Notes under the pieces: generated by a model | Database searches by the model: none | What the model was told of the DNA's origin: nothing | The model's input: the letters and a program-made list of their open reading frames with translations, nothing else | Shown here: in pieces, positions 1 through 64,000 of the stretch | Position numbering within the stretch: the first letter of the stretch is position 1 | Layout: each line of letters opens with the position of its first letter | Made by a program: the position numbers and the translations under genes | Assembly: GCA_017631315.1 (NCBI GenBank) | Contig: JAGBTN010000007.1 | Span: forward strand, 124,001-188,000 | Direction: 5' to 3' | Source: Bacteroidaceae bacterium | Lineage (GTDB): Bacteria > Bacteroidota > Bacteroidia > Bacteroidales > Bacteroidaceae | Length of the DNA stretch: 64,000 nt

Positions 1-49
1 ATACGCGAGAAAAACAGGGGAAGAAGATGGAAGATATATAAAAAAGCAC

Positions 50-57
50 TATCTTTG
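50..57 (+). promoter_or_regulatory. Bacteroidetes -7 promoter element for the purine operon
   Basis: TATCTTTG matches the TAnnTTTG -7 consensus of Bacteroidetes sigma-70. It would start a transcript near base 62 and give a leader of about 210 nt before the first gene. I saw no known riboswitch in that leader; a possible CTTCAT/ATGAAG pairing around 134-168 is weak. Confidence 0.6.
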
Positions 58-272
58 TAGATGATAACCATAAAATATAACAACCCCGGCATTGCACATC
101 AACAACCATCCATTGGGGCAACACAAGTTGAGCTTCATGCACAACAAAGGAACACCTACAATGAAGATGAGGGTCCATATTCAGCAAGCACGTCTCGGCA
201 TGACGAAACCGACACGATGTCACTAACAAAGAATGTGTAAAACTGGAATTATTCATTTATAAAACAAATATC

Positions 273-977
273 ATGAAAAAGGCAACACGTATCATAGCAC
301 TCATCGCATTGGCGATATGCTCGGCAGCCACAAAGGCTCAAAACCTGCAAGTATACTACGACACCGGACGCGGCTGCGTAACCTCCACCATCGAAATGTT
401 CCGCCCAGATGCATATGGTAGCACCTTCTTCTTCGTCGATATGGACTTCGACCCGAAGGCCATCGGTGCCTACACCGAAATTGCCCGTGAGTTCTGCTTC
501 TGGAAAGAATCAAAATGGAACTGGCTCTCAGTACACGTTGAGTTCGACGGCGGCCTCAGTACGGCAGCAAGTTCATTCAATAATTCATGGTTGTTGGGCC
601 TCACCTATTCCGGACATTCCAAAGACTATTCGAAGACCTGGTCAGTGTCCGCCATGTATAAAGCCATACCTGGAACCGAAGGCCTCAGCGGAGGAAAGCA
701 GCCCCACAACTTCCAACTCACAGGTGTATGGGGCATAAACTTTGCCAAAGGCTGGTGCTCATTCAGCGGTTTTGCCGACTTCTGGCGTGAAGCCCGTGTC
801 TGGCAAGGAACAAAGTTCATCTTCCTTGCCGAGCCCCAGTTCTGGGTTAACCTCAACAAAATCAAGAAATGGGAAAATGTAAAGCTGAGTATTGGCGGCG
901 AACTGGAACTGTCGAACAACTTTGTAGAAAAAGGTTTCAAAGCAATGCCTGCACTGGGTGCCAAATGGACCTTCTAA
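273..977 (+). CDS. DUF5020 family outer-membrane protein (Tsx-like)
   Basis: A 234-residue exported protein. Residues 1-22 form a signal peptide (KK, hydrophobic run, AATKAQ cleavage region). The rest is rich in aromatic residues with alternating short strands and ends in WTF, as expected of an outer-membrane beta barrel. It resembles the DUF5020 family, which is related to the nucleoside-specific channel Tsx. It lies 42 bp upstream of a purine permease and a hypoxanthine phosphoribosyltransferase, so a role in passing nucleosides or bases through the outer membrane is a reasonable inference. Family assignment is from recognition, not a search. Confidence 0.8.
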   Translation: MKKATRIIALIALAICSAATKAQNLQVYYDTGRGCVTSTIEMFRPDAYGSTFFFVDMDFDPKAIGAYTEIAREFCFWKESKWNWLSVHVEFDGGLSTAASSFNNSWLLGLTYSGHSKDYSKTWSVSAMYKAIPGTEGLSGGKQPHNFQLTGVWGINFAKGWCSFSGFADFWREARVWQGTKFIFLAEPQFWVNLNKIKKWENVKLSIGGELELSNNFVEKGFKAMPALGAKWTF

Positions 978-1019
978 AAGACAGATATAAATTATATTAT
1001 ATAAGGTATAAGAATAATT

Positions 1020-2321
1020 ATGAGCACATTAAAGAAACTCTTCGGTTATGATTCGAAGACAACCAACCTGCGCACAGAGATTCTGGCGGGTATCACCACC
1101 TTCCTTACCATGTCGTACATCCTGGCTGTAAATCCGGGGATGTTCAGTCTGCTCGACGGCATGCCTGCCGGAGCAGTCTTTACCGCCACTGCCTTGGCTT
1201 CCATTGTCGGATGTCTTGTAATGGCCTTCTGGGGCAAGTTGCCCTTCGGCCTGGCTCCAGGCATGGGGCTCAATGCCTTCTTTGTGTTTTCGGTATGCAT
1301 GGGCATGGGATATTCGTGGCAGTTTGCCCTCACGGCAGTATTTATCGAAGGACTGCTATTTATTCTAATGACCATTACCAACATTCGTGAAGCCATAGTG
1401 AACGCCATCCCGCAAAACCTGCGCTATGCCATTGGAGCAGGCATTGGCTTGTTCATTGCCTTCATCGGTTTGCAGAATGCCGGCATCATTGTTGACAACG
1501 ATGCCACCCTTGTGTCGTTAGGCGAGATTTGCGAAGGACCGGCACTGCTTGCCATCATCGGATTGGTGATTACAGGAGTACTCTATGCCAAGAACGTGCG
1601 CGGAGCCATGCTTATCGGTATTCTCGCCACCACACTTATCGGCATTCCCATGGGCATCACCGAATTTAAGGGAGTGGTGTCAACTCCAGAGTCCGTTGCC
1701 CCCATCTTCTGTCAATTTGAATGGAAAAACATCTTCACACTCGATATGCTTGTTGTGGTATTCACCTTTCTCTTCATCGACATGTTCGATACCATGGGCA
1801 CTCTCATCGGCGTATGTACCAAGGCCGATATGGTAGACAAGGAAACAGGCCGCATCCCTCGCCTGAAAGAGGCTTTCATGGCCGATGCTATTGCCACAAC
1901 TGTTGGTGCCATGTTTGGCACATCCACTACTACCACCTATGTGGAAAGTGCATCGGGAGTCGCTCAAGGCGGACGTTCGGGCCTCACAGCCTTTGTTATT
2001 GGCTGCTGCTTCATCGTCACTTTGTTCTTCTCGCCGCTGTTCCTTTCTATTCCTGCAGCAGCCACAGCGCCAGTGCTCATCCTTGTGGGACTGCTGATGA
2101 TAGAGCCCATTACAAAAATTGATTTGGCTGATTTCTCCGAATCGATACCGGCCTTTGCTTGCATCATCATGATGCCTTTGGCCTACTCTATCTCTGACGG
2201 TATCCTTACTGGTATGATTCTCTATGTGGTAATCAATATGGTTTGTGGTAACTTCAAGAAGATTACTCCCACGATGTATATCCTTGCCGTAATGTTTATT
2301 TTGAAATATATCTTTATATAA
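1020..2321 (+). CDS. NCS2-family purine (adenine/guanine/hypoxanthine) permease
   Basis: A 433-residue polytopic inner-membrane protein of the AzgA-like branch of NCS2 permeases, which import purine bases with protons. Visible hallmarks are PGMGLNAFFVFSV near residue 80, the FLFIDMFDTMGTLIG segment in the middle and about 12-14 hydrophobic helices. Length is normal for the family. It follows the DUF5020 gene and is followed 12 bp later by hpt, giving a compact uptake and salvage unit: outer-membrane passage, inner-membrane import, then capture as nucleotide. Confidence 0.92.
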   Translation: MSTLKKLFGYDSKTTNLRTEILAGITTFLTMSYILAVNPGMFSLLDGMPAGAVFTATALASIVGCLVMAFWGKLPFGLAPGMGLNAFFVFSVCMGMGYSWQFALTAVFIEGLLFILMTITNIREAIVNAIPQNLRYAIGAGIGLFIAFIGLQNAGIIVDNDATLVSLGEICEGPALLAIIGLVITGVLYAKNVRGAMLIGILATTLIGIPMGITEFKGVVSTPESVAPIFCQFEWKNIFTLDMLVVVFTFLFIDMFDTMGTLIGVCTKADMVDKETGRIPRLKEAFMADAIATTVGAMFGTSTTTTYVESASGVAQGGRSGLTAFVIGCCFIVTLFFSPLFLSIPAAATAPVLILVGLLMIEPITKIDLADFSESIPAFACIIMMPLAYSISDGILTGMILYVVINMVCGNFKKITPTMYILAVMFILKYIFI

Positions 2322-2333
2322 TAATTGAATAAT

Positions 2334-2873
2334 ATGCATAGCGTTGTACAAGTTAAAGACAAGAAGTTTGCCCTCTATATATCTGAAGACAAAATCAAGG
2401 CAAGAGTAAAGGAGGTCGCCAATAAGATTGATGAAGATCTTCGCAAGAAGAATCCTTTATTCCTTGTAATCCTTAACGGCTCGTTCATCTTCGCTGCAGA
2501 TCTTCTTCGTGATATCAATTTCCCCTGCGAAATCACATTCGTGCGCATGTCTTCCTATGTAGGGACTTGCACCACTGGTGAGGTAAAGCAACTGATAGGA
2601 TTGAAGGAGAATGTGGAAGGGCGTACGGTCGTTATTGTGGAAGACATTATCGAGTCCGGATACACCATGAAAGAGATGCTTCACATCCTGGGTGAGAAGA
2701 AGCCTAAGGAGGTATACATCACCTCGCTTTTTGTGAAGCCCGGCTGCCTAAAGGTGGACTTGAAGATTGATTACCGTTGCTTCGACATAGAGGACGACTT
2801 CATCGTGGGTTACGGACTTGATTATGACCACGAAGGCCGCAACCTGCCACATATCTACCAGGTTATTGAATAG
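2334..2873 (+). CDS. hpt: hypoxanthine phosphoribosyltransferase
   Basis: A 179-residue cytosolic type I phosphoribosyltransferase converting hypoxanthine or guanine plus PRPP to IMP or GMP. The PRPP-binding motif VVIVEDIIESGYTM is clear near residues 100-115, and a NGSFIFAADL segment precedes it as in other Hpt enzymes. The ATG at 2334 is preferred over the in-frame TTG at 2325 because the family starts close to this point. Third gene of the purine operon. Confidence 0.93.
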   Translation: MHSVVQVKDKKFALYISEDKIKARVKEVANKIDEDLRKKNPLFLVILNGSFIFAADLLRDINFPCEITFVRMSSYVGTCTTGEVKQLIGLKENVEGRTVVIVEDIIESGYTMKEMLHILGEKKPKEVYITSLFVKPGCLKVDLKIDYRCFDIEDDFIVGYGLDYDHEGRNLPHIYQVIE

Positions 2874-2925
2874 AAAAACCTAAGGCAACAAGTACCGCTT
2901 TAAACTGTTTAATAGCGTATTCCAC

Positions 2926-2961
2926 AAGCCTATATCTGCTCATAAAGTATGATATAGGCTT
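2926..2961 (+). terminator. stem-loop terminator after hpt
   Basis: AAGCCTATATC at 2926-2936 pairs perfectly with GATATAGGCTT at 2951-2961, followed by a short T-rich stretch. It ends the purine operon and leaves glnS with its own promoter. Confidence 0.65.
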
Positions 2962-3105
2962 TGTTTATATTATTACTGTCTGCTATAATAGCGCATGGCA
3001 TGAGTATTCGCCAAATACCGAGAAACAATACTCACCTTTTAATAATAAAAACAACATTAAGTAAGATTTTTTCATCCATTTGCTATCTATATGGGAATTT
3101 TAGCG

Positions 3106-3113
3106 TAAATTTG
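3106..3113 (+). promoter_or_regulatory. -7 promoter element of glnS
   Basis: TAAATTTG matches the TAnnTTTG consensus and lies 32 bp before the glnS start codon. Confidence 0.7.
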
Positions 3114-3145
3114 CGCGTAATATACAGGAAATAACCAAACACACT

Positions 3146-4894
3146 ATGGTAGAAACGACAAATAATAATGTAGAGGAAAAGAAAAGCCTCAACTTCATAG
3201 AACAAAAAATTGAGAAAGATCTGGCAGCAGGTCTTAACGGCGGACGTATGCAGACACGCTTCCCGCCCGAGCCCAACGGCTATCTCCACATCGGTCACGC
3301 TAAAGCCATTGCCCTCGACTTCGGCATGGCCAAACAATATGGCGGCACATGCAACCTGCGCTTCGATGATACAAACCCCACAAAGGAAGACACCGAATAC
3401 ATCGAAAGCATAGAGAACGACATCAAATGGCTGGGCTTCCAGTGGGACAACGTCTATTATGCCAGCGACTACTTCCAGGAACTCTGGGACTTTGCCGAAT
3501 GGCTCATCATGCAAGGCCGTGCCTATATCGACGAGCAGAGCGCAGAAGTCATTGCACAACAAAAGGGAACAACCACGAAGCCCGGCACCAACAGCCCCTT
3601 CCGCGACCGTCCTGCCGAAGAGAGTCTCCGCCTCTTCCGCTTCATGAACAGCGGCGAAGCAACTCCGGGCACACTCGTTCTGCGTGCAAAGATTGATATG
3701 GCCCACCCCAATATGCTCTTCCGCGACCCCCTGCTCTATCGCGTGATGAACATCCCCCACATCAGAACCGGCAACAAGTGGAATGCCTATCCGATGTACG
3801 ACTTCACCCACGGACAGAGCGACTACCTGGAAGGCGTCACACACAGCCTCTGCACACTCGAATTCGTCGAACACCGTCCCCTCTACGATCTCTTTGTAAC
3901 ATGGATGAAAGAGTACAAGGGCGAGACTGACAACATAGAGGACAACCGCCCCCGCCAGACAGAGTTCAACAAACTGAACCTCAGTTACACGCTCATGAGC
4001 AAACGCAATCTGCTGGCACTCGTCAAGGAAAACCTTGTCAGCGGCTGGGACGATCCCCGCATGCCCACCATCTGCGGTTTCCGCCGTCGCGGTTATAGTC
4101 CCGAAAGTATTCGTGGCTTCATCAAGAAGATAGGCTACACCACCTTCGACGCCCTCAATGAGATGGCGCTCCTGGAGAGTGCCGTTCGCGAAGACCTCAA
4201 CAGCCGCGCCACCCGAGTAAGCGCAGTGCTCAACCCCGTCAAGGTAGTCATCACGAACTATCCCGAAGGCCAGACAGAAGAACTCACCGCAGTAAACAAT
4301 CCCGAAAACGAGGCCGACGGCACACACATGGTAAGCTTCAGCCGCGAACTCTGGATTGAACGCGACGACTTCCAGGAAGAGGCAGAAAAGAAATTCATGC
4401 GCCTGGCACCCGGAAAGGAAGTACGTCTGAAGAACGCATACATCATAATGTGCACCGGTTGCACAAAGGATGCCGACGGAAACGTTACGGAAATCCAATG
4501 CACCTACGACCCCGACAGCCGTAGCGGAATGCCCGGAGCCGACCGTAAAATCAAGGGTAAAACCTTGCACTGGGTAAGCTGCCAGCATGCCGTCAAAGCC
4601 GAAGTACGCCTCTACGACCGCCTCTGGAAGGTAGAAAACCCACGCGACGAACTCGCTGCCATTCGCGAAGCACAGGATTGCGACGCAGTGACTGCCATGA
4701 AGCAAATCATCAACCCCGACAGCCTCACAGTCCTCAAAGACTGCTACATCGAGGAATATGCAGCCACAATGCAGCCACTCTCCTACCTCCAGTTCCAGCG
4801 AATCGGTTATTTCAACGTTGACACCACAAGCACTCCCGAGCACCTCGTCTTCAACAAGACCGTAGGTCTCAAGGACACATGGGCTAAGAAATAA
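3146..4894 (+). CDS. glnS: glutaminyl-tRNA synthetase
   Basis: A 582-residue class I aminoacyl-tRNA synthetase that charges tRNA-Gln directly. The HIGH signature is PEPNGYLHIGHAKA near residues 47-60 and the KMSKS-type signature is YTLMSKRNL near residue 287. GlnRS-specific segments such as LRFDDTNPTKED, YPMYDFTHGQSD and the C-terminal anticodon-binding beta barrels are present, and length fits the family. Codons end mostly in C, giving a C-rich coding strand; this also leaves a 624-codon antisense open frame that I regard as a shadow. Confidence 0.97.
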   Translation: MVETTNNNVEEKKSLNFIEQKIEKDLAAGLNGGRMQTRFPPEPNGYLHIGHAKAIALDFGMAKQYGGTCNLRFDDTNPTKEDTEYIESIENDIKWLGFQWDNVYYASDYFQELWDFAEWLIMQGRAYIDEQSAEVIAQQKGTTTKPGTNSPFRDRPAEESLRLFRFMNSGEATPGTLVLRAKIDMAHPNMLFRDPLLYRVMNIPHIRTGNKWNAYPMYDFTHGQSDYLEGVTHSLCTLEFVEHRPLYDLFVTWMKEYKGETDNIEDNRPRQTEFNKLNLSYTLMSKRNLLALVKENLVSGWDDPRMPTICGFRRRGYSPESIRGFIKKIGYTTFDALNEMALLESAVREDLNSRATRVSAVLNPVKVVITNYPEGQTEELTAVNNPENEADGTHMVSFSRELWIERDDFQEEAEKKFMRLAPGKEVRLKNAYIIMCTGCTKDADGNVTEIQCTYDPDSRSGMPGADRKIKGKTLHWVSCQHAVKAEVRLYDRLWKVENPRDELAAIREAQDCDAVTAMKQIINPDSLTVLKDCYIEEYAATMQPLSYLQFQRIGYFNVDTTSTPEHLVFNKTVGLKDTWAKK

Positions 4895-4937
4895 GTCTGC
4901 TCGACTGAATGATTCACTCAACTTGACTAAGGATGCC

Positions 4938-5037
4938 GATTGAATGGTCATGACCATTCAATCGTTGCATCATGACCATTCAATTGTTGCATCATGACCA
5001 TTCAATGAATCACCCACGTTAAGTTGACAAGAAACGA
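4938..5037. repeat. 22-bp tandem repeat array between glnS and the TPR gene
   Basis: A perfect 26-bp palindrome (4938-4963, centre TGGTCA/TGACCA) opens the array. Units begin with ATGACCATTCAAT at 4950, 4972 and 4994, exactly 22 bp apart; the first two differ by one base (C or T before GTTGCATC). The third diverges after 18 bp and is followed by another 22 bp containing CGTTAAG, ending just before the next start codon. See the findings on 22-bp arrays. Confidence 0.85.
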
Positions 5038-5039
5038 CA

Positions 5040-6512
5040 ATGGAAGACAGCAATAAATACTACCATTCGCGCCACTTCCTGAGGTTGCTCCATCGCTACG
5101 AAAAGGCAATCTCCGAGGGACATGTGCCCTACATGGAGGCAGACGAACTGACTGATATTGCCGAATACTACATGACAGGCAAACAGGATGCAAAAGCAAA
5201 TCAGGCAATTAAGGCAGCCATCAGCATGCACCCCGACAGCGTAGATCCGCAAATCTTCCTGGCACGGCAGAAAATGTTCTACGGGCAACTCGACGAAGCA
5301 CACGCCATCATCGATGCCGTCACCGAACAAGAAGACTGCGAAGTCATCTACGTCCAAGCCGAACTCCGCATAAAAGAAGGACAGGCAGACAAAGCATCAG
5401 ACTTCCTGACACAGCAAATGAAACTCATGCAGGACAGCCTCGACACCTATCTCTACGACTGTGCCGCCATCTTCATGGACTACGACCATTGGGAACTGGC
5501 CAAGGAATGGCTCGAACACCTCAGAGGAGCCTACCCCACCCACCCACGCATTCCCATCATGGAAGCAGAAATACAGATGGGACTCGACAACTACGAAGAC
5601 GCACTCCCGATGCTCCAGAAAATCGTAGATGAAGAACCCTACAACTCCGATGCCTGGAACCTCCTTGCCGAAACACACGTCGCCCTCGAAATGTACAACG
5701 AGGCACAAGAAGCCGCAGACTTCTCGCTCGCCATCAATCCGCAGGACAGCAACGCATTGCTCATGAAAGCAAATGCCTATATGCGAAACGAACAAATGGG
5801 CGAAGCCATCGAACACTACAAACAATACCTCGAAGCACAAAGCGACGACCTCAGCGTTCAAATCTCGCTCGCCATCTGCTACAGCAACGAAGAACGCTAT
5901 AAAGAAGCCCTCCCCCTGCTCGAAAAAGCAGAACAACAAGCACTGAAACAACCCGACAGAGAAAACGAACTGACGCAGGTGCTCCAAATGAAAGCCTATG
6001 CCCTAAGCCGGCTCAACAGAACCACAGAAGCACTTGCCATCCTCAACAAAGCACGCCAAACCGGCGACGAAAGCCAGTCGTGGAGGTTCGACATGTCCGA
6101 GGGAGACATCCATCTGCAAGCAGGCAACCTCAAGCAAGCAGAAACATACTTCGCCAATGCCCTGAAGAAGACACCCGAACAAGGCGAAACACTCTTCAGC
6201 ATAGCACTCACATACAGCAACGCAGGCTACAACGACTGCGCCATCGACCTGCTCGACGACGTATGGACACTCTTCGGCACACAAGAAGGCAAGTTCGTAG
6301 TCCCATATCTCGCCAACTGCTATCTGCACAAAAACGACATGCAGAACTACCTCAAATACCTCAGGCTGGCCCCCTCCTGCGACCGAGAAGCAACACGCAT
6401 CCTCTTCCACGATCGCTTCCCCGAAAACACCGCCCCGGAAGACTACTATGCCTACGCCTACAAAGACATCTATGGCGTCTTCCCCGACCAGCCCGAGAAT
6501 CCCACCTACTAA
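5040..6512 (+). CDS. tetratricopeptide repeat protein
   Basis: A 490-residue protein made almost wholly of TPR-type helical pairs, for example the repeats around AWNLLAETHVALEMYNEAQEA and ETYFANALKKTPEQGETLF. It has no signal peptide and no catalytic domain that I recognise, so it is probably a cytosolic scaffold. It starts 2 bp after a 22-bp repeat array, so the array must be transcribed as leader or hold its control sites. The coding strand is strongly C-rich and T-poor, like glnS. Confidence 0.8.
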   Translation: MEDSNKYYHSRHFLRLLHRYEKAISEGHVPYMEADELTDIAEYYMTGKQDAKANQAIKAAISMHPDSVDPQIFLARQKMFYGQLDEAHAIIDAVTEQEDCEVIYVQAELRIKEGQADKASDFLTQQMKLMQDSLDTYLYDCAAIFMDYDHWELAKEWLEHLRGAYPTHPRIPIMEAEIQMGLDNYEDALPMLQKIVDEEPYNSDAWNLLAETHVALEMYNEAQEAADFSLAINPQDSNALLMKANAYMRNEQMGEAIEHYKQYLEAQSDDLSVQISLAICYSNEERYKEALPLLEKAEQQALKQPDRENELTQVLQMKAYALSRLNRTTEALAILNKARQTGDESQSWRFDMSEGDIHLQAGNLKQAETYFANALKKTPEQGETLFSIALTYSNAGYNDCAIDLLDDVWTLFGTQEGKFVVPYLANCYLHKNDMQNYLKYLRLAPSCDREATRILFHDRFPENTAPEDYYAYAYKDIYGVFPDQPENPTY

Positions 6513-6582
6513 CTGCCCACACCGACAGGAGAAACACAAAGGGAAAAAACATACATCACTTGGAAGTTACAGAAAATATCGT

Positions 6583-6590
6583 TATTTTTG
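6583..6590 (+). promoter_or_regulatory. -7 element almost touching the next start codon
   Basis: TATTTTTG fits TAnnTTTG, with a TTGG at 6560-6563 at -33 spacing. The start codon is at 6601, so the 5' leader would be only about 5-7 nt. Confidence 0.6.
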
Positions 6591-6600
6591 TACCCAAGTT

Positions 6601-7128
6601 ATGCATAAATTAACAAATCCCATCATCTGGTTCGCACGATTCCGCCACCGCAAAGGATATGGCGTGCATAGTCCGTTCGCATTCCGCTTCATAACAGATG
6701 TCATCTACGAACGCACACCATACTATGCCTATGCCGAACAAGACAAAGCATTGCCCCTCTCCATGCGCTTCAGGAAACGCAAAGGGCTGCATCTGCTTCT
6801 ACGTCTTGCCAACCATCTTCAGCCAGAAACAATCGTGATTCCGCACAACGCACATTGGGAAAAGCAATATCTGCATAACGGATGCAACAAAGCAAGAATC
6901 CTTACACATAACCCGGAAGGAGAAATTGACCTGTGTCTGCTCACAGAACCTGCCGACAGTGTCCTCAAACACATTGGCAACAATTCCGTCCTGGTGCTCG
7001 ACAATCTGCACCGCCATCGCGAATGGTTCAGGAACATACCCTCCGTCGTCAGCTTCGACCTCTACGACCTGGGCATAGCATTCTTCGATAAACAATACAA
7101 CAAACAATACTACATCGTCAACTTCTGA
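6601..7128 (+). CDS. small SAM-methyltransferase-like protein (GYGVHSPFAF family)
   Basis: A 175-residue cytosolic protein. The N-terminal FRHRKGYGVHSPFAFRFI motif is typical of a Bacteroidetes family usually annotated as class I SAM-dependent methyltransferase. Here the Rossmann part (ETIVIPHNAH, GEIDLCLL, SVLVLDNLHRHREWF) is short and the usual glycine-rich SAM loop is not evident, so activity is uncertain. The ATG at 6601 was chosen because the promoter lies just upstream, excluding longer versions. It ends 11 bp before the cobalamin adenosyltransferase. Confidence 0.6.
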   Translation: MHKLTNPIIWFARFRHRKGYGVHSPFAFRFITDVIYERTPYYAYAEQDKALPLSMRFRKRKGLHLLLRLANHLQPETIVIPHNAHWEKQYLHNGCNKARILTHNPEGEIDLCLLTEPADSVLKHIGNNSVLVLDNLHRHREWFRNIPSVVSFDLYDLGIAFFDKQYNKQYYIVNF

Positions 7129-7139
7129 GTGTCAAAAAT

Positions 7140-7682
7140 ATGAAAGTTTACACAAGAACCGGTGATACCGGAAACACATCACTCATAGGCGGGAAACGCG
7201 TCAGTAAAACATGCCAACGCATTGAAAGCTATGGAACCATCGACGAACTCAATTCACAAGTAGGACTGCTGTTAACCTACACCACCGACAACACAGACAG
7301 AAACAACCTTATCTCAATACAGAACTGTCTTTTCGTCATTGGCGCACTGCTCGCAACCGACAGCGACTCCCCAAAATCCCCTTCAACCTCCATCACAACA
7401 GACGACATTGCAACCCTGGAGAAAAACATAGACCACGCCTCAGAAGACCTTCCAAAATGGAAAGGTTTCACCCTGCCAGGCGGCAGTCGGGCTGCAGCTA
7501 TTGCACACATCTGTCGCACCATTTGCCGTCGTGCAGAACGACAAATCCTTGTACTAAATGAAACAGAACCAGTTGAAGAACAAATCATCTGCTACGTCAA
7601 CCGCCTGAGCGATTACTTCTATGTACTCGCACTGCGACTAAACTTTTTAGAAGGAAAGGAAGAAATTTTATGGCAGAAATAA
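7140..7682 (+). CDS. corrinoid (cob(I)alamin) adenosyltransferase, PduO type
   Basis: A 180-residue enzyme that transfers the adenosyl group of ATP to cob(I)alamin, making adenosylcobalamin. The N-terminal ATP loop KVYTRTGDTGNTSLIGG, the GTIDELNSQVG helix and the RTICRRAERQI signature near residue 125 are all diagnostic of the PduO/EutT-like family. It follows the small methyltransferase-like gene and precedes a DUF2795 gene that has its own promoter. Confidence 0.93.
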   Translation: MKVYTRTGDTGNTSLIGGKRVSKTCQRIESYGTIDELNSQVGLLLTYTTDNTDRNNLISIQNCLFVIGALLATDSDSPKSPSTSITTDDIATLEKNIDHASEDLPKWKGFTLPGGSRAAAIAHICRTICRRAERQILVLNETEPVEEQIICYVNRLSDYFYVLALRLNFLEGKEEILWQK

Positions 7683-7703
7683 TTGCCATAAAGAAAAAAA
7701 CAC

Positions 7704-7711
7704 TATCTTTG
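7704..7711 (+). promoter_or_regulatory. -7 promoter element of the DUF2795 gene
   Basis: TATCTTTG lies 37 bp before the start codon at 7749. Confidence 0.7.
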
Positions 7712-7748
7712 CAACCTAAAATTATAAACACAAAAAACATATATAATT

Positions 7749-7970
7749 ATGTATTGGACATTGGAATTAGCTTCAAAACTGGAAGATGCACCCTGGCCTG
7801 CAACCAGGGAAGAACTGATTGACTATGCCACCCGCAGTGGCGCACCACTTGAAGTCATCGAAAACCTCACCGAAATGGAAGACGAAGGCGACGTCTATGA
7901 AACAATAGAAGACATCTGGCCAGACTATCCAACAAAGGACGACTTCCTCTTTAACGAAGACGAATATTAA
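7749..7970 (+). CDS. DUF2795 family small acidic protein
   Basis: A 73-residue very acidic protein with the pattern WTLELASKLEDAPWPATREELIDYATRSGAP, which matches the DUF2795 fold seen in many bacteria and in Bacteroidetes as a stand-alone protein. Function is unknown. It is monocistronic, with its own promoter and a strong terminator just downstream. Confidence 0.8.
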   Translation: MYWTLELASKLEDAPWPATREELIDYATRSGAPLEVIENLTEMEDEGDVYETIEDIWPDYPTKDDFLFNEDEY

Positions 7971-8010
7971 GAGGTTGATAAAGAATAATTAGCAGAATAT
8001 CAGCAACATA

Positions 8011-8046
8011 AAAATGACCGACTGGGTAGTCCAGTCGGTCATTTTT
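8011..8046 (+). terminator. intrinsic terminator after the DUF2795 gene
   Basis: A 15-bp stem (8011-8025 with 8031-8045, centred on ACCGACTGG / CCAGTCGGT) with a 5-nt loop, A-run on the left and T-run on the right, so it could work in both directions. Confidence 0.85.
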
Positions 8047-8543
8047 ATGTCAAAAACTAGCCGAAAATAGCCAAAAATGAGACGAGACTACCCAAATACA
8101 ACCCTGAAACTATTACCAAATCCTCCTAAAAAAAGGAGTAGTAAGTGAGAGGTGAGAGACTGCCCAAACACTGCCCAGATGCCGCTCAAATCACTATTTT
8201 GCAAGAAAATGAGCACCCAGACTAGACCGCCCATTGAAGTAAAAATATTACCCATCGTTTTCTGTTTTCACTACCCTATATCAAAGAGATTTTTATCGGA
8301 CAGCCGTTAATTTCCTTTCAAAAGGGGTTTGTATTTCAAAAAAAGTCTAAACCGCATAAATACTGTGATTGAGACACACTTTTATGCCCTTTAAAAGTTT
8401 TATCGGACACCAATATAAAAATATTCACTCTAATACGTCCATTCTTGATGAAGTGAAAAATAAAAGAAGATAGAGAATTAATTACTGATGGATTGAAGTG
8501 TCTATTTTTCTTCAATAATGTTGTCTTCTTCATAAAGATTACA
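8047..8543. other. intergenic region with a repeated TTTTATCGGACA motif
   Basis: About 500 bp without a credible gene. TTTTATCGGACA occurs twice in the same orientation, at 8291-8302 and 8398-8409. The second is preceded by GCCCTTTAAAAG and the first followed within 30 bp by TTTCAAAAGGGG. This may be what is left of insertion-sequence ends, but no transposase remains. Confidence 0.35.
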
Positions 8544-8551
8544 TAAATTTG
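8544..8551 (+). promoter_or_regulatory. -7 element for a leaderless acetyltransferase mRNA
   Basis: TAAATTTG ends 4 bp before the ATG at 8556. At normal spacing, transcription would start at or within a base or two of the start codon. Confidence 0.65.
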
Positions 8552-8555
8552 CGCT

Positions 8556-9092
8556 ATGAATGTTACTAAAACTCCGAATGTCCTATGGAGGCAGGCCAGA
8601 AGTGATGATTTTGATGCAGCCTATACCATTTTGCGCAGTGCAGCAAGAAGGATGGTTCAGCAGGGCCGTCACCAGTGGGATGATAGTTATCCGCAGAAAG
8701 AAGATGTGCAAAACGATATCTTGTTGGCACAGGCCTATGTGTTGGAGTCGGATGAAAAGGTCGTGGCCTATGGTGTAGTCTCATTTGATGGAGAACCAGC
8801 CTACGGCGCACTTTGCGACGGAAAATGGCTAACTCACGGCAGCTATGCGGTGGTGCACCGGATGGCTGTGGATATCGATGAAAGGCGAAGCGGCTTAGGA
8901 ACGTGTTTCTTTGAGAAGGTAGTTGAGATGTGTAAAGAAAGAAATGTATCTTCCATAAAGGTGGATACAAACTATGACAATGTGGAAATGCTTGCATTGC
9001 TGCTGCGCTTAGATTTTCTTTTGTGTGGAAAAGTCTATTATGACAGGGCTGGAGAACGCATAGAACGTCTGGCATTTGAGAAAGTTTTGTAA
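8556..9092 (+). CDS. GNAT family N-acetyltransferase
   Basis: A 178-residue GNAT-fold protein. The acetyl-CoA loop is RRSGLGTCFF near residues 111-120, preceded by the VVHRMAVDIDE strand of motif A, and the C-terminal GKVYYDRAGERIERLAFEK matches the end of the fold. The substrate cannot be told. The start is tight against its promoter. It is followed 51 bp later by an oxidoreductase on the same strand. Coding strand is G/T-rich, unlike the C-rich genes upstream. Confidence 0.85.
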   Translation: MNVTKTPNVLWRQARSDDFDAAYTILRSAARRMVQQGRHQWDDSYPQKEDVQNDILLAQAYVLESDEKVVAYGVVSFDGEPAYGALCDGKWLTHGSYAVVHRMAVDIDERRSGLGTCFFEKVVEMCKERNVSSIKVDTNYDNVEMLALLLRLDFLLCGKVYYDRAGERIERLAFEKVL

Positions 9093-9143
9093 CAATGTGA
9101 AAGTTATTCATTAGGGAATAGGACAAGGAATAAATATAATATT

Positions 9144-10310
9144 ATGAGTAAGAACAGAAGAAAAATCAGAATGGGTATGTTGGGCGGTGGCCCGGCTTCC
9201 TTTATTGGTCCAGTTCATCGCATTGCGGCTAATCTTGACGGACTGATTGAACTTGTTTGCGGATGTTTCAGTTCTGATCCTTCCAAGTCGAAGCAAACCG
9301 GTCTTGAACTTTGTTTGTCGGAAGAACGTGTCTATGCAAGTTATGAAGAAATGATAGAGAAAGAACGCAATCTGCCAGAAGAGGTTCGTATGGATTTCTT
9401 GGCTATTGTAACTCCCAATCATCTTCATTATGCACCGGCAGCGATGGCATTGAGGGCTGGCTTCCACGTGGCTTTGGATAAACCTGTCACATTTTCTCTG
9501 GAAGAGGCTCGCAGCCTGGAGGAAATTGTACGCCAGACAGGAAAACGTTTTCTTCTTACTCATACCTATAGCGGTTATCCTCTTGTAAAAGAAGCGCGAT
9601 ACAGGGTGCAACGAGGCGACCTTGGACGCATCAGAAGAGTTTATGTGGAATATCCGCAAGGTTGGCTTTCGACGGATTGCGCAGCAGAGAATAAGCAGGC
9701 TTCGTGGAGAGTTGATCCGAAACGTTCTGGTCTGGCCGGATGCATGGGCGACATTGGGACACATGCTTTTCATCTGGCATCCTACATTACCGGGCTTGAA
9801 GTGAAAGAGCTTTGTGCCGAACTGAATACTTTTGTGGACAACCGTTTGCTGGACGATGACGGAACAGTGATGATTCGTTACAAAGGTGGCGCCCGTTGCC
9901 TACTTAGTGCTTCGCAGGTTTGTGCCGGTGTGGAAAACGGCCTTTACATCAGGGTGTATGGCGAAAAGGGCGGACTAGAATGGAGACAGGATTCTCCTAA
10001 TACAATGATATTCAGACCCATTGAAGGTGTTGCAGAGATGATTCGCACAAGCACTCCGAGTGTCGTATCGCCGGCTGCCGCCCACAATTCACGGGTTCCT
10101 GGTGGGCATCCAGAAGGTTATATTGATGCCTTTGCCAATCTCTATCGTAACTTTGCACTGACTTTGATGGCAGACATTGCCAATGAAGCGCCAGACGAGT
10201 TGTGCCTGGACTTCCCGAATGTTTGCGACGGGGTGGCCGGTATGCTGTTTGTGCAGAAGGTGGTTGAATCTTCTAAGCAGAATGCTTCTTGGGTGAAGTG
10301 GGAAGACTGA
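9144..10310 (+). CDS. Gfo/Idh/MocA family oxidoreductase
   Basis: A 388-residue NAD(P)-dependent oxidoreductase. The N-terminal Rossmann loop is MGMLGGGPASFIGPVHRIA, the NHLHYAPAAMAL and DKPVTFSLEEA segments are the family signatures (DKP in place of the common EKP), and the C-terminal alpha/beta domain contains GDIGTHAFHLASYI. Such enzymes act on sugars, inositols or their derivatives; the substrate is not evident. It ends 1 bp from the convergent carbonic anhydrase gene with no terminator between them. Confidence 0.9.
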   Translation: MSKNRRKIRMGMLGGGPASFIGPVHRIAANLDGLIELVCGCFSSDPSKSKQTGLELCLSEERVYASYEEMIEKERNLPEEVRMDFLAIVTPNHLHYAPAAMALRAGFHVALDKPVTFSLEEARSLEEIVRQTGKRFLLTHTYSGYPLVKEARYRVQRGDLGRIRRVYVEYPQGWLSTDCAAENKQASWRVDPKRSGLAGCMGDIGTHAFHLASYITGLEVKELCAELNTFVDNRLLDDDGTVMIRYKGGARCLLSASQVCAGVENGLYIRVYGEKGGLEWRQDSPNTMIFRPIEGVAEMIRTSTPSVVSPAAAHNSRVPGGHPEGYIDAFANLYRNFALTLMADIANEAPDELCLDFPNVCDGVAGMLFVQKVVESSKQNASWVKWED

Positions 10311-10311
10311 T

Positions 10312-10854
10312 TTATTCTATTTCCTCCAGCGCACCGGTTTCGGAATCGATAATGAAGCCTCTTACTATTATGTCCTTCGGCACCAACGGATGGGTGCTGA
10401 TGGTGTGAATGGTATTCCGTACAGAAGTTGGCAAATCCTTGAAGCCTTCGAGCCATGTATTGAGGTCTATTCCACACTTACGGATTGTGTCGAGTGTCTT
10501 GTCTGTTATGCCACGGGCTATCATTTCGTGGTGGAAGTGTTCGTAACTCATGTGGCAGGCTCCGCAATGAGAATGTCCTACGACCATGATTTCCTTTACC
10601 CCCAACTCATAGATGGCAACGACAAGGCTGCGCATGGCTGAGTCGAAAGCGGAAATGACCAATCCGCCGGCATTCTTAATAATCTTGGCGTCGCCATTTT
10701 TCAACCCGAGAGCAGCGGGCAAGAGTTCGGTCAGTCTGGTGTCCATGCACGACAATACTGCCAGTTTCTTGTCGGGGTATTTGTCTGTGATGAACTTCTC
10801 ATACTTTTTTTTCTGTACGAATGTCTTGTTATAGGCAATTATATGGTCTATCAT
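10312..10854 (-). CDS. beta-class carbonic anhydrase
   Basis: A 180-residue cytosolic zinc enzyme interconverting CO2 and bicarbonate. Zinc ligands and the catalytic dyad are visible in SCMDTRL (Cys, Asp-Arg) and VVGHSHCGAC (His, Cys). The short form without long insertions resembles the type II (Cab-like) branch. Transcribed toward the oxidoreductase gene from its own promoter. Confidence 0.93.
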   Translation of the reverse strand: MIDHIIAYNKTFVQKKKYEKFITDKYPDKKLAVLSCMDTRLTELLPAALGLKNGDAKIIKNAGGLVISAFDSAMRSLVVAIYELGVKEIMVVGHSHCGACHMSYEHFHHEMIARGITDKTLDTIRKCGIDLNTWLEGFKDLPTSVRNTIHTISTHPLVPKDIIVRGFIIDSETGALEEIE

Positions 10855-10878
10855 GGCATGTATTTATTTTTTTCCACA

Positions 10879-10886
10879 CAAATTTA
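10879..10886 (-). promoter_or_regulatory. -7 promoter element of carbonic anhydrase
   Basis: CAAATTTA on the plus strand is TAAATTTG on the minus strand, 25 bp before the start codon. Confidence 0.6.
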
Positions 10887-10959
10887 GTCATTTTTTGTAA
10901 TGCTTGTACTAAAAAACTCTTCAATACTTTCGAAATGATAATTATTGGACATTTTTTTA

Positions 10960-10967
10960 TAATTTTG
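10960..10967 (+). promoter_or_regulatory. -7 promoter element of the cyclophilin operon
   Basis: TAATTTTG lies about 110 bp before the cyclophilin gene, giving a leader of about 105 nt. Confidence 0.5.
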
Positions 10968-11076
10968 TGCAAAAATTATGTTAGATGCTGCATGATGCAG
11001 GCTTAAATGAAGGATAAAAAGAAGTTTTTCGGAGCGTGATGTTCCGTAGAGACTTCGCAAAAAACAAATAACGACT

Positions 11077-11805
11077 ATGAAGGTAAAGATTCAGACTATG
11101 TTTGGCGACATTGTTGTTCGCCTATACGACGAGACACCTATCCACCGTGATAATTTCTTGAAGTTGGTCCAAGAGGGTTATTATGATGGCACACTCTTCC
11201 ACCGTGTGATAAAGGATTTCATGATTCAGGGCGGCGACCCGGACTCTAAGGGTGCTCCTGCCGGAAAGATGCTTGGTGTGGGCGGACCGGACTATACGCT
11301 CGAAGCGGAGATTAAGGACGAGCTGTTCCACAAACGAGGTGCTTTGGCTGCTGCGCGTCAGGGCGACGAGGTGAATCCGGAGCGCCGCAGTAGCGGTTCG
11401 CAATTCTACATTGTTTGGGGACAGGTGTATAACGAGGGCCAGATGCGTCAGTTTGCAAAACAGATGAGGATGCAGAAGGTTCAGGCTGAGTTTAATGCCC
11501 TTGCCGGCAGGCATCATGCGGAAATCATGCAGATGCGCAGGGACAGAAATCGTGCCGGGCTGCAGGAACTGCAAGACAAACTGGTTGCTGAGGCGGAGAA
11601 AAAGGTCGGGAAAGACGGTATGACGGACGAGCAGATGGCGATATACTCTACGGTGGGCGGCACGCCTCACCTCGATGGGCAATACACTGTGTTCGGCGAA
11701 GTTGAGGAAGGCCTTGAGGTGGTAGAGATGATACAGAGTTCGGCGACAGGACGTGGCGACAGGCCTGTGGATGATATTGAAATGAAAATGTTGGTTATTG
11801 AATAG
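11077..11805 (+). CDS. cyclophilin-type peptidyl-prolyl cis-trans isomerase with helical insertion
   Basis: A 242-residue cyclophilin without a signal peptide. The core is intact: FLKLVQEGYYDGTLFHRVIKDFMIQGGDP, then GSQFYIVWG, and at the end HLDGQYTVFGEV and GLEVVEMIQ. Between GSQFYIVWG and the HLDGQYT block lies a charged, helix-forming insertion of about 75 residues (roughly 113-188) not present in minimal cyclophilins. First gene of a three-gene operon; the thioesterase starts 1 bp after its stop. Confidence 0.93.
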   Translation: MKVKIQTMFGDIVVRLYDETPIHRDNFLKLVQEGYYDGTLFHRVIKDFMIQGGDPDSKGAPAGKMLGVGGPDYTLEAEIKDELFHKRGALAAARQGDEVNPERRSSGSQFYIVWGQVYNEGQMRQFAKQMRMQKVQAEFNALAGRHHAEIMQMRRDRNRAGLQELQDKLVAEAEKKVGKDGMTDEQMAIYSTVGGTPHLDGQYTVFGEVEEGLEVVEMIQSSATGRGDRPVDDIEMKMLVIE

Positions 11806-11806
11806 T

Positions 11807-12181
11807 ATGTTGGGAATAGGGCTGAAGCACACGAGTGAGCAGACGGTAAGCGAGGCTTTGACTGCCATGCAGATGGGTTCGGGCGACTTGCCTGTCTTTG
11901 CCACTCCTGCCATGATGGCACTGATGGAGAATGCTGCCATGATGGCTGTCGCTAACGAGTTGCCGGAAGGCTGTACGACTGTGGGCGGGCATATAGAATC
12001 CTCACATCTGCGACCGTCGAAGGTTGGCGAGAAGGTTTCTGCCGTTGCCGAAGTCACGAAGGTCGACGGTAAGAAGATTGAGTTCAAGGTGGCTGCATAC
12101 TCGGGCGAGACACTGCTTGGCGAGGGCACACACCTGCGGTTTGTTGTTGACAAAGAGAAGTTTATTTCAAAACTCGGATAG
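11807..12181 (+). CDS. hotdog-fold thioesterase (FlK-like)
   Basis: A 124-residue protein. FATPAMMALMENAAMMAV is the hallmark of the fluoroacetyl-CoA-thioesterase-like hotdog family, followed by TVGGHIESSHLRPSKVGEKV. In Bacteroidetes these are usually annotated as thioesterase family proteins acting on unknown acyl-CoAs. The ATG at 11807 follows the previous stop by one base; an upstream in-frame TTG at 11798 is less likely. Confidence 0.85.
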   Translation: MLGIGLKHTSEQTVSEALTAMQMGSGDLPVFATPAMMALMENAAMMAVANELPEGCTTVGGHIESSHLRPSKVGEKVSAVAEVTKVDGKKIEFKVAAYSGETLLGEGTHLRFVVDKEKFISKLG

Positions 12182-12184
12182 CAT

Positions 12185-12688
12185 ATGAGAAGAACTGTTA
12201 TTGCCTCGTTTCTGATTGCGCTCGTTGCCATGACGGTGAGCGCACAGGCACCACTGAAGAAAGTCTACGACGAAAACATAAATCCCCTCAAGCAGATTGA
12301 CCAGGCTGTTGGCAAAGCAAAGTCCGAAGGCAAGTTCGTCATCTGCCAACTGGGCGGCAACTGGTGTCCCTGGTGCCTGCGTTTCGCAGATTTCATCACC
12401 AACGACACGACCATCAGCCAAGTCGTGGAAGAGAATTTCGTCTATATCCACGTGAACTACAACCCCAGAAAGCAGGAGGGAGAAGAGAAGATGCAGCAGG
12501 CTAAGAAGGTGCTGCAACGCTTGAACAACCCTGGGCGCTTCGGTTTTCCCGTCTTCGTAGTGCTCAACAGCGAAGGGAAAGTCCTGCACATTCAGGACTC
12601 CAGTTTCCTGGAAGAAGGCAAAAGCTACAACCAGGAGAAAGTACTGCGCTTCCTCAAGAACTGGACGCCAGGAGCCGTTGCCCAATAG
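12185..12688 (+). CDS. exported thioredoxin-family protein (CPWC motif)
   Basis: A 167-residue protein with a signal peptide (RRTVIASFLIALVAMTVSAQA) and a thioredoxin-like domain. The redox motif is WCPWC near residues 59-63 in CQLGGNWCPWCLRFADF, typical of periplasmic thioredoxin_7-type proteins. The later FGFPVFVVLN gives the cis-proline position. It starts 3 bp after the thioesterase stop, so the three genes are likely one operon. Probably handles thiols in the periplasm; partner unknown. Confidence 0.88.
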   Translation: MRRTVIASFLIALVAMTVSAQAPLKKVYDENINPLKQIDQAVGKAKSEGKFVICQLGGNWCPWCLRFADFITNDTTISQVVEENFVYIHVNYNPRKQEGEEKMQQAKKVLQRLNNPGRFGFPVFVVLNSEGKVLHIQDSSFLEEGKSYNQEKVLRFLKNWTPGAVAQ

Positions 12689-12703
12689 CGTAGTGATACA
12701 TAG

Positions 12704-12733
12704 AAAAAGGTGAGTTCGCGAGCTCACCTTTTT
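12704..12733 (+). terminator. intrinsic terminator of the cyclophilin operon
   Basis: AAAAAGGTGAG (12704-12714) pairs with CTCACCTTTTT (12723-12733), followed by CTTTTTG. Confidence 0.88.
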
Positions 12734-12851
12734 CTTTTTGTCTCATGCCCAACAATGCCCCACCCTCTTGCAGGTTGCTTCGGAAGACAATGAATGCTAT
12801 ATATTATAATGTGTAAAAGGAGTCGAACAAACACCCCCTGCAAGGGAGAAA

Positions 12852-12983
12852 AACATCTACTGCCTAATTGGCCGACAAGGCAGTAGATGTTGCCCGAAAA
12901 GGTTAACCTATTTGGCCAATTAGGCAGTAGATGTTTTCCGATGCTGCACAGCACGTGCAGTTGCACTACACGTGCGTCTGGCT
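12852..12983. repeat. 22-bp palindromic unit array (homologous to the one at 32405)
   Basis: Four consecutive 22-bp units start at 12852, 12874, 12896 and 12918, each ending in GCC, CCC or TCC. Unit 1 holds AACATCTACTGCC, units 2 and 4 hold its reverse complement, and unit 3 holds GGTTAACC at 12901-12908. Weaker units with CACGTGCAG and ACACGTGC cores continue at 12940 and 12962, running into the end of trmB (stop at 12966-12968). Unit 1 can pair with unit 2 or, for a full 22 bp, with the end of unit 3 plus unit 4. Confidence 0.88.
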
Positions 12984-13736
12984 GCCGCTGCGCTTCTCGC
13001 GGCTGTACGAACGGTACTCGTCGAGCGGAATCTCCACATTCGGTTCCTCCAGAAGCACATCCTTATACAGGCGGAAGCACAGATATTTGATATCGATGCC
13101 ACGCGCACGCCACATACTCTCGTAGTACGTCTGAATGGAAGAAGCACAGGCTATCTCCTCGCCTTCCACAGACATGCCGTACAAGTCGCGCGTCTTTACC
13201 ACCGGCTCTATGCTGTTTGCAAGAAGCAACTCCTCGGTGTAAGTGAAAAGGAAGTTGGAGTCCGTCTTAAGATGGACAAGCCCGCCGTCGCAAAGGAACT
13301 GACGATAGCGTTCCAGAAAGTAAGTGCTGGTGAGCCGCTTGGTGACCTTCTTCATCTGAGGATCAGAGAATGTCAGCCAAATCTCGCTCACCTCGCCCGG
13401 AGCAAAGAAACGCTGTATGAACTCAATATTCGTGCGCAGGAAGCCAACATTCCTCATGCCGCTCTGCAAAGCCTCCTTGGCTCCCGTCCACATACGCGCA
13501 CCCTTAATGTCGACACCAATGAAGTTCTTGTCGGGCATCTGCCTTCCAAGACCCACAGTATACTCGCCGCGGCCACAGCCCAGCTCAAGCACAATAGGAT
13601 TATCGTTGTGGAAAAAGTCCTCGTGCCAACGGCCACGCAAAGGAAACTCCTCCTGCATAACAGCCGCCATAGGACACTCAACCACAAGCGGATTCTCAGC
13701 CATTTCGGCAAACTTGGCAAGCTTTCCCTTTCCCAT
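12966..13736 (-). CDS. trmB: tRNA (guanine-N7-)-methyltransferase
   Basis: A 256-residue SAM-dependent enzyme that makes m7G46 in tRNA. Motif I is [17 protein letters not shown] near residues 48-64, followed by [12 protein letters not shown] and the TrmB-specific [15 protein letters not shown] stretch. The start codon overlaps the stop of the upstream gene (TAATG), implying translational coupling. The last residues (GSQTHV) are encoded inside a 22-bp repeat array, so the C-terminus may have been altered by it. Confidence 0.94.
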
Positions 13737-14611
13737 TACTTTTCGTAAACAAAGTGAGTAGTACCTATATTCTGGCCATCGGCAAAGATATCCACACGAT
13801 AATCACCGGCACTCAATGCCTCGGCCACATCCCAATAAACAACAACACTCTGCTCCTCGCCCGTGTACTCAATATCCTTACGGATACTATACTCAAGCTG
13901 ACGGTTCTCATAAGCAAAGGTTCCACCCTTGGAAAGCACATCGCCCGTAGGCGTTATGATGCGGACATAAAGGCTGCGGATGCCGGTGGCAGTGGTAACA
14001 TTGCGGGCAATGGTAAAGCCAATGACAAACTTCTTCACATCCTTTATCTTCTTGGCCGCCTTGCCCCGCTTGTTACGACCCTCGGCATAAATGCCCGTCG
14101 CATCGAGCTGACTGGCAATAGCCACCTTGTCGGAAAGCGTCTCATTCTCGCTCGAAAGGTTGGAGATGTGCTGACGCGCCTGCTGGTTCTGCGTCTTCAA
14201 ATTGGAATTCTCCTGAGCCAACGCCTCGTTCATGCGGTTGAGCGAGTCAATCTGCAAAACGTAACTGCGCAAAACCTCGCGCAAAGTAGCAAGTTCCCGC
14301 TTCAAACGCATAATTTCAGCAGCATCACTGCTCTTTACACGTTTCAACTCCTCCAGCAACTCCTCGGTGCGCTTCTGCTCCATCTCAAGCTGAGCCACAA
14401 GCGAATCGTTGTTGATTTGCATCTTCATCTCATTGTACTGCATGGCAAACTGCTCATACTCATTCTCCATCTCACGCTTGTCCATCTCTACAAGTTCCAG
14501 CATTTGCTTGCTCTCCAGCATCTGCTCGCGCATCGAGTAAAGAAGAAAACCAATAACGAGAACAACAACGGCCACCACCGCACCAAGTATAAACTTCGTT
14601 TTCTTATCCAT
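13736..14611 (-). CDS. single-span membrane protein with long coiled coil
   Basis: A 291-residue protein of unknown function. Residues 6-26 form one transmembrane helix ([20 protein letters not shown]), followed by about 130 residues of charged coiled coil ([19 protein letters not shown] and so on) and a C-terminal beta-rich domain of about 100 residues ([18 protein letters not shown] to the end). The ATG at 14611 is preferred because it lies 38 bp after a good promoter and fits the N-in topology. It is coupled to trmB by a 1-bp overlap. Confidence 0.7.
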
Positions 14612-14649
14612 TTTATTCAGCTTTATTATCCTATTTATGTTTTCGAAGG

Positions 14650-14657
14650 CAAAGGTA
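14650..14657 (-). promoter_or_regulatory. -7 promoter element of the coiled-coil protein / trmB operon
   Basis: CAAAGGTA on the plus strand reads TACCTTTG on the minus strand. Confidence 0.72.
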
Positions 14658-15041
14658 CGAAAAAAAAGAAACATGAAGAATAAAGAACCCATAATTATTT
14701 CGCCTCTGCACACACGAACACACAGACAACACCCTCACAAAGCAACACCAGTCACATCGGAACACATCTTCCCATACAAATCCTCCACAAACATAAATAA
14801 CATCTGAAAAATCCAACACATAAAAAGCATTCACATCACACCTAATGCGCTGAAAATCTAATCGAAACAATCAAACAATTTTCACTTTTGGAAAACTTTT
14901 TGCCTAACAAAATATCGCTTTACGCTGATATACAGCACATTAACACACCGAAATGGAAAACATTTATTTAAACCAAATGAAAAAGAAACCTAAAATTGGA
15001 AAGTTTTTCCGTTTTTGCTTGCAGGGTTATACGCTTTTACC
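14658..15041. other. divergent intergenic region upstream of nrdD
   Basis: About 380 bp of AT-rich sequence between divergent promoters. No gene seen. A small palindrome, GGAAAGTTTTTCC at 14998-15010, lies at about -45 to -57 of nrdD and could be a regulator site; the related string TGGAAAACTTTTTGCC occurs near 14888. Confidence 0.4.
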
Positions 15042-15049
15042 TATCTTTG
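15042..15049 (+). promoter_or_regulatory. -7 promoter element of nrdDG
   Basis: TATCTTTG lies 37 bp before the nrdD start codon. Confidence 0.75.
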
Positions 15050-15086
15050 CACAGCAAACAAGAAAACAAACTAAAACACTACAGAC

Positions 15087-17294
15087 ATGATACAAACAGT
15101 CAAAAAAAGAGACGGACGCACCGTAGGCTTCAACGACCAGAAGATATGCGCAGCCATCCGTAAAGCAATGCTCACCACCGAGGAGGGCGAAGACAACGTG
15201 CTCATACAGCAGATCGCCGACCGCATCTCCATGAAAGGCAAAAGCCAAATGACCGTGGAAGAAATCCAGGACATGGTGGAAAACGAGCTCATGAAGAGCT
15301 CCAGAAAAGACGTAGCAAAAGCCTATATCAAGTATCGTAACCAGCGAAGCGTAGCTCGCAAAGCAAAAACACGCGACATTTTCCTTGAAATCATTAATAT
15401 AAAAAATAATGATGTCACACGCGAAAACGCCAACATGAATGCCGACACACCTGCAGGCATGATGATGAAATTCGCAAGCGAAACAACAAAGCCCTTCGTG
15501 GACGATTTCCTGCTCAGCGAAAGTGCTCGCGAAGCCGTACAAGGCAACTACCTTCACATCCACGATAAGGATTACTATCCCACCAAATCGCTCACCTGCG
15601 TGCAGCATCCCCTCGACCACATTCTCAAATATGGCTTCCAGGCAGGACACGGCGAAAGCCGCCCCGCCAAGCGCATCGAAACAGCCAGCATCTTGGGTTG
15701 CATCAGCATGGAGACCGTCCAAAACGAGATGCACGGCGGTCAGGCTATCCCCGCTTTCGACTTCTATTTGGCACCCTTCGTACGCTCTTCATACATCGAA
15801 GAAGTAAAAGTTCTCGAAGACCTCAATGCCGAAGACTATAGCGAACTTTACAACGCACCCATCGACGACTACCTGAACATTCCTCTCGATGGTCTACAGG
15901 GACGCGAACGCATCAAGCAACACGCCATCAATAAAACCGTTGGACGCGTACACCAAGCCATGGAAGCATTCATACACAACATGAATACAATCCACAGCCG
16001 CGGTGGCAACCAAGTTGTATTCTCAAGCATCAACTACGGAACCGACACCAGTGCAGAAGGCCGCTGCATCATTCGCGAGATACTCCGCAGCACCTACGAA
16101 GGCGTAGGCAATGGCGAAACAGCCATCTTCCCCATACAAATATGGAAAAAGAAACGTGGCGTAAGCTATTTGCCAGAAGACCGCAACTACGACCTGTACA
16201 AGTATGCATGCAAAGTAACTGCACGTCGTTTCTTCCCCAACTTTGTTAATCTTGACACACCCTTCAACTTCAACGAGAATTGGAAGGCAGAAGACCCCGA
16301 ACGCTACAAGTGGGAAGTTGCCACAATGGGCTGTCGTACCCGCGTATTCGAGAACCGTTTCGGCCCCAAAACAAGTATCGGACGCGGCAACCTCAGCTTC
16401 TCTACAATGAACATTGTACGCCTCGCCACCGAATGCATGGGAATAGAGAACAAGCAGGAACGTATCGATGCATTCTTCGCCAAGCTCGATCACCTGCTTG
16501 AAGTTACTGCACAGCAGTTGCACGACCGCTTTGAGTTCCAGAAGACTGCCTTTGCTAAGCAGTTCCCACTCCTCATGAAAGGCCTGTGGCTTGGCAGTGA
16601 GAATCTCGGTGCCAATGAAACTATTGCCCCCGTCATCAATCAGGGCACACTCGGCATTGGCTTCATTGGTCTGGCCGAATGCCTGATTGCCTTGGTTGGC
16701 AAGCACCACGGCGAAAGCGAAGAAGCACAGGAACTCGGCCTGAAGATTGTGACCTATATGCGCGACAGGGCCAATGAGTTCAGCGAGCGCTACCAACATA
16801 ATTACAGTATTTTGGGTACTCCTGCAGAAGGTCTTGCAGGTCGTTTCACCAAGCGCGACCGTGAGAAGTTCGGCATTCTGCCCGGCATTACAGACCGCGA
16901 CTACTACACAAACTCCAATCATGTACCGGTTTATTTCCACTGCTCTGCATTGCACAAGGCACAAGTGGAGGCCCCTTATCACGAACTCACACGCGGCGGA
17001 CACATCTTCTATGTGGAGATTGACGGAGATGCCACTCACAACCCCGAAGCTGTGATGAGCATCGTGGACATGATGGACAAATACAACATCGGATACGGCA
17101 GTGTCAACCACACCCGCAACCGCTGCATGGATTGCGGCTATGAAAACGCAGAAAAGACGATGGACACTTGCCCCAAGTGCGGCAGCACCAACATTGACCG
17201 CCTGCAACGCATTACCGGTTATCTCGTTGGCACTACCGACCGATGGAACAAGGCGAAGCTCGCAGAGCTCAATGACCGCATAGTACATGATTAA
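15087..17294 (+). CDS. nrdD: anaerobic ribonucleoside-triphosphate reductase
   Basis: A 735-residue class III ribonucleotide reductase, the oxygen-sensitive glycyl-radical enzyme that makes dNTPs anaerobically. An ATP-cone domain occupies about residues 1-90 (VKKRDGRTVGFNDQKICAAI), followed by the ten-stranded barrel with HIHDKDYYPTKSLTCVQHPL. The C-terminal zinc site is CMDCGYE...CPKCG and the glycyl-radical loop is RITGYLVGTTDRWN. Its stop overlaps the start of nrdG by 8 bp. Confidence 0.97.
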   Translation: MIQTVKKRDGRTVGFNDQKICAAIRKAMLTTEEGEDNVLIQQIADRISMKGKSQMTVEEIQDMVENELMKSSRKDVAKAYIKYRNQRSVARKAKTRDIFLEIINIKNNDVTRENANMNADTPAGMMMKFASETTKPFVDDFLLSESAREAVQGNYLHIHDKDYYPTKSLTCVQHPLDHILKYGFQAGHGESRPAKRIETASILGCISMETVQNEMHGGQAIPAFDFYLAPFVRSSYIEEVKVLEDLNAEDYSELYNAPIDDYLNIPLDGLQGRERIKQHAINKTVGRVHQAMEAFIHNMNTIHSRGGNQVVFSSINYGTDTSAEGRCIIREILRSTYEGVGNGETAIFPIQIWKKKRGVSYLPEDRNYDLYKYACKVTARRFFPNFVNLDTPFNFNENWKAEDPERYKWEVATMGCRTRVFENRFGPKTSIGRGNLSFSTMNIVRLATECMGIENKQERIDAFFAKLDHLLEVTAQQLHDRFEFQKTAFAKQFPLLMKGLWLGSENLGANETIAPVINQGTLGIGFIGLAECLIALVGKHHGESEEAQELGLKIVTYMRDRANEFSERYQHNYSILGTPAEGLAGRFTKRDREKFGILPGITDRDYYTNSNHVPVYFHCSALHKAQVEAPYHELTRGGHIFYVEIDGDATHNPEAVMSIVDMMDKYNIGYGSVNHTRNRCMDCGYENAEKTMDTCPKCGSTNIDRLQRITGYLVGTTDRWNKAKLAELNDRIVHD

Positions 17295-17787
17295 CGTTCT
17301 CCAAATCTTGCACGACACCACAGTAGATGGACCGGGCTTCCGCACGAGCATCTACTGTGCTGGCTGTCGACACAAATGCCCAGGCTGCCATAATCCGCAG
17401 TCATGGGCATTTGGTGCCGGTAAAAACATGGGCACCGACGAGTTGCTACAAGAGATACTTGACGACCCTTTTGCTGATGTCACTTTTACCGGCGGCGACC
17501 CTTTCTTCCAGGCAGAAGGTTTTGCTGAACTGGCAAAGTGCATCAAGGAGAAATCGAAGAAGACCATTTGGTGCTACACAGGTTTTCTTTTTGAGGACTT
17601 GTTGCACAACGATGCGGCGCAACGCCTGCTGAAGTATGTTGATGTTCTCGTGGACGGGCCTTTCGTTCAGGCTTTGCGAGACGAGGATTTGCTCTTCAGA
17701 GGCAGTAGCAATCAGCGGCTCATTGATGTTCCGCGTTCTATGAAAGAGGGTTGCATCGTGCTATGGCAAAGGGAAGAGCCGTTATGA
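17287..17787 (+). CDS. nrdG: anaerobic ribonucleotide reductase activating protein
   Basis: A 166-residue radical SAM activase that installs the glycyl radical on NrdD. The cluster motif is CRHKCPGC near residues 26-33, preceded by DGPGFRTSIYC as in the family, and TFTGGDPFFQ gives the GGDP SAM-binding segment. Overlaps nrdD by 8 bp, so translation is coupled. Confidence 0.95.
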   Translation: MINVLQILHDTTVDGPGFRTSIYCAGCRHKCPGCHNPQSWAFGAGKNMGTDELLQEILDDPFADVTFTGGDPFFQAEGFAELAKCIKEKSKKTIWCYTGFLFEDLLHNDAAQRLLKYVDVLVDGPFVQALRDEDLLFRGSSNQRLIDVPRSMKEGCIVLWQREEPL

Positions 17788-17849
17788 TTCGGGAATCTGC
17801 CCTATGCTTTTGTACTTATAATTCTTAATTTTTAATTCTCTATTCCCTC

Positions 17850-18953
17850 GTGAATCTTTATCCACAACTCATACTTGATGCTCTTGCCACTGTGCGTTAT
17901 CCAGGAACCGGCAAGAACATTGTGGAGATGCAGATGGTTGATGACGATATTCGCATTGCCGGACTCAGCGTCTCTTTTACTCTCATTTTCGACAAGCCCA
18001 CAGACCCCTTCATGCGAAGTGTAGTGAAGGCTGCGGAAGCGGCCATCCATGCTTATGCTTGCAAGGAGGCGGAAGTGGAGATTAAAACCAAGGCTTTGCA
18101 GGCTCCACGCCCCGACCTGCCCGACCTTCTGCCTGGCGTCAAGAACATTATTGCTGTTTCGAGCGGCAAGGGTGGCGTAGGCAAGAGTACGGTCGCCGCC
18201 AATCTGGCTGTTGCTCTTGCACGTATGGGAATGCGGGTTGGCTTGCTCGACTGTGACATTTTCGGCCCGTCTGCGCCCAAAATGTTCCAGTTGGAAGATG
18301 CACGTCCTTACAGCGAAAACATCGATGGGCGCGACCTCATCGTTCCGGTTGAGCAGTATGGCGTGAAGGTTTTGAGCATCGGATTCTTTGTCAACCCGGA
18401 GCAAGGCATTATGTGGCGTGGCGGAATGGCATGCAATGCGCTGAAGCAACTCATTGGAGACGCCAACTGGGGCGACCTTGACTACTTTATTCTCGATACG
18501 CCTCCCGGCACTTCTGACATCCATTTGACGCTTGTCCAGACAATTCCCATCACGGGTGCCGTCATCGTCAGCACGCCTCAACAAGTGGCATTGGCTGATG
18601 CTCGGAAGGGCATTGACATGTATCAGAACGAGAAAATCAATGTACCTATTCTCGGTTTGGTGGAGAACATGGCATGGTTTACGCCTGCACAGCATCCCGA
18701 CGAACGTTACTTCCTCTTTGGCAAGGAGGGCGTCAAGGAGTTGGCAGAGCAGATGGGCCTGCCGCTTTTGGCACAGATTCCTGTTGTTCAGGACATCTGC
18801 GAGAGCGGAGACAACGGCACTCCTGCAGCCACGAATCCAGCCAGCATCACGGGGCAAGCCTTCATGCAGTTGGCGGCTCGAGTTGTTACCGAAACCGACA
18901 GGCGAAGGATTCAGTTGCCGCCCACGAGCATAGTTGGAGTAAAGAAACAGTAG
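17850..18953 (+). CDS. apbC: Mrp/NBP35-type iron-sulfur cluster carrier ATPase
   Basis: A 367-residue cytosolic P-loop protein. An N-terminal MIP18-like (DUF59) domain covers about residues 1-95, then the deviant Walker A loop SSGKGGVGKSTVAANLA and the ILDTPPGTSDIHL Walker B region. The start is a GTG at 17850, giving MNLYPQLILDALATV, which fits the family. The C-terminal CxxC pair used by many Mrp proteins to hold the bridging cluster is not evident: the equivalent loop reads MAWFTPAQHPDERY. It may therefore carry clusters differently. Confidence 0.92.
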   Translation: MNLYPQLILDALATVRYPGTGKNIVEMQMVDDDIRIAGLSVSFTLIFDKPTDPFMRSVVKAAEAAIHAYACKEAEVEIKTKALQAPRPDLPDLLPGVKNIIAVSSGKGGVGKSTVAANLAVALARMGMRVGLLDCDIFGPSAPKMFQLEDARPYSENIDGRDLIVPVEQYGVKVLSIGFFVNPEQGIMWRGGMACNALKQLIGDANWGDLDYFILDTPPGTSDIHLTLVQTIPITGAVIVSTPQQVALADARKGIDMYQNEKINVPILGLVENMAWFTPAQHPDERYFLFGKEGVKELAEQMGLPLLAQIPVVQDICESGDNGTPAATNPASITGQAFMQLAARVVTETDRRRIQLPPTSIVGVKKQ

Positions 18954-18983
18954 ACCACGCATAACCTTAATGTTTCCAGCCAC

Positions 18984-19793
18984 ATGAGAATAGTGAAATT
19001 TCTTCTTTTGGCAATGCTTTTTTCTCTTTCCACCATAACCGAAGGGAAGAGAATCAAGTCCTGTCCTCTGCCGGGTTATAAGCTTGTTTGGCACGACGAA
19101 TTCTCCGAGTCTGCCATCGACCCCAGTCGTTGGGTTTTCCAAGAAGCGCGAGCCGGATGGGTAAACCACGAGTTGCAGACCTACGTGAAAGGGGCCAGCC
19201 CAAAAGGCAGGAAGGTGGCGGAGTGCAAGAAGGGCAAATTGAGGATATACACCTTCCGCGAAGGCGACAAAATATATAGCGGCCGTCTCTACGGAAACCG
19301 TTCGGAAGGCTTCAAATACGGCTACATCGAAGCACGAATAAAACTGCCGAAAGGCAAAGGCACATGGCCTGCATGGTGGATGATGCCGGTGAGCGGAGGC
19401 CGATGGCCTGCCTGTGGCGAGATAGACATCATGGAGGAGGTGGGCGTCGATGCCAACGAAGTCTCCAGCAGCATTCATTGTGCAGCCTACAACCACCCCG
19501 CCAAGACGCAGAAGACGCACCGCCTCATCTGCGAAGGAGCCGAAGAGAGTTTCCACACCTATGCCTTGGAGTGGACCGAAGACTACATCCGCACCTACGT
19601 AGACGGCAAGGAGCAACTCTACTTCGAGAACGACCACCAGGGCAACAACGACACATGGCCCTTCGACAAAGCCTTCTACCTCATTCTCAATGTGGCATGG
19701 GGCGGCGACTGGGGCGGCTATAAAGGCGTCGACGAATCGGCACTCCCACTCACCATGGAGGTAGACTACGTCCGCGTATGGCAAAAGGACTAA
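18984..19793 (+). CDS. secreted glycoside hydrolase family 16 (beta-glucanase)
   Basis: A 269-residue exported enzyme with a signal peptide (about residues 1-21). The GH16 catalytic signature is GEIDIMEEVG near residues 147-156, with the two glutamates as nucleophile and acid/base. YKLVWHDEFSESAIDPSRW at the N-terminus and KAFYLILNVAWGGDWGG near the C-terminus are also typical of laminarinase-like beta-1,3(4)-glucanases. No carbohydrate-binding module is present. It stands alone, without SusC/D partners. Confidence 0.92.
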   Translation: MRIVKFLLLAMLFSLSTITEGKRIKSCPLPGYKLVWHDEFSESAIDPSRWVFQEARAGWVNHELQTYVKGASPKGRKVAECKKGKLRIYTFREGDKIYSGRLYGNRSEGFKYGYIEARIKLPKGKGTWPAWWMMPVSGGRWPACGEIDIMEEVGVDANEVSSSIHCAAYNHPAKTQKTHRLICEGAEESFHTYALEWTEDYIRTYVDGKEQLYFENDHQGNNDTWPFDKAFYLILNVAWGGDWGGYKGVDESALPLTMEVDYVRVWQKD

Positions 19794-19840
19794 TTCCGCC
19801 CCTCCAAAACGAAGGCTGGAAACGCCACATTTCGAGTCAA

Positions 19841-19935
19841 AAATAATGCTTAACCATTCCACGCATAATGGTTAAGCATTATCATCAAATAGGTTAACCT
19901 AATCGAGCAGAAAGGTTAACCTATTTTTTTGCCAT
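19841..19935. repeat. 22-bp palindromic unit array, also terminator-like
   Basis: Four units start at 19841, 19863, 19885 and 19907. Their hearts are GCTTAACC, GGTTAAGC, GGTTAACC and GGTTAACC, each exactly 22 bp from the next. Units 1 and 2 form a 16-bp perfect inverted repeat (19843-19858 with 19867-19882). Units 3 and 4 form a 14-bp perfect inverted repeat followed by a run of T, a good intrinsic terminator for the GH16 gene. Confidence 0.88.
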
Positions 19936-20003
19936 GCCCTACGGATATGACACCATAGGCGATTTATATGTCCCTAATCCTTGTACATTATTAAAAAAAG
20001 ACG

Positions 20004-20011
20004 TACATTTG
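20004..20011 (+). promoter_or_regulatory. promoter of the polysaccharide locus
   Basis: TACATTTG at -7 with a TTG 20 bp upstream. The leader to the first gene would be about 108 nt. Confidence 0.6.
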
Positions 20012-20123
20012 TACTGAAATAGCGGCGTATTTGCAGTGTACACAAAGCCACAGAAGCATGCTTACACATCATGCCCACTATTCAAAAACGCTCATTTCCA
20101 CTTCAGGAACGCAAACAAGCACC

Positions 20124-21185
20124 ATGGTAAAATACAACGTATCACTCGACGGAAAAACCGTCCTCGTGACCGGAGCAGCCGGATTCATCGGCAGCAACCT
20201 CGTCATGCGACTCCTTAAAGACTATAACGACATCAAAGTCGTCGGTATAGACTCTATGACCGACTACTACGACGTGAATCTCAAAAAGGAACGACTCGCA
20301 AAGATAGAAGCACTCGGCCGCGACTGGGTGTTCATCAAAGAGTCCATCGCCAACAAAGCTTGTGTGGACCAACTTTTCGCAGAGTACAAACCCACCGTGG
20401 TAGTCAATTTGGCTGCTCAAGCCGGCGTACGCTACAGCATCACCAACCCCGATGCCTACATCGAAAGCAACCTCATCGGCTTCTACAACATACTGGAAGC
20501 CTGCCGGCACAACGCCGTAGAACACCTCGTCTATGCCAGCAGCAGCAGCGTTTACGGCTCAAACAAGAAAGTACCCTACTCCACCGACGACAAAGTAGAC
20601 AACCCCGTCAGCCTCTATGCCGCAACAAAGAAAAGCAACGAACTGATGGCCCACGCCTACAGCAAACTCTACAACATCCCATCGACCGGCCTCAGATTCT
20701 TCACCGTCTATGGCCCAGCCGGACGACCCGACATGGCATACTTCGGCTTCACCAATAAACTCCGCGAAGGCAAAACCATCCAAATCTTCAACTACGGCAA
20801 CTGCAAACGCGACTTCACCTACATAGACGACATCGTAGAAGGCATCGTCCGCGTCATGCAACACGCACCGGAAAAGCAAACCGGCGAAGACGGTTTGCCT
20901 GTCCCGCCATATATCGTCTACAACATCGGCAACAACTCACCCGAAAACCTGCTCGACTTCGTCACCATCCTGCAGGAAGAACTCGTCGCAGCAGGCGTAC
21001 TTCCAGCCGACTACGACTTCGAGTCGCACAAAGAACTCGTACCCATGCAACCCGGCGACGTCCCCGTCACCTACGCCGACACCACACCCCTCGAACAAGA
21101 CTTCGGCTTCCGCCCCTCCACCCCCCTCCGCCAAGGCCTCCAAGCCTTCGCCAAATGGTATGCCGGGTCTTATGTGAAGAAGTAA
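20124..21185 (+). CDS. NAD-dependent sugar epimerase (UDP-glucuronate 4-epimerase-like)
   Basis: A 353-residue extended short-chain dehydrogenase. The NAD-binding loop is VTGAAGFIGSNL near residues 12-23, the catalytic serine region is YASSSSVYG and the Tyr-x-x-x-Lys pair is in YAATKKSNE. TVYGPAGRPDMAYFGFTNKL is typical of UDP-glucuronate/UDP-galacturonate epimerases of capsule clusters. The ATG at 20124 gives the usual N-terminus; an earlier in-frame ATG at 20031 would add an uncharacteristic tail. First gene of the polysaccharide locus. Coding strand strongly C-rich. Confidence 0.9.
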   Translation: MVKYNVSLDGKTVLVTGAAGFIGSNLVMRLLKDYNDIKVVGIDSMTDYYDVNLKKERLAKIEALGRDWVFIKESIANKACVDQLFAEYKPTVVVNLAAQAGVRYSITNPDAYIESNLIGFYNILEACRHNAVEHLVYASSSSVYGSNKKVPYSTDDKVDNPVSLYAATKKSNELMAHAYSKLYNIPSTGLRFFTVYGPAGRPDMAYFGFTNKLREGKTIQIFNYGNCKRDFTYIDDIVEGIVRVMQHAPEKQTGEDGLPVPPYIVYNIGNNSPENLLDFVTILQEELVAAGVLPADYDFESHKELVPMQPGDVPVTYADTTPLEQDFGFRPSTPLRQGLQAFAKWYAGSYVKK

Positions 21186-21221
21186 CGGCATACGAGAAAA
21201 TAACAATTCTGCAAACATTCG

Positions 21222-22526
21222 ATGGAAAACCATACAATCATCTACCGCCTGAAATGGATAGGAATAGCCCTGCTTGTAGTATTCCCACTCCTGTTCCTCG
21301 GAAGTTTTCATACCGTCGGACCAGTGTCTGCTCGCATAATTGTTGCATACGGACTATTAGTATACACACTTTGGCGCGGAAGCACAGACTACTTGCCGAC
21401 TCGCGGCATACAATTCTACTTCGTATATCTCGTTGTGTATCTTTTGGCAAACCTACTTAACCTTACAGCATTCGACACAAGATTCATCAAAGACTTTGTT
21501 GCCATACACCTCATTTGCTGTATCATCACATTTGCCTTCCCGCGATTATTCAAGAGTGAAGCCTCCATCCAAGGTGCATGGATTGTCATTGTCTTTGGAT
21601 ACCTCCTTGATGCGGTTGTTACTATCATGCAATATAACAACATTTCGCTGGGTTGGGCAATAGGTATGTACCTCAACCCCTTCGATATCGAAAACATAGC
21701 CGAGGTACGCACCTATTATAGTGATGCAAATGAGTTCCGCAAATCCATCCTGGCAGGCATCATGGGTAGAGCCACAAGCAATGGGTATTTTATTGCTACA
21801 ATACTTCCCATCGTAACCTACTTCATATGGGATAAGTTTAAGTTCAAAACACTTTGGGCATATACCATGTTTGCCATTGCAGGTCTCTGCATCTACTACA
21901 TACAGCAACGCATGGCACTGGCTGTGGCTGTAGCGTATCTCTTTTCCATCATCCTGCTGAAAAAGACATCCCCAACGACAAAGATTTTCGCCTCATGGAT
22001 AACCATCATCGTCCTTGCCTTCGCTATAGACTACATACAGAATTACGACCTTTCCAAGATGGGACGACTGGCAAACATAGAGGACGAACTGCGTTCCAGC
22101 ACATTTACTGCCCTATGGGATTTTCTGAGCGATCCCCAAAAGGTTCTGTTGGGATACAACCAAATCACCAACGAGGAAGACAAGACTATGTTCCTTATCC
22201 TTGGGCACAACGCCTTCACGGCTGCATTGCGTCTTGGCGGAATCTTCCTGCTGCCGACCTTTATTGTGCTGTTCTACTATCTGTGCAGAACGCTGGTTGA
22301 GATTGTTCTCTTCTCGCGCCGAGAAGAGGATTATCGCACGATGGGCTTGGCTGTAGGATGCCTTTGCTATCTGCTCTATTCGCAAACCCACTCCGCAGGT
22401 GTGCAGTCGGGCAGCATTATGTTTTGGGTGATATACATGCTGACTTTGCAAAGCCATAGGATAAAGTACGAGGCTATCGAAGCAAAAGGGACTGAAGGAA
22501 AGCCCCTTAAAGAAACGATAGAATAA
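21222..22526 (+). CDS. O-antigen/capsule polymerase-like membrane protein (Wzy-like)
   Basis: A 434-residue integral membrane protein with about 10-11 hydrophobic helices and a larger extracytoplasmic loop near residues 270-320 (RLANIEDELRSSTFTALWDFLSD and LGHNAFTAALRLGG). This layout, and its place between an epimerase and a flippase, fit a Wzy-type polymerase or O-antigen ligase. Sequence in this family is poorly conserved, so polymerase versus ligase cannot be settled here. Confidence 0.75.
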   Translation: MENHTIIYRLKWIGIALLVVFPLLFLGSFHTVGPVSARIIVAYGLLVYTLWRGSTDYLPTRGIQFYFVYLVVYLLANLLNLTAFDTRFIKDFVAIHLICCIITFAFPRLFKSEASIQGAWIVIVFGYLLDAVVTIMQYNNISLGWAIGMYLNPFDIENIAEVRTYYSDANEFRKSILAGIMGRATSNGYFIATILPIVTYFIWDKFKFKTLWAYTMFAIAGLCIYYIQQRMALAVAVAYLFSIILLKKTSPTTKIFASWITIIVLAFAIDYIQNYDLSKMGRLANIEDELRSSTFTALWDFLSDPQKVLLGYNQITNEEDKTMFLILGHNAFTAALRLGGIFLLPTFIVLFYYLCRTLVEIVLFSRREEDYRTMGLAVGCLCYLLYSQTHSAGVQSGSIMFWVIYMLTLQSHRIKYEAIEAKGTEGKPLKETIE

Positions 22527-22534
22527 CAGAATAC

Positions 22535-24061
22535 ATGAACCAGACAGAGAAAACAAAACGCATTGCCAAGAACGCCGTACTGCTCTACATACGCATGGTG
22601 GTGACACTCATCATCACCCTATTCACTTCGCGCATCGTGCTGAAGTCCTTAGGCTTCGACGACTTCGGCCTCTACAACGTCATCGGCGGCGTAGTGACGC
22701 TGTTCGCTTTTCTACGTTCCTCAATGTCCTCGTCCACCCAGCGTTTCCTGGCCTACGAGATGGGCAGCAGCACTGCCGACAACCTCCGGCACGTATTTTG
22801 CGTCTGCCTCACCACCCACATCCTGCTGGCATTGGTACTGTTCGCCCTGGCCGAAACAATTGGACTCTGGTTCTTGAATACACACATCAACATACCCGTA
22901 GACCGCGAAGAGGCTGCCAATTGGATTTACCAGTTTGCCGTACTTTCCCTGTGCATGAACATGGTTTCGCTGCCCTACGATGCCGACATCGTGTCGAACG
23001 AGCGCATGGGGTACTTTGCCTTCCTCAGCATTTTGGATGCTGTACTGAAGCTGGCCATTGCCTATATCGTATTATACACCAAGGGCGACAACCTCATTCT
23101 CTACGGAGCCTTGATGATGGGGATCTCTGCCCTGAACCTCTTTCTCAATTGGATTTACTGCCGCATGAAGTTCGCAGAGACCCGGTTTAGTTTCTTTTGG
23201 AACAAAGCAATGTTCCTGCGCATCTTCAGTTTCTCCGGCTGGACCATCTATGGGCAGTTGGCAGTCGTGGGGTCCAACCAGGGAACAAATATCCTAGTAA
23301 ACATCTTCCACAGCGTTGCCGCCAATGCCGCTATGGGCGTTGGGCATCAGGTGAACTCAGCCCTAACGGGATTGGTGTCGAACTTCCAAACCGCCTTTAA
23401 GCCGCAAATAACCAAGTCCTACGCCTCTGGCGACTACGAATACCTCACATCACTGACCAACTACGCATCGAAGATTTCCTTCTTCCTGCTCTTCCTCGTA
23501 TCGCTACCTATCATACTGAACATTGAGTGGGTGCTGCAGTTGTGGTTGGAGCGTGTACCAGCCCATGCCGGTGAACTATGCATCGTGTTTATCATAGCCA
23601 GTCTTTGCAATGCAGTATCGGCTCCACTTTGGATGAACATCTTCGCCACTGGGCGAGTCCGTAACTATCAGCTGGGGCTCTCGGCAGCCTATGTAGCCGA
23701 ACTCATCGCGGTGTATGTTCTTTTCCGTATGGGCTATCCGCTTGTGGTGGGCGTGAGCATGAAGGCAGTGCTCAATTTTGTCGTTGTCTTTGTAAGACTT
23801 TACTATACCCATACCACGCAACCACAGTTCTCGCTCGTAAGCTACTCCCGCCAGGTGCTACTCCCCGTGTTCTGTGCTGCAATACTCACCATTGCAGTAT
23901 CTCTGCCGGTGGCGAATATGACTAATAATGATTTGATAAGACTTTCACTCACCCCTATAATAGTAATCGTATCGATTGCTTTAGCATATTTCGTCGGATT
24001 GAACAAAAGAGAAAAAAAATCGTTAAGGAACTTGATTTATAAATACAAAAGACATGCTTAG
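22535..24061 (+). CDS. polysaccharide flippase (Wzx-like, MOP superfamily)
   Basis: A 508-residue membrane protein with about 14 hydrophobic helices. RIVLKSLGFDDFGLYNVIGGVVTLFAFL near residues 30-60 and SSTQRFLAYEMG are typical of Bacteroidetes polysaccharide transporters that flip undecaprenyl-linked repeat units. It begins 8 bp after the polymerase-like gene and overlaps the following acetyltransferase by 8 bp. Composition turns AT-rich towards its 3' end. Confidence 0.9.
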   Translation: MNQTEKTKRIAKNAVLLYIRMVVTLIITLFTSRIVLKSLGFDDFGLYNVIGGVVTLFAFLRSSMSSSTQRFLAYEMGSSTADNLRHVFCVCLTTHILLALVLFALAETIGLWFLNTHINIPVDREEAANWIYQFAVLSLCMNMVSLPYDADIVSNERMGYFAFLSILDAVLKLAIAYIVLYTKGDNLILYGALMMGISALNLFLNWIYCRMKFAETRFSFFWNKAMFLRIFSFSGWTIYGQLAVVGSNQGTNILVNIFHSVAANAAMGVGHQVNSALTGLVSNFQTAFKPQITKSYASGDYEYLTSLTNYASKISFFLLFLVSLPIILNIEWVLQLWLERVPAHAGELCIVFIIASLCNAVSAPLWMNIFATGRVRNYQLGLSAAYVAELIAVYVLFRMGYPLVVGVSMKAVLNFVVVFVRLYYTHTTQPQFSLVSYSRQVLLPVFCAAILTIAVSLPVANMTNNDLIRLSLTPIIVIVSIALAYFVGLNKREKKSLRNLIYKYKRHA

Positions 24062-24689
24062 AAAAATATACGCTACAATTCGAAAATCGATAAAGAACAT
24101 AAAAGTGTATTATGTCCGAAAGGATATTATAAAACAATGTACTTTAGTTGGAACATCTCATGGATTTCGTGTAACCTCCAAGATAAGGCTCCTACATGGA
24201 TCTGTGCCAAAGGATGTAATATTGCAAGAACATAGTGAAGTGTTTGGCACAATTAGCAGTTATAACCATGGGAAGGTAATTATGTACCCATGGTCAAAAT
24301 TAGGACATGGCAGCGAAATTAGCTGTGCAAATCATATTGAGATAGGACGTGATACGGCCATCGCTACAGGTGTGACCATTATAGACCACAACACTCATCC
24401 CATCAACCCCAAAGACCGAAGATACATGCGTCATACCCCTCACCACTCAATGGAGAGATCACCAATGTATGCGGCTAACGCGCCTATCATTATTGGTGAA
24501 AATGTATGGATTGGTTCCAATGCACGCATCCAAAAAGGTGTCACTATTGGCGACAACGCCATCATCGCAGCCAACTCTGTTGTGACCAAAGATGTACCCG
24601 CCAATACTATCGCTGCCGGCAATCCTGCTAGGATTGTAAAAGAACATATTGACCAAACAACAACACCAATATTCCCTATTAACGGGTAA
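24054..24689 (+). CDS. left-handed beta-helix acyltransferase
   Basis: A 211-residue hexapeptide-repeat protein, probably a sugar O-acetyltransferase. The repeats run from about residue 90 (ISCANHIEIGRDTAIATGVTI) to 200, with the active-site loop IIDHNTHPI and the family ending ANSVVTKDVPANTIAAGNPARIVKEH. It overlaps the flippase gene by 8 bp. Opens the AT-rich, probably acquired, part of the locus. Confidence 0.88.
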   Translation: MLRKIYATIRKSIKNIKVYYVRKDIIKQCTLVGTSHGFRVTSKIRLLHGSVPKDVILQEHSEVFGTISSYNHGKVIMYPWSKLGHGSEISCANHIEIGRDTAIATGVTIIDHNTHPINPKDRRYMRHTPHHSMERSPMYAANAPIIIGENVWIGSNARIQKGVTIGDNAIIAANSVVTKDVPANTIAAGNPARIVKEHIDQTTTPIFPING

Positions 24690-24760
24690 GGAATAATTAC
24701 CATATTAGCATCAGTTATATTTAAGTACTATAATACACCGCTTTCATTAAAAACTAATTC

Positions 24761-25921
24761 ATGAAAATTTGTATAATCTGCCATCGTTATACACACAAAG
24801 ATAACATGGTTCACGTCTTTGTTAAGAAGCTGGTTGATCAATGGGCTCTAATGGGACACCAATGCGTCGTAATATCACCACTCTCAATTGTACACACACT
24901 AGCAGGGAAAGAGAAGGCTGCGCCAGAAGTGGAACATCAAATAGTGGCAGAAGGGATCACTGTAGATGTATATCGCCCACATTATTACACAATACCTAAA
25001 CTGAATCTTTTCGGAGTGAATCTTAATAGAAATTGTGTACAACGATGCATTGAAAAGACTATAAAAAATACACACATTGATTTTGATGTAATATATTGTC
25101 ATTTTTACGATATGGCAGCTGTCGGATGGCATTATGCTCACCATAATAATATTCCGCTTTTTGTCGCCTCTGGAGAAAGCACAATCCACCGCTTAAAAAA
25201 GCCCTGTTTCTCATACTCTTACGAAAAAATGAGAAATGCTCTTTATGGAGTCGTGGCTGTATCAAGCAAAAATAAAGAAGAAGCCATCAGGATGGGATAT
25301 GCCTACGAAAGCAACACGAAAGTATTCCCCAATGGAACTAATCTTGAATTATTTCACAAGATGGATAAAATTCAATGTCGCAAAGAGCTTAATTTACCCC
25401 TAAACAAATTCATTATCATCTGTGTCGGACAATTCATAGAACGTAAAGGGCAAAAGAGAATTCTCGAAGCCATTGATCAAATAAGCAACAACAACATCAA
25501 AACTATTTTTATTGGAAAAGGCGATGACTCGTTTGAACACGAAAGTATTGTTTTCAAAGGAACCGTAAAGAATAACAAATTACCTTACTATTTGAATGCT
25601 GCAGACATATTTGTATTGCCCACAAGAAGTGAAGGATGCTGCAACGCAATAGTTGAGGCCCTTGCATGTGGCTTACCCATTATTTCATCTGATTTACCCT
25701 TTAATCACGATGTATTAAATGTGGAGAACTCAATTCTTATTAACCCCGACAAAATTAATGAAATAGCTGATGCAATTAATAAATTATATAGCGATCATGT
25801 GTTAAGAGAAATGAAAGCTCAGAAATCACTAGAAATGGGAGGGAAATTAGCAATAGAAAGAAGAGCTTACGACATTATTACCTTCATGCATGAAAAAATA
25901 CAGCAGAGAAAGAAAAAATGA
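24761..25921 (+). CDS. GT4-family glycosyltransferase
   Basis: A 386-residue GT-B fold enzyme. The N-terminal domain has CIICHRYTHKDNMVHVFVKKLVDQW and the C-terminal Glycos_transf_1 domain has IICVGQFIERKGQKRILEAI, YYLNAADIFVLPTRSEGCCNAIVEALACGLPII, including the E-x7-E donor-binding motif (EGCCNAIVE). Donor sugar unknown. AT-rich with short codon-preference differences from neighbours. The next gene overlaps by 4 bp (ATGA). Confidence 0.92.
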   Translation: MKICIICHRYTHKDNMVHVFVKKLVDQWALMGHQCVVISPLSIVHTLAGKEKAAPEVEHQIVAEGITVDVYRPHYYTIPKLNLFGVNLNRNCVQRCIEKTIKNTHIDFDVIYCHFYDMAAVGWHYAHHNNIPLFVASGESTIHRLKKPCFSYSYEKMRNALYGVVAVSSKNKEEAIRMGYAYESNTKVFPNGTNLELFHKMDKIQCRKELNLPLNKFIIICVGQFIERKGQKRILEAIDQISNNNIKTIFIGKGDDSFEHESIVFKGTVKNNKLPYYLNAADIFVLPTRSEGCCNAIVEALACGLPIISSDLPFNHDVLNVENSILINPDKINEIADAINKLYSDHVLREMKAQKSLEMGGKLAIERRAYDIITFMHEKIQQRKKK

Positions 25922-27027
25922 AGATCTATTATTATGCATATACAAACAAAGGTAATCTTGGTGATTTACTAATAACAAAATACCAAATTGAAGAGTATGC
26001 AAAATACTGTGACGTCTATGTTGATTGTCATGGTATGCCTCCCGACTTTTGTCATGTCATATTTGACACGACTTCACCTAATATAAAGAATTTTGAACAT
26101 GAATATGGTATATACTTTAGAAGCATAAATATATTTAAGATCATCCAAATTCTAAATCGCCAAGGATTCACCCATTTCTGCGACAGCCCAGGTCCAAGAG
26201 TACCTTTGCGATGGCCATTGCACAGAATGCTCATCAAACTAGCGCGTCTGTCCATTCCTAACTTCTTTTTAAGCAAGAAAATTATACGAATTTCCTTAGG
26301 TGTAGACTTATATTTCAATCATCACAATATTTTTTCAAGACTTAACAAATGGAACTTCAATCAAAATGATGTATTAGGAATACGCTCCAAACCTAATTTA
26401 GCAATACTACAGAACGTATTTCGTAATGTTTGCTATACGCCTGATATGGCATTCCTATATCCTAAATACAAATCATGTTTTTTTGAATCAAAAAGGAATA
26501 GAATAGCATTGTCATTCAAATTTGTGAAGAACTATGACAATTTGATCAAAGCAATACAAGTCCTGGGGGAATTTGCTGAGAATCATCAACTTGAAATAGA
26601 TATTTTATTTCAAGTTGATGAAGACGAATATGTTGGCAAGAAATTATACCAAGACTTAGAACAATACCATATACATTTTATAGAAAAACCGATTGATTTT
26701 TATTCCCTTTGCACATATCAAAAATATGATGTTGTTATTAGTAATCGATTACATGTCCTACTTATGGCTACAATGAATGGGGCAATACCTTTGGGGTTAA
26801 TCAGCCACAATAGAATGGAAAATAAAATCAAGGATATCTTCGATAGCATTTTTGAAAGGCAACTAGTCTCCTATATAGAAGATTTTAATGAACACACACT
26901 TCCTCCTATTTTTAACAATATAGATATCATCAAAAAGGAAATTTGTGCATGTGTAGAAACACAGCGTAACTTATGCTCATTCACATTTGCTAATTTGTTT
27001 CAATCTTCACCCATTAATGAAAAATAA
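25918..27027 (+). CDS. polysaccharide pyruvyl transferase family protein
   Basis: A 369-residue protein. YTNKGNLGDLLITKYQIEEYAKY at the N-terminus and a later VVISNRLHVLLMATMNGAIPLGL (residues near 275-300) are the two signatures of the polysaccharide pyruvyl transferase family, which adds ketal-linked pyruvate from PEP to sugars. Overlaps the GT4 gene by 4 bp. Strongly AT-rich. Confidence 0.82.
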   Translation: MKIYYYAYTNKGNLGDLLITKYQIEEYAKYCDVYVDCHGMPPDFCHVIFDTTSPNIKNFEHEYGIYFRSINIFKIIQILNRQGFTHFCDSPGPRVPLRWPLHRMLIKLARLSIPNFFLSKKIIRISLGVDLYFNHHNIFSRLNKWNFNQNDVLGIRSKPNLAILQNVFRNVCYTPDMAFLYPKYKSCFFESKRNRIALSFKFVKNYDNLIKAIQVLGEFAENHQLEIDILFQVDEDEYVGKKLYQDLEQYHIHFIEKPIDFYSLCTYQKYDVVISNRLHVLLMATMNGAIPLGLISHNRMENKIKDIFDSIFERQLVSYIEDFNEHTLPPIFNNIDIIKKEICACVETQRNLCSFTFANLFQSSPINEK

Positions 27028-27029
27028 TT

Positions 27030-27941
27030 ATGTATAACATACCTATACTATTCATTTTCTTTCGAAGGAAAGAAACTGCCTTAAAGAGTTTTGAACGAAT
27101 CCGTGACATCCGGCCATCTACACTATATTTAGCCTGCGATGGAGCCAGAAGCAATATTCCAGGTGAACGTGAGATAGTAGAAGAAACGCGGAAAGTGATT
27201 TTAGAATCTATTGACTGGCCTTGCGACATACATACATTATTTCAAGATAAGAACTTGGGATGTAGCATGGGAGTGTATACTGCTATCTGTTGGCTATTTG
27301 AGAATGAGGAGAAAGGTATTATTCTTGAAGAAGATTGTATTGCCAACAACAGTTTCTTTCCCTATGTCGCAGAACTTTTAGAGCGATATAAAAATGACAA
27401 TCGAATCGGAATGATTGCAGGTACCAACAAAATTCCCACATATCCCATGTCGTATTCCTATTGCTTCTCTAAATACGCTTCCATATGGGGATGGGCAACA
27501 TGGCGTCGGGCATGGCAGCATATGTCTCTCAACCTCGATTTCTTAACTCACCATCAAAACGATGTATTAAAAAATCGGGGTTATCAAGGCAAAGAGGTAA
27601 GACAATGGAAGTGGCAATTAAACATGATCAATAAAAACAGAGTGTCTGCCTGGGACTGGCAATGGTGTTTCTCCCTGGCCTCTCAAAATCAGCTTTGTAT
27701 CTTTCCGAAGGTGAATCTCATATCTAACATTGGCAATGATGCCATGTCAACACATACGGCATACTCTAACATTTTCATTCCTTGTTGTAATCTTGATTTT
27801 CCATTAAATCATCCTCTATATGTCATGCCTGACAATGCTTTCGACCGTAAGCTCTACCACAAGGGGAACAGCATTTTCGCCATCATTAAACGCCATATCC
27901 CATTTTCCATCAAGCAATTCATCAAACAGCATATGAACTAA
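27030..27941 (+). CDS. GT-A fold glycosyltransferase (nucleotide-diphospho-sugar transferase)
   Basis: A 303-residue protein. IPILFIFFRRKETALKSFERIR opens a GT-A fold, LFQDKNLGCSMGVYTAICWLF precedes the EEDC metal-binding acid motif (GIILEEDCIANNSF), and KYASIWGWATWRRAW is a segment common to this family of capsule glycosyltransferases. Starts 2 bp after the pyruvyl transferase. Substrate unknown. Confidence 0.82.
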   Translation: MYNIPILFIFFRRKETALKSFERIRDIRPSTLYLACDGARSNIPGEREIVEETRKVILESIDWPCDIHTLFQDKNLGCSMGVYTAICWLFENEEKGIILEEDCIANNSFFPYVAELLERYKNDNRIGMIAGTNKIPTYPMSYSYCFSKYASIWGWATWRRAWQHMSLNLDFLTHHQNDVLKNRGYQGKEVRQWKWQLNMINKNRVSAWDWQWCFSLASQNQLCIFPKVNLISNIGNDAMSTHTAYSNIFIPCCNLDFPLNHPLYVMPDNAFDRKLYHKGNSIFAIIKRHIPFSIKQFIKQHMN

Positions 27942-28022
27942 GTTTTGCTATAATACATCTCCGCGATATCTATAAGTGGAAATGATTCGCAAAATAATAT
28001 TTGAATAAACTGTATATACATA

Positions 28023-28682
28023 ATGCTACAGTATCTTCCCTCTATTCTTTCTTTAAAGAAACTCACACACAAGAAAGTATCGCTCTTTGCCTTTTGGAGC
28101 AAGGACTCATCCTTCACCAAGACCAGCATCATCCGACGCGGAGCTGTTCTTGACTCGTCACATCTTGGCAAGTACTGTCGCGTACAGATAAACACGAAAG
28201 TGGCATATACCGACGTTGGAAACTTCTCTGCCATCGGTCGCGACAGCGTGCTTGGGCCCGGGCAGCACCCCACCTATTACCTCACCACCAACTCCATCTT
28301 CTACAAAAAAGGCAACTGGGGCTTCCGTGACGAGTGGTGTAAGGAGATAGACTTCGAGGAGAACGCTCGCATTAGCATCGGGAACGACGTATGGGTGGGT
28401 AGGCACGTCACCGTCATGAACGGCATTACCATCGGCGACGGAGCCATCATAGCAGCTGGGGCCATCGTGACAAAGGACATACCTCCCTATGCCATAGCAG
28501 GTGGCATACCTGCCAAAGTGTTGAAATATCGTTTTTCCCCGGATATTATTGAACGTCTGTTGGAAATTAAGTGGTGGAATCTGCCCGACGAAGAAATAAC
28601 TCGCATCAAAGACTTGTTCCATATTCCCAACCCAACAATGGAAGATTTGGATAGATTCTTTCCAAGAAACAACTGCCTATGA
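28023..28682 (+). CDS. XAT-type hexapeptide acyltransferase
   Basis: A 219-residue left-handed beta-helix acetyltransferase. The helix runs over about residues 38-165, with DVGNFSAIGRDSVLGPGQHPT near the catalytic histidine and ISIGNDVWVGRHVTVMNGITIGDGAIIAAGAIVTKDIPPYAIAGGIPAKVL at the end. Second acetyltransferase of the locus. GC content returns to the level of the surrounding chromosome. Overlaps the next gene by 4 bp. Confidence 0.9.
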   Translation: MLQYLPSILSLKKLTHKKVSLFAFWSKDSSFTKTSIIRRGAVLDSSHLGKYCRVQINTKVAYTDVGNFSAIGRDSVLGPGQHPTYYLTTNSIFYKKGNWGFRDEWCKEIDFEENARISIGNDVWVGRHVTVMNGITIGDGAIIAAGAIVTKDIPPYAIAGGIPAKVLKYRFSPDIIERLLEIKWWNLPDEEITRIKDLFHIPNPTMEDLDRFFPRNNCL

Positions 28683-29476
28683 AAATATCCATAATAACTG
28701 CCACGTTCAATAGTGCAGCGACTGTACGCGATACGTTGGAGAGTATTCTCCGGCAGACGCATCAAGACTGGGAACTCATTATTGAAGATGGTCTGTCAAA
28801 GGACGAAACATTGTCTATTGTGAAAGAATACGAACCGAAGTATCAAGGACGGATGCGTATCTTCTCGGAAAAAGACAATGGGCTCTACGATGCCATGAAT
28901 CGAGGCATTGCTCGCGCTACCGGAGATGTCATTGGCATCCTCAATTCCGACGATTTTTACTATGATGAGAATGTACTTTCGGAGATTAACAATGCCATGG
29001 AAAATCAACCTATTGATTGTGTATATGGCAATCTTATGTTTGTTGATGCAGACTACACGGACAGAACCGTTCGTCTCTGGAAGGGTTCACAGCATGAGAA
29101 GGGAGCCTTCCTGCGTGGTTGGCATCCGGCGCATCCTACGTTCTATGCTCGTCGCAAATGTTATGAGATGTTAGGTTCCTTTAACACCAAATATGCTGTA
29201 TCGGCTGATTTTGAACTGATGTTGCGTTTTATCGAAGTGGCAGGCTTGCGAAACCGATATATTAACCGTTATTTTGTAAAAATGCGTATGGGGGGTGAGA
29301 GTACAAAAAGCCTTCGAAATATTATTCGTGGGAATCGCAGTATTCTCGAGGCTTTACGCGACAATGGATTCAATCCGTCGCCATTGTTTCTTGTCCGCCG
29401 TTTGCTGCCCAAGTTTTTGGATGTAGTCAAAAGAAAAGTTACCTTGTCTAATAAATCACTTATATCTAATCCATGA
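28679..29476 (+). CDS. GT2-family glycosyltransferase
   Basis: A 265-residue GT-A enzyme: SIITATFNSAATVRDTLESI at the N-terminus, EDGLSKDETL, then the metal-binding GILNSDDFYYDENVL and the HPTFYARRKCYE segment. This arrangement matches WcaA/WbbD-like GT2 enzymes of surface polysaccharides. Overlaps both neighbours by 4 bp. Confidence 0.93.
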   Translation: MKISIITATFNSAATVRDTLESILRQTHQDWELIIEDGLSKDETLSIVKEYEPKYQGRMRIFSEKDNGLYDAMNRGIARATGDVIGILNSDDFYYDENVLSEINNAMENQPIDCVYGNLMFVDADYTDRTVRLWKGSQHEKGAFLRGWHPAHPTFYARRKCYEMLGSFNTKYAVSADFELMLRFIEVAGLRNRYINRYFVKMRMGGESTKSLRNIIRGNRSILEALRDNGFNPSPLFLVRRLLPKFLDVVKRKVTLSNKSLISNP

Positions 29477-31305
29477 ATCCAGAATTTATTATTAGAATTG
29501 CTCCATTATTCATTTCCTTGTTGCTTGGACTGATCATTATCCCCAACATGCGTTTGGTTGGAACGGGAAAGACGTTCTCCCTTTTGTCGGAAACGGACAA
29601 TAGCCGCATTATGATAGGTGGTATTACTTTCCTGCCTATTATCATAATTGCGCTATGTATCAGTGTATCCTTGCCCAATTTGCTGGGCATGTTGGAGCTG
29701 CGCACTAAGGTTGAGCCTTCGGGAATGCGTATCATGCAAATTATTGTAGGGTGTTCTCTTTTGTATATCACCGGTCTGAAAGATGACATGAACGGCACGC
29801 GTGGTTTCGTCAAGATGGGCGTATTACTTATTGCCGCCATGATGTTTCCTGCCACGAGACTTTGGATAAACAATCTGCACGGGCTTTTTGGTATCTGGGA
29901 ATTGCCTGCATATGTTGGTATGCCGCTCACGGTATTGCTGGTTGTTTATATTACAGAGGCGTTCAGCTTGTTGGATAATATTGATGGTTTGAGCAGTGGT
30001 CTTGGGAGTATTCTGCTTTTTACGTTTATGGTGTTTAGCGTCTGCTACAATTCTACGCTTATGAGTTTTGTTTCGGCAGCTACACTTGGTATTACGGTTC
30101 CTTTCTGCCTGTTGAGTATATTCTCCAAGAAATGGCGAAACACCTTGATGGGTAATTCCGGGGCATATATTCTTGGTTACATTGTCAGCTATCACGCAAT
30201 TGGTCTCAGCCAAAGCGAACGTACGCCGGATGGGATGATGATGATTTGCGTAGGTGCACTGTTTGTCCCGATGAGTGATATCCTTCGCGTGATTGGCAGC
30301 CGTGTCAGAGAGAATCGCACGCTGGACAGGCCGGACCGAAATCTGTTTCACCACAGACTGATACGTACTGGCATGCCTCATGAGCTTATTCCCTTTACGA
30401 TTATTTGTCTCATGGGTATGTTTGTTTTGATGAACACCTATGGTGTACTCCAGCAGTGGAACAGCAATGTTCTGTTCGTTCTTGATTTCGTTTTGTGGAT
30501 TGGCATCCATCATGTCATTGACTTCTACATTCATCGATATGAAAGCAAGATATTCCACGAGAAGTGGGACAAGGCCTACGGGGAGGACTCCTGGTATGCG
30601 AATCTTCCTCGCGAAAAGCTCTTGCGCAAGTATGAGACTTATGGCACGATGAACTTGCCGTCGGATATGGTTCTGGAGAATAACATTGCGTTCATCTCTG
30701 ACGGTATGAACCGTTTTGAGCGCCGTATAAAACGAAGCACCGATATGATTATCTCCAGCATCTGCCTGATTGTTTTCTCTCCGCTGATGCTGCTGAGTTA
30801 TATTCTCATTAAGATTGACGATGGCGGTCCGGCTATTTTCAAGCAGGAGCGCATAGGCAGATTCGGACGTCCCTTTTACATCTACAAGTTCCGTTCCATG
30901 CGTTTGGATGCAGAAAAGTGTGGTCCTGCCCTCAGCCATGCTGGTGGGGACGACGACCCGCGCCTGACGAAGGTGGGTAAATTCCTTCGTGCTCACCATT
31001 TGGACGAGTTGCCACAGTTGTGGAACGTGTTTGTGGGCGACATGGCGTTTGTGGGTTACAGACCTGAGCGTCAGTTTTTCATCGACCAGATTATGGAGGA
31101 GGACCCACGTTACTCTTTCCTCTATCAGATACATCCCGGCGTGACGTCCTATGCCACGTTGTACAATGGCTATACAGATACGATGGAAAAGATGCTCCGA
31201 CGCCTGGAGTTGGACCTCTACTATCTTGGCCATCGTTCCTGGTGGCTCGATTGTAAGATTCTCGGTCTGACGTTCCTCAGTATTATCTTTGGTAAGAAAT
31301 TCTAA
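29473..31305 (+). CDS. fused polytopic + monotopic phosphoglycosyl transferase
   Basis: A 610-residue protein joining two unrelated initiating enzymes. Residues 1 to about 330 form a polytopic WecA/MraY-type transferase: about 10 hydrophobic helices, the DD motif in GLKDDMNGTRGF, LLDNIDGLSSGLGSI and the HHRLIR motif. Residues about 410-610 form a monotopic WbaP/PglC-type transferase: KRSTDMIISSICLIVFSPLMLL membrane hairpin, FKQERIGRFGRPFYIYKFRSM and the catalytic Asp-Glu pair in HHLDELPQLWNV. Both active sites look complete. Each would transfer a sugar-1-phosphate to undecaprenyl phosphate. The reading frame is open throughout. Confidence 0.9.
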   Translation: MNPEFIIRIAPLFISLLLGLIIIPNMRLVGTGKTFSLLSETDNSRIMIGGITFLPIIIIALCISVSLPNLLGMLELRTKVEPSGMRIMQIIVGCSLLYITGLKDDMNGTRGFVKMGVLLIAAMMFPATRLWINNLHGLFGIWELPAYVGMPLTVLLVVYITEAFSLLDNIDGLSSGLGSILLFTFMVFSVCYNSTLMSFVSAATLGITVPFCLLSIFSKKWRNTLMGNSGAYILGYIVSYHAIGLSQSERTPDGMMMICVGALFVPMSDILRVIGSRVRENRTLDRPDRNLFHHRLIRTGMPHELIPFTIICLMGMFVLMNTYGVLQQWNSNVLFVLDFVLWIGIHHVIDFYIHRYESKIFHEKWDKAYGEDSWYANLPREKLLRKYETYGTMNLPSDMVLENNIAFISDGMNRFERRIKRSTDMIISSICLIVFSPLMLLSYILIKIDDGGPAIFKQERIGRFGRPFYIYKFRSMRLDAEKCGPALSHAGGDDDPRLTKVGKFLRAHHLDELPQLWNVFVGDMAFVGYRPERQFFIDQIMEEDPRYSFLYQIHPGVTSYATLYNGYTDTMEKMLRRLELDLYYLGHRSWWLDCKILGLTFLSIIFGKKF

Positions 31306-31315
31306 ATCATCTGTT

Positions 31316-32398
31316 GTGTTGTTTCTCGAACTCATACGCGTTGCACTTGGCCGCCAGGCATGTTTGAGCCATGCTCCTTCTGGCGAAGAATGGAGGGGGC
31401 TGTTGCAAGAGTCTGCCCGTCAGGCGGTGGTTGGCGTCACTTATTGTGCGCTCAACCGGCTTCCTGCCGACCAAAGGCCGCCAAGGGAAGTGATGATTGA
31501 CTGGCAAGCCTCTGTGCAGAAGATTATCTGCGACAACAAGCGTCTCAATCATGACTCTGTCTGGGTGAGCGAACGCTTCCGCAAAGCGGGGTTCCGCAAT
31601 GCGGTGCTTAAAGGGCAGGGCAATGCCCTACTCTATCCGGACCCGTTCATGCGGACCTGTGGCGACATTGACATCTGGCTGGACGGCAAGCGTGACGACA
31701 TCATAGGCTACGTGACGCACTTCTTCCCGAAGATAAAGGTGCAGTGGCAAGAAGTGGAATTCCCGGTCAGGAAGGGTACCTGCATCGAGGTGCACACCAC
31801 TCCTGCCCTGATGTTCCACCCCGCCGACCGCCGTCGGATGGAAGCCTTCTTCGACATCCACCGCGAGGAGATATTCGCCAATGAGACAGAACTTCCAGGC
31901 GAACAGGGCAAGGTGCGCATACCTACCCTTCGCGTAAATCTGACATTCCAGCTGATTCATATCTACCGACACATCTTCAACGAAGGCATCGGGCTACGCC
32001 AACTCATCGATTACGACTACCTTCTTCAGGATTGCCAGGCAAAGGGGCGGACCGATTTGCTTGCCGAAACGGCAAAGACGGTAAAGAGTCTGCACATGGA
32101 ACGCTTTGTCGGTGCGCTGATGTGGATTATGCAGGAAGTGTTCCATCTGCAGGAAGAACTGCTCATTCTCCCCCCCGACGAACAAGAAGGCCGCTTCCTT
32201 TTGCGCGAGATTATGCTGGCAGGCAATTTCGGACAGCACGACAAGCGCAACAAAATCAAGTCCGGAAAATGGGGAAACTTCTGGCAGCAAACCATCCGCA
32301 ACCTGCGGTTCCTCACGCACTATCCCCGCGAAGTCATCTGGAACCCATGGTACAGAATCTCACAATTCATATGGCGCAAACGGAATGGGTACAGTTAA
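31316..32398 (+). CDS. nucleotidyltransferase-fold protein (NTP_transf_5-like)
   Basis: A protein of about 360 residues. FRNAVLKGQGNALLYPDPFMRTCGDIDIWLDG holds the DxD metal motif of a polymerase-beta-like nucleotidyltransferase fold; the family is common in Bacteroidetes polysaccharide loci but its reaction is unknown to me. No ATG is near; GTG at 31316, just after the previous stop, is the likely start, though a TTG at 31289 would overlap the upstream gene. Last gene of the locus, followed by a 22-bp repeat array. Confidence 0.78.
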   Translation: MLFLELIRVALGRQACLSHAPSGEEWRGLLQESARQAVVGVTYCALNRLPADQRPPREVMIDWQASVQKIICDNKRLNHDSVWVSERFRKAGFRNAVLKGQGNALLYPDPFMRTCGDIDIWLDGKRDDIIGYVTHFFPKIKVQWQEVEFPVRKGTCIEVHTTPALMFHPADRRRMEAFFDIHREEIFANETELPGEQGKVRIPTLRVNLTFQLIHIYRHIFNEGIGLRQLIDYDYLLQDCQAKGRTDLLAETAKTVKSLHMERFVGALMWIMQEVFHLQEELLILPPDEQEGRFLLREIMLAGNFGQHDKRNKIKSGKWGNFWQQTIRNLRFLTHYPREVIWNPWYRISQFIWRKRNGYS

Positions 32399-32404
32399 AG
32401 AAAA

Positions 32405-32514
32405 AACATCTACTGCCTAATTGGCCAACAAGCCACGTCAAGTCGGCCAGAAAGGTTAACCCTTCCGAGCAATCAGGCAGTAGATGTTTTCAGACACAGC
32501 AAAGCACGTAAAAT
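32405..32514. repeat. 22-bp palindromic unit array (homologous to the one at 12852)
   Basis: Units start at 32405, 32427, 32449 and 32471. Unit 1 is identical over its full 22 bp to unit 1 of the array at 12852; unit 3 holds GGTTAACC; unit 4 holds GGCAGTAGATGTTTTC as in the other copy. A fifth unit from 32493 with AGCACGT matches the fifth unit there. Unit 2 (CCACGTCAAGTCGG) is different. The array lies between the polysaccharide locus and the next gene. Confidence 0.88.
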
Positions 32515-32559
32515 TAAAGGATATATTACACTTATTATTAACCATTTAAAAAAACAAGG

Positions 32560-35070
32560 ATGAAAAAGATTGTTTTATCGATTGCCCTTGCAGCAATCAG
32601 CCTGACGGGCTGGGCACAGAACGCAGAGTTCTTCAAGCCCTACAAGCAGACTGACCTTCGTCTGCCCAGTGTTCCACTCGTGGTGAGCGACCCCTACTTC
32701 TCCGTATGGAGTCCCTACGACAAACTCACCGACGGCAGCACACGCCATTGGACCAACGACGAGAAGCCCCTGGAAGGTCTGCTTTACGTAGACGGCACAA
32801 CCTATCGCTGGATGGGTTCGGCACAACGCACACTCATGGAAAGTGTAGTCCCCATGGCAAACGAAGCCGAATGGGAAGCACAATACACCGACCAAAAGCC
32901 TGCCGACGACTGGATGAAACCCGAATTCGACGCATCAGCATGGAAAAACGGTAAAGGCGCCTTCGGCTCCGACAACTACGACAACATCCGCACACCCTGG
33001 ACAAAAGAGGATAACAGCATCTGGGTGCGCCGTACAGTCGAACTGACAGCCAGCCAACTCCAAGGCGACCTCTACCTCATCTTCTCGCACGACGATGCCT
33101 GCGAAATCTACATCAACGGCAAAAAAGCAGCCACCGGCATCATGGACTACGTCGATGGCGTAGTAGTTCGTCTCGATGGCGAAAAGGCAAAACTCCTCAA
33201 GGAAGGCAAAAACGTCTTCGCCGTACACTGCTACAACAAAACAGGCGGCGCCCTGGTCGACTTCGGCATCTTCCGCAACATTGCCAAAGGCAACGACAAA
33301 ATCGTTACAGCCGAGCAGAAAAGCGTAGACGTGTTGGCATGCAACACCTACTACACCTTCACCTGCGGTCCAGTTGAACTCGATGTAGTCTTCACAGCCC
33401 CACACATCATCGACGACTACGACCTCCTGTCCGCCCCCATCAACTACGTCTCCTATCAGGTTCGCTCTACCGACGGCAACCGTCACAGCGTGAAGTTCTA
33501 CCTCTCTACAACACCACAGATGGCAGTCAACAAGATACAACAGCCCACCATCTCCACCGTAGAACGCCAGAACGGCACACAATACCTCAAGGCAGGCACC
33601 ATCCAGCAGCCCATCCTCGCCAAGACAGGCGACGGCATCTGCATCGACTGGGGTTACGTATACCTTGCCGGCACCAACGGACGCCTCTGCCTTGCCACCG
33701 ATGCCGACATTAAGACACAATTCCTTGCCGACGGCCGTCTGCCACGCGGCGAACGCCAGGTAGTATGCCAGAAACAAGTCTCTCTGCCCACCTTGGCCTA
33801 CGTTCACGACTTCGGCACAACAGACCAAGGCAGCAGCTTTGCCATGATAGGTTACGACGAGATTTGGGACATCGAATACTTCTTCAAGCGCTATAAAGGC
33901 TACTGGGCACACGAAGGCACCGTAAGCATCTTCGATATGTTCGACCGCATGAAGAACAACTACACAAACATCATGCAGCGTTGCCGCCAGATGGACAAGA
34001 CCATCTACGACGATGCACTCGCCGCAGGTGGTGTGAAGTATGCAGAAATCCTCTCCGGTTCATACCGTCACGTCAATGCAGCCCACAAACTCTTCCGCGA
34101 CGACCAGGGCAACGTACTCTTCTTCTCAAAGGAAAACAACTCAAACGGCTGCATCAATACCGTCGACCTCACCTATCCCGAAGCACCACTCTACCTTTGC
34201 TACAACCCCGAACTGCAAAAGGGCATGATGACCTCTATCTTCGAATACAGCTACACAGGCCGCTGGACAAAGCCCTTCGCAGCACACGACCTCGGCCAAT
34301 ATCCCAAAGCAAACGGCCAGGTTTACGGTGGCGACATGCCTCTGGAAGAAGCAGGCAACATGATTACCCTCGCAGCACAAATCTGCAAACAAGAAGGCAA
34401 CACCCTCTATGTTGACAAGTATTGGAGAATCATCACCACTTGGGCCGACTACCTCGTAGAGAACGGCCTGCATCCCGCCAACCAACTTTGCACCGACGAC
34501 TTTGCCGGCCACTGGGCAGGCAACTGTAACCTCGCCATCAAGGCCATCATGGGCGTTGCAGGTTATGCAGAATTGGCAAAGATGAAAGGTCTGGACGACG
34601 TCTATGAGAAGTACAATGCAAAGGCAAAGGAAATGGCTGCAGCATGGGAAAGCGAGACAAAGGTTAAGGACCACTACGAACTGGCATACGGCGCAGGTGG
34701 CAAGACATGGAGCCAGAAGTACAACATGGTTTGGGACAAACTTTGGCAGACAAACATCATCCCCAACAACGCCATGCAGACAGAAGTGAAGTACTACCTC
34801 AAGAAGCAGAACAAGTATGGTCTGCCCCTCGACTCTCGTAAGGACTACACAAAGAGCGACTGGATTATGTGGACAGCAGCGATGACTTCTACCGATAAGG
34901 ACTTCCAGGCTTTCGTTGACCCACTCTACAAGTACATCAACGAGACTGAGAGCCGCGTACCCATCAGCGACTGGCACGACACTAAGACAGGCCACATGAC
35001 TGGCTTCAAGGCACGCAGCGTAATCGGTGGCTACTGGATGAAGGTCCTCATGGACAAGACTCTGAAGTAA
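32560..35070 (+). CDS. secreted glutaminase-family protein (DUF4964/DUF4965/DUF1793)
   Basis: An 836-residue exported protein with a signal peptide (KKIVLSIALAAISLTGWAQ). The N-terminal DUF4964-like part (LRLPSVPLVVSDPYFSVWSPYDKLTDG) and the C-terminal alpha-barrel (GNCNLAIKAIMGVAGYAELAKMKG, NKYGLPLDSRKDYTKSDWIMWTAAM) match the family named after fungal glutaminase A. Between them, about residues 110-240 hold a beta-sandwich that looks like a ligand-binding insert (DASAWKNGKGAFG, SIWVRRTVEL, HDDACEIYINGKKAATG). The true substrate in Bacteroidetes is not established. Confidence 0.85.
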   Translation: MKKIVLSIALAAISLTGWAQNAEFFKPYKQTDLRLPSVPLVVSDPYFSVWSPYDKLTDGSTRHWTNDEKPLEGLLYVDGTTYRWMGSAQRTLMESVVPMANEAEWEAQYTDQKPADDWMKPEFDASAWKNGKGAFGSDNYDNIRTPWTKEDNSIWVRRTVELTASQLQGDLYLIFSHDDACEIYINGKKAATGIMDYVDGVVVRLDGEKAKLLKEGKNVFAVHCYNKTGGALVDFGIFRNIAKGNDKIVTAEQKSVDVLACNTYYTFTCGPVELDVVFTAPHIIDDYDLLSAPINYVSYQVRSTDGNRHSVKFYLSTTPQMAVNKIQQPTISTVERQNGTQYLKAGTIQQPILAKTGDGICIDWGYVYLAGTNGRLCLATDADIKTQFLADGRLPRGERQVVCQKQVSLPTLAYVHDFGTTDQGSSFAMIGYDEIWDIEYFFKRYKGYWAHEGTVSIFDMFDRMKNNYTNIMQRCRQMDKTIYDDALAAGGVKYAEILSGSYRHVNAAHKLFRDDQGNVLFFSKENNSNGCINTVDLTYPEAPLYLCYNPELQKGMMTSIFEYSYTGRWTKPFAAHDLGQYPKANGQVYGGDMPLEEAGNMITLAAQICKQEGNTLYVDKYWRIITTWADYLVENGLHPANQLCTDDFAGHWAGNCNLAIKAIMGVAGYAELAKMKGLDDVYEKYNAKAKEMAAAWESETKVKDHYELAYGAGGKTWSQKYNMVWDKLWQTNIIPNNAMQTEVKYYLKKQNKYGLPLDSRKDYTKSDWIMWTAAMTSTDKDFQAFVDPLYKYINETESRVPISDWHDTKTGHMTGFKARSVIGGYWMKVLMDKTLK

Positions 35071-35097
35071 GAAGGACCACTCCTCAATATAACAATG

Positions 35098-35129
35098 CGG
35101 GGCAGAACAATTAAGTTCTGCCCCGTTTT
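35098..35129 (+). terminator. intrinsic terminator of the glutaminase-family gene
   Basis: CGGGGCAGAAC (35098-35108) pairs with GTTCTGCCCCG (35115-35125), followed by TTTTATTT. Confidence 0.9.
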
Positions 35130-35180
35130 ATTTGTCTGCTATTATTGGTGAGAGGTGATGATCTGATACTTTCCCTTTCC

Positions 35181-36059
35181 CTACTTCTTGCCGAAGACAG
35201 AGAAGTGAACATAACGTTTAGGATGTGCCTTGAGGTCGGTTACAAGGCTGTCGGCACTCTGTACGACGTGGTTCAGATTGTTGTAGAGCGAAGGGTCGCC
35301 CATCAGTTTGCCAAGTGTTCCGTTGGGGTTTTGTATCTGTGCCATCATGGTGTGGATGCTGCTGATGGTCTGATTGACGCTGTCCAGAGTAGCCTGCAGG
35401 TCAAGCTGGTTCAGTTTGCCAGTCAGTTCGGTGATGTTTTCGCCTGCCTGGGTATAGGTATTTGTAAGTTTGGGAAGGTCTTTGCCCAGCAAGGTGTTGA
35501 GTTGTTCGCCGCTTTGGTTCAGACTTTCGGTGAGCAGCCTTGCATTCTCCATGATGATGGGAAGATTGGGATTGGAGACAAGGAGATTGAGTGCAGTAAC
35601 AAGAGAATCGACCTTTGAAACGACCTGTTCCAGTTGTGGCACCATGCCTTCCACGCCTTTCATGAGGCCACTGACATCGGTACCCTTGATGGTATCGCCC
35701 GGCTGATAGGCTTCGCGCAGGTTTGTGGCAAGCAGCATGTTGAGGGTACAGCCTCCCAGCATTGCCTCGTCGAGTTGTGCCGAACTGCCTTTGGGGATGC
35801 GCACGCCTTCGTCTGTGCTGATGGTTACAACTACTTCGCCCGGACGATTGTAGTCATAGTTTATGGCACTGACGATTCCCACCTGATAGCCGTCGGCATA
35901 TACGGGACTGCTTTTGGTCAGTCCTTTTGCATTGCTGAAGGTGATGTAGTACGTTTCGGTGGGGCTGAAGAGATCCACTCCCTTCAGGAAATTGATGCCA
36001 AGAAAGAGTGCTGCAATGGCAACCACTCCTGTTATTCCTATCTTTACTTCTGTTTTCAT
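35181..36059 (-). CDS. MlaD/MCE family lipid-transport protein
   Basis: A 292-residue protein with one N-terminal membrane anchor (VKIGITGVVAIAALFLGINFLKG) and an MCE domain in residues about 37-115 (YYITFSNAKGLTKSSPVYADGYQVGIV, GCTLNMLLAT). The rest is helical and ends in about 20 polar residues. MCE proteins form rings that move phospholipids between membranes; the ATPase and permease partners are not in this window. It starts 5 bp after the stop of the amidase, so the two are co-transcribed. Confidence 0.88.
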   Translation of the reverse strand: MKTEVKIGITGVVAIAALFLGINFLKGVDLFSPTETYYITFSNAKGLTKSSPVYADGYQVGIVSAINYDYNRPGEVVVTISTDEGVRIPKGSSAQLDEAMLGGCTLNMLLATNLREAYQPGDTIKGTDVSGLMKGVEGMVPQLEQVVSKVDSLVTALNLLVSNPNLPIIMENARLLTESLNQSGEQLNTLLGKDLPKLTNTYTQAGENITELTGKLNQLDLQATLDSVNQTISSIHTMMAQIQNPNGTLGKLMGDPSLYNNLNHVVQSADSLVTDLKAHPKRYVHFSVFGKK

Positions 36060-36064
36060 CTTGT

Positions 36065-36805
36065 TTATTTCTTATAGTAAGCCACAAATGCATTGTATAT
36101 ACTCTTGGCGAGCGCATTCACACCGGATGTGGTGGTGAGGAATGCTGCATCGTTCGGATTGTTGAGATAGCCTAATTCCACCAAGACGCTGGGCATGCTG
36201 GTGGCACGCAGCACAAGGAAACCGGCCTGATGCACACCTTTGTCGATGCGTTTGGCTGTTGTGCGGAACTGTTTCTGGATGAGACCTGCCAGTTTGACGC
36301 TGCTCTCCATGTTATGGTCTTGCATGAGTTCGAAGATGATGTAACTCTCGCTGGAGTTTGGGTCGAAACCTTCGTACTTCTGTTCGAAGCCGTTCTCGAG
36401 GGTGATGACGGAGTTCTCGCGTTTGGCGACGTCGAGGTTGTCGCTTGCACGGTGCATACCGAGCGTGTAAGTCTCTGTTCCCTGAGGACCTATGCGTTTG
36501 GCGGTGCTGTTGGTGTGGATGCTGATGAAAAGGTCTGCCTTGGCACGATTGGCAATGTTGGCACGCTCGTCCAGCGGGACAAAAACGTCTGTCTTGCGTG
36601 TGTAGATGACCTTCACGTCGGGGCAGTTGCGTTCCACGAGTTTGCCAAAAGCCAGGGCAACTGCCAGGTTGATGTTCTTCTCCTTGCCTGCTCTGTTCTG
36701 CGCCCCTGGGTCGCGACCGCCATGTCCGGCATCGATAACCAGTTTATATGGCAATGCCACGAGTTGGAAACAACAGAGCAGAAGGAATAGTATGTAGCGT
36801 TTCAT
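36065..36805 (-). CDS. N-acetylmuramoyl-L-alanine amidase (Amidase_3)
   Basis: A 246-residue exported zinc amidase that cuts the bond between muramic acid and the peptide. Signal peptide in residues 1-17, then LVIDAGHGGRDPGAQN with the zinc histidine, EKNINLAVALAFGK, SIHTNSTAKRIGPQG and the C-terminal VLVELGYLNNPND glutamate. The ATG at 36805 lies 27 bp after a clear promoter and is at the signal peptide; a longer frame upstream is not used. Operon with the MCE gene. Confidence 0.92.
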   Translation of the reverse strand: MKRYILFLLLCCFQLVALPYKLVIDAGHGGRDPGAQNRAGKEKNINLAVALAFGKLVERNCPDVKVIYTRKTDVFVPLDERANIANRAKADLFISIHTNSTAKRIGPQGTETYTLGMHRASDNLDVAKRENSVITLENGFEQKYEGFDPNSSESYIIFELMQDHNMESSVKLAGLIQKQFRTTAKRIDKGVHQAGFLVLRATSMPSVLVELGYLNNPNDAAFLTTTSGVNALAKSIYNAFVAYYKK

Positions 36806-36831
36806 TATACTCGGAAGTCTTATTTTGCCCA

Positions 36832-36839
36832 CAAAGATA
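36832..36839 (-). promoter_or_regulatory. -7 promoter element of the amidase/MCE operon
   Basis: CAAAGATA on the plus strand is TATCTTTG on the minus strand. Confidence 0.75.
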
Positions 36840-36972
36840 CGAAAAAAAATAAAAACTGTTGTTGAAAACAGTTTTTTTTGGGTGCTTTGTATCAGTATGT
36901 ATGTAGAATAGGCATACTGCACCTGTGCATTGCACAAGCGCAGAAACTTGATTGTTGCGGGAAATGGTGGGG

Positions 36973-38010
36973 TCAGATGAGTTGCATGCCTGCCGCTTTG
37001 CACTCTTGCCTCATGCTGTCGGGCCAGATGCTGGCTTGCGTTTCGCCGATATGTGCTTTTTGCAAAAGCACCATGCACAGACGGCTCTGGCCAATGCCAC
37101 CGCCTATGGTCAGGGGCAAAGTGTCGCCAAGCAGACGCTGGTGGAAATAGAGTTCCTTACGCTCTTCCTTGCCTTGCAGGGCAAGTTGTCGCAAGAGAGC
37201 CTCCTTGTCCACACGAATACCCATTGAACTGAGTTCGATGCTGCGTCCGAGCAGTGGATACCACACGAGCAGGTCGCCGTTGAGTCCGACGAAGCCACTC
37301 TCGTTCTGTGTGCTCCAGTCGTCATAGTCCGGGGCACGCTGGTCGTGCTGTTCTCCGTTGCTGAGTTTGCCGCCTATGCCGATGATGAATACGGCTCCGT
37401 ACTTTTGGCAAATGAGGTCCTCGCGCTCCTTGGCGGTCTTGTCGGGATACATTTGCAGCAACTGCTCGCTATGGATGAAGTGAACGTCTTCGGGCAAGAA
37501 GGGTTTCAGTTGCGGATAGGTTTCGCAGACGTAGAACTCGGTGCGCAGGATGGCGCTGTATATCTTCTGTACGATGCGACGGAGGTAAGCCTCGTTGCGA
37601 TTCTCGGCAAGCAGTACACGCTCCCAGTCCCACTGGTCGACGTAGAGACTGTGCAGATTGTCCAGTTCCTCGTCGGCACGAATGGCGTTCATGTCCGTAA
37701 CGATGCCGAAGCCCGGTTCTGTCTTGTATTCTGCCAGTGTAAGGCGTTTCCACTTTGCCAGCGAATGAACCACTTCGGCAACAGAATCGCCCATGTCTTT
37801 TATAGGAAAACAAACCGGACGCTCAGTGCCGCTGAGGTCGTCGTTGATGCCAAGTCCGCGAAGCACAAAAAGAGGGGCCGTAACGCGCCTCAGCCTGAGT
37901 TCCGTCGAGAGACTGCTCAGGAAGAAATCCTTTATCTTCTTGATTGCCTGCTCCGTCTGGTTCAAGTCCAACAATGCAGTATAACCGTCTGGTTTCAAGA
38001 GTTTGCTCAT
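36973..38010 (-). CDS. asnA: aspartate--ammonia ligase
   Basis: A 345-residue cytosolic enzyme making asparagine from aspartate, ammonia and ATP. It resembles class II aminoacyl-tRNA synthetase cores; recognisable segments include LRLRRVTAPLFVL, FPIKDMGDSVAEVVHSLAKWKR, VDQWDWE and the C-terminal LPLTIGGGIGQSRLCM. Length is normal. Own promoter at 38033-38040. Confidence 0.95.
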   Translation of the reverse strand: MSKLLKPDGYTALLDLNQTEQAIKKIKDFFLSSLSTELRLRRVTAPLFVLRGLGINDDLSGTERPVCFPIKDMGDSVAEVVHSLAKWKRLTLAEYKTEPGFGIVTDMNAIRADEELDNLHSLYVDQWDWERVLLAENRNEAYLRRIVQKIYSAILRTEFYVCETYPQLKPFLPEDVHFIHSEQLLQMYPDKTAKEREDLICQKYGAVFIIGIGGKLSNGEQHDQRAPDYDDWSTQNESGFVGLNGDLLVWYPLLGRSIELSSMGIRVDKEALLRQLALQGKEERKELYFHQRLLGDTLPLTIGGGIGQSRLCMVLLQKAHIGETQASIWPDSMRQECKAAGMQLI

Positions 38011-38032
38011 ATTGTTTTCTACATTTTGCCCG

Positions 38033-38040
38033 CAAAATTA
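38033..38040 (-). promoter_or_regulatory. -7 promoter element of asnA
   Basis: CAAAATTA on the plus strand is TAATTTTG on the minus strand, 22 bp before the start codon. Confidence 0.7.
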
Positions 38041-38089
38041 GTATGTTTATTTCTATTTGCAAACAAAAATAGCAAGAAAAGTTACATTA

Positions 38090-38209
38090 TTAGTCCTCGA
38101 AGTCGAATCGGTCTAACAATTTGCCACATTTTGAGCAGAAGACCTCGTGCCTGTAAATGGTGTTTCCGCAGTCGTTGCAGTGATAAGTCCGTACTTCTTT
38201 CTCTGCCAT
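38090..38209 (-). CDS. 39-residue zinc-ribbon protein
   Basis: A very small protein with two CxxC pairs, CNDCGNTIYRHEVFCSKCG, forming a zinc ribbon, and an acidic tail DRFDFED. The ATG at 38209 follows a strong promoter at 38253-38260 by about 45 bp, which supports it as a real gene. Function unknown. Confidence 0.72.
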   Translation of the reverse strand: MAEKEVRTYHCNDCGNTIYRHEVFCSKCGKLLDRFDFED

Positions 38210-38252
38210 ATTTTCGTCGTTTATGGAGTTGGTAATGTTATGTATCTCTGTG

Positions 38253-38260
38253 CAAAGATA
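38253..38260 (-). promoter_or_regulatory. -7 promoter element of the zinc-ribbon gene
   Basis: CAAAGATA on the plus strand is TATCTTTG on the minus strand. Confidence 0.68.
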
Positions 38261-38307
38261 AGAGAAAAAGTTGAGATTGCAAACGCAAAAATCAGGAAAA
38301 TACAGCA

Positions 38308-38415
38308 CTGCAGTCCACTTGCCCCAACGGACGCGTCCGTTTGGGCAACTACACGTGTGAAGTTGACGAAGTCCTGCAGAGTAAATTGCAAACTTCTCTG
38401 CAGAAGTCGGACAAC
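38308..38415. repeat. palindromic cores at about 22-bp spacing (CTGCAG/ACGCGT/ACACGTGT)
   Basis: Small palindromes are centred at 38310.5 (CTGCAG), 38333.5 (GGACGCGTCC), 38354.5 (ACACGTGT), 38376.5 (CTGCAG) and 38400.5 (CTGCAG): spacings 23, 21, 22 and 24. This resembles the exact 22-bp arrays elsewhere but is looser and has different cores. Confidence 0.55.
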
Positions 38416-38471
38416 TTCTTTAGAGGGGCTATTTTTTACCTGCTTTTTACGCCTAATTCTAAACTTTTTCG

Positions 38472-38479
38472 TAACTTTG
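38472..38479 (+). promoter_or_regulatory. -7 promoter element giving a 300-nt leader
   Basis: TAACTTTG would start a transcript near 38484, placing the 120-nt structured element inside the 5' leader of the gene at 38784. Confidence 0.55.
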
Positions 38480-38565
38480 TCGTCGGAAGGGTAACTATAG
38501 CCTCAGCGGAGGAGTCCTTTCATATCTTATGGAAATATTAACAAGCGTTTGCTGTTATTCGGAAT

Positions 38566-38685
38566 TGCTTCAAGAACCTAGGAAATTCAAGAACTAATAT
38601 GCCGAAAGAATAAGTCGCAAACGTCTATGCTATGCATGGACGTGACTTATCTGGTGTATTTAGGCTTCCTAGGGCCGTTGAAGCA
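38566..38685 (+). ncRNA. 120-nt structured leader element, copy 1
   Basis: Nested perfect pairings: TGCTTCAA (38566-38573) with TTGAAGCA (38678-38685); CCTAGGAA (38577-38584) with TTCCTAGG (38666-38673); CTAATATGCC (38594-38603) with GGTGTATTTAG (38653-38663, one bulge and wobbles); ATAAGTC with GACTTAT (38610-38616, 38644-38650); ACGTCTATGC (38621-38630) with GCATGGACGT (38634-38643) closed by a TAT triloop. Same length and layout as the element at 43502-43621 with different helix sequences. Confidence 0.6.
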
Positions 38686-38783
38686 TGGATGATGAATGTC
38701 CATGCTTTGTTTGTGTCCTACAGCCTACCGCCGAAGATAAGCATACGCATGTGGTAAAAATAATAAACACAAAATATACACCT

Positions 38784-39356
38784 ATGAAAAAATTATTTTT
38801 ATTATTATTCTCTTTTGTAGCATTAAACGCAAATGCTCAAGACATTCTTGTCCGACAAGGAGGAGGTTCTGAAAATGTCAAAGTCCTCGAAGTAACAGAC
38901 TATGAAGTAAAGTATACTAAAAATGGTAGCGACTCTATTTTTACAGAACCTTGTTCTAACATATTTTATATAAGATATCAAGGAAATGGTAGTTTGCAAC
39001 AATTTAACTACAGCTCAAACTCTAGAAATACAAATAGAAGTCAAGCATCACCTAAATACTGGGAGATTGCCGAAATGAAGGCAGAACCACAATGGCATCT
39101 TTATTCTGCTGGCCAAGCAATGAAAAAAAGTGCATCGTGTTTGGCCTGGGGGTTGGGTGCTTCTTGTGTTGGAGGAGCATTATGTGCAATTGGTGCAACA
39201 TCAGACAACACAAATGCTCAAACGGGATTAATCGTTACTGGTTCTATTATAGCCAGCACCATACCTCTTGCATGTCTTATTGCAAGTATACACTTTCACT
39301 ATAAAGCAGGGCGTGAACTACGTTTATCTGCCGGTAAAGTAGTGTATCAATTTTAG
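38784..39356 (+). CDS. exported protein of unknown function
   Basis: A 190-residue protein with a signal peptide (KKLFLLLFSFVALNANAQ). The N-terminal half (QDILVRQGGGSENVKVLEVTDYEVKYTKNGSDSIF) looks beta-rich and resembles short domains often found at the start of Bacteroidetes surface proteins. The C-terminal half has two hydrophobic stretches (CLAWGLGASCVGGALCAIGA and GLIVTGSIIASTIPLACLIASI), so it may sit in a membrane. AT-rich compared with neighbours. The ATG at 38784 is chosen for the signal peptide. It follows a long structured leader. Confidence 0.7.
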   Translation: MKKLFLLLFSFVALNANAQDILVRQGGGSENVKVLEVTDYEVKYTKNGSDSIFTEPCSNIFYIRYQGNGSLQQFNYSSNSRNTNRSQASPKYWEIAEMKAEPQWHLYSAGQAMKKSASCLAWGLGASCVGGALCAIGATSDNTNAQTGLIVTGSIIASTIPLACLIASIHFHYKAGRELRLSAGKVVYQF

Positions 39357-39373
39357 AGTTCCAGCATTCCCCT

Positions 39374-41260
39374 CTACCCTATTTCGCTGAGTTCGAGCCA
39401 GCGCATGGACTTCTCGTCGAGAAGGTCGTTCACAATGGGCAGACGTTTGCTGAGGTCGATGATTTCCTGTGTGCAGAGGGCTCCGCTGCTGAGTGCAGCC
39501 TCGATGTCTGCCTTTTCGTTCTCCAGGTCGTCTATCTCTTTCCCTAAAGCCTCGAATTCCTGCTTCTCGCGGAAAGACATTTTGCGCTTTCTGCCATTGA
39601 CCGTTGAAGATTGACCATTGACCACTTCGGCTGGACGTTTTGGAGAAGTACTCTCATTCTTCTCCCCTCTCTTCGGAGAGGGGTCGGGGGTGAGGCTTCT
39701 GTATTGCGTGTAATTCCCTGGGAAGTCCTTAACGATGCCATTGCCCTTGAAGACGAAAAGATGGTCCACCACCTTGTCCATGAAGTAGCGGTCGTGGCTG
39801 ATGATAATGACACACCCATGGAAGTCCTGCAAGTACTGTTCCAATATCTGGAGAGAAGTGATGTCGAGGTCGTTGGTCGGCTCGTCGAGGACAAGGAAGT
39901 TTGGGCTTTGCATAAGAATGGTACAGAGATAAAGACGTCGCTTCTCTCCTCCCGAAAGTTTATAGATGTAGTTCTGCTGTTGCTGCGGCGAGAACATGAA
40001 ATGTTGCAGGAACTGCATGGCCGACAGTTTTCTGCCACCGCCTAAATCGACATACTCTGCCGTCTTGCGGACAGCATCGATAACCTTCATCTGCTCGTCG
40101 AACTGCATTCCGTCCTGACCATAATAGCCAAAGCGTACCGTTTCGCCAACGACAAAACGACCGCTGTCGGGTTTCACCAAACCGAGCAACATCTTGACGA
40201 AAGTGCTCTTGCCTGTCCCGTTGTTCCCGACGATGCCCAACTTCTCGTAACGTGAGAAGTTATAATAGAAATCCTTCAACAGAACGAGGTCGCCGTATGC
40301 CTTGCTGACATACTCGGCCTCGAATATCTTACTGCCAATGTAAGTCGATTTCATTTCGAGCCTTACCTGCTGTTCCTCTATGCGACGGTGTGCCTGCTTC
40401 TCCAGTTCGTAGAAGGCCTCTTCGCGATACCTTGCCTTATGGCCGCGGGCCTGTGGCATGCGTCGCATCCATTCGAGTTCGGTCCTGTAGAGGTTCGAGG
40501 CTCTTGCAATCTCTGCGCGTGCCACTTCCTGCCTGAGGGCACGTTGCTCCAGATAGTAAGCATAGTTGCCATGATAAGTATAGACTGTTTCATCGGCCAA
40601 CTCTATGATAACGGAACAAACACGGTCGAGGAAGTAACGGTCGTGCGTCACCATGAGCAGCGTGATGTTTGATCGGGAAAGATAATTCTCGAGCCACTCT
40701 ATCATCTGCAAGTCGAGATGGTTGGTCGGCTCGTCGAGAATGAGCAAGTCCGGCTCCATGATGAGTGTATTGGCAAGTGCCACGCGCTTCAACTGTCCGC
40801 CGGAAAGTTGCGAAAGTAGTTTGTTGAACTCCGTTATGTAGAGTTGCGAAAGAATGGTTTGGGCACGGCGTTCATAGTCCCATGCTTTCTGCTGCTCCAT
40901 GCGGTCGAGAATGTCCTGCAAGCCCTCCTGGCTCTCCGATGCCATACATGTCTCGTACTCACGAATAAGATTCGTTGTTTCGTTACCATGCCAGAAACAT
41001 GCCTCGATGACTGTCAAATCAAGAGGATAGTCGGGGGTCTGCTCCAGATAACCGATGCGAAGGTCGTTGCGAAAGACAACCTGCCCTTCGTCAGCCTGAT
41101 CCTTGCCGCCAAGAATGTTCAAGAGCGTACTCTTGCCCGTTCCGTTTTGCGCAATGAGTCCTACCTTCTGCCCCTCGCACACGCCGAAACTGAGGTTGCT
41201 GAAAAGCGTCTTGTCACCAACACTTCGCGTTAAATTCTGTACCTGCAAATATGACACCAT
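39374..41260 (-). CDS. ABC-F family ATPase (Uup-like) with repeat-derived insertion
   Basis: A 628-residue soluble protein with two ABC cassettes: Walker A loops GLIAQNGTGKST and GIVGNNGTGKST, signatures LSGGQLKRVALA and LSGGEKRRLYLC, Walker B motifs LLILDEPTNHLD and FLVLDEPTNDLD. A C-terminal coiled coil (FREKQEFEALGKEIDDLENEKADIEAAL) suggests the Uup branch, which acts on ribosomes or DNA structures. Between cassette 2 and the coiled coil, LTPDPSPKRGE and NGQSSTVNG are encoded by repeat-type DNA. The ATG at 41260 (MVSYLQVQNL) is used because a promoter lies just upstream. Confidence 0.93.
   Translation of the reverse strand: MVSYLQVQNLTRSVGDKTLFSNLSFGVCEGQKVGLIAQNGTGKSTLLNILGGKDQADEGQVVFRNDLRIGYLEQTPDYPLDLTVIEACFWHGNETTNLIREYETCMASESQEGLQDILDRMEQQKAWDYERRAQTILSQLYITEFNKLLSQLSGGQLKRVALANTLIMEPDLLILDEPTNHLDLQMIEWLENYLSRSNITLLMVTHDRYFLDRVCSVIIELADETVYTYHGNYAYYLEQRALRQEVARAEIARASNLYRTELEWMRRMPQARGHKARYREEAFYELEKQAHRRIEEQQVRLEMKSTYIGSKIFEAEYVSKAYGDLVLLKDFYYNFSRYEKLGIVGNNGTGKSTFVKMLLGLVKPDSGRFVVGETVRFGYYGQDGMQFDEQMKVIDAVRKTAEYVDLGGGRKLSAMQFLQHFMFSPQQQQNYIYKLSGGEKRRLYLCTILMQSPNFLVLDEPTNDLDITSLQILEQYLQDFHGCVIIISHDRYFMDKVVDHLFVFKGNGIVKDFPGNYTQYRSLTPDPSPKRGEKNESTSPKRPAEVVNGQSSTVNGRKRKMSFREKQEFEALGKEIDDLENEKADIEAALSSGALCTQEIIDLSKRLPIVNDLLDEKSMRWLELSEIG
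39664..39683. repeat. palindrome with TTCG loop inside the ABC-F gene
   Basis: CCCCTCTC (39664-39671), TTCG, GAGAGGGG (39676-39683): a perfect 8-bp stem with a stable tetraloop, flanked by GGTCGGGGGTGAGG. On the coding strand this gives TPDPSPKRGE, a string known from intergenic-type repeats inserted into genes of many bacteria. Confidence 0.75.
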
Positions 41261-41274
41261 GACATTTTTTCCTG

Positions 41275-41282
41275 CAAATGTA
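41275..41282 (-). promoter_or_regulatory. -7 promoter element of the ABC-F gene
   Basis: CAAATGTA on the plus strand is TACATTTG on the minus strand, 14 bp before the start codon. Confidence 0.6.
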
Positions 41283-41345
41283 CATAAAAGCAACGAAAAA
41301 ACGTCATTTTGATTTTAATAATTTTGCACATTCAATTATTTGCAG

Positions 41346-41353
41346 TATCTTTG
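41346..41353 (+). promoter_or_regulatory. -7 promoter element of rho
   Basis: TATCTTTG starts a leader of about 118 nt. Within it, GCTT-A-CGCTC (41386-41395) pairs with GAGCG-C-AAGC (41402-41411), a stem-loop that could take part in rho control. Confidence 0.7.
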
Positions 41354-41475
41354 CAGAAACAATTATCAAAGATTTGACTGACGGGGCTTACGCTCCCAAG
41401 AGAGCGCAAGCAATATTTCCGAACAGTCCTACATTTTTCCCTTACACATTACTTATTATTAAGCATACATAGATT

Positions 41476-43314
41476 ATGCACAAAAGCGAATTAGAAGGAA
41501 TGACACTCCCTGAGCTTACTGCGCTTGCAAAAAAGCTTGGAGCGGAGCTGAGCGAGGACCAGACTACCCTCATCTACAACATACTGGATGCACAATCTCT
41601 GCAAGCCTCAATTGAGCCGGCTGCAAAGAAACGCGGACGCAAGCCAAAGGCAAAAGACGAAGCAGAAGCCTCAAACAAACTTCCCCAAACAGAAGAAAAG
41701 GCTCAAAGCGAGAATATCAGCAAAGAACCGAACATTGCAACCAGCGAGACACCAGTAGAAGAAACTCCTGCGCCCAAAAAGCGCGGACGCAAATCGAAAA
41801 CAGAAAAGGACGCAGAGGCTCAAGCAGAACAAACCGACAATGCCGAACCAAAGGCAGAAGCAGCGCCCGAGAAAAAGCGTCGCAAACGCATCGGTGAGGC
41901 AAAAACAGAAACAGCCGAAGCAACAGCCAAGCAGACTACTCAAGAAGAAGCAGTAAACGAGAGCCAAACACTTGGTGATAATAGTCAAAATACTCCTGCA
42001 ACAGAAGAGCAAGACTTCATCATCACACAGGACATCCCTTCCGTAGAAGCACAAATAGAACAACTCAAAGCATCACTTCAGTCTGCCACAAAAGACGAAA
42101 GTGACGACAAGACTATTCATTCAAACGATGTTGCCGAAGATATCGAAACAAAATCTCCAAAAACAAAACGTCAAACAGAGGAGATAAAGTTCAACTTTGG
42201 CGAGAACATCCGTGGAGAAGGCGTGCTCGAAGTTATGCCCGAAGGATTTGGTTTCCTGCGAAGCAGCGACTACAATTACTTGAGCAGCCCCGACGACATC
42301 TATGTCACTCAACAAATGGTGAAACACTTTGGTCTGAAGACTGGCGACGTTGTGGAAGGTCCTGTTCGTCCACCAATGCACGGCGAGAAGTTCTTCCCGC
42401 TGATTCGCGTAGAAAAGATAAACGGATGCAATCCCGAAACAGTACGCGACCGCAGCCCCTTCGAGAACCTAACACCCCTCTTCCCCGACGAAAAGTTCAA
42501 ACTCTGCTCTGGCAAGAACGACTCTCTCTCTGCTCGAGTTGTCGATCTCTTCGCTCCTATCGGCAAAGGTCAGCGCGCTCTGATTGTGGCACAGCCTAAG
42601 ACTGGTAAAACCCTCCTGATGAAAGACATCGCCAATGCCATCGCTGCTAATCACCCCGAAGCATATCTCATGATGCTCCTCATCGACGAACGTCCCGAGG
42701 AGGTTACCGATATGGCTCGAACCGTCAAAGCAGAAGTCATTGCCAGCACCTTCGACGAGCCTGCCGAACGTCACGTCAAGATAGCAGGCATCGTTCTGGA
42801 AAAAGCAAAGCGCATGGTAGAATGCGGACACGATGTAGTCATCTTCCTCGACTCCATCACACGTCTTGCACGTGCCTATAACACGGTATCACCTGCCAGT
42901 GGCAAAGTGCTCAGTGGTGGTGTTGATGCCAACGCATTGCACAAGCCAAAGCGTTTCTTCGGTGCTGCCCGTAACATTGAAAACGGCGGTAGCCTGACCA
43001 TCATCGCAACTGCACTTATCGACACCGGCAGCAAGATGGACGAAGTCATCTTCGAAGAGTTCAAGGGAACAGGCAACATGGAACTGCAACTCGACCGCAT
43101 GCTCTCCAACAAGCGTATCTTCCCTGCCGTCAACATTGTAGCCAGCAGCACTCGTCGCGACGACCTGCTTCAGGACAAGATGACACTCGACCGTATGTGG
43201 ATTCTGCGCAAGTTCCTTGCCGACATGACACCCATCGAAGCAATGAACGAAGTGAAGTCCCGTCTCGAGAACACCGACAACAACGAGGAGTTCCTCCTCA
43301 GCATGAACTCATAA
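41476..43314 (+). CDS. rho: transcription termination factor Rho with long disordered insertion
   Basis: A 612-residue hexameric RNA-dependent ATPase that ends transcription. Residues 1-45 are the Rho N-terminal helical domain ([20 protein letters not shown]). Residues about 50-235 are a low-complexity K/E/A/T/Q-rich stretch with repeated [20 protein letters not shown] and [10 protein letters not shown] blocks, predicted disordered. The RNA-binding fold follows ([21 protein letters not shown]) and then the ATPase core: Walker [11 protein letters not shown], the [10 protein letters not shown] loop and [12 protein letters not shown]. The catalytic core is normal; the insertion is typical of Bacteroidetes Rho. 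Confidence 0.96.
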
Positions 43315-43501
43315 ACATATTGTAAACGCAACAAACGATATTATAGCACTATTAAGATATTAATCCCATAACCGACAAGCCTATGAAGTAAAACATCAAA
43401 GCACACCGACGAGAAATTAACATCCAATTATTCACTCGGCGATGCTAGCTCTTGACTTCTTTTAAAATTTAATTATAACCTGGACTTTACGTCCTTGTTC
43501 T

Positions 43502-43621
43502 CGTCCCAAGAAACCGCCAATTTCAAAACATATGAGAGCAAGCGACAAAGGTTCATGTCCTATGGGCGTGAACTGTTTTCGCTTTTCTATATGTAGGGTG
43601 CTTGGCGGTACCTTGGGGACG
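43502..43621 (+). ncRNA. 120-nt structured element, copy 2
   Basis: Nested pairings: CGTCCCAAG (43502-43510) with CTTGGGGACG (43612-43621, one bulge); ACCGCCAA (43513-43520) with TTGGCGGT (43602-43609); ACATAT (43528-43533) with ATATGT (43589-43594); AAGCG (43540-43544) with CGCTT (43580-43584); GGTTCATGTCC (43550-43560) with GGGCGTGAACT (43564-43574, wobbles) closed by a TAT triloop at 43561-43563. It ends 42 nt before the BspA-like gene. No clear promoter precedes it, so it may be read from rho or from an atypical promoter. Confidence 0.6.
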
Positions 43622-43663
43622 GAAAAGCAGCAAAGCAGTTTTCGCCCTTTTCTTATTATTCAA

Positions 43664-45838
43664 ATGAAACAAAATTACATTAGACGCATCCTTTTGTGTC
43701 TTTGCTTGCTTGCAAGCCTCAATGCTTTTGCCTATGATGCACTGATTGACGGCATTTGTTACACGTTTTCTGGAGACAACGCAGAGGTGACATCTGGTAG
43801 TTATTATCGTGGCACTATCGTTATTCCTTCTTCTGTTACCTATGAAGGAAAAAAATATAGCGTAACAAATATAGGAAGCTCTGCATTCCGTAATTGCGTA
43901 GAGCTAACTTCTGTCACCATTCCCAACTCTGTGACTAGCATCGGAAACCATGCATTCTACAAATGCTCAGGCCTTACCTCTGTCACCATCCCTAACTCAG
44001 TAACGAGCATAGTGGACTATGCATTCAGAGATTGCACAAGACTTACTTCAATAACTATCCCCGACTCCGTGACAAACATAGGAAACGGTGCATTCGAAGG
44101 TTGCATAGAACTAAAAACAATTGTGGTAGAAGACACTAATCCCTTCTTCGACTCACGCAATAACTGCAATGCGATTATCGAAAGTGCGACAAACACATTG
44201 ATTGTCGGATGCAAAAATACCGTCATCCCCAATGATGTGTTAAGCATAGGTGAAGGTGCCTTTTGCGGGTGCTACTATTTAACTTCACTCAATATCCCAG
44301 AGGGTGTAACGAGTATTGAAGATGGTGCTTTCCAGGAGTGCGAAAGTTTAATCTCCATTACCATTCCCAAGACAGTAATAAACATTGGAGACTATGTCTT
44401 TTGCGATTGCATTGCTCTGACATCCATTAAAGTTGAAGCCGGCAATACAAATTATGACTCTCGCAATAACTGCAATGCCATCATTGAGACTGCTACAAAT
44501 ACGCTGCTTTCCGGTTGTAAAAATACAACTGTCCCCAATAGCATAACGAGTATTAAATGGGGTGCTTTTTCTGGTTGCTCTGAGTTAAACGCTATCAGTA
44601 TTCCCAACAGTGTAACAAGCATTGGCGAAGATGCCTTTTATGGTTGTACAAACTTGACCGCTATCACGATTCCCAGCAGTGTAACAAGCATCGGCGAAGC
44701 TGCCTTTAGCAAATGTTCAGGCTTGAGTACTATAATTATTCCAAATAGTATTATAGTTCTCGAGTCTTCAACTTTTAGTGGTTGCTCTAATTTGAAAACT
44801 GTCACTATTGGAAATAGTGTTAAAAGTATTGAATCAAATGCATTCAAGGGTTGTATGAGCATTACTTCTATTGTCATCCCGAATAGTGTAACAAGCATTG
44901 GTAGTAATGCCTTTGCGGATTGCACAGATATCGTCACTGTTACCATAGGTACTGGAGTTCAATCAATAGATAGCTATGCCTTCACCGGTGTATCTCCCAA
45001 GAAAGTCATTTGGCTACCAAAAACACAACCAAGTGGTTATTCTAATTCAAAATTAAAAGGAATCGTCAACTATGTGCCCAACGAATCATATTCTGGTCTT
45101 GATAATGTAGTGATTTATCCGTATTTGAACTCTATGTTTGAGGTAGATGGCGTAAAATACGTTCCTGTCAATCCTTCCCAACGCACTTGCGATGCTATTG
45201 ATTGTACATACAACGAATCGGCGAAGAACATCTCTGTTGGAGAATCCGTTACAAACAGAGGCGTCAACCTGACAATCAGGCAAGCAGCTCCGTACTTATG
45301 TTATGGGAACACATTTATGGAGAATGTAAAACTTGATTTTAAGGGCAATATCAACAACTCTGCTTTTGGTGGCTGTACAGACCTTAAGATTGTTACAATA
45401 GGCGATAACGTAACGGGTATCGGTGATTATGCTTTCTCCGGATGCAGCAGTCTGGACTATTTCCAATTTGGCAAAAGTGTAGCAACGATTGGGAAGGAAG
45501 CTTTCTCCGGCTGTGCGGCAATAACAGAACTCATCAGCTGCGCCGAGACTCCACCAGTTTGTGGCACCGATGCGCTGAACGATATTGATAAGTGGGTTTG
45601 TATGCTTAAAGTTCCAGAAGGACATGTTGCCACATATCAAGATGCCGCACAATGGAACGAATTCTTCTTCATGGAAGCATTCGACCCCGACAGAATAAAG
45701 AGTATTGAAGCAGAACCATCTTCTGCAAACGAGGTGGGACAATTCGACTTGCAAGGTCGTCGCATTGATAAACTCGCGAAAGGCATCAGCATCATCCGCC
45801 ACTCAGACGGAACAACAAGAAAGGTTCTCATCAAGTAA
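43664..45838 (+). CDS. BspA-like leucine-rich-repeat surface protein
   Basis: A 724-residue exported protein with a signal peptide (IRRILLCLCLLASLNAFA). It is built from LRR_5 (BspA/TpLRR) repeats of about 23 residues, for example IPNSVTSIGNHAFYKCSGLTSVT, from about residue 55 to 630. Such proteins in oral and gut Bacteroidetes bind host proteins. The last 30 residues (QFDLQGRRIDKLAKGISIIRHSDGTTRKVLIK in part) resemble a short C-terminal sorting or anchoring tail seen in Prevotella exported proteins. The ATG at 43664 is chosen for the signal peptide. Composition is nearer average than the C-rich rho gene. Confidence 0.9.
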   Translation: MKQNYIRRILLCLCLLASLNAFAYDALIDGICYTFSGDNAEVTSGSYYRGTIVIPSSVTYEGKKYSVTNIGSSAFRNCVELTSVTIPNSVTSIGNHAFYKCSGLTSVTIPNSVTSIVDYAFRDCTRLTSITIPDSVTNIGNGAFEGCIELKTIVVEDTNPFFDSRNNCNAIIESATNTLIVGCKNTVIPNDVLSIGEGAFCGCYYLTSLNIPEGVTSIEDGAFQECESLISITIPKTVINIGDYVFCDCIALTSIKVEAGNTNYDSRNNCNAIIETATNTLLSGCKNTTVPNSITSIKWGAFSGCSELNAISIPNSVTSIGEDAFYGCTNLTAITIPSSVTSIGEAAFSKCSGLSTIIIPNSIIVLESSTFSGCSNLKTVTIGNSVKSIESNAFKGCMSITSIVIPNSVTSIGSNAFADCTDIVTVTIGTGVQSIDSYAFTGVSPKKVIWLPKTQPSGYSNSKLKGIVNYVPNESYSGLDNVVIYPYLNSMFEVDGVKYVPVNPSQRTCDAIDCTYNESAKNISVGESVTNRGVNLTIRQAAPYLCYGNTFMENVKLDFKGNINNSAFGGCTDLKIVTIGDNVTGIGDYAFSGCSSLDYFQFGKSVATIGKEAFSGCAAITELISCAETPPVCGTDALNDIDKWVCMLKVPEGHVATYQDAAQWNEFFFMEAFDPDRIKSIEAEPSSANEVGQFDLQGRRIDKLAKGISIIRHSDGTTRKVLIK

Positions 45839-46121
45839 ACATCCTATAATAACGTCGGATATCCTTAATTGGGCCGTCACCAAAGCAAGTGTCGGTAATA
45901 TTCGAGTACAGAGATGTCTGCAAATCACTCACAAGTAGTTGAAAAAGTTCTGCAGAGAAGTTCGCCAAGTTCTGCAGAAAAGTTGAAAAGCCATACGCGT
46001 GAACTCGTAAAAATCCACACCCGCTTTTACAGAACCTCACTATGCGGGCTAAAGCGATACACTATTCGCACATGCCGGTTTGTTATGCTATTTTGAGTTT
46101 TACCGGACAGCAATACAATAT
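45839..46121. other. intergenic region with spaced CTGCAG palindromes
   Basis: No gene seen. CTGCAG palindromes within AGTTCTGCAGA are centred at 45952.5 and 45974.5, 22 bp apart, and an ACGCGT is centred 23 bp further on. Similar strings (AACTTCTCTGCAGAAGT) occur near 38391. Confidence 0.45.
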
Positions 46122-46170
46122 TATACTATTAAGGCGTGCTCCTCCGATTGAAGCACGCCTTAATAGTATA
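46122..46170. terminator. 19-bp perfect stem-loop between convergent genes
   Basis: Bases 46122-46140 pair perfectly with 46152-46170 (core AAGGCGTGCT / AGCACGCCTT) around an 11-nt loop. It lies between the LRR gene and folD, which converge, and may end both transcripts; T-runs are weak. Confidence 0.6.
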
Positions 46171-46188
46171 TTCCTTGCTCGATACTGC

Positions 46189-47064
46189 TCAATAGTAAAG
46201 ATGCTTACCTGCTGCAAGGGTGTTGAGCATGAGCATACAAATCGTCATAGGACCTACGCCACCGGGGACAGGAGTTATGTACGAGCATAGTGGCGCTACG
46301 TTGTCGAAGTCGACATCACCCGACAGGCGGAAGCCACTCTTCTTTGTTGCATCGGGCACACGGGTTGTGCCTACATCTATGACAACGACACCTTTCTTCA
46401 CCATGTCTGCCTTTAGGAAACCCGGCTGACCTATGGCTGCTATAATGATGTCTGCCTGAAGACATTCTTCCTTGAGGGTGTTGCTACGACTATGGCAAAC
46501 AGTCACTGTGCTGTCGCCATATTGTTTCTGCATCATTAACTGTGCCATCGGCTTGCCTACAATGTTGCTGCGACCGAGAATGACACACTTCTTTCCACTT
46601 GTCTCGATATTGTAACGGCGAAGCAGTTCAAGTATGCCTTTGGGAGTTGCACTGATATAACAAGGCAAACCGATTGCCATGCGTCCGACATTGATGGGAT
46701 GGAAACCGTCAACATCCTTCTTGTAATCGATGGCTTCTATGACTTTCTGCTCGCTGATGTGTTTGGGCAGAGGAAGTTGTACGATGAAGCCATCTACTGA
46801 TTCATCATTGTTCAATTTGTCGACTTCTGCAAGCAGTTGCTCTTCTGTGATGTCGTCTTCAAAACGAAGCAATGTGCTTTGAAAGCCACAGGCCTCGCAT
46901 GCAAGCACTTTGTTGCGCACATAAGTCTCACTGCCGCCGTCGTGGCCGACGAGTATGGCTGCAAGGTGTGGACGCTTGCCTCCTTTAGAAACGATGTCCT
47001 CTACTTCTGCTTTTATTTCTGCCTTGATGGTGGCAGCAGTCTGTTTTCCGTCTATCAGTTGCAT
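46189..47064 (-). CDS. folD: methylenetetrahydrofolate dehydrogenase / cyclohydrolase
   Basis: A 291-residue bifunctional enzyme of one-carbon metabolism. The substrate-binding segment has [28 protein letters not shown] marks the family, and the NADP fold has [33 protein letters not shown] is at the C-terminus. Downstream of ffh on the same strand with a 26-bp gap, so probably co-transcribed. Confidence 0.96.
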
Positions 47065-47090
47065 AACCGTTTATATTGATATCTGCTGGT

Positions 47091-48431
47091 TTACATTCCC
47101 GGCATACGGCCTTTCATCATGCTGGCCAGTTGCTGCATTTTGCTCTTGTCTGTTACCATCTTCATCATTTTGCGTGTCTGGTCGAACTGTTTGATGAGAC
47201 GGTTCACTTCCTGAACATTGGTGCCCGAACCTTTGGCAATACGCATTCTGCGACTTGTATTGAGGCATTCGGGGTGAGTGCGTTCCTTGGGTGTCATGCT
47301 CAAGATAATGGCTTCGATGTTCTTGAAGGCATTGTCGTCGATGTCTATATCTTTGATGGCTTTGCCTACACCTGGTATCATGCCGGCCAGGTCTTTAAGG
47401 TTGCCCATCTTCTTTATTTGTTGTATCTGCTTGTAGAAGTCGTTGAAGTCGAACTGATTCTTCTGTATGCGCTTCTCCAGACGGCGTGCCTCTTCCTCGT
47501 CGTATTGCTCTTGTGCTCTTTCCACGAGCGAAACGATGTCGCCCATGCCGAGGATGCGGTCTGCCATACGGCTGGGATGGAACGGATCGAGTGCCTCCAT
47601 CTTCTCGCCTGTACCGACGAACTTGATGGGTTTGTTGACAACGCTACGGATGCTCAATGCTGCACCGCCTCGAGTATCGCCGTCGAGTTTGGTGAGGACT
47701 ACGCCCGTGTAGTCGAGACGGTCGTTGAATTCTTTTGCTGTGTTTACGGCATCCTGACCTGTCATTGCATCGACAACGAAGAGTATTTCGTCGGGCTGTA
47801 CGGCATCGCGAATGTCTTGTATCTGCTGCATGAGTTCCTCGTCGATGGCCTGACGACCTGCTGTATCGACGATAAGCACGTCGTGTGCTTTGGCTTTGGC
47901 GTGTTGTATGGCATTCAGGGCAACGGCAACGGGGTCTGTTGCGCCTTCTTCCATATAGACGGGTACGCCTACTTGTTCGCCGAGGACACGCAGTTGTTCC
48001 ATGGCTGCGGGACGGAAGGTGTCGCAGGCTGCAAGCAGAGGATTCTTGGCACGCTTTTCCTTGAGCAGTTTTGCCAGTTTGCCACTCATGGTTGTTTTAC
48101 CTGCACCGTTCAAACCGGCCATAAGGATGATGGCTGGATGGCCTTTGAGGTTCATGTCGGTTGTCTCGCCGCCCATGAGTTCTGCCAGTTCGTCGTGCAC
48201 GATTTTTACCATCAGTTGCTGTGGTTTGATGGCGGTCAGTACGTTTTGTCCGAGTGCTTTCTGCTTGACGGTATCGGTAAAGGACTTTGCAACCTTGTAG
48301 TTTACGTCGGCATCGAGCAGGGCGCGACGTACGTCTTTCAGTGTTTCGGCGACATTGATTTCTGTAATCTTTCCTTCGCCTTTCAGTATCTTGAACGACC
48401 GTTCGAGGCGTTCGCTTAAGTTTTCAAACAT
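47091..48431 (-). CDS. ffh: signal recognition particle protein
   Basis: A 446-residue SRP GTPase that binds 4.5S RNA and nascent signal sequences. The NG domain has GLNGAGKTTMSGKLAK, DTAGRQAID and TKLDGDTRGGAALS; the methionine-rich M domain follows (MGNLKDLAGMIPGVGKA, RRMRIAKGSGTNVQEVNRLIKQF, MMKGRMPGM). The G1 loop has AGLNGAGKT as in other Ffh. First gene of an ffh-folD unit. Confidence 0.97.
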   Translation of the reverse strand: MFENLSERLERSFKILKGEGKITEINVAETLKDVRRALLDADVNYKVAKSFTDTVKQKALGQNVLTAIKPQQLMVKIVHDELAELMGGETTDMNLKGHPAIILMAGLNGAGKTTMSGKLAKLLKEKRAKNPLLAACDTFRPAAMEQLRVLGEQVGVPVYMEEGATDPVAVALNAIQHAKAKAHDVLIVDTAGRQAIDEELMQQIQDIRDAVQPDEILFVVDAMTGQDAVNTAKEFNDRLDYTGVVLTKLDGDTRGGAALSIRSVVNKPIKFVGTGEKMEALDPFHPSRMADRILGMGDIVSLVERAQEQYDEEEARRLEKRIQKNQFDFNDFYKQIQQIKKMGNLKDLAGMIPGVGKAIKDIDIDDNAFKNIEAIILSMTPKERTHPECLNTSRRMRIAKGSGTNVQEVNRLIKQFDQTRKMMKMVTDKSKMQQLASMMKGRMPGM

Positions 48432-48479
48432 TGAAGTAATTTTCTATTTAACGATTTAGTATTTGCAATTTATATGGTT

Positions 48480-49070
48480 TCAGACGTTCAGGATTTGCTC
48501 TGCGAGTGGCATTACCACTTTGCTGAGCACTTTGTCGTTGAGGAAGTGTTCGCCTTCGAAGAGTTGCATACGGTCTTTTCCGTAGTGTTTCTGGAAATCG
48601 CCCTGGCAGTTGACGAGTTTGTCCTGTGTGCCGAAGAGTCCCCAGACCAAGGCTTTTTCGTTGGCATCGATGGCTTTGAAACTGTCCTTCTCTACCTGTT
48701 GGAACGCCTGAATCATTTGTTTGTCGACCTTAAACTCCGTTGCGCCGTCCTGTCGCTTATTGCGGAATTCGCGTCGTCCCAGGCCTCGGAAGGTGAGAAG
48801 GCGTGCCATGTGGAACGAGGGGTTGACCAGTATTCGTGGTATTCCTCTGAGTTGTTCGGCATAGAGGGCGCCCATGCTGGTGGCGACAATGAGGTCGGGG
48901 TGTTCCTCCGCTACGAGTGTTTTGAGGAACCCGATTGCCGTGATTGGCTCCACAGGCACGTCCGGACTGATTACCTGCACGCCTTTCGGATAGAGGTGAT
49001 TGCGCATCTGCGTAGCAGAACCTGTGCTGCCGGCAGAGGCAAAGCCGTGTATGTAGAGTACTTTTTTCAC
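48480..49070 (-). CDS. YqiA/YcfP-like alpha/beta hydrolase
   Basis: A 196-residue small hydrolase. VLYIHGFASAGSTGSATQM gives the oxyanion region, VATSMGALYAEQL the serine nucleophile elbow (here S-M-G), and FEGEHFL the catalytic histidine. Similar to UPF0227/YqiA esterases. The start is taken as GTG at 49070: the promoter TATCTTTG (minus strand, 49075-49082) overlaps the longer ATG-started frame, so an upstream start at 49088 would not be in the transcript. Confidence 0.8.
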   Translation of the reverse strand: MKKVLYIHGFASAGSTGSATQMRNHLYPKGVQVISPDVPVEPITAIGFLKTLVAEEHPDLIVATSMGALYAEQLRGIPRILVNPSFHMARLLTFRGLGRREFRNKRQDGATEFKVDKQMIQAFQQVEKDSFKAIDANEKALVWGLFGTQDKLVNCQGDFQKHYGKDRMQLFEGEHFLNDKVLSKVVMPLAEQILNV

Positions 49071-49074
49071 GCTG

Positions 49075-49082
49075 CAAAGATA
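49075..49082 (-). promoter_or_regulatory. -7 element for a leaderless hydrolase mRNA
   Basis: CAAAGATA on the plus strand is TATCTTTG on the minus strand and ends 4 bp before the GTG start codon. Confidence 0.65.
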
Positions 49083-49544
49083 CAACAATTAAATGAAAAG
49101 TGGAAAGTGTGAAGTGAAAATTTATGAGGAGAAGGCGTAGAACACCTGGACGAGGCAGTCAATTTGTCAAGTTTTTTCTTGATTTTCACCCCTTCCGCAG
49201 CAAAATTTTGCGTCAAACCCACGAAAGGGTCATCAGCAGGGCATTTTTAGCAATTTCTGTATCTTGCTGAAATACCAGTACTTAAGAGTGTTCCCAAATA
49301 AAGTCAGCACATAGAAATGGACAAAAAGGTATGCTAAATCATAGAATTTGACGTGTTTTGTCGCCCGGAAAGGGCAGTCGAATTCCAAAACATGACGTGT
49401 GAAGTTTGCCAACTCGACGAGTGGAGTTGCGAATCGCCCAACACCGAATGACCCAACACCCTGTTACAAATCGCAGATTTCAGCATGGCAAACAAAAAAG
49501 TTGTCAGGATTTTTCCTCACACAAGGCTGCAGTTCCCTGCAAAC
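49083..49544. other. intergenic region without a gene
   Basis: About 460 bp with no credible gene. It shares the string ACGTGTGAAGTT with the palindrome array near 38352 and has an AACTC/GAGTT inverted pair near 49411-49426, but no exact 22-bp array. Confidence 0.4.
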
Positions 49545-49590
49545 GAAGTGCCCCTGAAAAGCCGAAAAAACGACTCATCAGGGGCACTTC
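49545..49590 (-). terminator. stem-loop after the DUF2582 gene
   Basis: GAAGTGCCCCTGA (49545-49557) pairs perfectly with TCAGGGGCACTTC (49578-49590). It lies 28 bp past the stop of the minus-strand DUF2582 gene. Confidence 0.7.
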
Positions 49591-49618
49591 AAAACAGGCG
49601 TATTGCCCGATGTATTGC

Positions 49619-49819
49619 TTACTTCAAAGTAACAGTAACTACCTTGTCAGCCTCAGTTACTTCAACCTTGTCCTCGCGAAGCAACCAGCCAAGAGCCAGA
49701 TAAAGATCCTTGTCGGTCTTAACCTTAGCAGCCTTCTTCAGGTCCTTTGTGTTCAGTGCGCCATTCTCGTTAAGGGCTGTCCATACGGCACCAGCCAATG
49801 TTCCAACTACTGTTGTCAT
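49619..49819 (-). CDS. DUF2582 winged-helix protein
   Basis: A 66-residue protein. The pattern VWTALNENGALNTKDLKKAAKVKTDKDLYLALGWLLREDKVEV is a compact winged helix of the DUF2582 family, common in Bacteroidetes. The predicted recognition helix is present but the role (DNA-binding or protein adaptor) is unknown. Monocistronic with promoter and terminator stem. Confidence 0.88.
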   Translation of the reverse strand: MTTVVGTLAGAVWTALNENGALNTKDLKKAAKVKTDKDLYLALGWLLREDKVEVTEADKVVTVTLK

Positions 49820-49886
49820 AATTTTAATTGATTCTATTGATTATTATTTACTTAATCAGTTCTATTCTTCTCTGATTTTCGCGTGC

Positions 49887-49894
49887 AAAGATAC
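49887..49894 (-). promoter_or_regulatory. -7 promoter element of the DUF2582 gene
   Basis: CAAAGATA on the plus strand is TATCTTTG on the minus strand. Confidence 0.72.
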
Positions 49895-50000
49895 AACAAT
49901 TCGTGTAATCAACACCATATTATAATATATTCTTTTATGCTATGTGGCATATTTTTGACATTTATCAAGAGGGAGATAGCCATTATTTCGAAAAAAAGTA

Positions 50001-50008
50001 TATCTTTG
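50001..50008 (+). promoter_or_regulatory. -7 promoter element of the lipoprotein/regulator pair
   Basis: TATCTTTG lies 45 bp before the lipoprotein start codon. Confidence 0.68.
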
Positions 50009-50052
50009 CCACTTCTTAACAGCAAAAAACCACCACAAAAAGGCCGTTTTAT

Positions 50053-50472
50053 ATGCAAATATACCACAAAAAACTGACCGCCTCCGTCGCACTCTGCGCA
50101 CTCATCGTATGCGGAGCCTGCAAGCAAGAAACAAAAGACGAGAAGTTCAAAAAAGACTTCGAACAGTTCACACTGAAAGAATGCCCTAAAGAAATAGACC
50201 TCTTCATACAGCTGGACAGCGCAAATTACGACATAAAAAGCCGAACACTCAACTACCATTACACCCTGGAAGAAGAGCTCGACCACGACACCATCTACGA
50301 CGAAAAGACAAAAGACCTCTTCCACGAAAACATACTGAAGAGCCTGAAAACCAGTATACAACTAAAACCCTACAAGGACGAAGGCATCACGTTCCGCTAC
50401 ATCTATCGCAGCAACACCACAGGCCAAACACTCCTGGAACTCACATTCACTGCCGAGCAATACAACAACTGA
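50053..50472 (+). CDS. small putative lipoprotein
   Basis: A 139-residue exported protein. Residues 6-23 are hydrophobic and end in VCGACKQE, a plausible but imperfect lipobox. The mature part is charged and probably mixed alpha/beta (CPKEIDLFIQLDSANYDIKSRTLNYHYTL, GITFRYIYRSNTTGQTLLELTF). No family recognised. It stops 8 bp before the winged-helix regulator, so the two are probably one operon, and it may be a sensor or cargo-side partner of that regulator. Confidence 0.7.
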   Translation: MQIYHKKLTASVALCALIVCGACKQETKDEKFKKDFEQFTLKECPKEIDLFIQLDSANYDIKSRTLNYHYTLEEELDHDTIYDEKTKDLFHENILKSLKTSIQLKPYKDEGITFRYIYRSNTTGQTLLELTFTAEQYNN

Positions 50473-50480
50473 GCGCCTCC

Positions 50481-51194
50481 ATGCCAAACATCATACACTA
50501 CGCCGACCTGCAAGTCGATACAACAACACGACAAGCACTGCATTCGGGAAAAGAAGTAACACTCACCGATACCGAATACCGCCTGCTCCTCTACCTGCTC
50601 AGACACCAGGGCGTAGTGTGCCGACGCAACGAAATCATCGAAAACATCTGGGGAGAACGCTTCCACTACGACACCGGCACACTCGACGTCCACCTCTCCT
50701 CGCTCCGACACAAACTCGGATGGACAAAAGAAGGCCCCATGCGAACCATTCGCGGCGTAGGCTTCATCCTGCCACACAAAGCATCAGAAACAGGCATCAT
50801 AAAGATAGATTCCTTCCTGCGCGAACTGCTTATGAGCCACGAAGAAGCACTGCGCCACAAAAACATACGCTGCTACCTCAGCCTAACACCCTTCGTCTAC
50901 GAAATACAAGCCGACGAAAACATCCTGCAAGAAATCTTCTCCTCCATCTTCTCGTTGTTCCTGCAACACGCACCCGACAAAGCAAGATGGGAAATCACCT
51001 CACAACTCACCGTCCGCGAATACACCCTGACAGCAACATCGACAGGCTCATGCCCCGACTTTGCAGAAATAATCACCGCCAGACAACAAGCCGCATTCCT
51101 CGGCATCCCCATTCGAATGGGCAACAAACACACACCGGAAGGGCCTGTCATGGGCGTAGAACTCAGCATACCCATGGAGGTCAACGAATCTTAA
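50481..51194 (+). CDS. winged-helix regulator fused to a degenerate kinase-like ATPase domain
   Basis: A 237-residue protein. Residues 1-95 are an OmpR/PhoB-type DNA-binding domain (LTDTEYRLLLYLLRHQGVVCRRNEIIENIW, TLDVHLSSLRHKLG, MRTIRGVGFIL) without any receiver domain. Residues about 107-233 resemble a histidine-kinase ATPase: FLRELLMSHEEALRHKNIRCYL, then DENILQEIFSSIFSLFLQHA where the N-box asparagines are replaced by Ser and Leu, and an ending GPVMGVELSIPME like the last strand. G-boxes are absent, so ATP hydrolysis is unlikely. A direct repeat overlaps its stop codon. Confidence 0.75.
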   Translation: MPNIIHYADLQVDTTTRQALHSGKEVTLTDTEYRLLLYLLRHQGVVCRRNEIIENIWGERFHYDTGTLDVHLSSLRHKLGWTKEGPMRTIRGVGFILPHKASETGIIKIDSFLRELLMSHEEALRHKNIRCYLSLTPFVYEIQADENILQEIFSSIFSLFLQHAPDKARWEITSQLTVREYTLTATSTGSCPDFAEIITARQQAAFLGIPIRMGNKHTPEGPVMGVELSIPMEVNES

Positions 51195-51235
51195 GGCAAT
51201 CTTAAGATTAAAACAAGAAACTTGTCGTACCTTTG
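51187..51235 (+). promoter_or_regulatory. promoter of the TonB receptor with an 11-bp-period direct repeat
   Basis: AATCTTAAG occurs at 51187-51195 and 51198-51206, exactly 11 bp apart, the usual spacing of OmpR/PhoB half-sites. The -7 element TACCTTTG is at 51228-51235. The repeat thus covers about -52 to -33, suited to activation of the receptor gene by the adjacent regulator. Confidence 0.65.
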
Positions 51236-51261
51236 CAGGCAAAACCAATTAAAGACACATT

Positions 51262-53628
51262 ATGAAGTACAAACTTCTCCCTATCCTACTATTCACCACC
51301 ATCACCCTTTCTGCCAACGACGCCGACACACTCCTCACACACAATATGGACGAACTCGTCATTGTCAGCACGCCAAAGGAACACATCGCTCTCAACAAGC
51401 AACCACTCTCGTCCACCACGCTTGGCAATTCACAAATCAAGCAGAAAAACATCAACAACATCAAGGATCTAACTGCACACATACCAGGCTTATTCATTCC
51501 CCGCTACGGAAGTCGCCTGACAAGCAGCATCTATCTGCGAGGCGTAGGCAGCCGCATCGGCACACCAGCCGTAGGAATGTATGTCGACGACATACCCTTG
51601 GCCAACATGAGCAGCATGGATCAAGACCTGAGCGATGCAGACCGCATCGACGTTTTGCGTGGCCCTCAGGGCACACTCTTTGGGCGTAACACCATAGGCG
51701 GCCTTATTCGCATCTACACAAAGAACCCCATGAACTATCAAGGCACCGACCTCATGCTCGGTGCTGCCACATATAATAATTATCGCGCACGCGTGACGCA
51801 CTACCACCGACCTGTAGAAAACTTTGCCTTCAGTGCAGGTGTCAGTTACGAACACCAAGGCGGATTCTTCAGAAACCATGCCCTTGGCGGTCACCATGCC
51901 GACCGTGGAGACGACTTGTCTGCTCGCTGGCGAGGCATTTTCCTTCCCTCCGATCGCGTTCGCCTCGACCTTTCTGCCCGATACCAATGGACAAAACAAG
52001 GCGGATACCCCTATGCCGCAAAGGAAGGAAGCGATGCCGGCAAGGTTGCATACAACCGCGAAAGCAGTTATCTGCGACACCTATTGACCATAGGCCTCAA
52101 TGCAGAACACCAGTTCGACCGTGCCGTTATGACCAGCACAACAGGTTTCCAGTTCCTGAAGGACGACATGTTCATGGATCAGGACTTCTCTCGTCAAGAC
52201 CTTTATTCACTCCAGCAGAAGCAGAAAAGCAAGGTGTTGAGCGAAGAGATTGCCATCAAGTCGAAGGATAACGAACGCTGGCAATGGTCAAACGGTGTGA
52301 ACTTCCAGTATCAATGGCTTGACAGCGAGGCACCCGTCACGTTCTATCAGGAAGGAGTCGACTGGCTGTCGGGCATCGTCAACCGTACTTTACCCGACCT
52401 CTCGAAAGTCGGTTTGGGAAAAATGTCCATCAAATTCAACAACTCTGTATTGCCTATGGGCGGAGTGTTCCAGACGCCTACCCTGACAACCGGCTTCTTC
52501 CATCAGTCGACCATCAAACTTGTAGAGAATCTCTCGCTGACCGTCGGTGCACGCGTTGACTACGAACATTATGAAATGGAATACAATGCGCCGGGGAATG
52601 TTGACTTTGATTTCGCCATGAAGGGCAGCAATCCACGCAACGACGTTGACCTGTCTAATCTTAACGCAAAGCCTGCTTTCGTCGGCAGGACAAGCACCGG
52701 CCATTGGCACTTCCTGCCTAAAGCGGCTTTGAAGTACGACTTCGGGCAGCGAGGCAATGCCTATGTTTCGGTAAGCAGAGGTTATCGTTCGGGCGGATAC
52801 AATGTTCAGGTGTTCAGTGACCTGCTACAAACGGAGATGAGCCGCCAGATGATGGCTGCCATCGATGCTGGCACGGAAGCCTACTTGACCAAACTCTTTG
52901 GACATATCCCCAACATGCCTGCCGAACTCGTCAATATGATTATGCAGAGCATACGCAGCAAGATGCCATCCATCGGGCAGCCAGATGTGACAGCGGCCAC
53001 TTATTACAAGCCCGAAACGGCTTGGAACTATGAGATTGGCACTCACCTGAATTTCTTCGATGGCAGGTTGAAGGCAGACCTTGCTGCTTTCTGGATTGAG
53101 ACAAGCGACTTGCAAATCAGCCAGATGGCAGAGAGTGGTCTGGGACGTGTCACTGTCAATGCCGACAAGAGCCGCAGCATCGGCATGGAGGCCTCATTGC
53201 AGGCTTCGGTGACGGACGCTCTTTCTGTGAATGCCACCTACGGCTATACGCATGCTACGCTTCGCCATTCCGGCAACGAGGCGCACCCCTCCGACTACTT
53301 TGTTCCTTTTGCTCCGCAGCATACGATGGCGCTTGGCGCACAATATACGTGGCACACTCGTGGTTGGATGCAGGACATTACCCTCGGAGCCACCGGCAAG
53401 GGCAACGGACGCATCTACTGGACTCGCGAGAATGACCTTTCGCAACCTTTTTATGCCTTGCTGGATGCACGTCTTTCCGTTCGTCACGACAATCTCGAAC
53501 TTGCGCTTTGGGGCAGCAACTTGACTGCCACGCACTATGATGCCTTCTGCTTTGCCACACGCGGACAAGCGTTCTCCCAACTCGGCACGCCGCTTCAGGT
53601 CGGCATCGAGTGCCGCATGAAGTTCTAA
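51262..53628 (+). CDS. TonB-dependent outer-membrane receptor
   Basis: A 788-residue receptor with a short signal peptide (residues 1-18) and plug domain (MDELVIVSTPKEHIAL, LTAHIPGLFIPRYGSRLTSSIYLRGVGSR, DADRIDVLRGPQGTLFGRNTIGG) followed by a barrel ending in GIECRMKF with terminal Phe. It lacks the N-terminal carboxypeptidase-like domain of SusC proteins and no SusD is adjacent, so it is more like a siderophore, heme or vitamin receptor. Controlled by the promoter with direct repeats. Confidence 0.93.
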   Translation: MKYKLLPILLFTTITLSANDADTLLTHNMDELVIVSTPKEHIALNKQPLSSTTLGNSQIKQKNINNIKDLTAHIPGLFIPRYGSRLTSSIYLRGVGSRIGTPAVGMYVDDIPLANMSSMDQDLSDADRIDVLRGPQGTLFGRNTIGGLIRIYTKNPMNYQGTDLMLGAATYNNYRARVTHYHRPVENFAFSAGVSYEHQGGFFRNHALGGHHADRGDDLSARWRGIFLPSDRVRLDLSARYQWTKQGGYPYAAKEGSDAGKVAYNRESSYLRHLLTIGLNAEHQFDRAVMTSTTGFQFLKDDMFMDQDFSRQDLYSLQQKQKSKVLSEEIAIKSKDNERWQWSNGVNFQYQWLDSEAPVTFYQEGVDWLSGIVNRTLPDLSKVGLGKMSIKFNNSVLPMGGVFQTPTLTTGFFHQSTIKLVENLSLTVGARVDYEHYEMEYNAPGNVDFDFAMKGSNPRNDVDLSNLNAKPAFVGRTSTGHWHFLPKAALKYDFGQRGNAYVSVSRGYRSGGYNVQVFSDLLQTEMSRQMMAAIDAGTEAYLTKLFGHIPNMPAELVNMIMQSIRSKMPSIGQPDVTAATYYKPETAWNYEIGTHLNFFDGRLKADLAAFWIETSDLQISQMAESGLGRVTVNADKSRSIGMEASLQASVTDALSVNATYGYTHATLRHSGNEAHPSDYFVPFAPQHTMALGAQYTWHTRGWMQDITLGATGKGNGRIYWTRENDLSQPFYALLDARLSVRHDNLELALWGSNLTATHYDAFCFATRGQAFSQLGTPLQVGIECRMKF

Positions 53629-53644
53629 ACAAGCACTCTCCTAC

Positions 53645-53674
53645 GCCCTCCCTCTACGGGAGGGCTTCTTTTTT
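53645..53674 (+). terminator. intrinsic terminator of the TonB receptor gene
   Basis: GCCCTCCC (53645-53652) pairs with GGGAGGGC (53658-53665), followed by TTCTTTTTT. Confidence 0.85.
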
Positions 53675-54166
53675 CCTTAATGACAAAATGTAAGCAATGT
53701 GCCGTTTTTGCTTACACACCCCATTTTTGTCGTCGCTCCAGAATCGCTTAAAATCCTCTCGACCTTAGTTTTCCCCACCCGAAAGGTGAAACGCGCTCAG
53801 AACGAAGGCTTTTTATAATGGCATGGTTACCAGCGTGTTGCAAAAAGATGTTTGGGGCTTTCAGTTTGACTCCTACGGCATAATCTGCCTATTGGGCATG
53901 TCGAAACGGTAGTTTTAACCCGTTTTTGCACACTTTTTCACTTGTGAAAGTAACAGAAAAGGCATGGGTAATTTCCGAATTTAACGTGCCAAGTCGAGCA
54001 ACAAGGCATGGGATGTCTGCCAACACCCCACACCTTTTCTGCCGTAAAGCCATTTTCGGTCACATTTTAAGCCACTTTCAGAAGTGTGCAAAAATTGACA
54101 TAATGATGTTAATTGCCGAAATTTGCTGACAATTTATCAAAATGTATCCAGCAGAAAAGGCAAGTA
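53675..54166. other. intergenic region without a gene
   Basis: About 490 bp. TGTAAGCA and TGCTTACA near 53688-53716 form a small inverted repeat. No gene, RNA or exact repeat array recognised. Confidence 0.35.
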
Positions 54167-55114
54167 TTATGGTTCGTAGTAAAGCGTGTCGGCCCAGTTG
54201 ATGTCCCATTCAATGCCGAAATCCTCCTGCAGAATCGGACTGTCGTCGCCACCTTCTTCGAAGAAATTGCCCTTCCACATAGTCAGATGATTGATGCGTA
54301 GCGGCACGTCGTCGAAACACCTCTCATTGAGCACTCTGCCCCCTTCGCCAAGAGCCTGTACGGTATAGTCACTCGATATGCCCTCCTCGGGCAAGAAGAG
54401 ATATGCCGTAAACATCATATTCTGTTTGCCGATGCTGCTTGCAGGGACTGCTATCTCCGACGTTCTGCCCTTGGCCTGCTGCGCAAAACCCGTTGTTGCA
54501 TCCAGCACAGTACCGCCCGCAGTACTCACAAAACGCATCTTCTTCATGTCGGCAGGAATGGCATCTTCCGCCGTCACACAGAAGGCCGCCACCGCATGCT
54601 TGAGCGTAATGGATTGGTCAAGAGCGGCACCCTCGTCGAGCGTGAACTCGTCGCAATAAAGAAATGTATTGGGAACGTAATCCTCCTCCCAGGAAATATG
54701 ATTGGGCGAAGCAATGTTGCAGGCACGAGTGCCATTGAAACCAAGTGCAAGCACACGGTAACGGCCGTATGGCAGGCTGACCGAGAACTTCGGATAGTCG
54801 TAAGGATTCTCCTCATAGTCAGTATGATTATGCTGAATAGGTGCAACCACTTGCACTCCAGTCTCTGCATCATACACCGCAACAATCAGATGTGCCAGCG
54901 TAGCAATCTCGTAGGGAGACATCGCTCTGGTTGTCCCAGAAGACGAAAAATCATCGAAACAGATTTGCCTGTAATTGGTGACACGAAACGAAACAGTACA
55001 CTGCTCCACCGGAAAAGAATCGTCCTGCGGCCCCGACTGGCAAGAGGCAAACAGCACTACAAAACAAGCAACAACAACCGAAAGCATGATACGGAAACAA
55101 TAGCGGCTAATCAT
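54167..55114 (-). CDS. FimB/Mfa2 family fimbrial lipoprotein
   Basis: A 315-residue lipoprotein: signal peptide with lipobox LFASC at residues 21-25. The two-domain beta-sandwich pattern (CTVSFRVTNYRQICFDD, ATLAHLIVAVYDAETG, FSVSLPYGRYRVLALGFN; then FTLDEGAALDQSITLKHAVAAFCV) matches the Mfa2/FimB anchor subunits of Bacteroidales fimbriae, which sit at the base of the pilus. No major or tip fimbrillin gene is next to it. Own promoter at 55152-55159. Confidence 0.85.
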   Translation of the reverse strand: MISRYCFRIMLSVVVACFVVLFASCQSGPQDDSFPVEQCTVSFRVTNYRQICFDDFSSSGTTRAMSPYEIATLAHLIVAVYDAETGVQVVAPIQHNHTDYEENPYDYPKFSVSLPYGRYRVLALGFNGTRACNIASPNHISWEEDYVPNTFLYCDEFTLDEGAALDQSITLKHAVAAFCVTAEDAIPADMKKMRFVSTAGGTVLDATTGFAQQAKGRTSEIAVPASSIGKQNMMFTAYLFLPEEGISSDYTVQALGEGGRVLNERCFDDVPLRINHLTMWKGNFFEEGGDDSPILQEDFGIEWDINWADTLYYEP

Positions 55115-55151
55115 TTTATCCCTTTTATTTCTGTTTTACTGTTATCTGCCA

Positions 55152-55201
55152 CAAAATTAACCAATAATTCCGCATAATTCAATTTATTTTTTCTAATTTT
55201 G
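55152..55201. promoter_or_regulatory. divergent promoters of the Mfa2-like gene and the 48-residue protein
   Basis: CAAAATTA at 55152-55159 is TAATTTTG on the minus strand; TAATTTTG at 55194-55201 faces the other way. The two start regions are about 50 bp apart and may share control. Confidence 0.62.
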
Positions 55202-55232
55202 CGAAAAAGAACCCCTTTCTTTTCAATATCGT

Positions 55233-55379
55233 ATGAATACTGCAATGTTGACACTGCTCATATGGGGCTGTTTCGTCTGCCTCGTTTTCCTTTTACTCCT
55301 CTTCGACACCATATATTATAAGTACGACTTGCCCAAAGTCTGCAAAAAAGTGTTCGATGCTTTTACCGAAGAGGAATAG
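55233..55379 (+). CDS. 48-residue single-span membrane protein
   Basis: MNTAMLTLLIWGCFVCLVF begins a short protein with one strongly hydrophobic helix (residues 6-25) and a charged tail YYKYDLPKVCKKVFDAFTEEE. It has a promoter 32 bp upstream and overlaps the next gene by 23 bp in another frame, which suggests coupled translation. Function unknown. Confidence 0.6.
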   Translation: MNTAMLTLLIWGCFVCLVFLLLLFDTIYYKYDLPKVCKKVFDAFTEEE

Positions 55380-55911
55380 CCTGGTGCTGCTCTGCCTGAT
55401 GCTGGCCTGTTGCCAAAAGATAGATTTGACAGTCACACCGGAAGAAGGCAACACCACCTCAAGCAATACTGTGCAAACCGCAAACATCGTCGGCACTGGC
55501 GAAGGCACAATGGAGCGCCCCTACACAGTGACTGATATCCGCTCGGCTGTGCATGCCGGAAAAGACAGCGTGTGGGTAATTGGCTACATGGTTGGGACAG
55601 CCCCCCGATCGATGGGCAATGCCGTCTTCAGCAGCGATGCCACTAACCAAAGTAACATCTTGCTCTCAAACGATTCCCTCTGCACAGACACCGCCCATTG
55701 CATTCCCGTAGAACTTACTACCCCGAACATAAAGGCAACCCTTTCACTGCCAACAAACACTGCACGCTTCAGGAAATGCGTCCTCGTCAAAGGCATACCC
55801 TCCACATATCTGCAAAGAAAAGGCCTGCGAAAGTGCTCCGCAGGCCTTTGGCTCGTTGATTTCGACCTGAGCTCTATCGAGCCACAGGATTGGGGATCTA
55901 TCTTGTTGTAA
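55357..55911 (+). CDS. DUF6359-like lipoprotein
   Basis: A 184-residue exported protein. The N-terminus LPKRNSLVLLCLMLACCQKID is a lipoprotein signal with LACC lipobox. The mature domain (GTGEGTMERPYTVTDIRSAVHAGKDSVWVIGYMVG, NILLSNDSLC, CVLVKGIPSTYL) is an OB-fold-like beta domain of the type annotated as DUF6359 in Bacteroidales. Overlaps the 48-residue gene upstream and converges on the exporter gene, overlapping it by 14 bp at the 3' ends. Confidence 0.75.
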   Translation: MLLPKRNSLVLLCLMLACCQKIDLTVTPEEGNTTSSNTVQTANIVGTGEGTMERPYTVTDIRSAVHAGKDSVWVIGYMVGTAPRSMGNAVFSSDATNQSNILLSNDSLCTDTAHCIPVELTTPNIKATLSLPTNTARFRKCVLVKGIPSTYLQRKGLRKCSAGLWLVDFDLSSIEPQDWGSILL

Positions 55912-56716
55912 CCATCACAATCGTCACAATAGCAGAAATCACGCCAAGAATGGCTGAACCTGCACCAAGGAAAGTGTAAAAAGCACTACTCTTGACTTTC
56001 TGACTCTTATTAGGCTCAACATAAATCAAATCGTTCTGCTGCACATAATATGCCGGGCTCTGGAAAATGTCGGCGCTAGTCAAATCAAGAGAATACTTCT
56101 TGCGCTCGCCATTCTCCTCACGATAAAGTGTCACCTTTTGGCGCAAGCCAGTATCAGCCACATCACCGCAACGAGACAATACATCGAGAATAGTGTTGCG
56201 CTCGCTGGTGAGGTTTACCACCTGAGGCGCATTTACAGCACCCAGCACAGCAACACGGGCATTGAGCAAACGCACCGTTACATCTGGGTCCTTGATTAGG
56301 TTTGCATCAATAATGGTCTTTTCTATTCGGTCTGCAGCCTCATCGGAAGTAAGGCCCGCCACAGAGACACGACCAACAGCAGGCAGTGTGACATAACCAT
56401 CGTTGCTGACCGTATAACCATATACATTGGTCATACTGCCTGAACTTGAAATGCTAGTAGAACTGCCCTGACCCGCAGTTCCCATAACAACATCCTGGGA
56501 AAAAACCGCGAGCAACTCGGGTTCACTGCAAGTAACCTTAATGAGCAACTGGTCTGCAGGCTTAAAGCGCATCTCATACTGTTGCATAATTTGCTGACCC
56601 TGCCTGACGACTTCGTCCGACTCCTGGAAATAAACAATCTTTTTAGTTGAAACACAACCCGACATTAGAAGCAGAGCAACCAAAGCGAGCATCATTGATG
56701 ATAATGACTTTCTCAT
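55898..56716 (-). CDS. orphan polysaccharide export lipoprotein (Wza/OPX-like)
   Basis: A 272-residue outer-membrane polysaccharide exporter. Lipoprotein signal with LLMSGC lipobox near residue 21, PES domain (EMRFKPADQLLIKVTCSEPELLAVF, YTVSNDGYVTLPAVGRVSVAGLTSDEAADRIE) and an SLBB-like part (RVAVLGAVNAPQVVNLTSERNTILDVLSRCGD), then a C-terminal hydrophobic helix (FLGAGSAILGVISAIVTIVMV). The ATG at 56716 follows a promoter at 56740-56747. The Wzc-type kinase partner is not adjacent, and the polysaccharide locus is 23 kb away. Confidence 0.9.
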   Translation of the reverse strand: MRKSLSSMMLALVALLLMSGCVSTKKIVYFQESDEVVRQGQQIMQQYEMRFKPADQLLIKVTCSEPELLAVFSQDVVMGTAGQGSSTSISSSGSMTNVYGYTVSNDGYVTLPAVGRVSVAGLTSDEAADRIEKTIIDANLIKDPDVTVRLLNARVAVLGAVNAPQVVNLTSERNTILDVLSRCGDVADTGLRQKVTLYREENGERKKYSLDLTSADIFQSPAYYVQQNDLIYVEPNKSQKVKSSAFYTFLGAGSAILGVISAIVTIVMVTTR

Positions 56717-56739
56717 ATACCTATAACATTTTACAGATG

Positions 56740-56747
56740 CAAAGGTA
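56740..56747 (-). promoter_or_regulatory. -7 promoter element of the exporter gene
   Basis: CAAAGGTA on the plus strand is TACCTTTG on the minus strand. Confidence 0.72.
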
Positions 56748-56937
56748 GTGCTTTTTAACAACACTTCCGCCATTATCCTCTATTTTTATATATGTATTCT
56801 GCTTTTTCTGAAAAATATAACCACTTACGATACAACAATTATGTTCCAGCCCACCGACAATATCATCGCGTAACGGTTACGAAAAACTTATTGGGAAAAT
56901 AATCTATGTGTATTGCACTGTTTTGCATTTTTCTTCA

Positions 56938-56945
56938 TATCTTTG
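56938..56945 (+). promoter_or_regulatory. -7 promoter element of the HAD hydrolase gene
   Basis: TATCTTTG lies 31 bp before the start codon at 56977. Confidence 0.72.
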
Positions 56946-56976
56946 CACAATAAACATCAATAAAAAACCAATTCAC

Positions 56977-57396
56977 ATGACTATAGCCGTTGATTTCGAC
57001 GGAACAATCGTCGAACATCGTTACCCGAAGATAGGCAAAGAATTACCCTTCGCCACTCAAACCCTGAGGATGCTCATCGAAGATCGCCATAAACTCATCC
57101 TCTGGAGTGTGCGAGAAGGAAAGCTTTTGGAAGAGGCCGTTGAGTGGTGCAGAGAAAGAGGTATTGAGTTTTATGCCGTCAATAAAGACTTCCCGGAAGA
57201 AGATCTCGAAAAGAATCAACACTTCAGTCGCAAACTCAAGGCAGACATTTGGATTGACGATCGCAACATAGGCGGGTTACCCGACTGGGGAACCATCTAC
57301 CAAATGATAACCGAAAGAAAAACCTACGAACAAATTCTCACCGAACGGATGTCGTTGGACGAACCGAAACCTAAAAAGAAGTGGTGGCAGTTCTAA
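56977..57396 (+). CDS. HAD-like hydrolase (BT0820-type)
   Basis: A 139-residue compact HAD-fold protein. AVDFDGTIVEH at residues 4-14 holds the nucleophile aspartate, LILWSVREG the motif II region, and IWIDDRNIGGLPDWG the acidic motif IV. No cap domain. Many Bacteroidetes have this short form; substrate unknown, probably a small phosphate ester. The ATG at 56977 is used because the promoter lies within any longer frame. Confidence 0.88.
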   Translation: MTIAVDFDGTIVEHRYPKIGKELPFATQTLRMLIEDRHKLILWSVREGKLLEEAVEWCRERGIEFYAVNKDFPEEDLEKNQHFSRKLKADIWIDDRNIGGLPDWGTIYQMITERKTYEQILTERMSLDEPKPKKKWWQF

Positions 57397-57530
57397 CATT
57401 CGTGTAAACAACGGGCAGAAGGCCACGAAACAACAGATAACAGCCTTGTACAAAATACCAAAGGAGATAGAAATCCACAAGTTTTTGTATAATTCCTTGC
57501 TTCAAAGCCTTCAATCTAAATTTTATTTCG

Positions 57531-57538
57531 TAACTTTG
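57531..57538 (+). promoter_or_regulatory. -7 promoter element of the 54-residue protein / barrel operon
   Basis: TAACTTTG lies 41 bp before the start codon at 57580. Confidence 0.65.
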
Positions 57539-57579
57539 CAGAACAAAATAAGAAACATAGGCACAAACCTTATACAATT

Positions 57580-57744
57580 ATGAAGAAACAATATCTGGGC
57601 CTCGCCCTCATCGTGCTTGGCGCACTCATGCTTATCCTTAGCTATGTATGCAGTCTGGAAGACTACAACTTCTACAACATTGGTGCATTGCTTGTCATCA
57701 TCGGTGGCATTGTTGCACACATCGTTTTGACTAAACGGTCATAG
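57580..57744 (+). CDS. 54-residue two-helix membrane protein
   Basis: MKKQYLGLALIVLGALMLI begins a small membrane protein with two hydrophobic helices (residues 5-23 and 34-50) joined by a short polar loop SLEDYNFYN. It has its own promoter and is followed 29 bp later by an outer-membrane barrel gene. This is a common small Bacteroidetes type of unknown role. Confidence 0.7.
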   Translation: MKKQYLGLALIVLGALMLILSYVCSLEDYNFYNIGALLVIIGGIVAHIVLTKRS

Positions 57745-57773
57745 CCCATTCCTTACCAACTTTTATTCAACAG

Positions 57774-58430
57774 ATGCGAGCCATGATTACCACCCGAAAA
57801 GCAATGGCTATGTTCGTCATGTTCTGCCTTTGCCTCTCCGTAAAGGCACAGTATGACGATAATTATGATGTAGAAGAATGGACCCTTGACTTCGAAGAAG
57901 AAGAGGCTCCAAAGCCACAACATAAAGAGTATAAAAACACTTTATACCTCCAGTATTCGCCATCTCGCTACCAAGTGAGCGACAATAATCGTGTCAAATT
58001 CAACGAATTTGCGTTGGGTTATAGTCGTAACATTCAGGTCTTGGAAGAGAAGCCTTTATTTGTTGAAGCAGGAGCGAGCATGAAGTTCTCGTGGTCGCAG
58101 AGCGAATTCAACGCCCGTGTACTAACCTTCCGTATTCCTATCAACGTCATATACAAAATATACCCCTGGAAAGAGAAGGACTATGCTATTGCTCCTTTTG
58201 CAGGAGCATCCGTTCGAGCCATTGCTATGGCACGCGAATACTCGGGCGAGAAGAGTGTAAATATTATGGGCGATGAAGGCTGGGATGCATTCCAGGTTTC
58301 TTGGCAAGCAGGCATCCGATTCTATCTGAATCGTTATTTCCTGGGCGTAAGCTATTCGCGCGACTTTCATGATACGAGCAAATATCCTGGCGTTCGCGAA
58401 TGTGGCGTGCATGTAGGTTGCTGTTTTTAA
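57774..58430 (+). CDS. outer-membrane beta-barrel protein
   Basis: A 218-residue exported protein with a signal peptide (KAMAMFVMFCLCLSVKAQ). The mature part starts with an acidic stretch (DVEEWTLDFEEEEAPKPQHKEY) and continues as an 8-stranded-type barrel with alternating patterns (NTLYLQYSPSRYQV, FVEAGASMKFSWSQ, FYLNRYFLGVSYSRDF). It resembles porin-family/OmpA-barrel proteins of Bacteroidetes. Function unknown. Confidence 0.8.
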   Translation: MRAMITTRKAMAMFVMFCLCLSVKAQYDDNYDVEEWTLDFEEEEAPKPQHKEYKNTLYLQYSPSRYQVSDNNRVKFNEFALGYSRNIQVLEEKPLFVEAGASMKFSWSQSEFNARVLTFRIPINVIYKIYPWKEKDYAIAPFAGASVRAIAMAREYSGEKSVNIMGDEGWDAFQVSWQAGIRFYLNRYFLGVSYSRDFHDTSKYPGVRECGVHVGCCF

Positions 58431-58466
58431 GCAGGAGGTTATTCAATTCTGCTAACCCCTATTGAA

Positions 58467-58508
58467 ATATAACAGGAAAGGCTCCTTTGGGAGCCCTTCC
58501 TGTTATAT
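58467..58508 (+). terminator. long stem-loop after the barrel gene
   Basis: ATATAACAGGAA (58467-58478) pairs with TTCCTGTTATAT (58497-58508) and an inner GGCTCC pairs with GGAGCC. It separates convergent transcripts. Confidence 0.8.
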
Positions 58509-58616
58509 TATACATATACATTATATATATTTGTCTTCACCTGGGTGCGTGGACAACCCGCTGCAAATAGTGCTGGCTTTTATGCCTTAGATACGGATAG
58601 AGATTGAGTTGTATGC

Positions 58617-58826
58617 CTATCTTTGTTTGCGGCGTGCCAAAGGATCGCCACAGAAGTTGTCTTCTGCCCACTGGTCTACATCGGGCACCATCTCCATTAT
58701 CTTTCCGCCTCGACAGACGATTAGACTCTGACGGGCGGCGCCTGCACGCTGCCAGAGACGGTATTGTGCTTTTCTTACGCCTTCGTCTATCAGGCGTTGC
58801 ATTTCGAGAATTTCTTTTTCCTTCAT
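58617..58826 (-). CDS. small partner of the zeta-like kinase
   Basis: A 69-residue charged protein (KEKEILEMQRLIDEGVRKAQYRLWQRAGAARQSL, then VCRGGKIMEMVPDVD). The N-terminal helix is amphipathic. Its start overlaps the stop of the kinase gene by 4 bp, so expression is coupled. Such short genes next to zeta-like kinases are often suggested as antitoxins; here that is inference only. Confidence 0.65.
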   Translation of the reverse strand: MKEKEILEMQRLIDEGVRKAQYRLWQRAGAARQSLIVCRGGKIMEMVPDVDQWAEDNFCGDPLARRKQR

Positions 58827-59431
58827 GCGTTCTCGCCCTCCTCCGGCTTGTTGTATTTTTCTTGAAGCAGGCGATATGCCTCTGCATTATGTACCACGAC
58901 TTTGTCTCCGCCTATTCCTGAAGCGATATGAACTGCGGGGCAATCGCTGTTGTCATAGAGCGACCAGCTGTCAACGACAGGCATATATAGTTGGAACAGA
59001 TTGCTCAATCCAGCTTCATAGCGACGCAGGACGACATCGGTCGGTATATTGTGTCCGCCCATTGCTACGCGTTTTGCGACACGCGCCACTGCTTGTTCGG
59101 GTGTGCTGAGAGAGAAGAATAGCAGTGTGACGAAGTAGCCGCGCTTTTGAGCTTGGCGGATCAGCTTGACATAGGAACGGGTTGCCAAGGTTGTTTCGAA
59201 GGCGAAGGTTTCGCCTTCCTTCAGGAGATAGATGATACGGTCTATCATGAGACGTCCTGCCTGAATGGCGACTCCTTCGGGATTGAAGGGGGAAAGTCCG
59301 GCTGCAATCTCGTCTGCATTGACAAACTCACGGCAACCTAACATTTCGGGCAAGACGGTGAAGGAGGCTGTTGTCTTGCCTGCACCGTTGCAACCGGCAA
59401 TGATGTATAGGTTCATTTTCTTCTTTTCCAT
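58823..59431 (-). CDS. zeta-toxin-like P-loop kinase
   Basis: A 202-residue ATPase/kinase. Walker A is IIAGCNGAGKTTASF at residues 9-23, then FVNADEIAAGLSPFNPE, FAFETTLATRSYVKLIRQAQKRGYFVTLLFF and RVAMGGHNIPTDVVLRRYEAGL. This pattern is shared by zeta toxins, which phosphorylate UDP-N-acetyl sugars, and by related housekeeping kinases. It begins 15 bp after trmD and is last but one in the pyrK-pyrD-trmD unit, an unusual place for a toxin. Confidence 0.82.
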   Translation of the reverse strand: MEKKKMNLYIIAGCNGAGKTTASFTVLPEMLGCREFVNADEIAAGLSPFNPEGVAIQAGRLMIDRIIYLLKEGETFAFETTLATRSYVKLIRQAQKRGYFVTLLFFSLSTPEQAVARVAKRVAMGGHNIPTDVVLRRYEAGLSNLFQLYMPVVDSWSLYDNSDCPAVHIASGIGGDKVVVHNAEAYRLLQEKYNKPEEGENA

Positions 59432-59446
59432 ATGCTCTACCTGTTT

Positions 59447-60178
59447 TTATTTTGATGGGCCTTTTGCCGGGCCTTGTTTTTTTGCATGCCCTGGGAGTGT
59501 GTTCCCTTGGAGCAGGTCGGGGCGGAGGCGTTGTGTGCGTTCAAGACTTTGCTGCAATTCCCATTCCTTTATCAGCCGTTCGTTGCCGGAAAGGAGTACT
59601 TCGGGCACTTTCCAGCCTTTGTATTCGGCCGGACGGGTATAGACGGGTGCTGCCAGGAGGTTGTCCTGGAAGGAATCTGAGAGTGCGCTTTGTTCGTCGC
59701 CTATTGCGCCAGGCAGGATGCGAACGATGGCATCCGCCATCACTGCTGCTGCGAGTTCGCCGCCTGTGAGCACGTAGTCGCCGATGCTGACTTCTTTGGT
59801 AATGAGGTGCTCTCTTATGCGGTAGTCTATGCCTTTGTAGTGGCCACATAGTATGATGATGTTCTCGCAGAGAGAGAGGCTATTTGCCATTGGCTGATTG
59901 AACTGTTCGCCGTCGGGGGAGGTGAAGATGATTTGGTCGTAGTGGCGTTCTGCTGTGAGTGCGGAGATGCAGCGGTCTATGGGTTCGCACTGCATGACCA
60001 TGCCTGCAAATCCGCCAAAGGGGTAGTCGTCCACACGGCGCCATTTGTCCGTTGTGTAGTCGCGCAGGTTGTGAATGTGTATTTCTGCCAGACCTTTCTT
60101 CTGTGCTCTTCCGACGATGGACTCCTGCATGAAGCCCTGTATGAGTTCGGGCAATACGGTTATGATGTCTATTCGCAT
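59447..60178 (-). CDS. trmD: tRNA (guanine-N1-)-methyltransferase
   Basis: A 243-residue SPOUT methyltransferase making m1G37. The trefoil-knot motifs are [14 protein letters not shown] and [25 protein letters not shown], followed by the C-terminal domain. The tail after [13 protein letters not shown] is longer and lysine-rich. Starts within the last 10 bp of pyrD. Confidence 0.96.
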
Positions 60179-61077
60179 ATGCCTACTATGTCTTTAACGC
60201 TTGCGAAGCCGTGCTTGTCGAGGTATTCGTTGATGCCTTGTGCCACCTTGACGCTGATGGCAGGGTCGAGGAAATTGGCTGTGCCGATTTCTATGGCGCT
60301 GGCGCCTGCCAGGAGGAACTCTATGGCATCTTTGGCATTGCTGATGCCGCCAAGGCCTATGACGGGTATCTGGACGGCACGTGCCACCTGGTAAACCATT
60401 CTCAATGCCACCGGCTTGACGGCCGGACCGCTCAATCCGCCTGTTCCGATACTTAGCACTCGCTTGCGCTTTTCGATGTCGATTGCCATGCCCATCAGCG
60501 TATTGATAAGGCTGACCGCATCGGCTCCGGCATCTTGCACGGCAAGTGCGATGTCTGTAATGCTGGACACGTTTGGCGAGAGTTTCACGATGAGCGTCTT
60601 CTTGTATGCTTCGCGAACAGCCTTCACCACGCTGGCTGCGCCCTCGGGTGTTGTGCCGAAGGCCATTCCTCCGTGTTTCACATTGGGGCACGAGATATTG
60701 AGTTCTATTGCTGGAATGCAATCGAGTTCATCAATACGCCTTGCACATTCGGCATAATCCTCGGGGCTATTGCCCGATACGTTGACAATCATATTGGTCT
60801 TGATGTCCTTTATCTGCGGATAGATATGCTCGCAGAAGTAATCGACACCCTTGTTCTGCAGGCCCACACAGTTGAGCATTCCCTGTGCCGTCTCCGCCAT
60901 TCTGGGATAGGGATTGCCCTCGCGGGGCTGCAAGGTGGTGCCCTTGACGATAACACCTCCCAGTTGACTCAGGTCTATGAAGTCCTGGTATTCTATACCA
61001 TAGCCAAACGTTCCGCTGGCTGTCAGCACGGGGTTGACAAGGTCCAGGCCTGCTATGTTTACTCGCAAATCTGCCAT
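60169..61077 (-). CDS. pyrD: dihydroorotate dehydrogenase, catalytic subunit (type 1B)
   Basis: A 302-residue FMN enzyme that oxidises dihydroorotate in pyrimidine synthesis. [21 protein letters not shown] opens the barrel, [16 protein letters not shown] and [13 protein letters not shown] hold the FMN and substrate sites, with the cysteine of ISCPN as catalytic base. [28 protein letters not shown] closes it. Works with PyrK. Between pyrK and pyrD lies a 22-bp repeat array. Confidence 0.95.
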
Positions 61078-61107
61078 CTTAATTTTCCTTTCTTTTTCGT
61101 CTTCCCG

Positions 61108-61217
61108 AAATAGGTTAACCTTTCTTGCCAAATAGGTTAACCATTCCGGCCATATATGTTAAGCATTATTGCCAAACACGTTAACCATTATTTTCAACAC
61201 TCCACAGTGTGGTATTT
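61108..61217. repeat. 22-bp palindromic unit array within the pyrK-pyrD unit
   Basis: Units start at 61108, 61130, 61152 and 61174, with hearts GGTTAACC, GGTTAACC, TGTTAAGC and CGTTAACC, each 22 bp from the next; three of the four units end in GCC. A fifth unit from 61196 carries CCACAGTGTGG. The array fills most of the gap between the pyrK stop and the pyrD start. Confidence 0.9.
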
Positions 61218-61243
61218 CTATCGCCTAAGCCCAATGAGGAATG

Positions 61244-62017
61244 CTACCATTTGAGTCGCTCGATGTCGAACACGGGGCCTTCCTTGCAGACGCACACATT
61301 GCCCTCGGTTGTATCTTCCACACAACACAGACAGGCGCCCAAGCCACAAGCCATCATGTTCTCCAAACTGACTTCGCACGGGATATTCTGCGACTTTGCA
61401 TAGGAAGCCATTGCCAACATCATAGGCTTAGGTCCACAAACTGCAATACGATCGAATTTCTCGTTCTGCAACACACTATGTTGAGTAACAAAGCCCTTCT
61501 CGCCTTCCGAGCCATCTTCCGTAGTCAGATAGACATCGCCACAAGCACGATAGGCATCGAGTCGCAACAAATCAGACTTACTGCGAGCTCCGAGCAAGAA
61601 AGCAGGACGAGCCCCCATCCTCTGCATCTCGGCTCCCATAAAAAGGAGTGGAGCAATGCCTACGCCACCGCCTACGAGCAAAATCCGCTGGCTGGGCGAT
61701 TCGGGCATCGTAAAACCATTGCCCAAAGGCAATATCACATTCAGCGTAGAACCGGGACGCTTCTCCCAAAGCGAAGCAGTACCCTTGCCCGCCTTCTGCA
61801 CAAGAAAACTAACCTCATTCTTGTCGCGATCAAAACTATGCAGGCTTATGGGGCGACGCAGAAACGTATCCTTACTATCGTCAATACGGAGTTGAGCAAA
61901 CTGCCCAGGAGCCATCTCCGGGAGCGGACCGTCCGGATTGGTAGTAACGAGCAACAGAAAACGGTCACCCAAACACTCCACAGACGTCACCCGCAAGTCT
62001 AAAACGTATTTCTTCAT
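61244..62017 (-). CDS. pyrK: dihydroorotate dehydrogenase, electron transfer subunit
   Basis: A 257-residue FAD and 2Fe-2S protein passing electrons from PyrD to NAD. The FAD domain has LRRPISLHSFDRDKNEVSFLVQ, the NAD loop LLVGGGVGIAPLLFM, and the C-terminal cluster motif CGLGACLCC plus a later cysteine (GNVCVCKEGP). The ATG at 62017 (MKKYVLDLRV) is preferred; one at 62023 adds two residues. Promoter at 62043-62050. Confidence 0.94.
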   Translation of the reverse strand: MKKYVLDLRVTSVECLGDRFLLLVTTNPDGPLPEMAPGQFAQLRIDDSKDTFLRRPISLHSFDRDKNEVSFLVQKAGKGTASLWEKRPGSTLNVILPLGNGFTMPESPSQRILLVGGGVGIAPLLFMGAEMQRMGARPAFLLGARSKSDLLRLDAYRACGDVYLTTEDGSEGEKGFVTQHSVLQNEKFDRIAVCGPKPMMLAMASYAKSQNIPCEVSLENMMACGLGACLCCVEDTTEGNVCVCKEGPVFDIERLKW

Positions 62018-62042
62018 ATACATTATTATATATATTCCGCTA

Positions 62043-62050
62043 CAAAAATA
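62043..62050 (-). promoter_or_regulatory. -7 promoter element of the pyrK-pyrD-trmD unit
   Basis: CAAAAATA on the plus strand is TATTTTTG on the minus strand, 25 bp before the start codon. Confidence 0.6.
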
Positions 62051-62373
62051 TACAAAATTCACGAAATACACACCCCAACAGCAAAGAAAATCACCTTTCA
62101 AACAAGGAAAAGCACCATAAAACAACCCAACATTCGTCAGACAACCACAAAGCAGAAGAAAAACAGCAATCCGCCTAAACACAATTCGTGCCACAGCAAA
62201 AACAACCCAACCACAAAAGAAAACAAGGGAAGCAACCTTAGAAGACGACCCAACAAGAATATGAAAAGAAAGAAAACAGCAACAGAAAGGCCACTACACA
62301 AAAGCAGTCATCAACCACCTAAACAAGCCCGCGAAACAAAACAAATACCAGACTGTTACAACAGCAATACACC
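62051..62373. other. T-poor intergenic stretch
   Basis: About 320 bp without a convincing gene. The plus strand from about 62100 to 62350 is nearly free of T (about 17 T in 240 bases by eye) and dominated by A and C. No repeat unit or hairpin stands out. Confidence 0.5.
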
Positions 62374-62826
62374 CTACGAATTTCCAGGGAAAGTCTCGAA
62401 CGTACCATCATCATAGAACACTCGAATCTCTGCAATACGACGCGTCGGTTTGTCAAGTTTTTTTCCATCCTCTACAGAAAAAGGCATCGCAGGGGCAGCC
62501 TGAGGAACTACATTAGGCTGCACTAGGAAGCCCGGCTGAACAGGAACACCACCCGAAGGCACAGCGCCAGAAAAATCAGCCACATTAACATTCTGCACAT
62601 TCGCATCCGAAGACGCGACATTGTACATTTCACCCTTGCCATCAATCAACCAACCCATATTCACTTCCGGGAAACGTTCATGGATATTGTTCACTGTGTT
62701 AAGTGTCGGTTTTGTTCTGCCACTGAAAATACTCGAGAGAGCACCCTCCGATATGCATATTTCTGCAGCAAAAACTTTTTGAGACATACCCATGTTTTTC
62801 ATCAAAGCAATAATGCGATCCTTCAT
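62374..62826 (-). CDS. XRE-family helix-turn-helix regulator
   Basis: A 150-residue protein. Residues 3-60 form an XRE-type helix-turn-helix (MKNMGMSQKVFAAEICISEGALSSIFSGRTKPTLNTVNNI) and the helix end NMGWLIDGKGEMY is typical of a Bacteroidales family. A disordered proline/glycine/valine linker follows (residues about 75-120), and a short C-terminal strand pair RRIAEIRVFYDDGTFETF may dimerise or bind a ligand. Likely autoregulated; target unknown. Confidence 0.88.
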   Translation of the reverse strand: MKDRIIALMKNMGMSQKVFAAEICISEGALSSIFSGRTKPTLNTVNNIHERFPEVNMGWLIDGKGEMYNVASSDANVQNVNVADFSGAVPSGGVPVQPGFLVQPNVVPQAAPAMPFSVEDGKKLDKPTRRIAEIRVFYDDGTFETFPGNS

Positions 62827-62881
62827 AATCTATAGCGTATCTGTTCGCCCCAAAGGCATATTTAACTTTCTAAATCGGTCA

Positions 62882-62889
62882 CAAAGGTA
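62882..62889 (-). promoter_or_regulatory. -7 promoter element of the XRE gene
   Basis: CAAAGGTA on the plus strand is TACCTTTG on the minus strand; the leader is about 50 nt. Confidence 0.7.
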
Positions 62890-63611
62890 CAAAAACCAAT
62901 TTAAATATCCAAACTTTTCATTTAAAAACCAAGCATACGCATCTTTATTTAGAATTCAAAACTTAAAGATTGCAAACCTAAATCCGCATGCACATTCGTT
63001 GCATAGCGCCCCTCTTTACCTGGTTCTCCCGCTCAAATTTGGCTTAAAGCCTTAAGGTTTCACAAAATTCCACAAAGTTTTGGCTTTAAAAGCACTATGC
63101 GCTCGCTAAAAGTCCCTTTTTCAAGCAATCATCCCAAACATTGCAGAATACGACTCCCGGTGTGCAATTTAATGCCTAAAACAATTTAACATGCTGCCGT
63201 TATGCACTGGTTTGCAGGAAACTACGCACATAATTTTGTGGTGCATAAGTTTTCGTTTTTGTATGCGCATCATGGCATTTTGCTTTAAATATTTATATTT
63301 GCAAATCGAAATTTAACAAAACTGTATTGGAACATCTGTGGATTTTCTCGATGCGCTGTTATCCCTACTTTTCTTTTGGTTCACTACTTCATATTCACAT
63401 TTGCAAATCAAAAGAAGAGGCATACAGCTTAAATCCCACGAAAAACGGCCAAATTCGAGTATTTTCTCGAATTTAGCCGTTTTTCGCACTGTTGGTAATC
63501 GTGAAGAAAATTAAGCGATTTTCAGGCAAGATGAACAATGCATAAGTAATTTATGTTCAGCATATAACGAGCAAAAACAAGCCTTTCAGCTTTTCGTAAA
63601 ATAGAATTAAA
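62890..63611. other. long intergenic region between holA and the XRE gene
   Basis: About 720 bp of AT-rich DNA with no gene or tRNA seen. It contains the stem-loop at 63441-63484 and GCAAATC strings near 63300 and 63403 (TTTGCAAATC both times), but no tandem array. Confidence 0.4.
63441..63484. terminator. bidirectional stem-loop downstream of holA
   Basis: AAAAACGGCCAAATTCGAG pairs with CTCGAATTTAGCCGTTTTT (one mismatch) around a TATTTT loop. A-run on the left and T-run on the right fit termination of the minus-strand holA transcript, although it lies about 130 bp past the stop codon. Confidence 0.7.
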
Positions 63612-64000
63612 TTAGTGCAAAATATAGAAGATAAGGTCCTGCAAAAGCTCTTCATGAGGTGTTTTTACCCCCCCTACTCCCTTACTTTGAGCATCAGTTT
63701 TGCGTATTTCACTCAAAATTTGCATTACTTTTACTCCAGAGTAGTTTCTGCGGGCAGGACCGATATCTGTTCTGACCTTCCATTCTGTTTTTCCGAGCCA
63801 GGACGCAATGCTGGCATCTGTTCTTTCCGGAGCATAATATGCTAACATTACGTCGGAAAAAAATGTAAATAAATTGGTCAGTGTACGTCCTATGAAAAAA
63901 CTTCGGGGATTGCCTTGATAGTATTTGACGATCTGGTTTGCACGGAAAACATCTCGTTGCGCTAATGCAGCCTGCAGTTCGAAGTCGTTGAAGTCTTTAC
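63612..64000 (-). CDS. holA: DNA polymerase III delta subunit (3' part, cut by window end)
   Basis: The frame is open from the window edge to the stop at 63612. The translation KDFNDFELQAALAQRDVFRA, then NQIVKYYQGNPRSFFIGRTL and LAYYAPERTDASIASWLG, ending ARRNYSGVKVMQILSEIRKTDAQSKGV and LLQDLIFYILH, matches the C-terminal oligomerisation domain of HolA, the clamp-loader subunit. The ATG within it at 63848 is internal, not the start. Confidence 0.88.
   Translation of the reverse strand, partial: KDFNDFELQAALAQRDVFRANQIVKYYQGNPRSFFIGRTLTNLFTFFSDVMLAYYAPERTDASIASWLGKTEWKVRTDIGPARRNYSGVKVMQILSEIRKTDAQSKGVGGVKTPHEELLQDLIFYILH

Follow-up and report, generated by a model that had tools for sequence, protein, structure and literature searches.

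A leader RNA family of Bacteroidota with two alternative folds and a probable role in transcription attenuation

Introduction

Two elements of exactly 120 nt, denoted here e1 and e2, lie in the window (the whole 64,000-nucleotide stretch of Bacteroidaceae DNA analysed here) and share a long helical fold with different helix sequences. An earlier note, made from the letters of the window alone, suggested that they are either an undescribed cis-regulatory RNA or a structured mobile element. This raises the questions of whether the two elements are related, how far the unit extends and what its fold might do. In gut and rumen communities, Bacteroidota rank among the major members, and the literature surveyed has few cis-regulatory RNAs of theirs on record.

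Results

Two elements of one leader family

The fold described in the earlier note, with its outer helices, second 8-bp helix and UAU-capped inner stem, is present in both elements (Table 1). On the + strand, the 120-nt stretch of e1 folds at -48.8 kcal/mol (z -6.6) and that of e2 at -57.5 kcal/mol (z -6.9); in neither case was any of 200 dinucleotide shuffles as good. These rods are real, but the unit is larger than was thought: they are the cores of leaders of about 173 nt. The length of 120 nt common to e1 and e2 is accidental, intact relatives covering 165-188 nt of the model in some searches and 151-234 nt in others.

Table 1. Features of the e1 and e2 leaders and the genes that follow them (window coordinates)
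Feature	Position	Strand	Details
e1 whole leader	38540..38714	+	5' hairpin segment, rod and U-run tail; matched by R2 and R1
e1 rod	38566..38685	+	helices 38566-38584/38666-38685, 38594-38603/38653-38663, 38607-38616/38644-38652; tip 38621-38630/38634-38643
e1 alternative 5' hairpin	38545..38624	+	38545-38552 with 38617-38624, 38553-38562 with 38602-38612; fold of the 5' half
e1 alternative 3' hairpin, terminator candidate	38634..38713	+	38634-38643 with 38696-38705, then TTTGTTTG at 38706-38713; fold of the 3' half
Gene after e1	38784..39356	+	190-aa ORF (inner ATG), signal-peptide-like start
e2 whole leader	43479..43651	+	R1 140.3 bits, R2 135.1 bits
e2 rod	43502..43621	+	helices 43502-43520/43602-43621, 43528-43545/43579-43594; tip 43550-43560/43564-43574
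e2 P2 5' strand, ACCGCCAA	43513..43520	+	rod partner 43602-43609; loop region of hairpin x in the two-hairpin fold
e2 P2 3' strand, TTGGCGGT	43602..43609	+	region of hairpin y in the two-hairpin fold
e2 alternative 5' hairpin	43481..43555	+	43481-43504 with 43532-43555; inner hairpin x 43510-43513/43521-43524
e2 alternative 3' hairpin, predicted terminator	43564..43657	+	43564-43588 with 43621-43647; U-rich tract from 43648
Gene after e2	43664..45838	+	724-aa BspA-type leucine-rich-repeat protein, signal-peptide-like start; Pfam LRR_5, E 5e-113

The covariance model R1, built from 13 sequences including e2, detected e1 (12.1 bits at 38540-38712) only when filters were switched off, and for this reason a second model, R2, was made that included e2 and excluded e1. 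R2 matches e1 in register and over its full length (38540-38710; 37.5 bits, E 1e-5 in 64 kb, both strands), which identifies the weakly shared bases of the two elements as homologous. After e1, e2 and the mirror match of e2, the next best R2 match in the window scores 14.1 bits, and a search of 150 kb of E. coli with the model gave a top score of 15.3 bits. By sequence and predicted structure, e1 and e2 are members of one leader family.

Matches were found in 62 of 139 genomes of the genus-level sample at E ≤ 0.001, weak and mirror matches being counted, and, at E ≤ 1e-6, in 128/399, 48/295 and 38/296 genomes of the family-, order- and phylum-level samples, respectively. Within its own genome, blastn of e1 and e2 yielded only self-matches and weak short ones, the best of which (L008) shows no folding advantage over shuffles, whichever strand is taken. 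The L019, L020 and L021 matches were dismissed as chance; opposite-strand matches of about 40-51 bits at strong copies arise as mirror images from the palindrome; and the architecture is absent from L258, the sole pattern match on a viral contig. The covariance search proposed in the earlier note thus yielded further copies with many compensatory changes, and the accompanying comparison with Rfam matched no family: there were no matches in the window at gathering scores, none in 38000-44200 at E ≤ 5 and, for 16 loci at E ≤ 1, only two miRNA matches, both to L235 and far under the gathering scores. The Rfam scans were also the sole test of four other candidates, integron attC sites, retron RNA, 6S RNA and T-boxes, and gave no match. 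The leaders apparently constitute a family of Bacteroidetes-type bacteria with no earlier description.

Two mutually exclusive folds

The rod, about 40-57 bp long in the leaders, is the most strongly covarying structure among those measured. Its alignment contains 815 double-change cells compared with 217 in shuffles, and double changes occur in 40 of the 46 pairs (29.5 in shuffles), so that pairing is kept amid sequence change as the earlier note had supposed; in helix 3 (P2), 99.2% of the cells are paired. Among 73 sequences, G-U cells outnumber A-C cells in the rod 257 to 23, which points to the sense RNA as the selected strand. The mirror rows L229 + and L247 + remained in A6, in R2 and in the rod double-change count, and were left out of the gene-context count, the 91-leader set and the set used for U-runs and prefix folding.

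The earlier note saw this one fold and missed a second that excludes it. Four segments of the leader, A', B', C' and D', pair either as A'-D' plus B'-C', which gives the long rod, or as A'-B' plus C'-D', which gives tandem hairpins. RNAalifold on the rod-fitted alignment A5 (73 sequences) missed the two hairpins, giving the halves -15.9, largely through the tip stem, compared with -50.4 for the rod, and the halves of 81 of the 91 leaders were therefore aligned separately and fitted to neither structure, the ten most divergent leaders (L126-L133, L136, L139) being left out. Only from these separately aligned halves do the hairpins emerge: the 5' hairpin is 97.7% paired with 36 double-change cells (7.9 in shuffles), and the terminator hairpin 93.3% paired with 113 (25.4 in shuffles). 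None of 500 shuffles matched any of the five covariation measures for the rod, the 5' hairpin and the terminator. The two-hairpin energy was also compared with controls that keep every rod pair, and gave a mean z of -5.5 over 75 leaders, with values below -3 in 74 of them; for this test and for A5, duplicates and the truncated or chimeric L122, L125, L134, L135 and L138 were removed. Taken together, the covariation and the rod-preserving controls indicate that both alternative folds are under selection.

An attenuator is expected to have a mutually exclusive fold in which a hairpin is directly followed by a U-run, and this is what the C'-D' hairpin presents: in 91 of 99 leaders at least 5 of the 8 nt after the stem are U, against a background of 5.2% of 900 8-mers, and the hairpin thus has the form of an intrinsic terminator. 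For hairpin y, a generic test showed no enrichment (4.79 vs 4.79 in shuffles); its closing bases co-change in the 42 regex matches (T-A 34, C-G 7, C-A 1), 39 of 81 leaders falling outside the regex. Folding of successive prefixes of 99 leaders favours the rod by at least 5 kcal from a point about 74 nt short of the complete terminator stem, with an advantage that peaks at 26.8 kcal en route and amounts to 9.4 kcal at full length (all medians), so that termination would need kinetics or a factor.

The MFE fold of the 173-nt leader of e2 is the two-hairpin fold. In e1, the two-hairpin energy gives a z of -2.2 relative to the rod-preserving controls, 2 of 40 being equally good, and the tail can form a competing local terminator-like hairpin (38679-38709) that leaves most of the rod intact; e1 is the weaker case for a two-state switch. 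Conserved positions are mostly those paired in one or both folds, plus the P2 strands, and in the variable helices, P1 and P3, each copy matches its own other half. That each strand serves in both folds accounts for which parts are able to vary.

Downstream genes and reuse of the leader

As the earlier note had it, e1 and e2 both precede genes for exported proteins, the 190-aa ORF at 38784, for which no family was found in Pfam or NCBIfam, and the 724-aa leucine-rich-repeat protein at 43664. A position just upstream of a co-oriented gene, as expected of an attenuator, is general in the family: a co-oriented ORF lies within 200 nt on the sense side of 109 of 116 copies and on the antisense side of 22. 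By a simple rule made for this analysis, 86 of the 116 copies are followed by an ORF with a signal-peptide-like start, compared with 14 of 53 control ORFs called mechanically from both strands of the window; in the signal-like cases, the start codon is located 11-77 nt past the tail (5th-95th percentile). Other copies are found upstream of SusC, HTH-like or DNA-methylase genes. Best scores for the Bacteroidetes promoter motif TAnnTTTG in 110 leader flanks were no better than in shuffles, and the transcription start is therefore not fixed by a canonical motif.

Of 12 pairs of leaders that are at least 90% alike (L122, L125, L134, L135, L138 and L265 being removed from this comparison), 7 stand before proteins that are not homologous to each other, which indicates that the module has been reused before different genes. 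The 60 nt upstream are at least 80% alike in 7 of 12 pairs examined and 55-73% alike in the other five, and similarity drops soon after the tail. This much of the suggested structured mobile element stands; no direct repeats of at least 8 nt were found at the borders of e1 and e2. With L221 as a single query, one plasmid record and no phage record matched.

Discussion

A predicted attenuator and its alternatives

We consider it fairly likely that the leaders are transcription attenuators in which the rod corresponds to read-through and the hairpin pair to termination. The cis-regulatory part of the original suggestion is upheld by the compensatory copies, the lack of an Rfam match, the largely fixed gene orientation and the sense-strand G-U excess. 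In the nascent transcript, the A'-B' hairpin would form first; the emerging 3' strand would then invade it, nucleated by complementary apical regions that include the conserved CCGCCAA/UUGGCGG loops. Successful invasion would produce the rod, sequester C' and allow the gene to be read, whereas slow or blocked invasion would let C'-D' form and stop transcription before the gene. The module recurs before unrelated genes of a single genome, and a metabolite specific to one gene is for that reason a less likely input than a global one, be it elongation speed or an RNA-binding protein or RNA by which the common loop is held.

The main alternative readings each account for part of these observations. 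The rod could be a post-transcriptional element that protects the mRNA, serves as an RNase III site or tunes translation, the U-run being incidental; the rod is indeed the more stable full-length fold on median and owns the strongest covariation. However, such an element predicts neither independent covariation of C'-D', nor a two-hairpin excess over rod-preserving controls, nor a U-run right after the C'-D' stem in 91 of 99 leaders, and we regard it as unlikely. The terminated leader could itself be a trans-acting small RNA, with control of the downstream gene secondary: the 5' hairpin and the terminator would release a compact RNA of about 170 nt, the P2 loop sequence is common to many copies, and paralogous small-RNA families are present in Bacteroides, FopS being an example (PMC11697453). 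Yet most copies closely precede a co-oriented gene, and P1 and P3 match the other half of their own copy, so that this role seems a little less probable again.

A mobile DNA module, either MITE-like or a promoter cassette, in which the inverted repeats serve DNA transactions, would fit the nearly identical leaders before non-homologous proteins and the likeness that extends 60 nt upstream and ends soon past the tail. We hold this to be very improbable, given that the predominance of G-U over A-C cells indicates selection on the sense RNA, that gene orientation is largely fixed, that the borders of e1 and e2 lack direct repeats of at least 8 nt and that the L221 query brought up a single plasmid record and no phage record.

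For the attenuator reading, a broader version can be offered as a speculation that we would not yet favour: a reusable "promoter plus bistable RNA" module found throughout the phylum Bacteroidota. Its tandem hairpins would serve as a kinetic switch, with loop kissing as the first step of a strand exchange in cis that ends in the rod of about 50 bp. A single global input, either the elongation rate or a loop-binding factor common to the copies, would set the amounts of many surface proteins, of SusC transporters and of some DNA methylases, perhaps with differences between individual cells. A multicopy attenuator that serves many unrelated genes for exported proteins would add a new layer of regulation to the surface of these bacteria. 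It is unusual for an RNA that compensatory change supports both alternative folds, as is the case across the leaders analysed.

Relation to known systems

Two palindromic candidates are reported in PMC8040213: HMP2_4205, which measures 132 bp and lies near TPR genes, and HMP2_1032, which measures 106 bp and lies near TonB. By description, the sole basis of this comparison, they resemble the leaders in being palindromic elements of Bacteroidetes with predicted terminators and a similar size. They might be partial views of the same family, the two-state mechanism being absent from the portion of the PMC8040213 account consulted. FopS and GibS (PMC11697453) are likewise paralogous RNAs that Bacteroidaceae carry in multiple copies; they have a terminator and a link to surface proteins. 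According to the same paper, FopS consists of a single-stranded 5' seed and one terminator hairpin, acts in trans and has been deposited in Rfam. The leaders do not appear to belong to FopS: they have no Rfam match, and their 5' segment is paired in both folds.

The complementary loops of about 7 nt resemble those of the ColE1 RNAI/RNAII kissing hairpins, where they may likewise start strand exchange, with the difference that both hairpins of the leaders reside in one transcript, in which kissing is a predicted step. Riboswitches with terminator expression platforms similarly combine a 5' leader, mutually exclusive folds and a terminator, whereas no conserved unpaired ligand pocket is evident in the leaders. 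In leaders of the trp/his type, segment 2 pairs with either 1 or 3, and its pairing with 1 leaves 3 free to form, with 4, an intrinsic terminator ahead of the gene. The e1/e2 family displays the same four-segment competition and 3-4 terminator, but differs in that segments 1 and 4, the outer two, pair as well and give the rod, and in that the leader precedes unrelated genes.

Extent and distribution of the leader family

The two 120-nt stretches, here denoted e1 and e2, fold as the earlier note described, with z-scores of -6.6 (e1) and -6.9 (e2) relative to shuffled sequence. Used as blastn queries, they gave no other convincing match in their own genome, the assembly that holds the window. 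The e2 query hit 15 places at E<=0.1 in 60 other genomes of the genus: 12 are relatives with 71-78% identity, drawn from 6 genomes, and the remaining 3 are chance matches. In relatives aligned with their flanks, conservation begins about 20 nt 5' of the 120-nt fold (the rod), at a GAGC..GCTC segment, and stops at the tail, e.g., TTCACGCC-TTTTTT. By these sequence limits, the rod is the core of a leader about 170 nt long. An exported-protein gene is located shortly downstream of every aligned relative except L013, a locus whose contig ends too soon.

Coordinates of the leaders, other structures and alternating segments
Feature	Position (strand)	Sequence	Partner in rod	Partner in alternative fold
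e1 leader	38540-38714 (+)			
e1 rod	38566-38685			
e1 local hairpin	38679-38709			
e2 leader	43479-43651 (+)			
e2 rod	43502-43621			
Strongest local fold	12831-12960 (-)	repeated ACATCTACTGCC		
Segment A'		CTTGTTCTC-type	D'	B'
Segment B'		GAGARCAAGC	C'	A'
Segment C'		tip 3' arm + GCTTGTTT	B'	D'
Segment D'		GAGAATAAGC + tail TTCACGCC	A'	C'

The further copies that the earlier note proposed to seek with a covariance model are indeed present across Bacteroidales and the phylum, with strong covariation in the rod. Model R1, built from 13 sequences, matched 62 of 139 genomes of the genus at E<=0.001 (counting weak and mirror matches, the latter being opposite-strand matches of a palindromic copy), 128 of 399 genomes of the family at E<=1e-6, spread over 20 of 30 genera, and 48 of 295 genomes of the order at E<=1e-6, the E-values of both models being based on a short calibration. 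For model R2, built from 93 rows with e1 left out, matches at E<=1e-6 occurred in 38 of 296 genomes of the phylum; at E<=1e-5, 18 of 31 relatives had matches, with at most 11 places per genome, a few of them mirrors. Within the window, R2 scored e2 at 135 bits, its mirror at 51 bits and e1 at 37.5 bits (E 1e-5; full length, in register), with nothing else above 14.1 bits; the best score on 150 kb of E. coli, used as a control, was 15.3 bits. Because a model that lacks e1 scores it so far above this background, and in register, e1 and e2 can be assigned to one family despite having little sequence in common. The own genome contains 10 R2 places including the e2 mirror, and near-identical copies may be hidden or merged in MAG assemblies (as in loci L134 and L135). 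Scanning GTDB genomes with a strict pattern yielded 81 stretches; the 80 listed belong by title to Prevotella, Prevotellaceae, Bacteroidaceae or Bacteroidales, with one from Phocaeicola, and ruminant origin is common among them.

Scanned for local structure, the window folds most strongly (-64.9 kcal/mol per 130 nt) in a separate run of repeated segments with a T-run, apparently a strong terminator.

Two competing folds

Folded over its full length, the e2 leader reaches its energy minimum as two tandem hairpins, A'-B' and C'-D', and not as the rod; a U-run lies directly 3' of the C'-D' pairing, a candidate terminator. Both folds are visible in intact copies, among the foldings listed. Compared with controls that retain all rod base pairs and shuffle only their order, two-hairpin energies are far lower (mean z -5.5; 74 of 75 leaders below -3). 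When each half of the leader was aligned alone (81 of 91 leaders), the consensus folds were the two hairpins, with double changes at 10 of 14 pairs in the 5' hairpin and 13 of 16 in the terminator hairpin, and with 97.7% and 93.3% of cells paired, respectively, versus 36-59% in slid controls; none of five measures was matched in any of 500 shuffles. RNAalifold applied to the rod-fitted alignment did not recover the two hairpins, and the strongest covariation is that of the rod. Directly 3' of the C'-D' stem, 91 of 99 leaders carry a U-run, compared with 5.2% of 900 background 8-mers. Rod cells of 73 sequences contain 257 G-U and 23 A-C combinations, which indicates that selection acts on the sense RNA. 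Comparative evidence thus indicates that both folds are under selection. Segments A' to D' are conserved because each has two partners, whereas helices P1 and P3, paired only in the rod, are free to vary with compensation; this two-fold design accounts for the preserved pairing and changed helix sequence first noticed in e1 and e2. Since the alternative fold of e1 is only modestly above control (z -2.2), and its tail forms, in addition to the C'-D' pairing, a local hairpin that by its predicted structure could terminate with most of the rod left intact, e1 is the weakest member of the family.

The 5' strand of helix P2, mostly CCGCCAA, lies within hairpin x, a small structure whose stems are of the GAATA/TATTC type (4.67 on average vs 3.48 in shuffles). 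The 3' strand, UUGGCGG, lies within hairpin y, whose closing bases co-change from GGT..ACC to GGC..GCC (T-A 34, C-G 7, C-A 1 among the 42 of 81 matching a regular expression); a generic enrichment test for y gave 4.79 vs 4.79 in shuffles. The x and y loops are complementary in sequence, so that kissing between them is possible. In locus L276, P2 has the same sequence as in e1, CCTAGGAA/TTCCTAGG.

Several copies are unusual. Leaders L264 and L266 of the own genome span about 213 nt, with an extra 40 nt or so folding separately inside the 5' half; an exported-protein gene follows L266. L134 and L135, near contig ends in genome G020, are identical and have mismatched 5' and 3' halves, so that only the two-hairpin fold is possible; either paralogues have recombined or copies were merged during assembly. 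L138 is a half leader that lacks most of the 3' half, retains the tail and U-run, and precedes a lipoprotein-like gene.

Predicted mechanism

In prefix folding along the transcript, which excludes kinetics (medians of 99 leaders), the rod's advantage over the hairpin pair reaches 5 kcal about 74 nt short of the completed terminator; it rises to as much as 26.8 kcal in intermediate prefixes and is 9.4 at full length. Given these energies, the rod would be expected to correspond to read-through, provided there is time for strand exchange, and the hairpin pair to termination, which would occur if the 5' hairpin were kept from opening or if transcription outpaced strand exchange. Homology, the two folds, the U-run and the gene context can be read from the sequences; the folding order, kissing nucleation, termination in the cell and the nature of the input we infer.

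Downstream genes and modularity

Of 116 copies, 109 are followed on the sense side by an ORF of 60 aa or more that begins no further than 200 nt away; on the opposite side, 22 of the 116 have one. Signal-peptide-like starts, scored by a simple rule devised for this analysis, were found downstream of 86 of 116 copies compared with 14 of 53 control ORFs, with a median tail-to-ATG distance of 22.5 nt in the signal-like cases. The 87 scanned downstream proteins include 21 with a BspA-type LRR_5 match, two with a Peptidase_C10 match, and one each of EcoRI-type adenine methylase and C-5 cytosine methylase (L247 and L267, matched by starts). DNA methylase genes lie directly behind L247 and behind L267, an own-genome leader, and by eye a methylase-like protein starts directly after L243. 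Eight own-genome places beyond the e2 mirror were inspected: a gene for a protein with a signal-peptide or lipoprotein-like start lies behind 5 of them and a cytosine methylase gene behind one; neither gene type is clear downstream of L260 and L265. Behind seven copies (L241, L251, L252, L255, L256, L257 and L114) lie small genes, Cro/HTH-like by eye, that encode about 71-90 aa with the pattern HIGKxIKxELxxQGRxxTWxAxQ; most of these copies are from other families. For the three proteins scanned, Pfam and NCBIfam gave matches below cut-off or none. Seven copies from other orders of the class (L269-L275) are located about 200-380 nt upstream of genes that by eye resemble TonB-linked receptors. 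The one protein scanned, that of L269, is SusC/RagA (TIGR04056, E 2e-95, below the whole-length cut-off, the gene being cut by the locus edge), with a SusC_RagA_signa match above its cut-off.

In 7 of 12 pairs of leaders with 90% or more identity, measured on a permissive global alignment, the proteins that follow are non-homologous. Among 12 pairs examined further, likeness over the 60 nt upstream is 80% or more in 7 and 55-73% in the other 5, and it drops soon past the tail. These comparisons indicate that some modules, at the least, made up of promoter and leader recur ahead of different genes. No direct repeats of at least 8 nt were found at the borders of e1 or e2, and a search with L221 hit a single plasmid record and nothing among phage records. 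The leader promoter was not located in the upstream flanks. In one clade (G013, G014, G020 and other genomes), a box around CCCGTTCGCAGTC about 60 nt 5' of the leaders is a possible promoter or regulator site.

Relationship to known RNAs

The comparison with Rfam suggested in the earlier note returned no family matching e1, e2 or the further leader loci scanned, and a full-text search of open-licence papers did not find the element. Neither Bacteroid- nor Prevotella nor Porphyromonas occurs in the text of PMC2965389. The portion of PMC9723704 considered here reports 64 structured 5' regions in Flavobacterium, some of them conserved, and does not describe the leader element. RNAs of B. thetaiotaomicron are described in the corresponding portions of PMC7366714, PMC11697453 and PMC10861873. 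The Bacteroidetes motifs listed in PMC2864571 include Bacteroides-2 and GUCCY-hairpin, for which no Rfam number is shown there. Palindromic Bacteroidetes candidates with predicted terminators are listed in part of PMC8040213 and, compared by description only, may overlap with the leader family.
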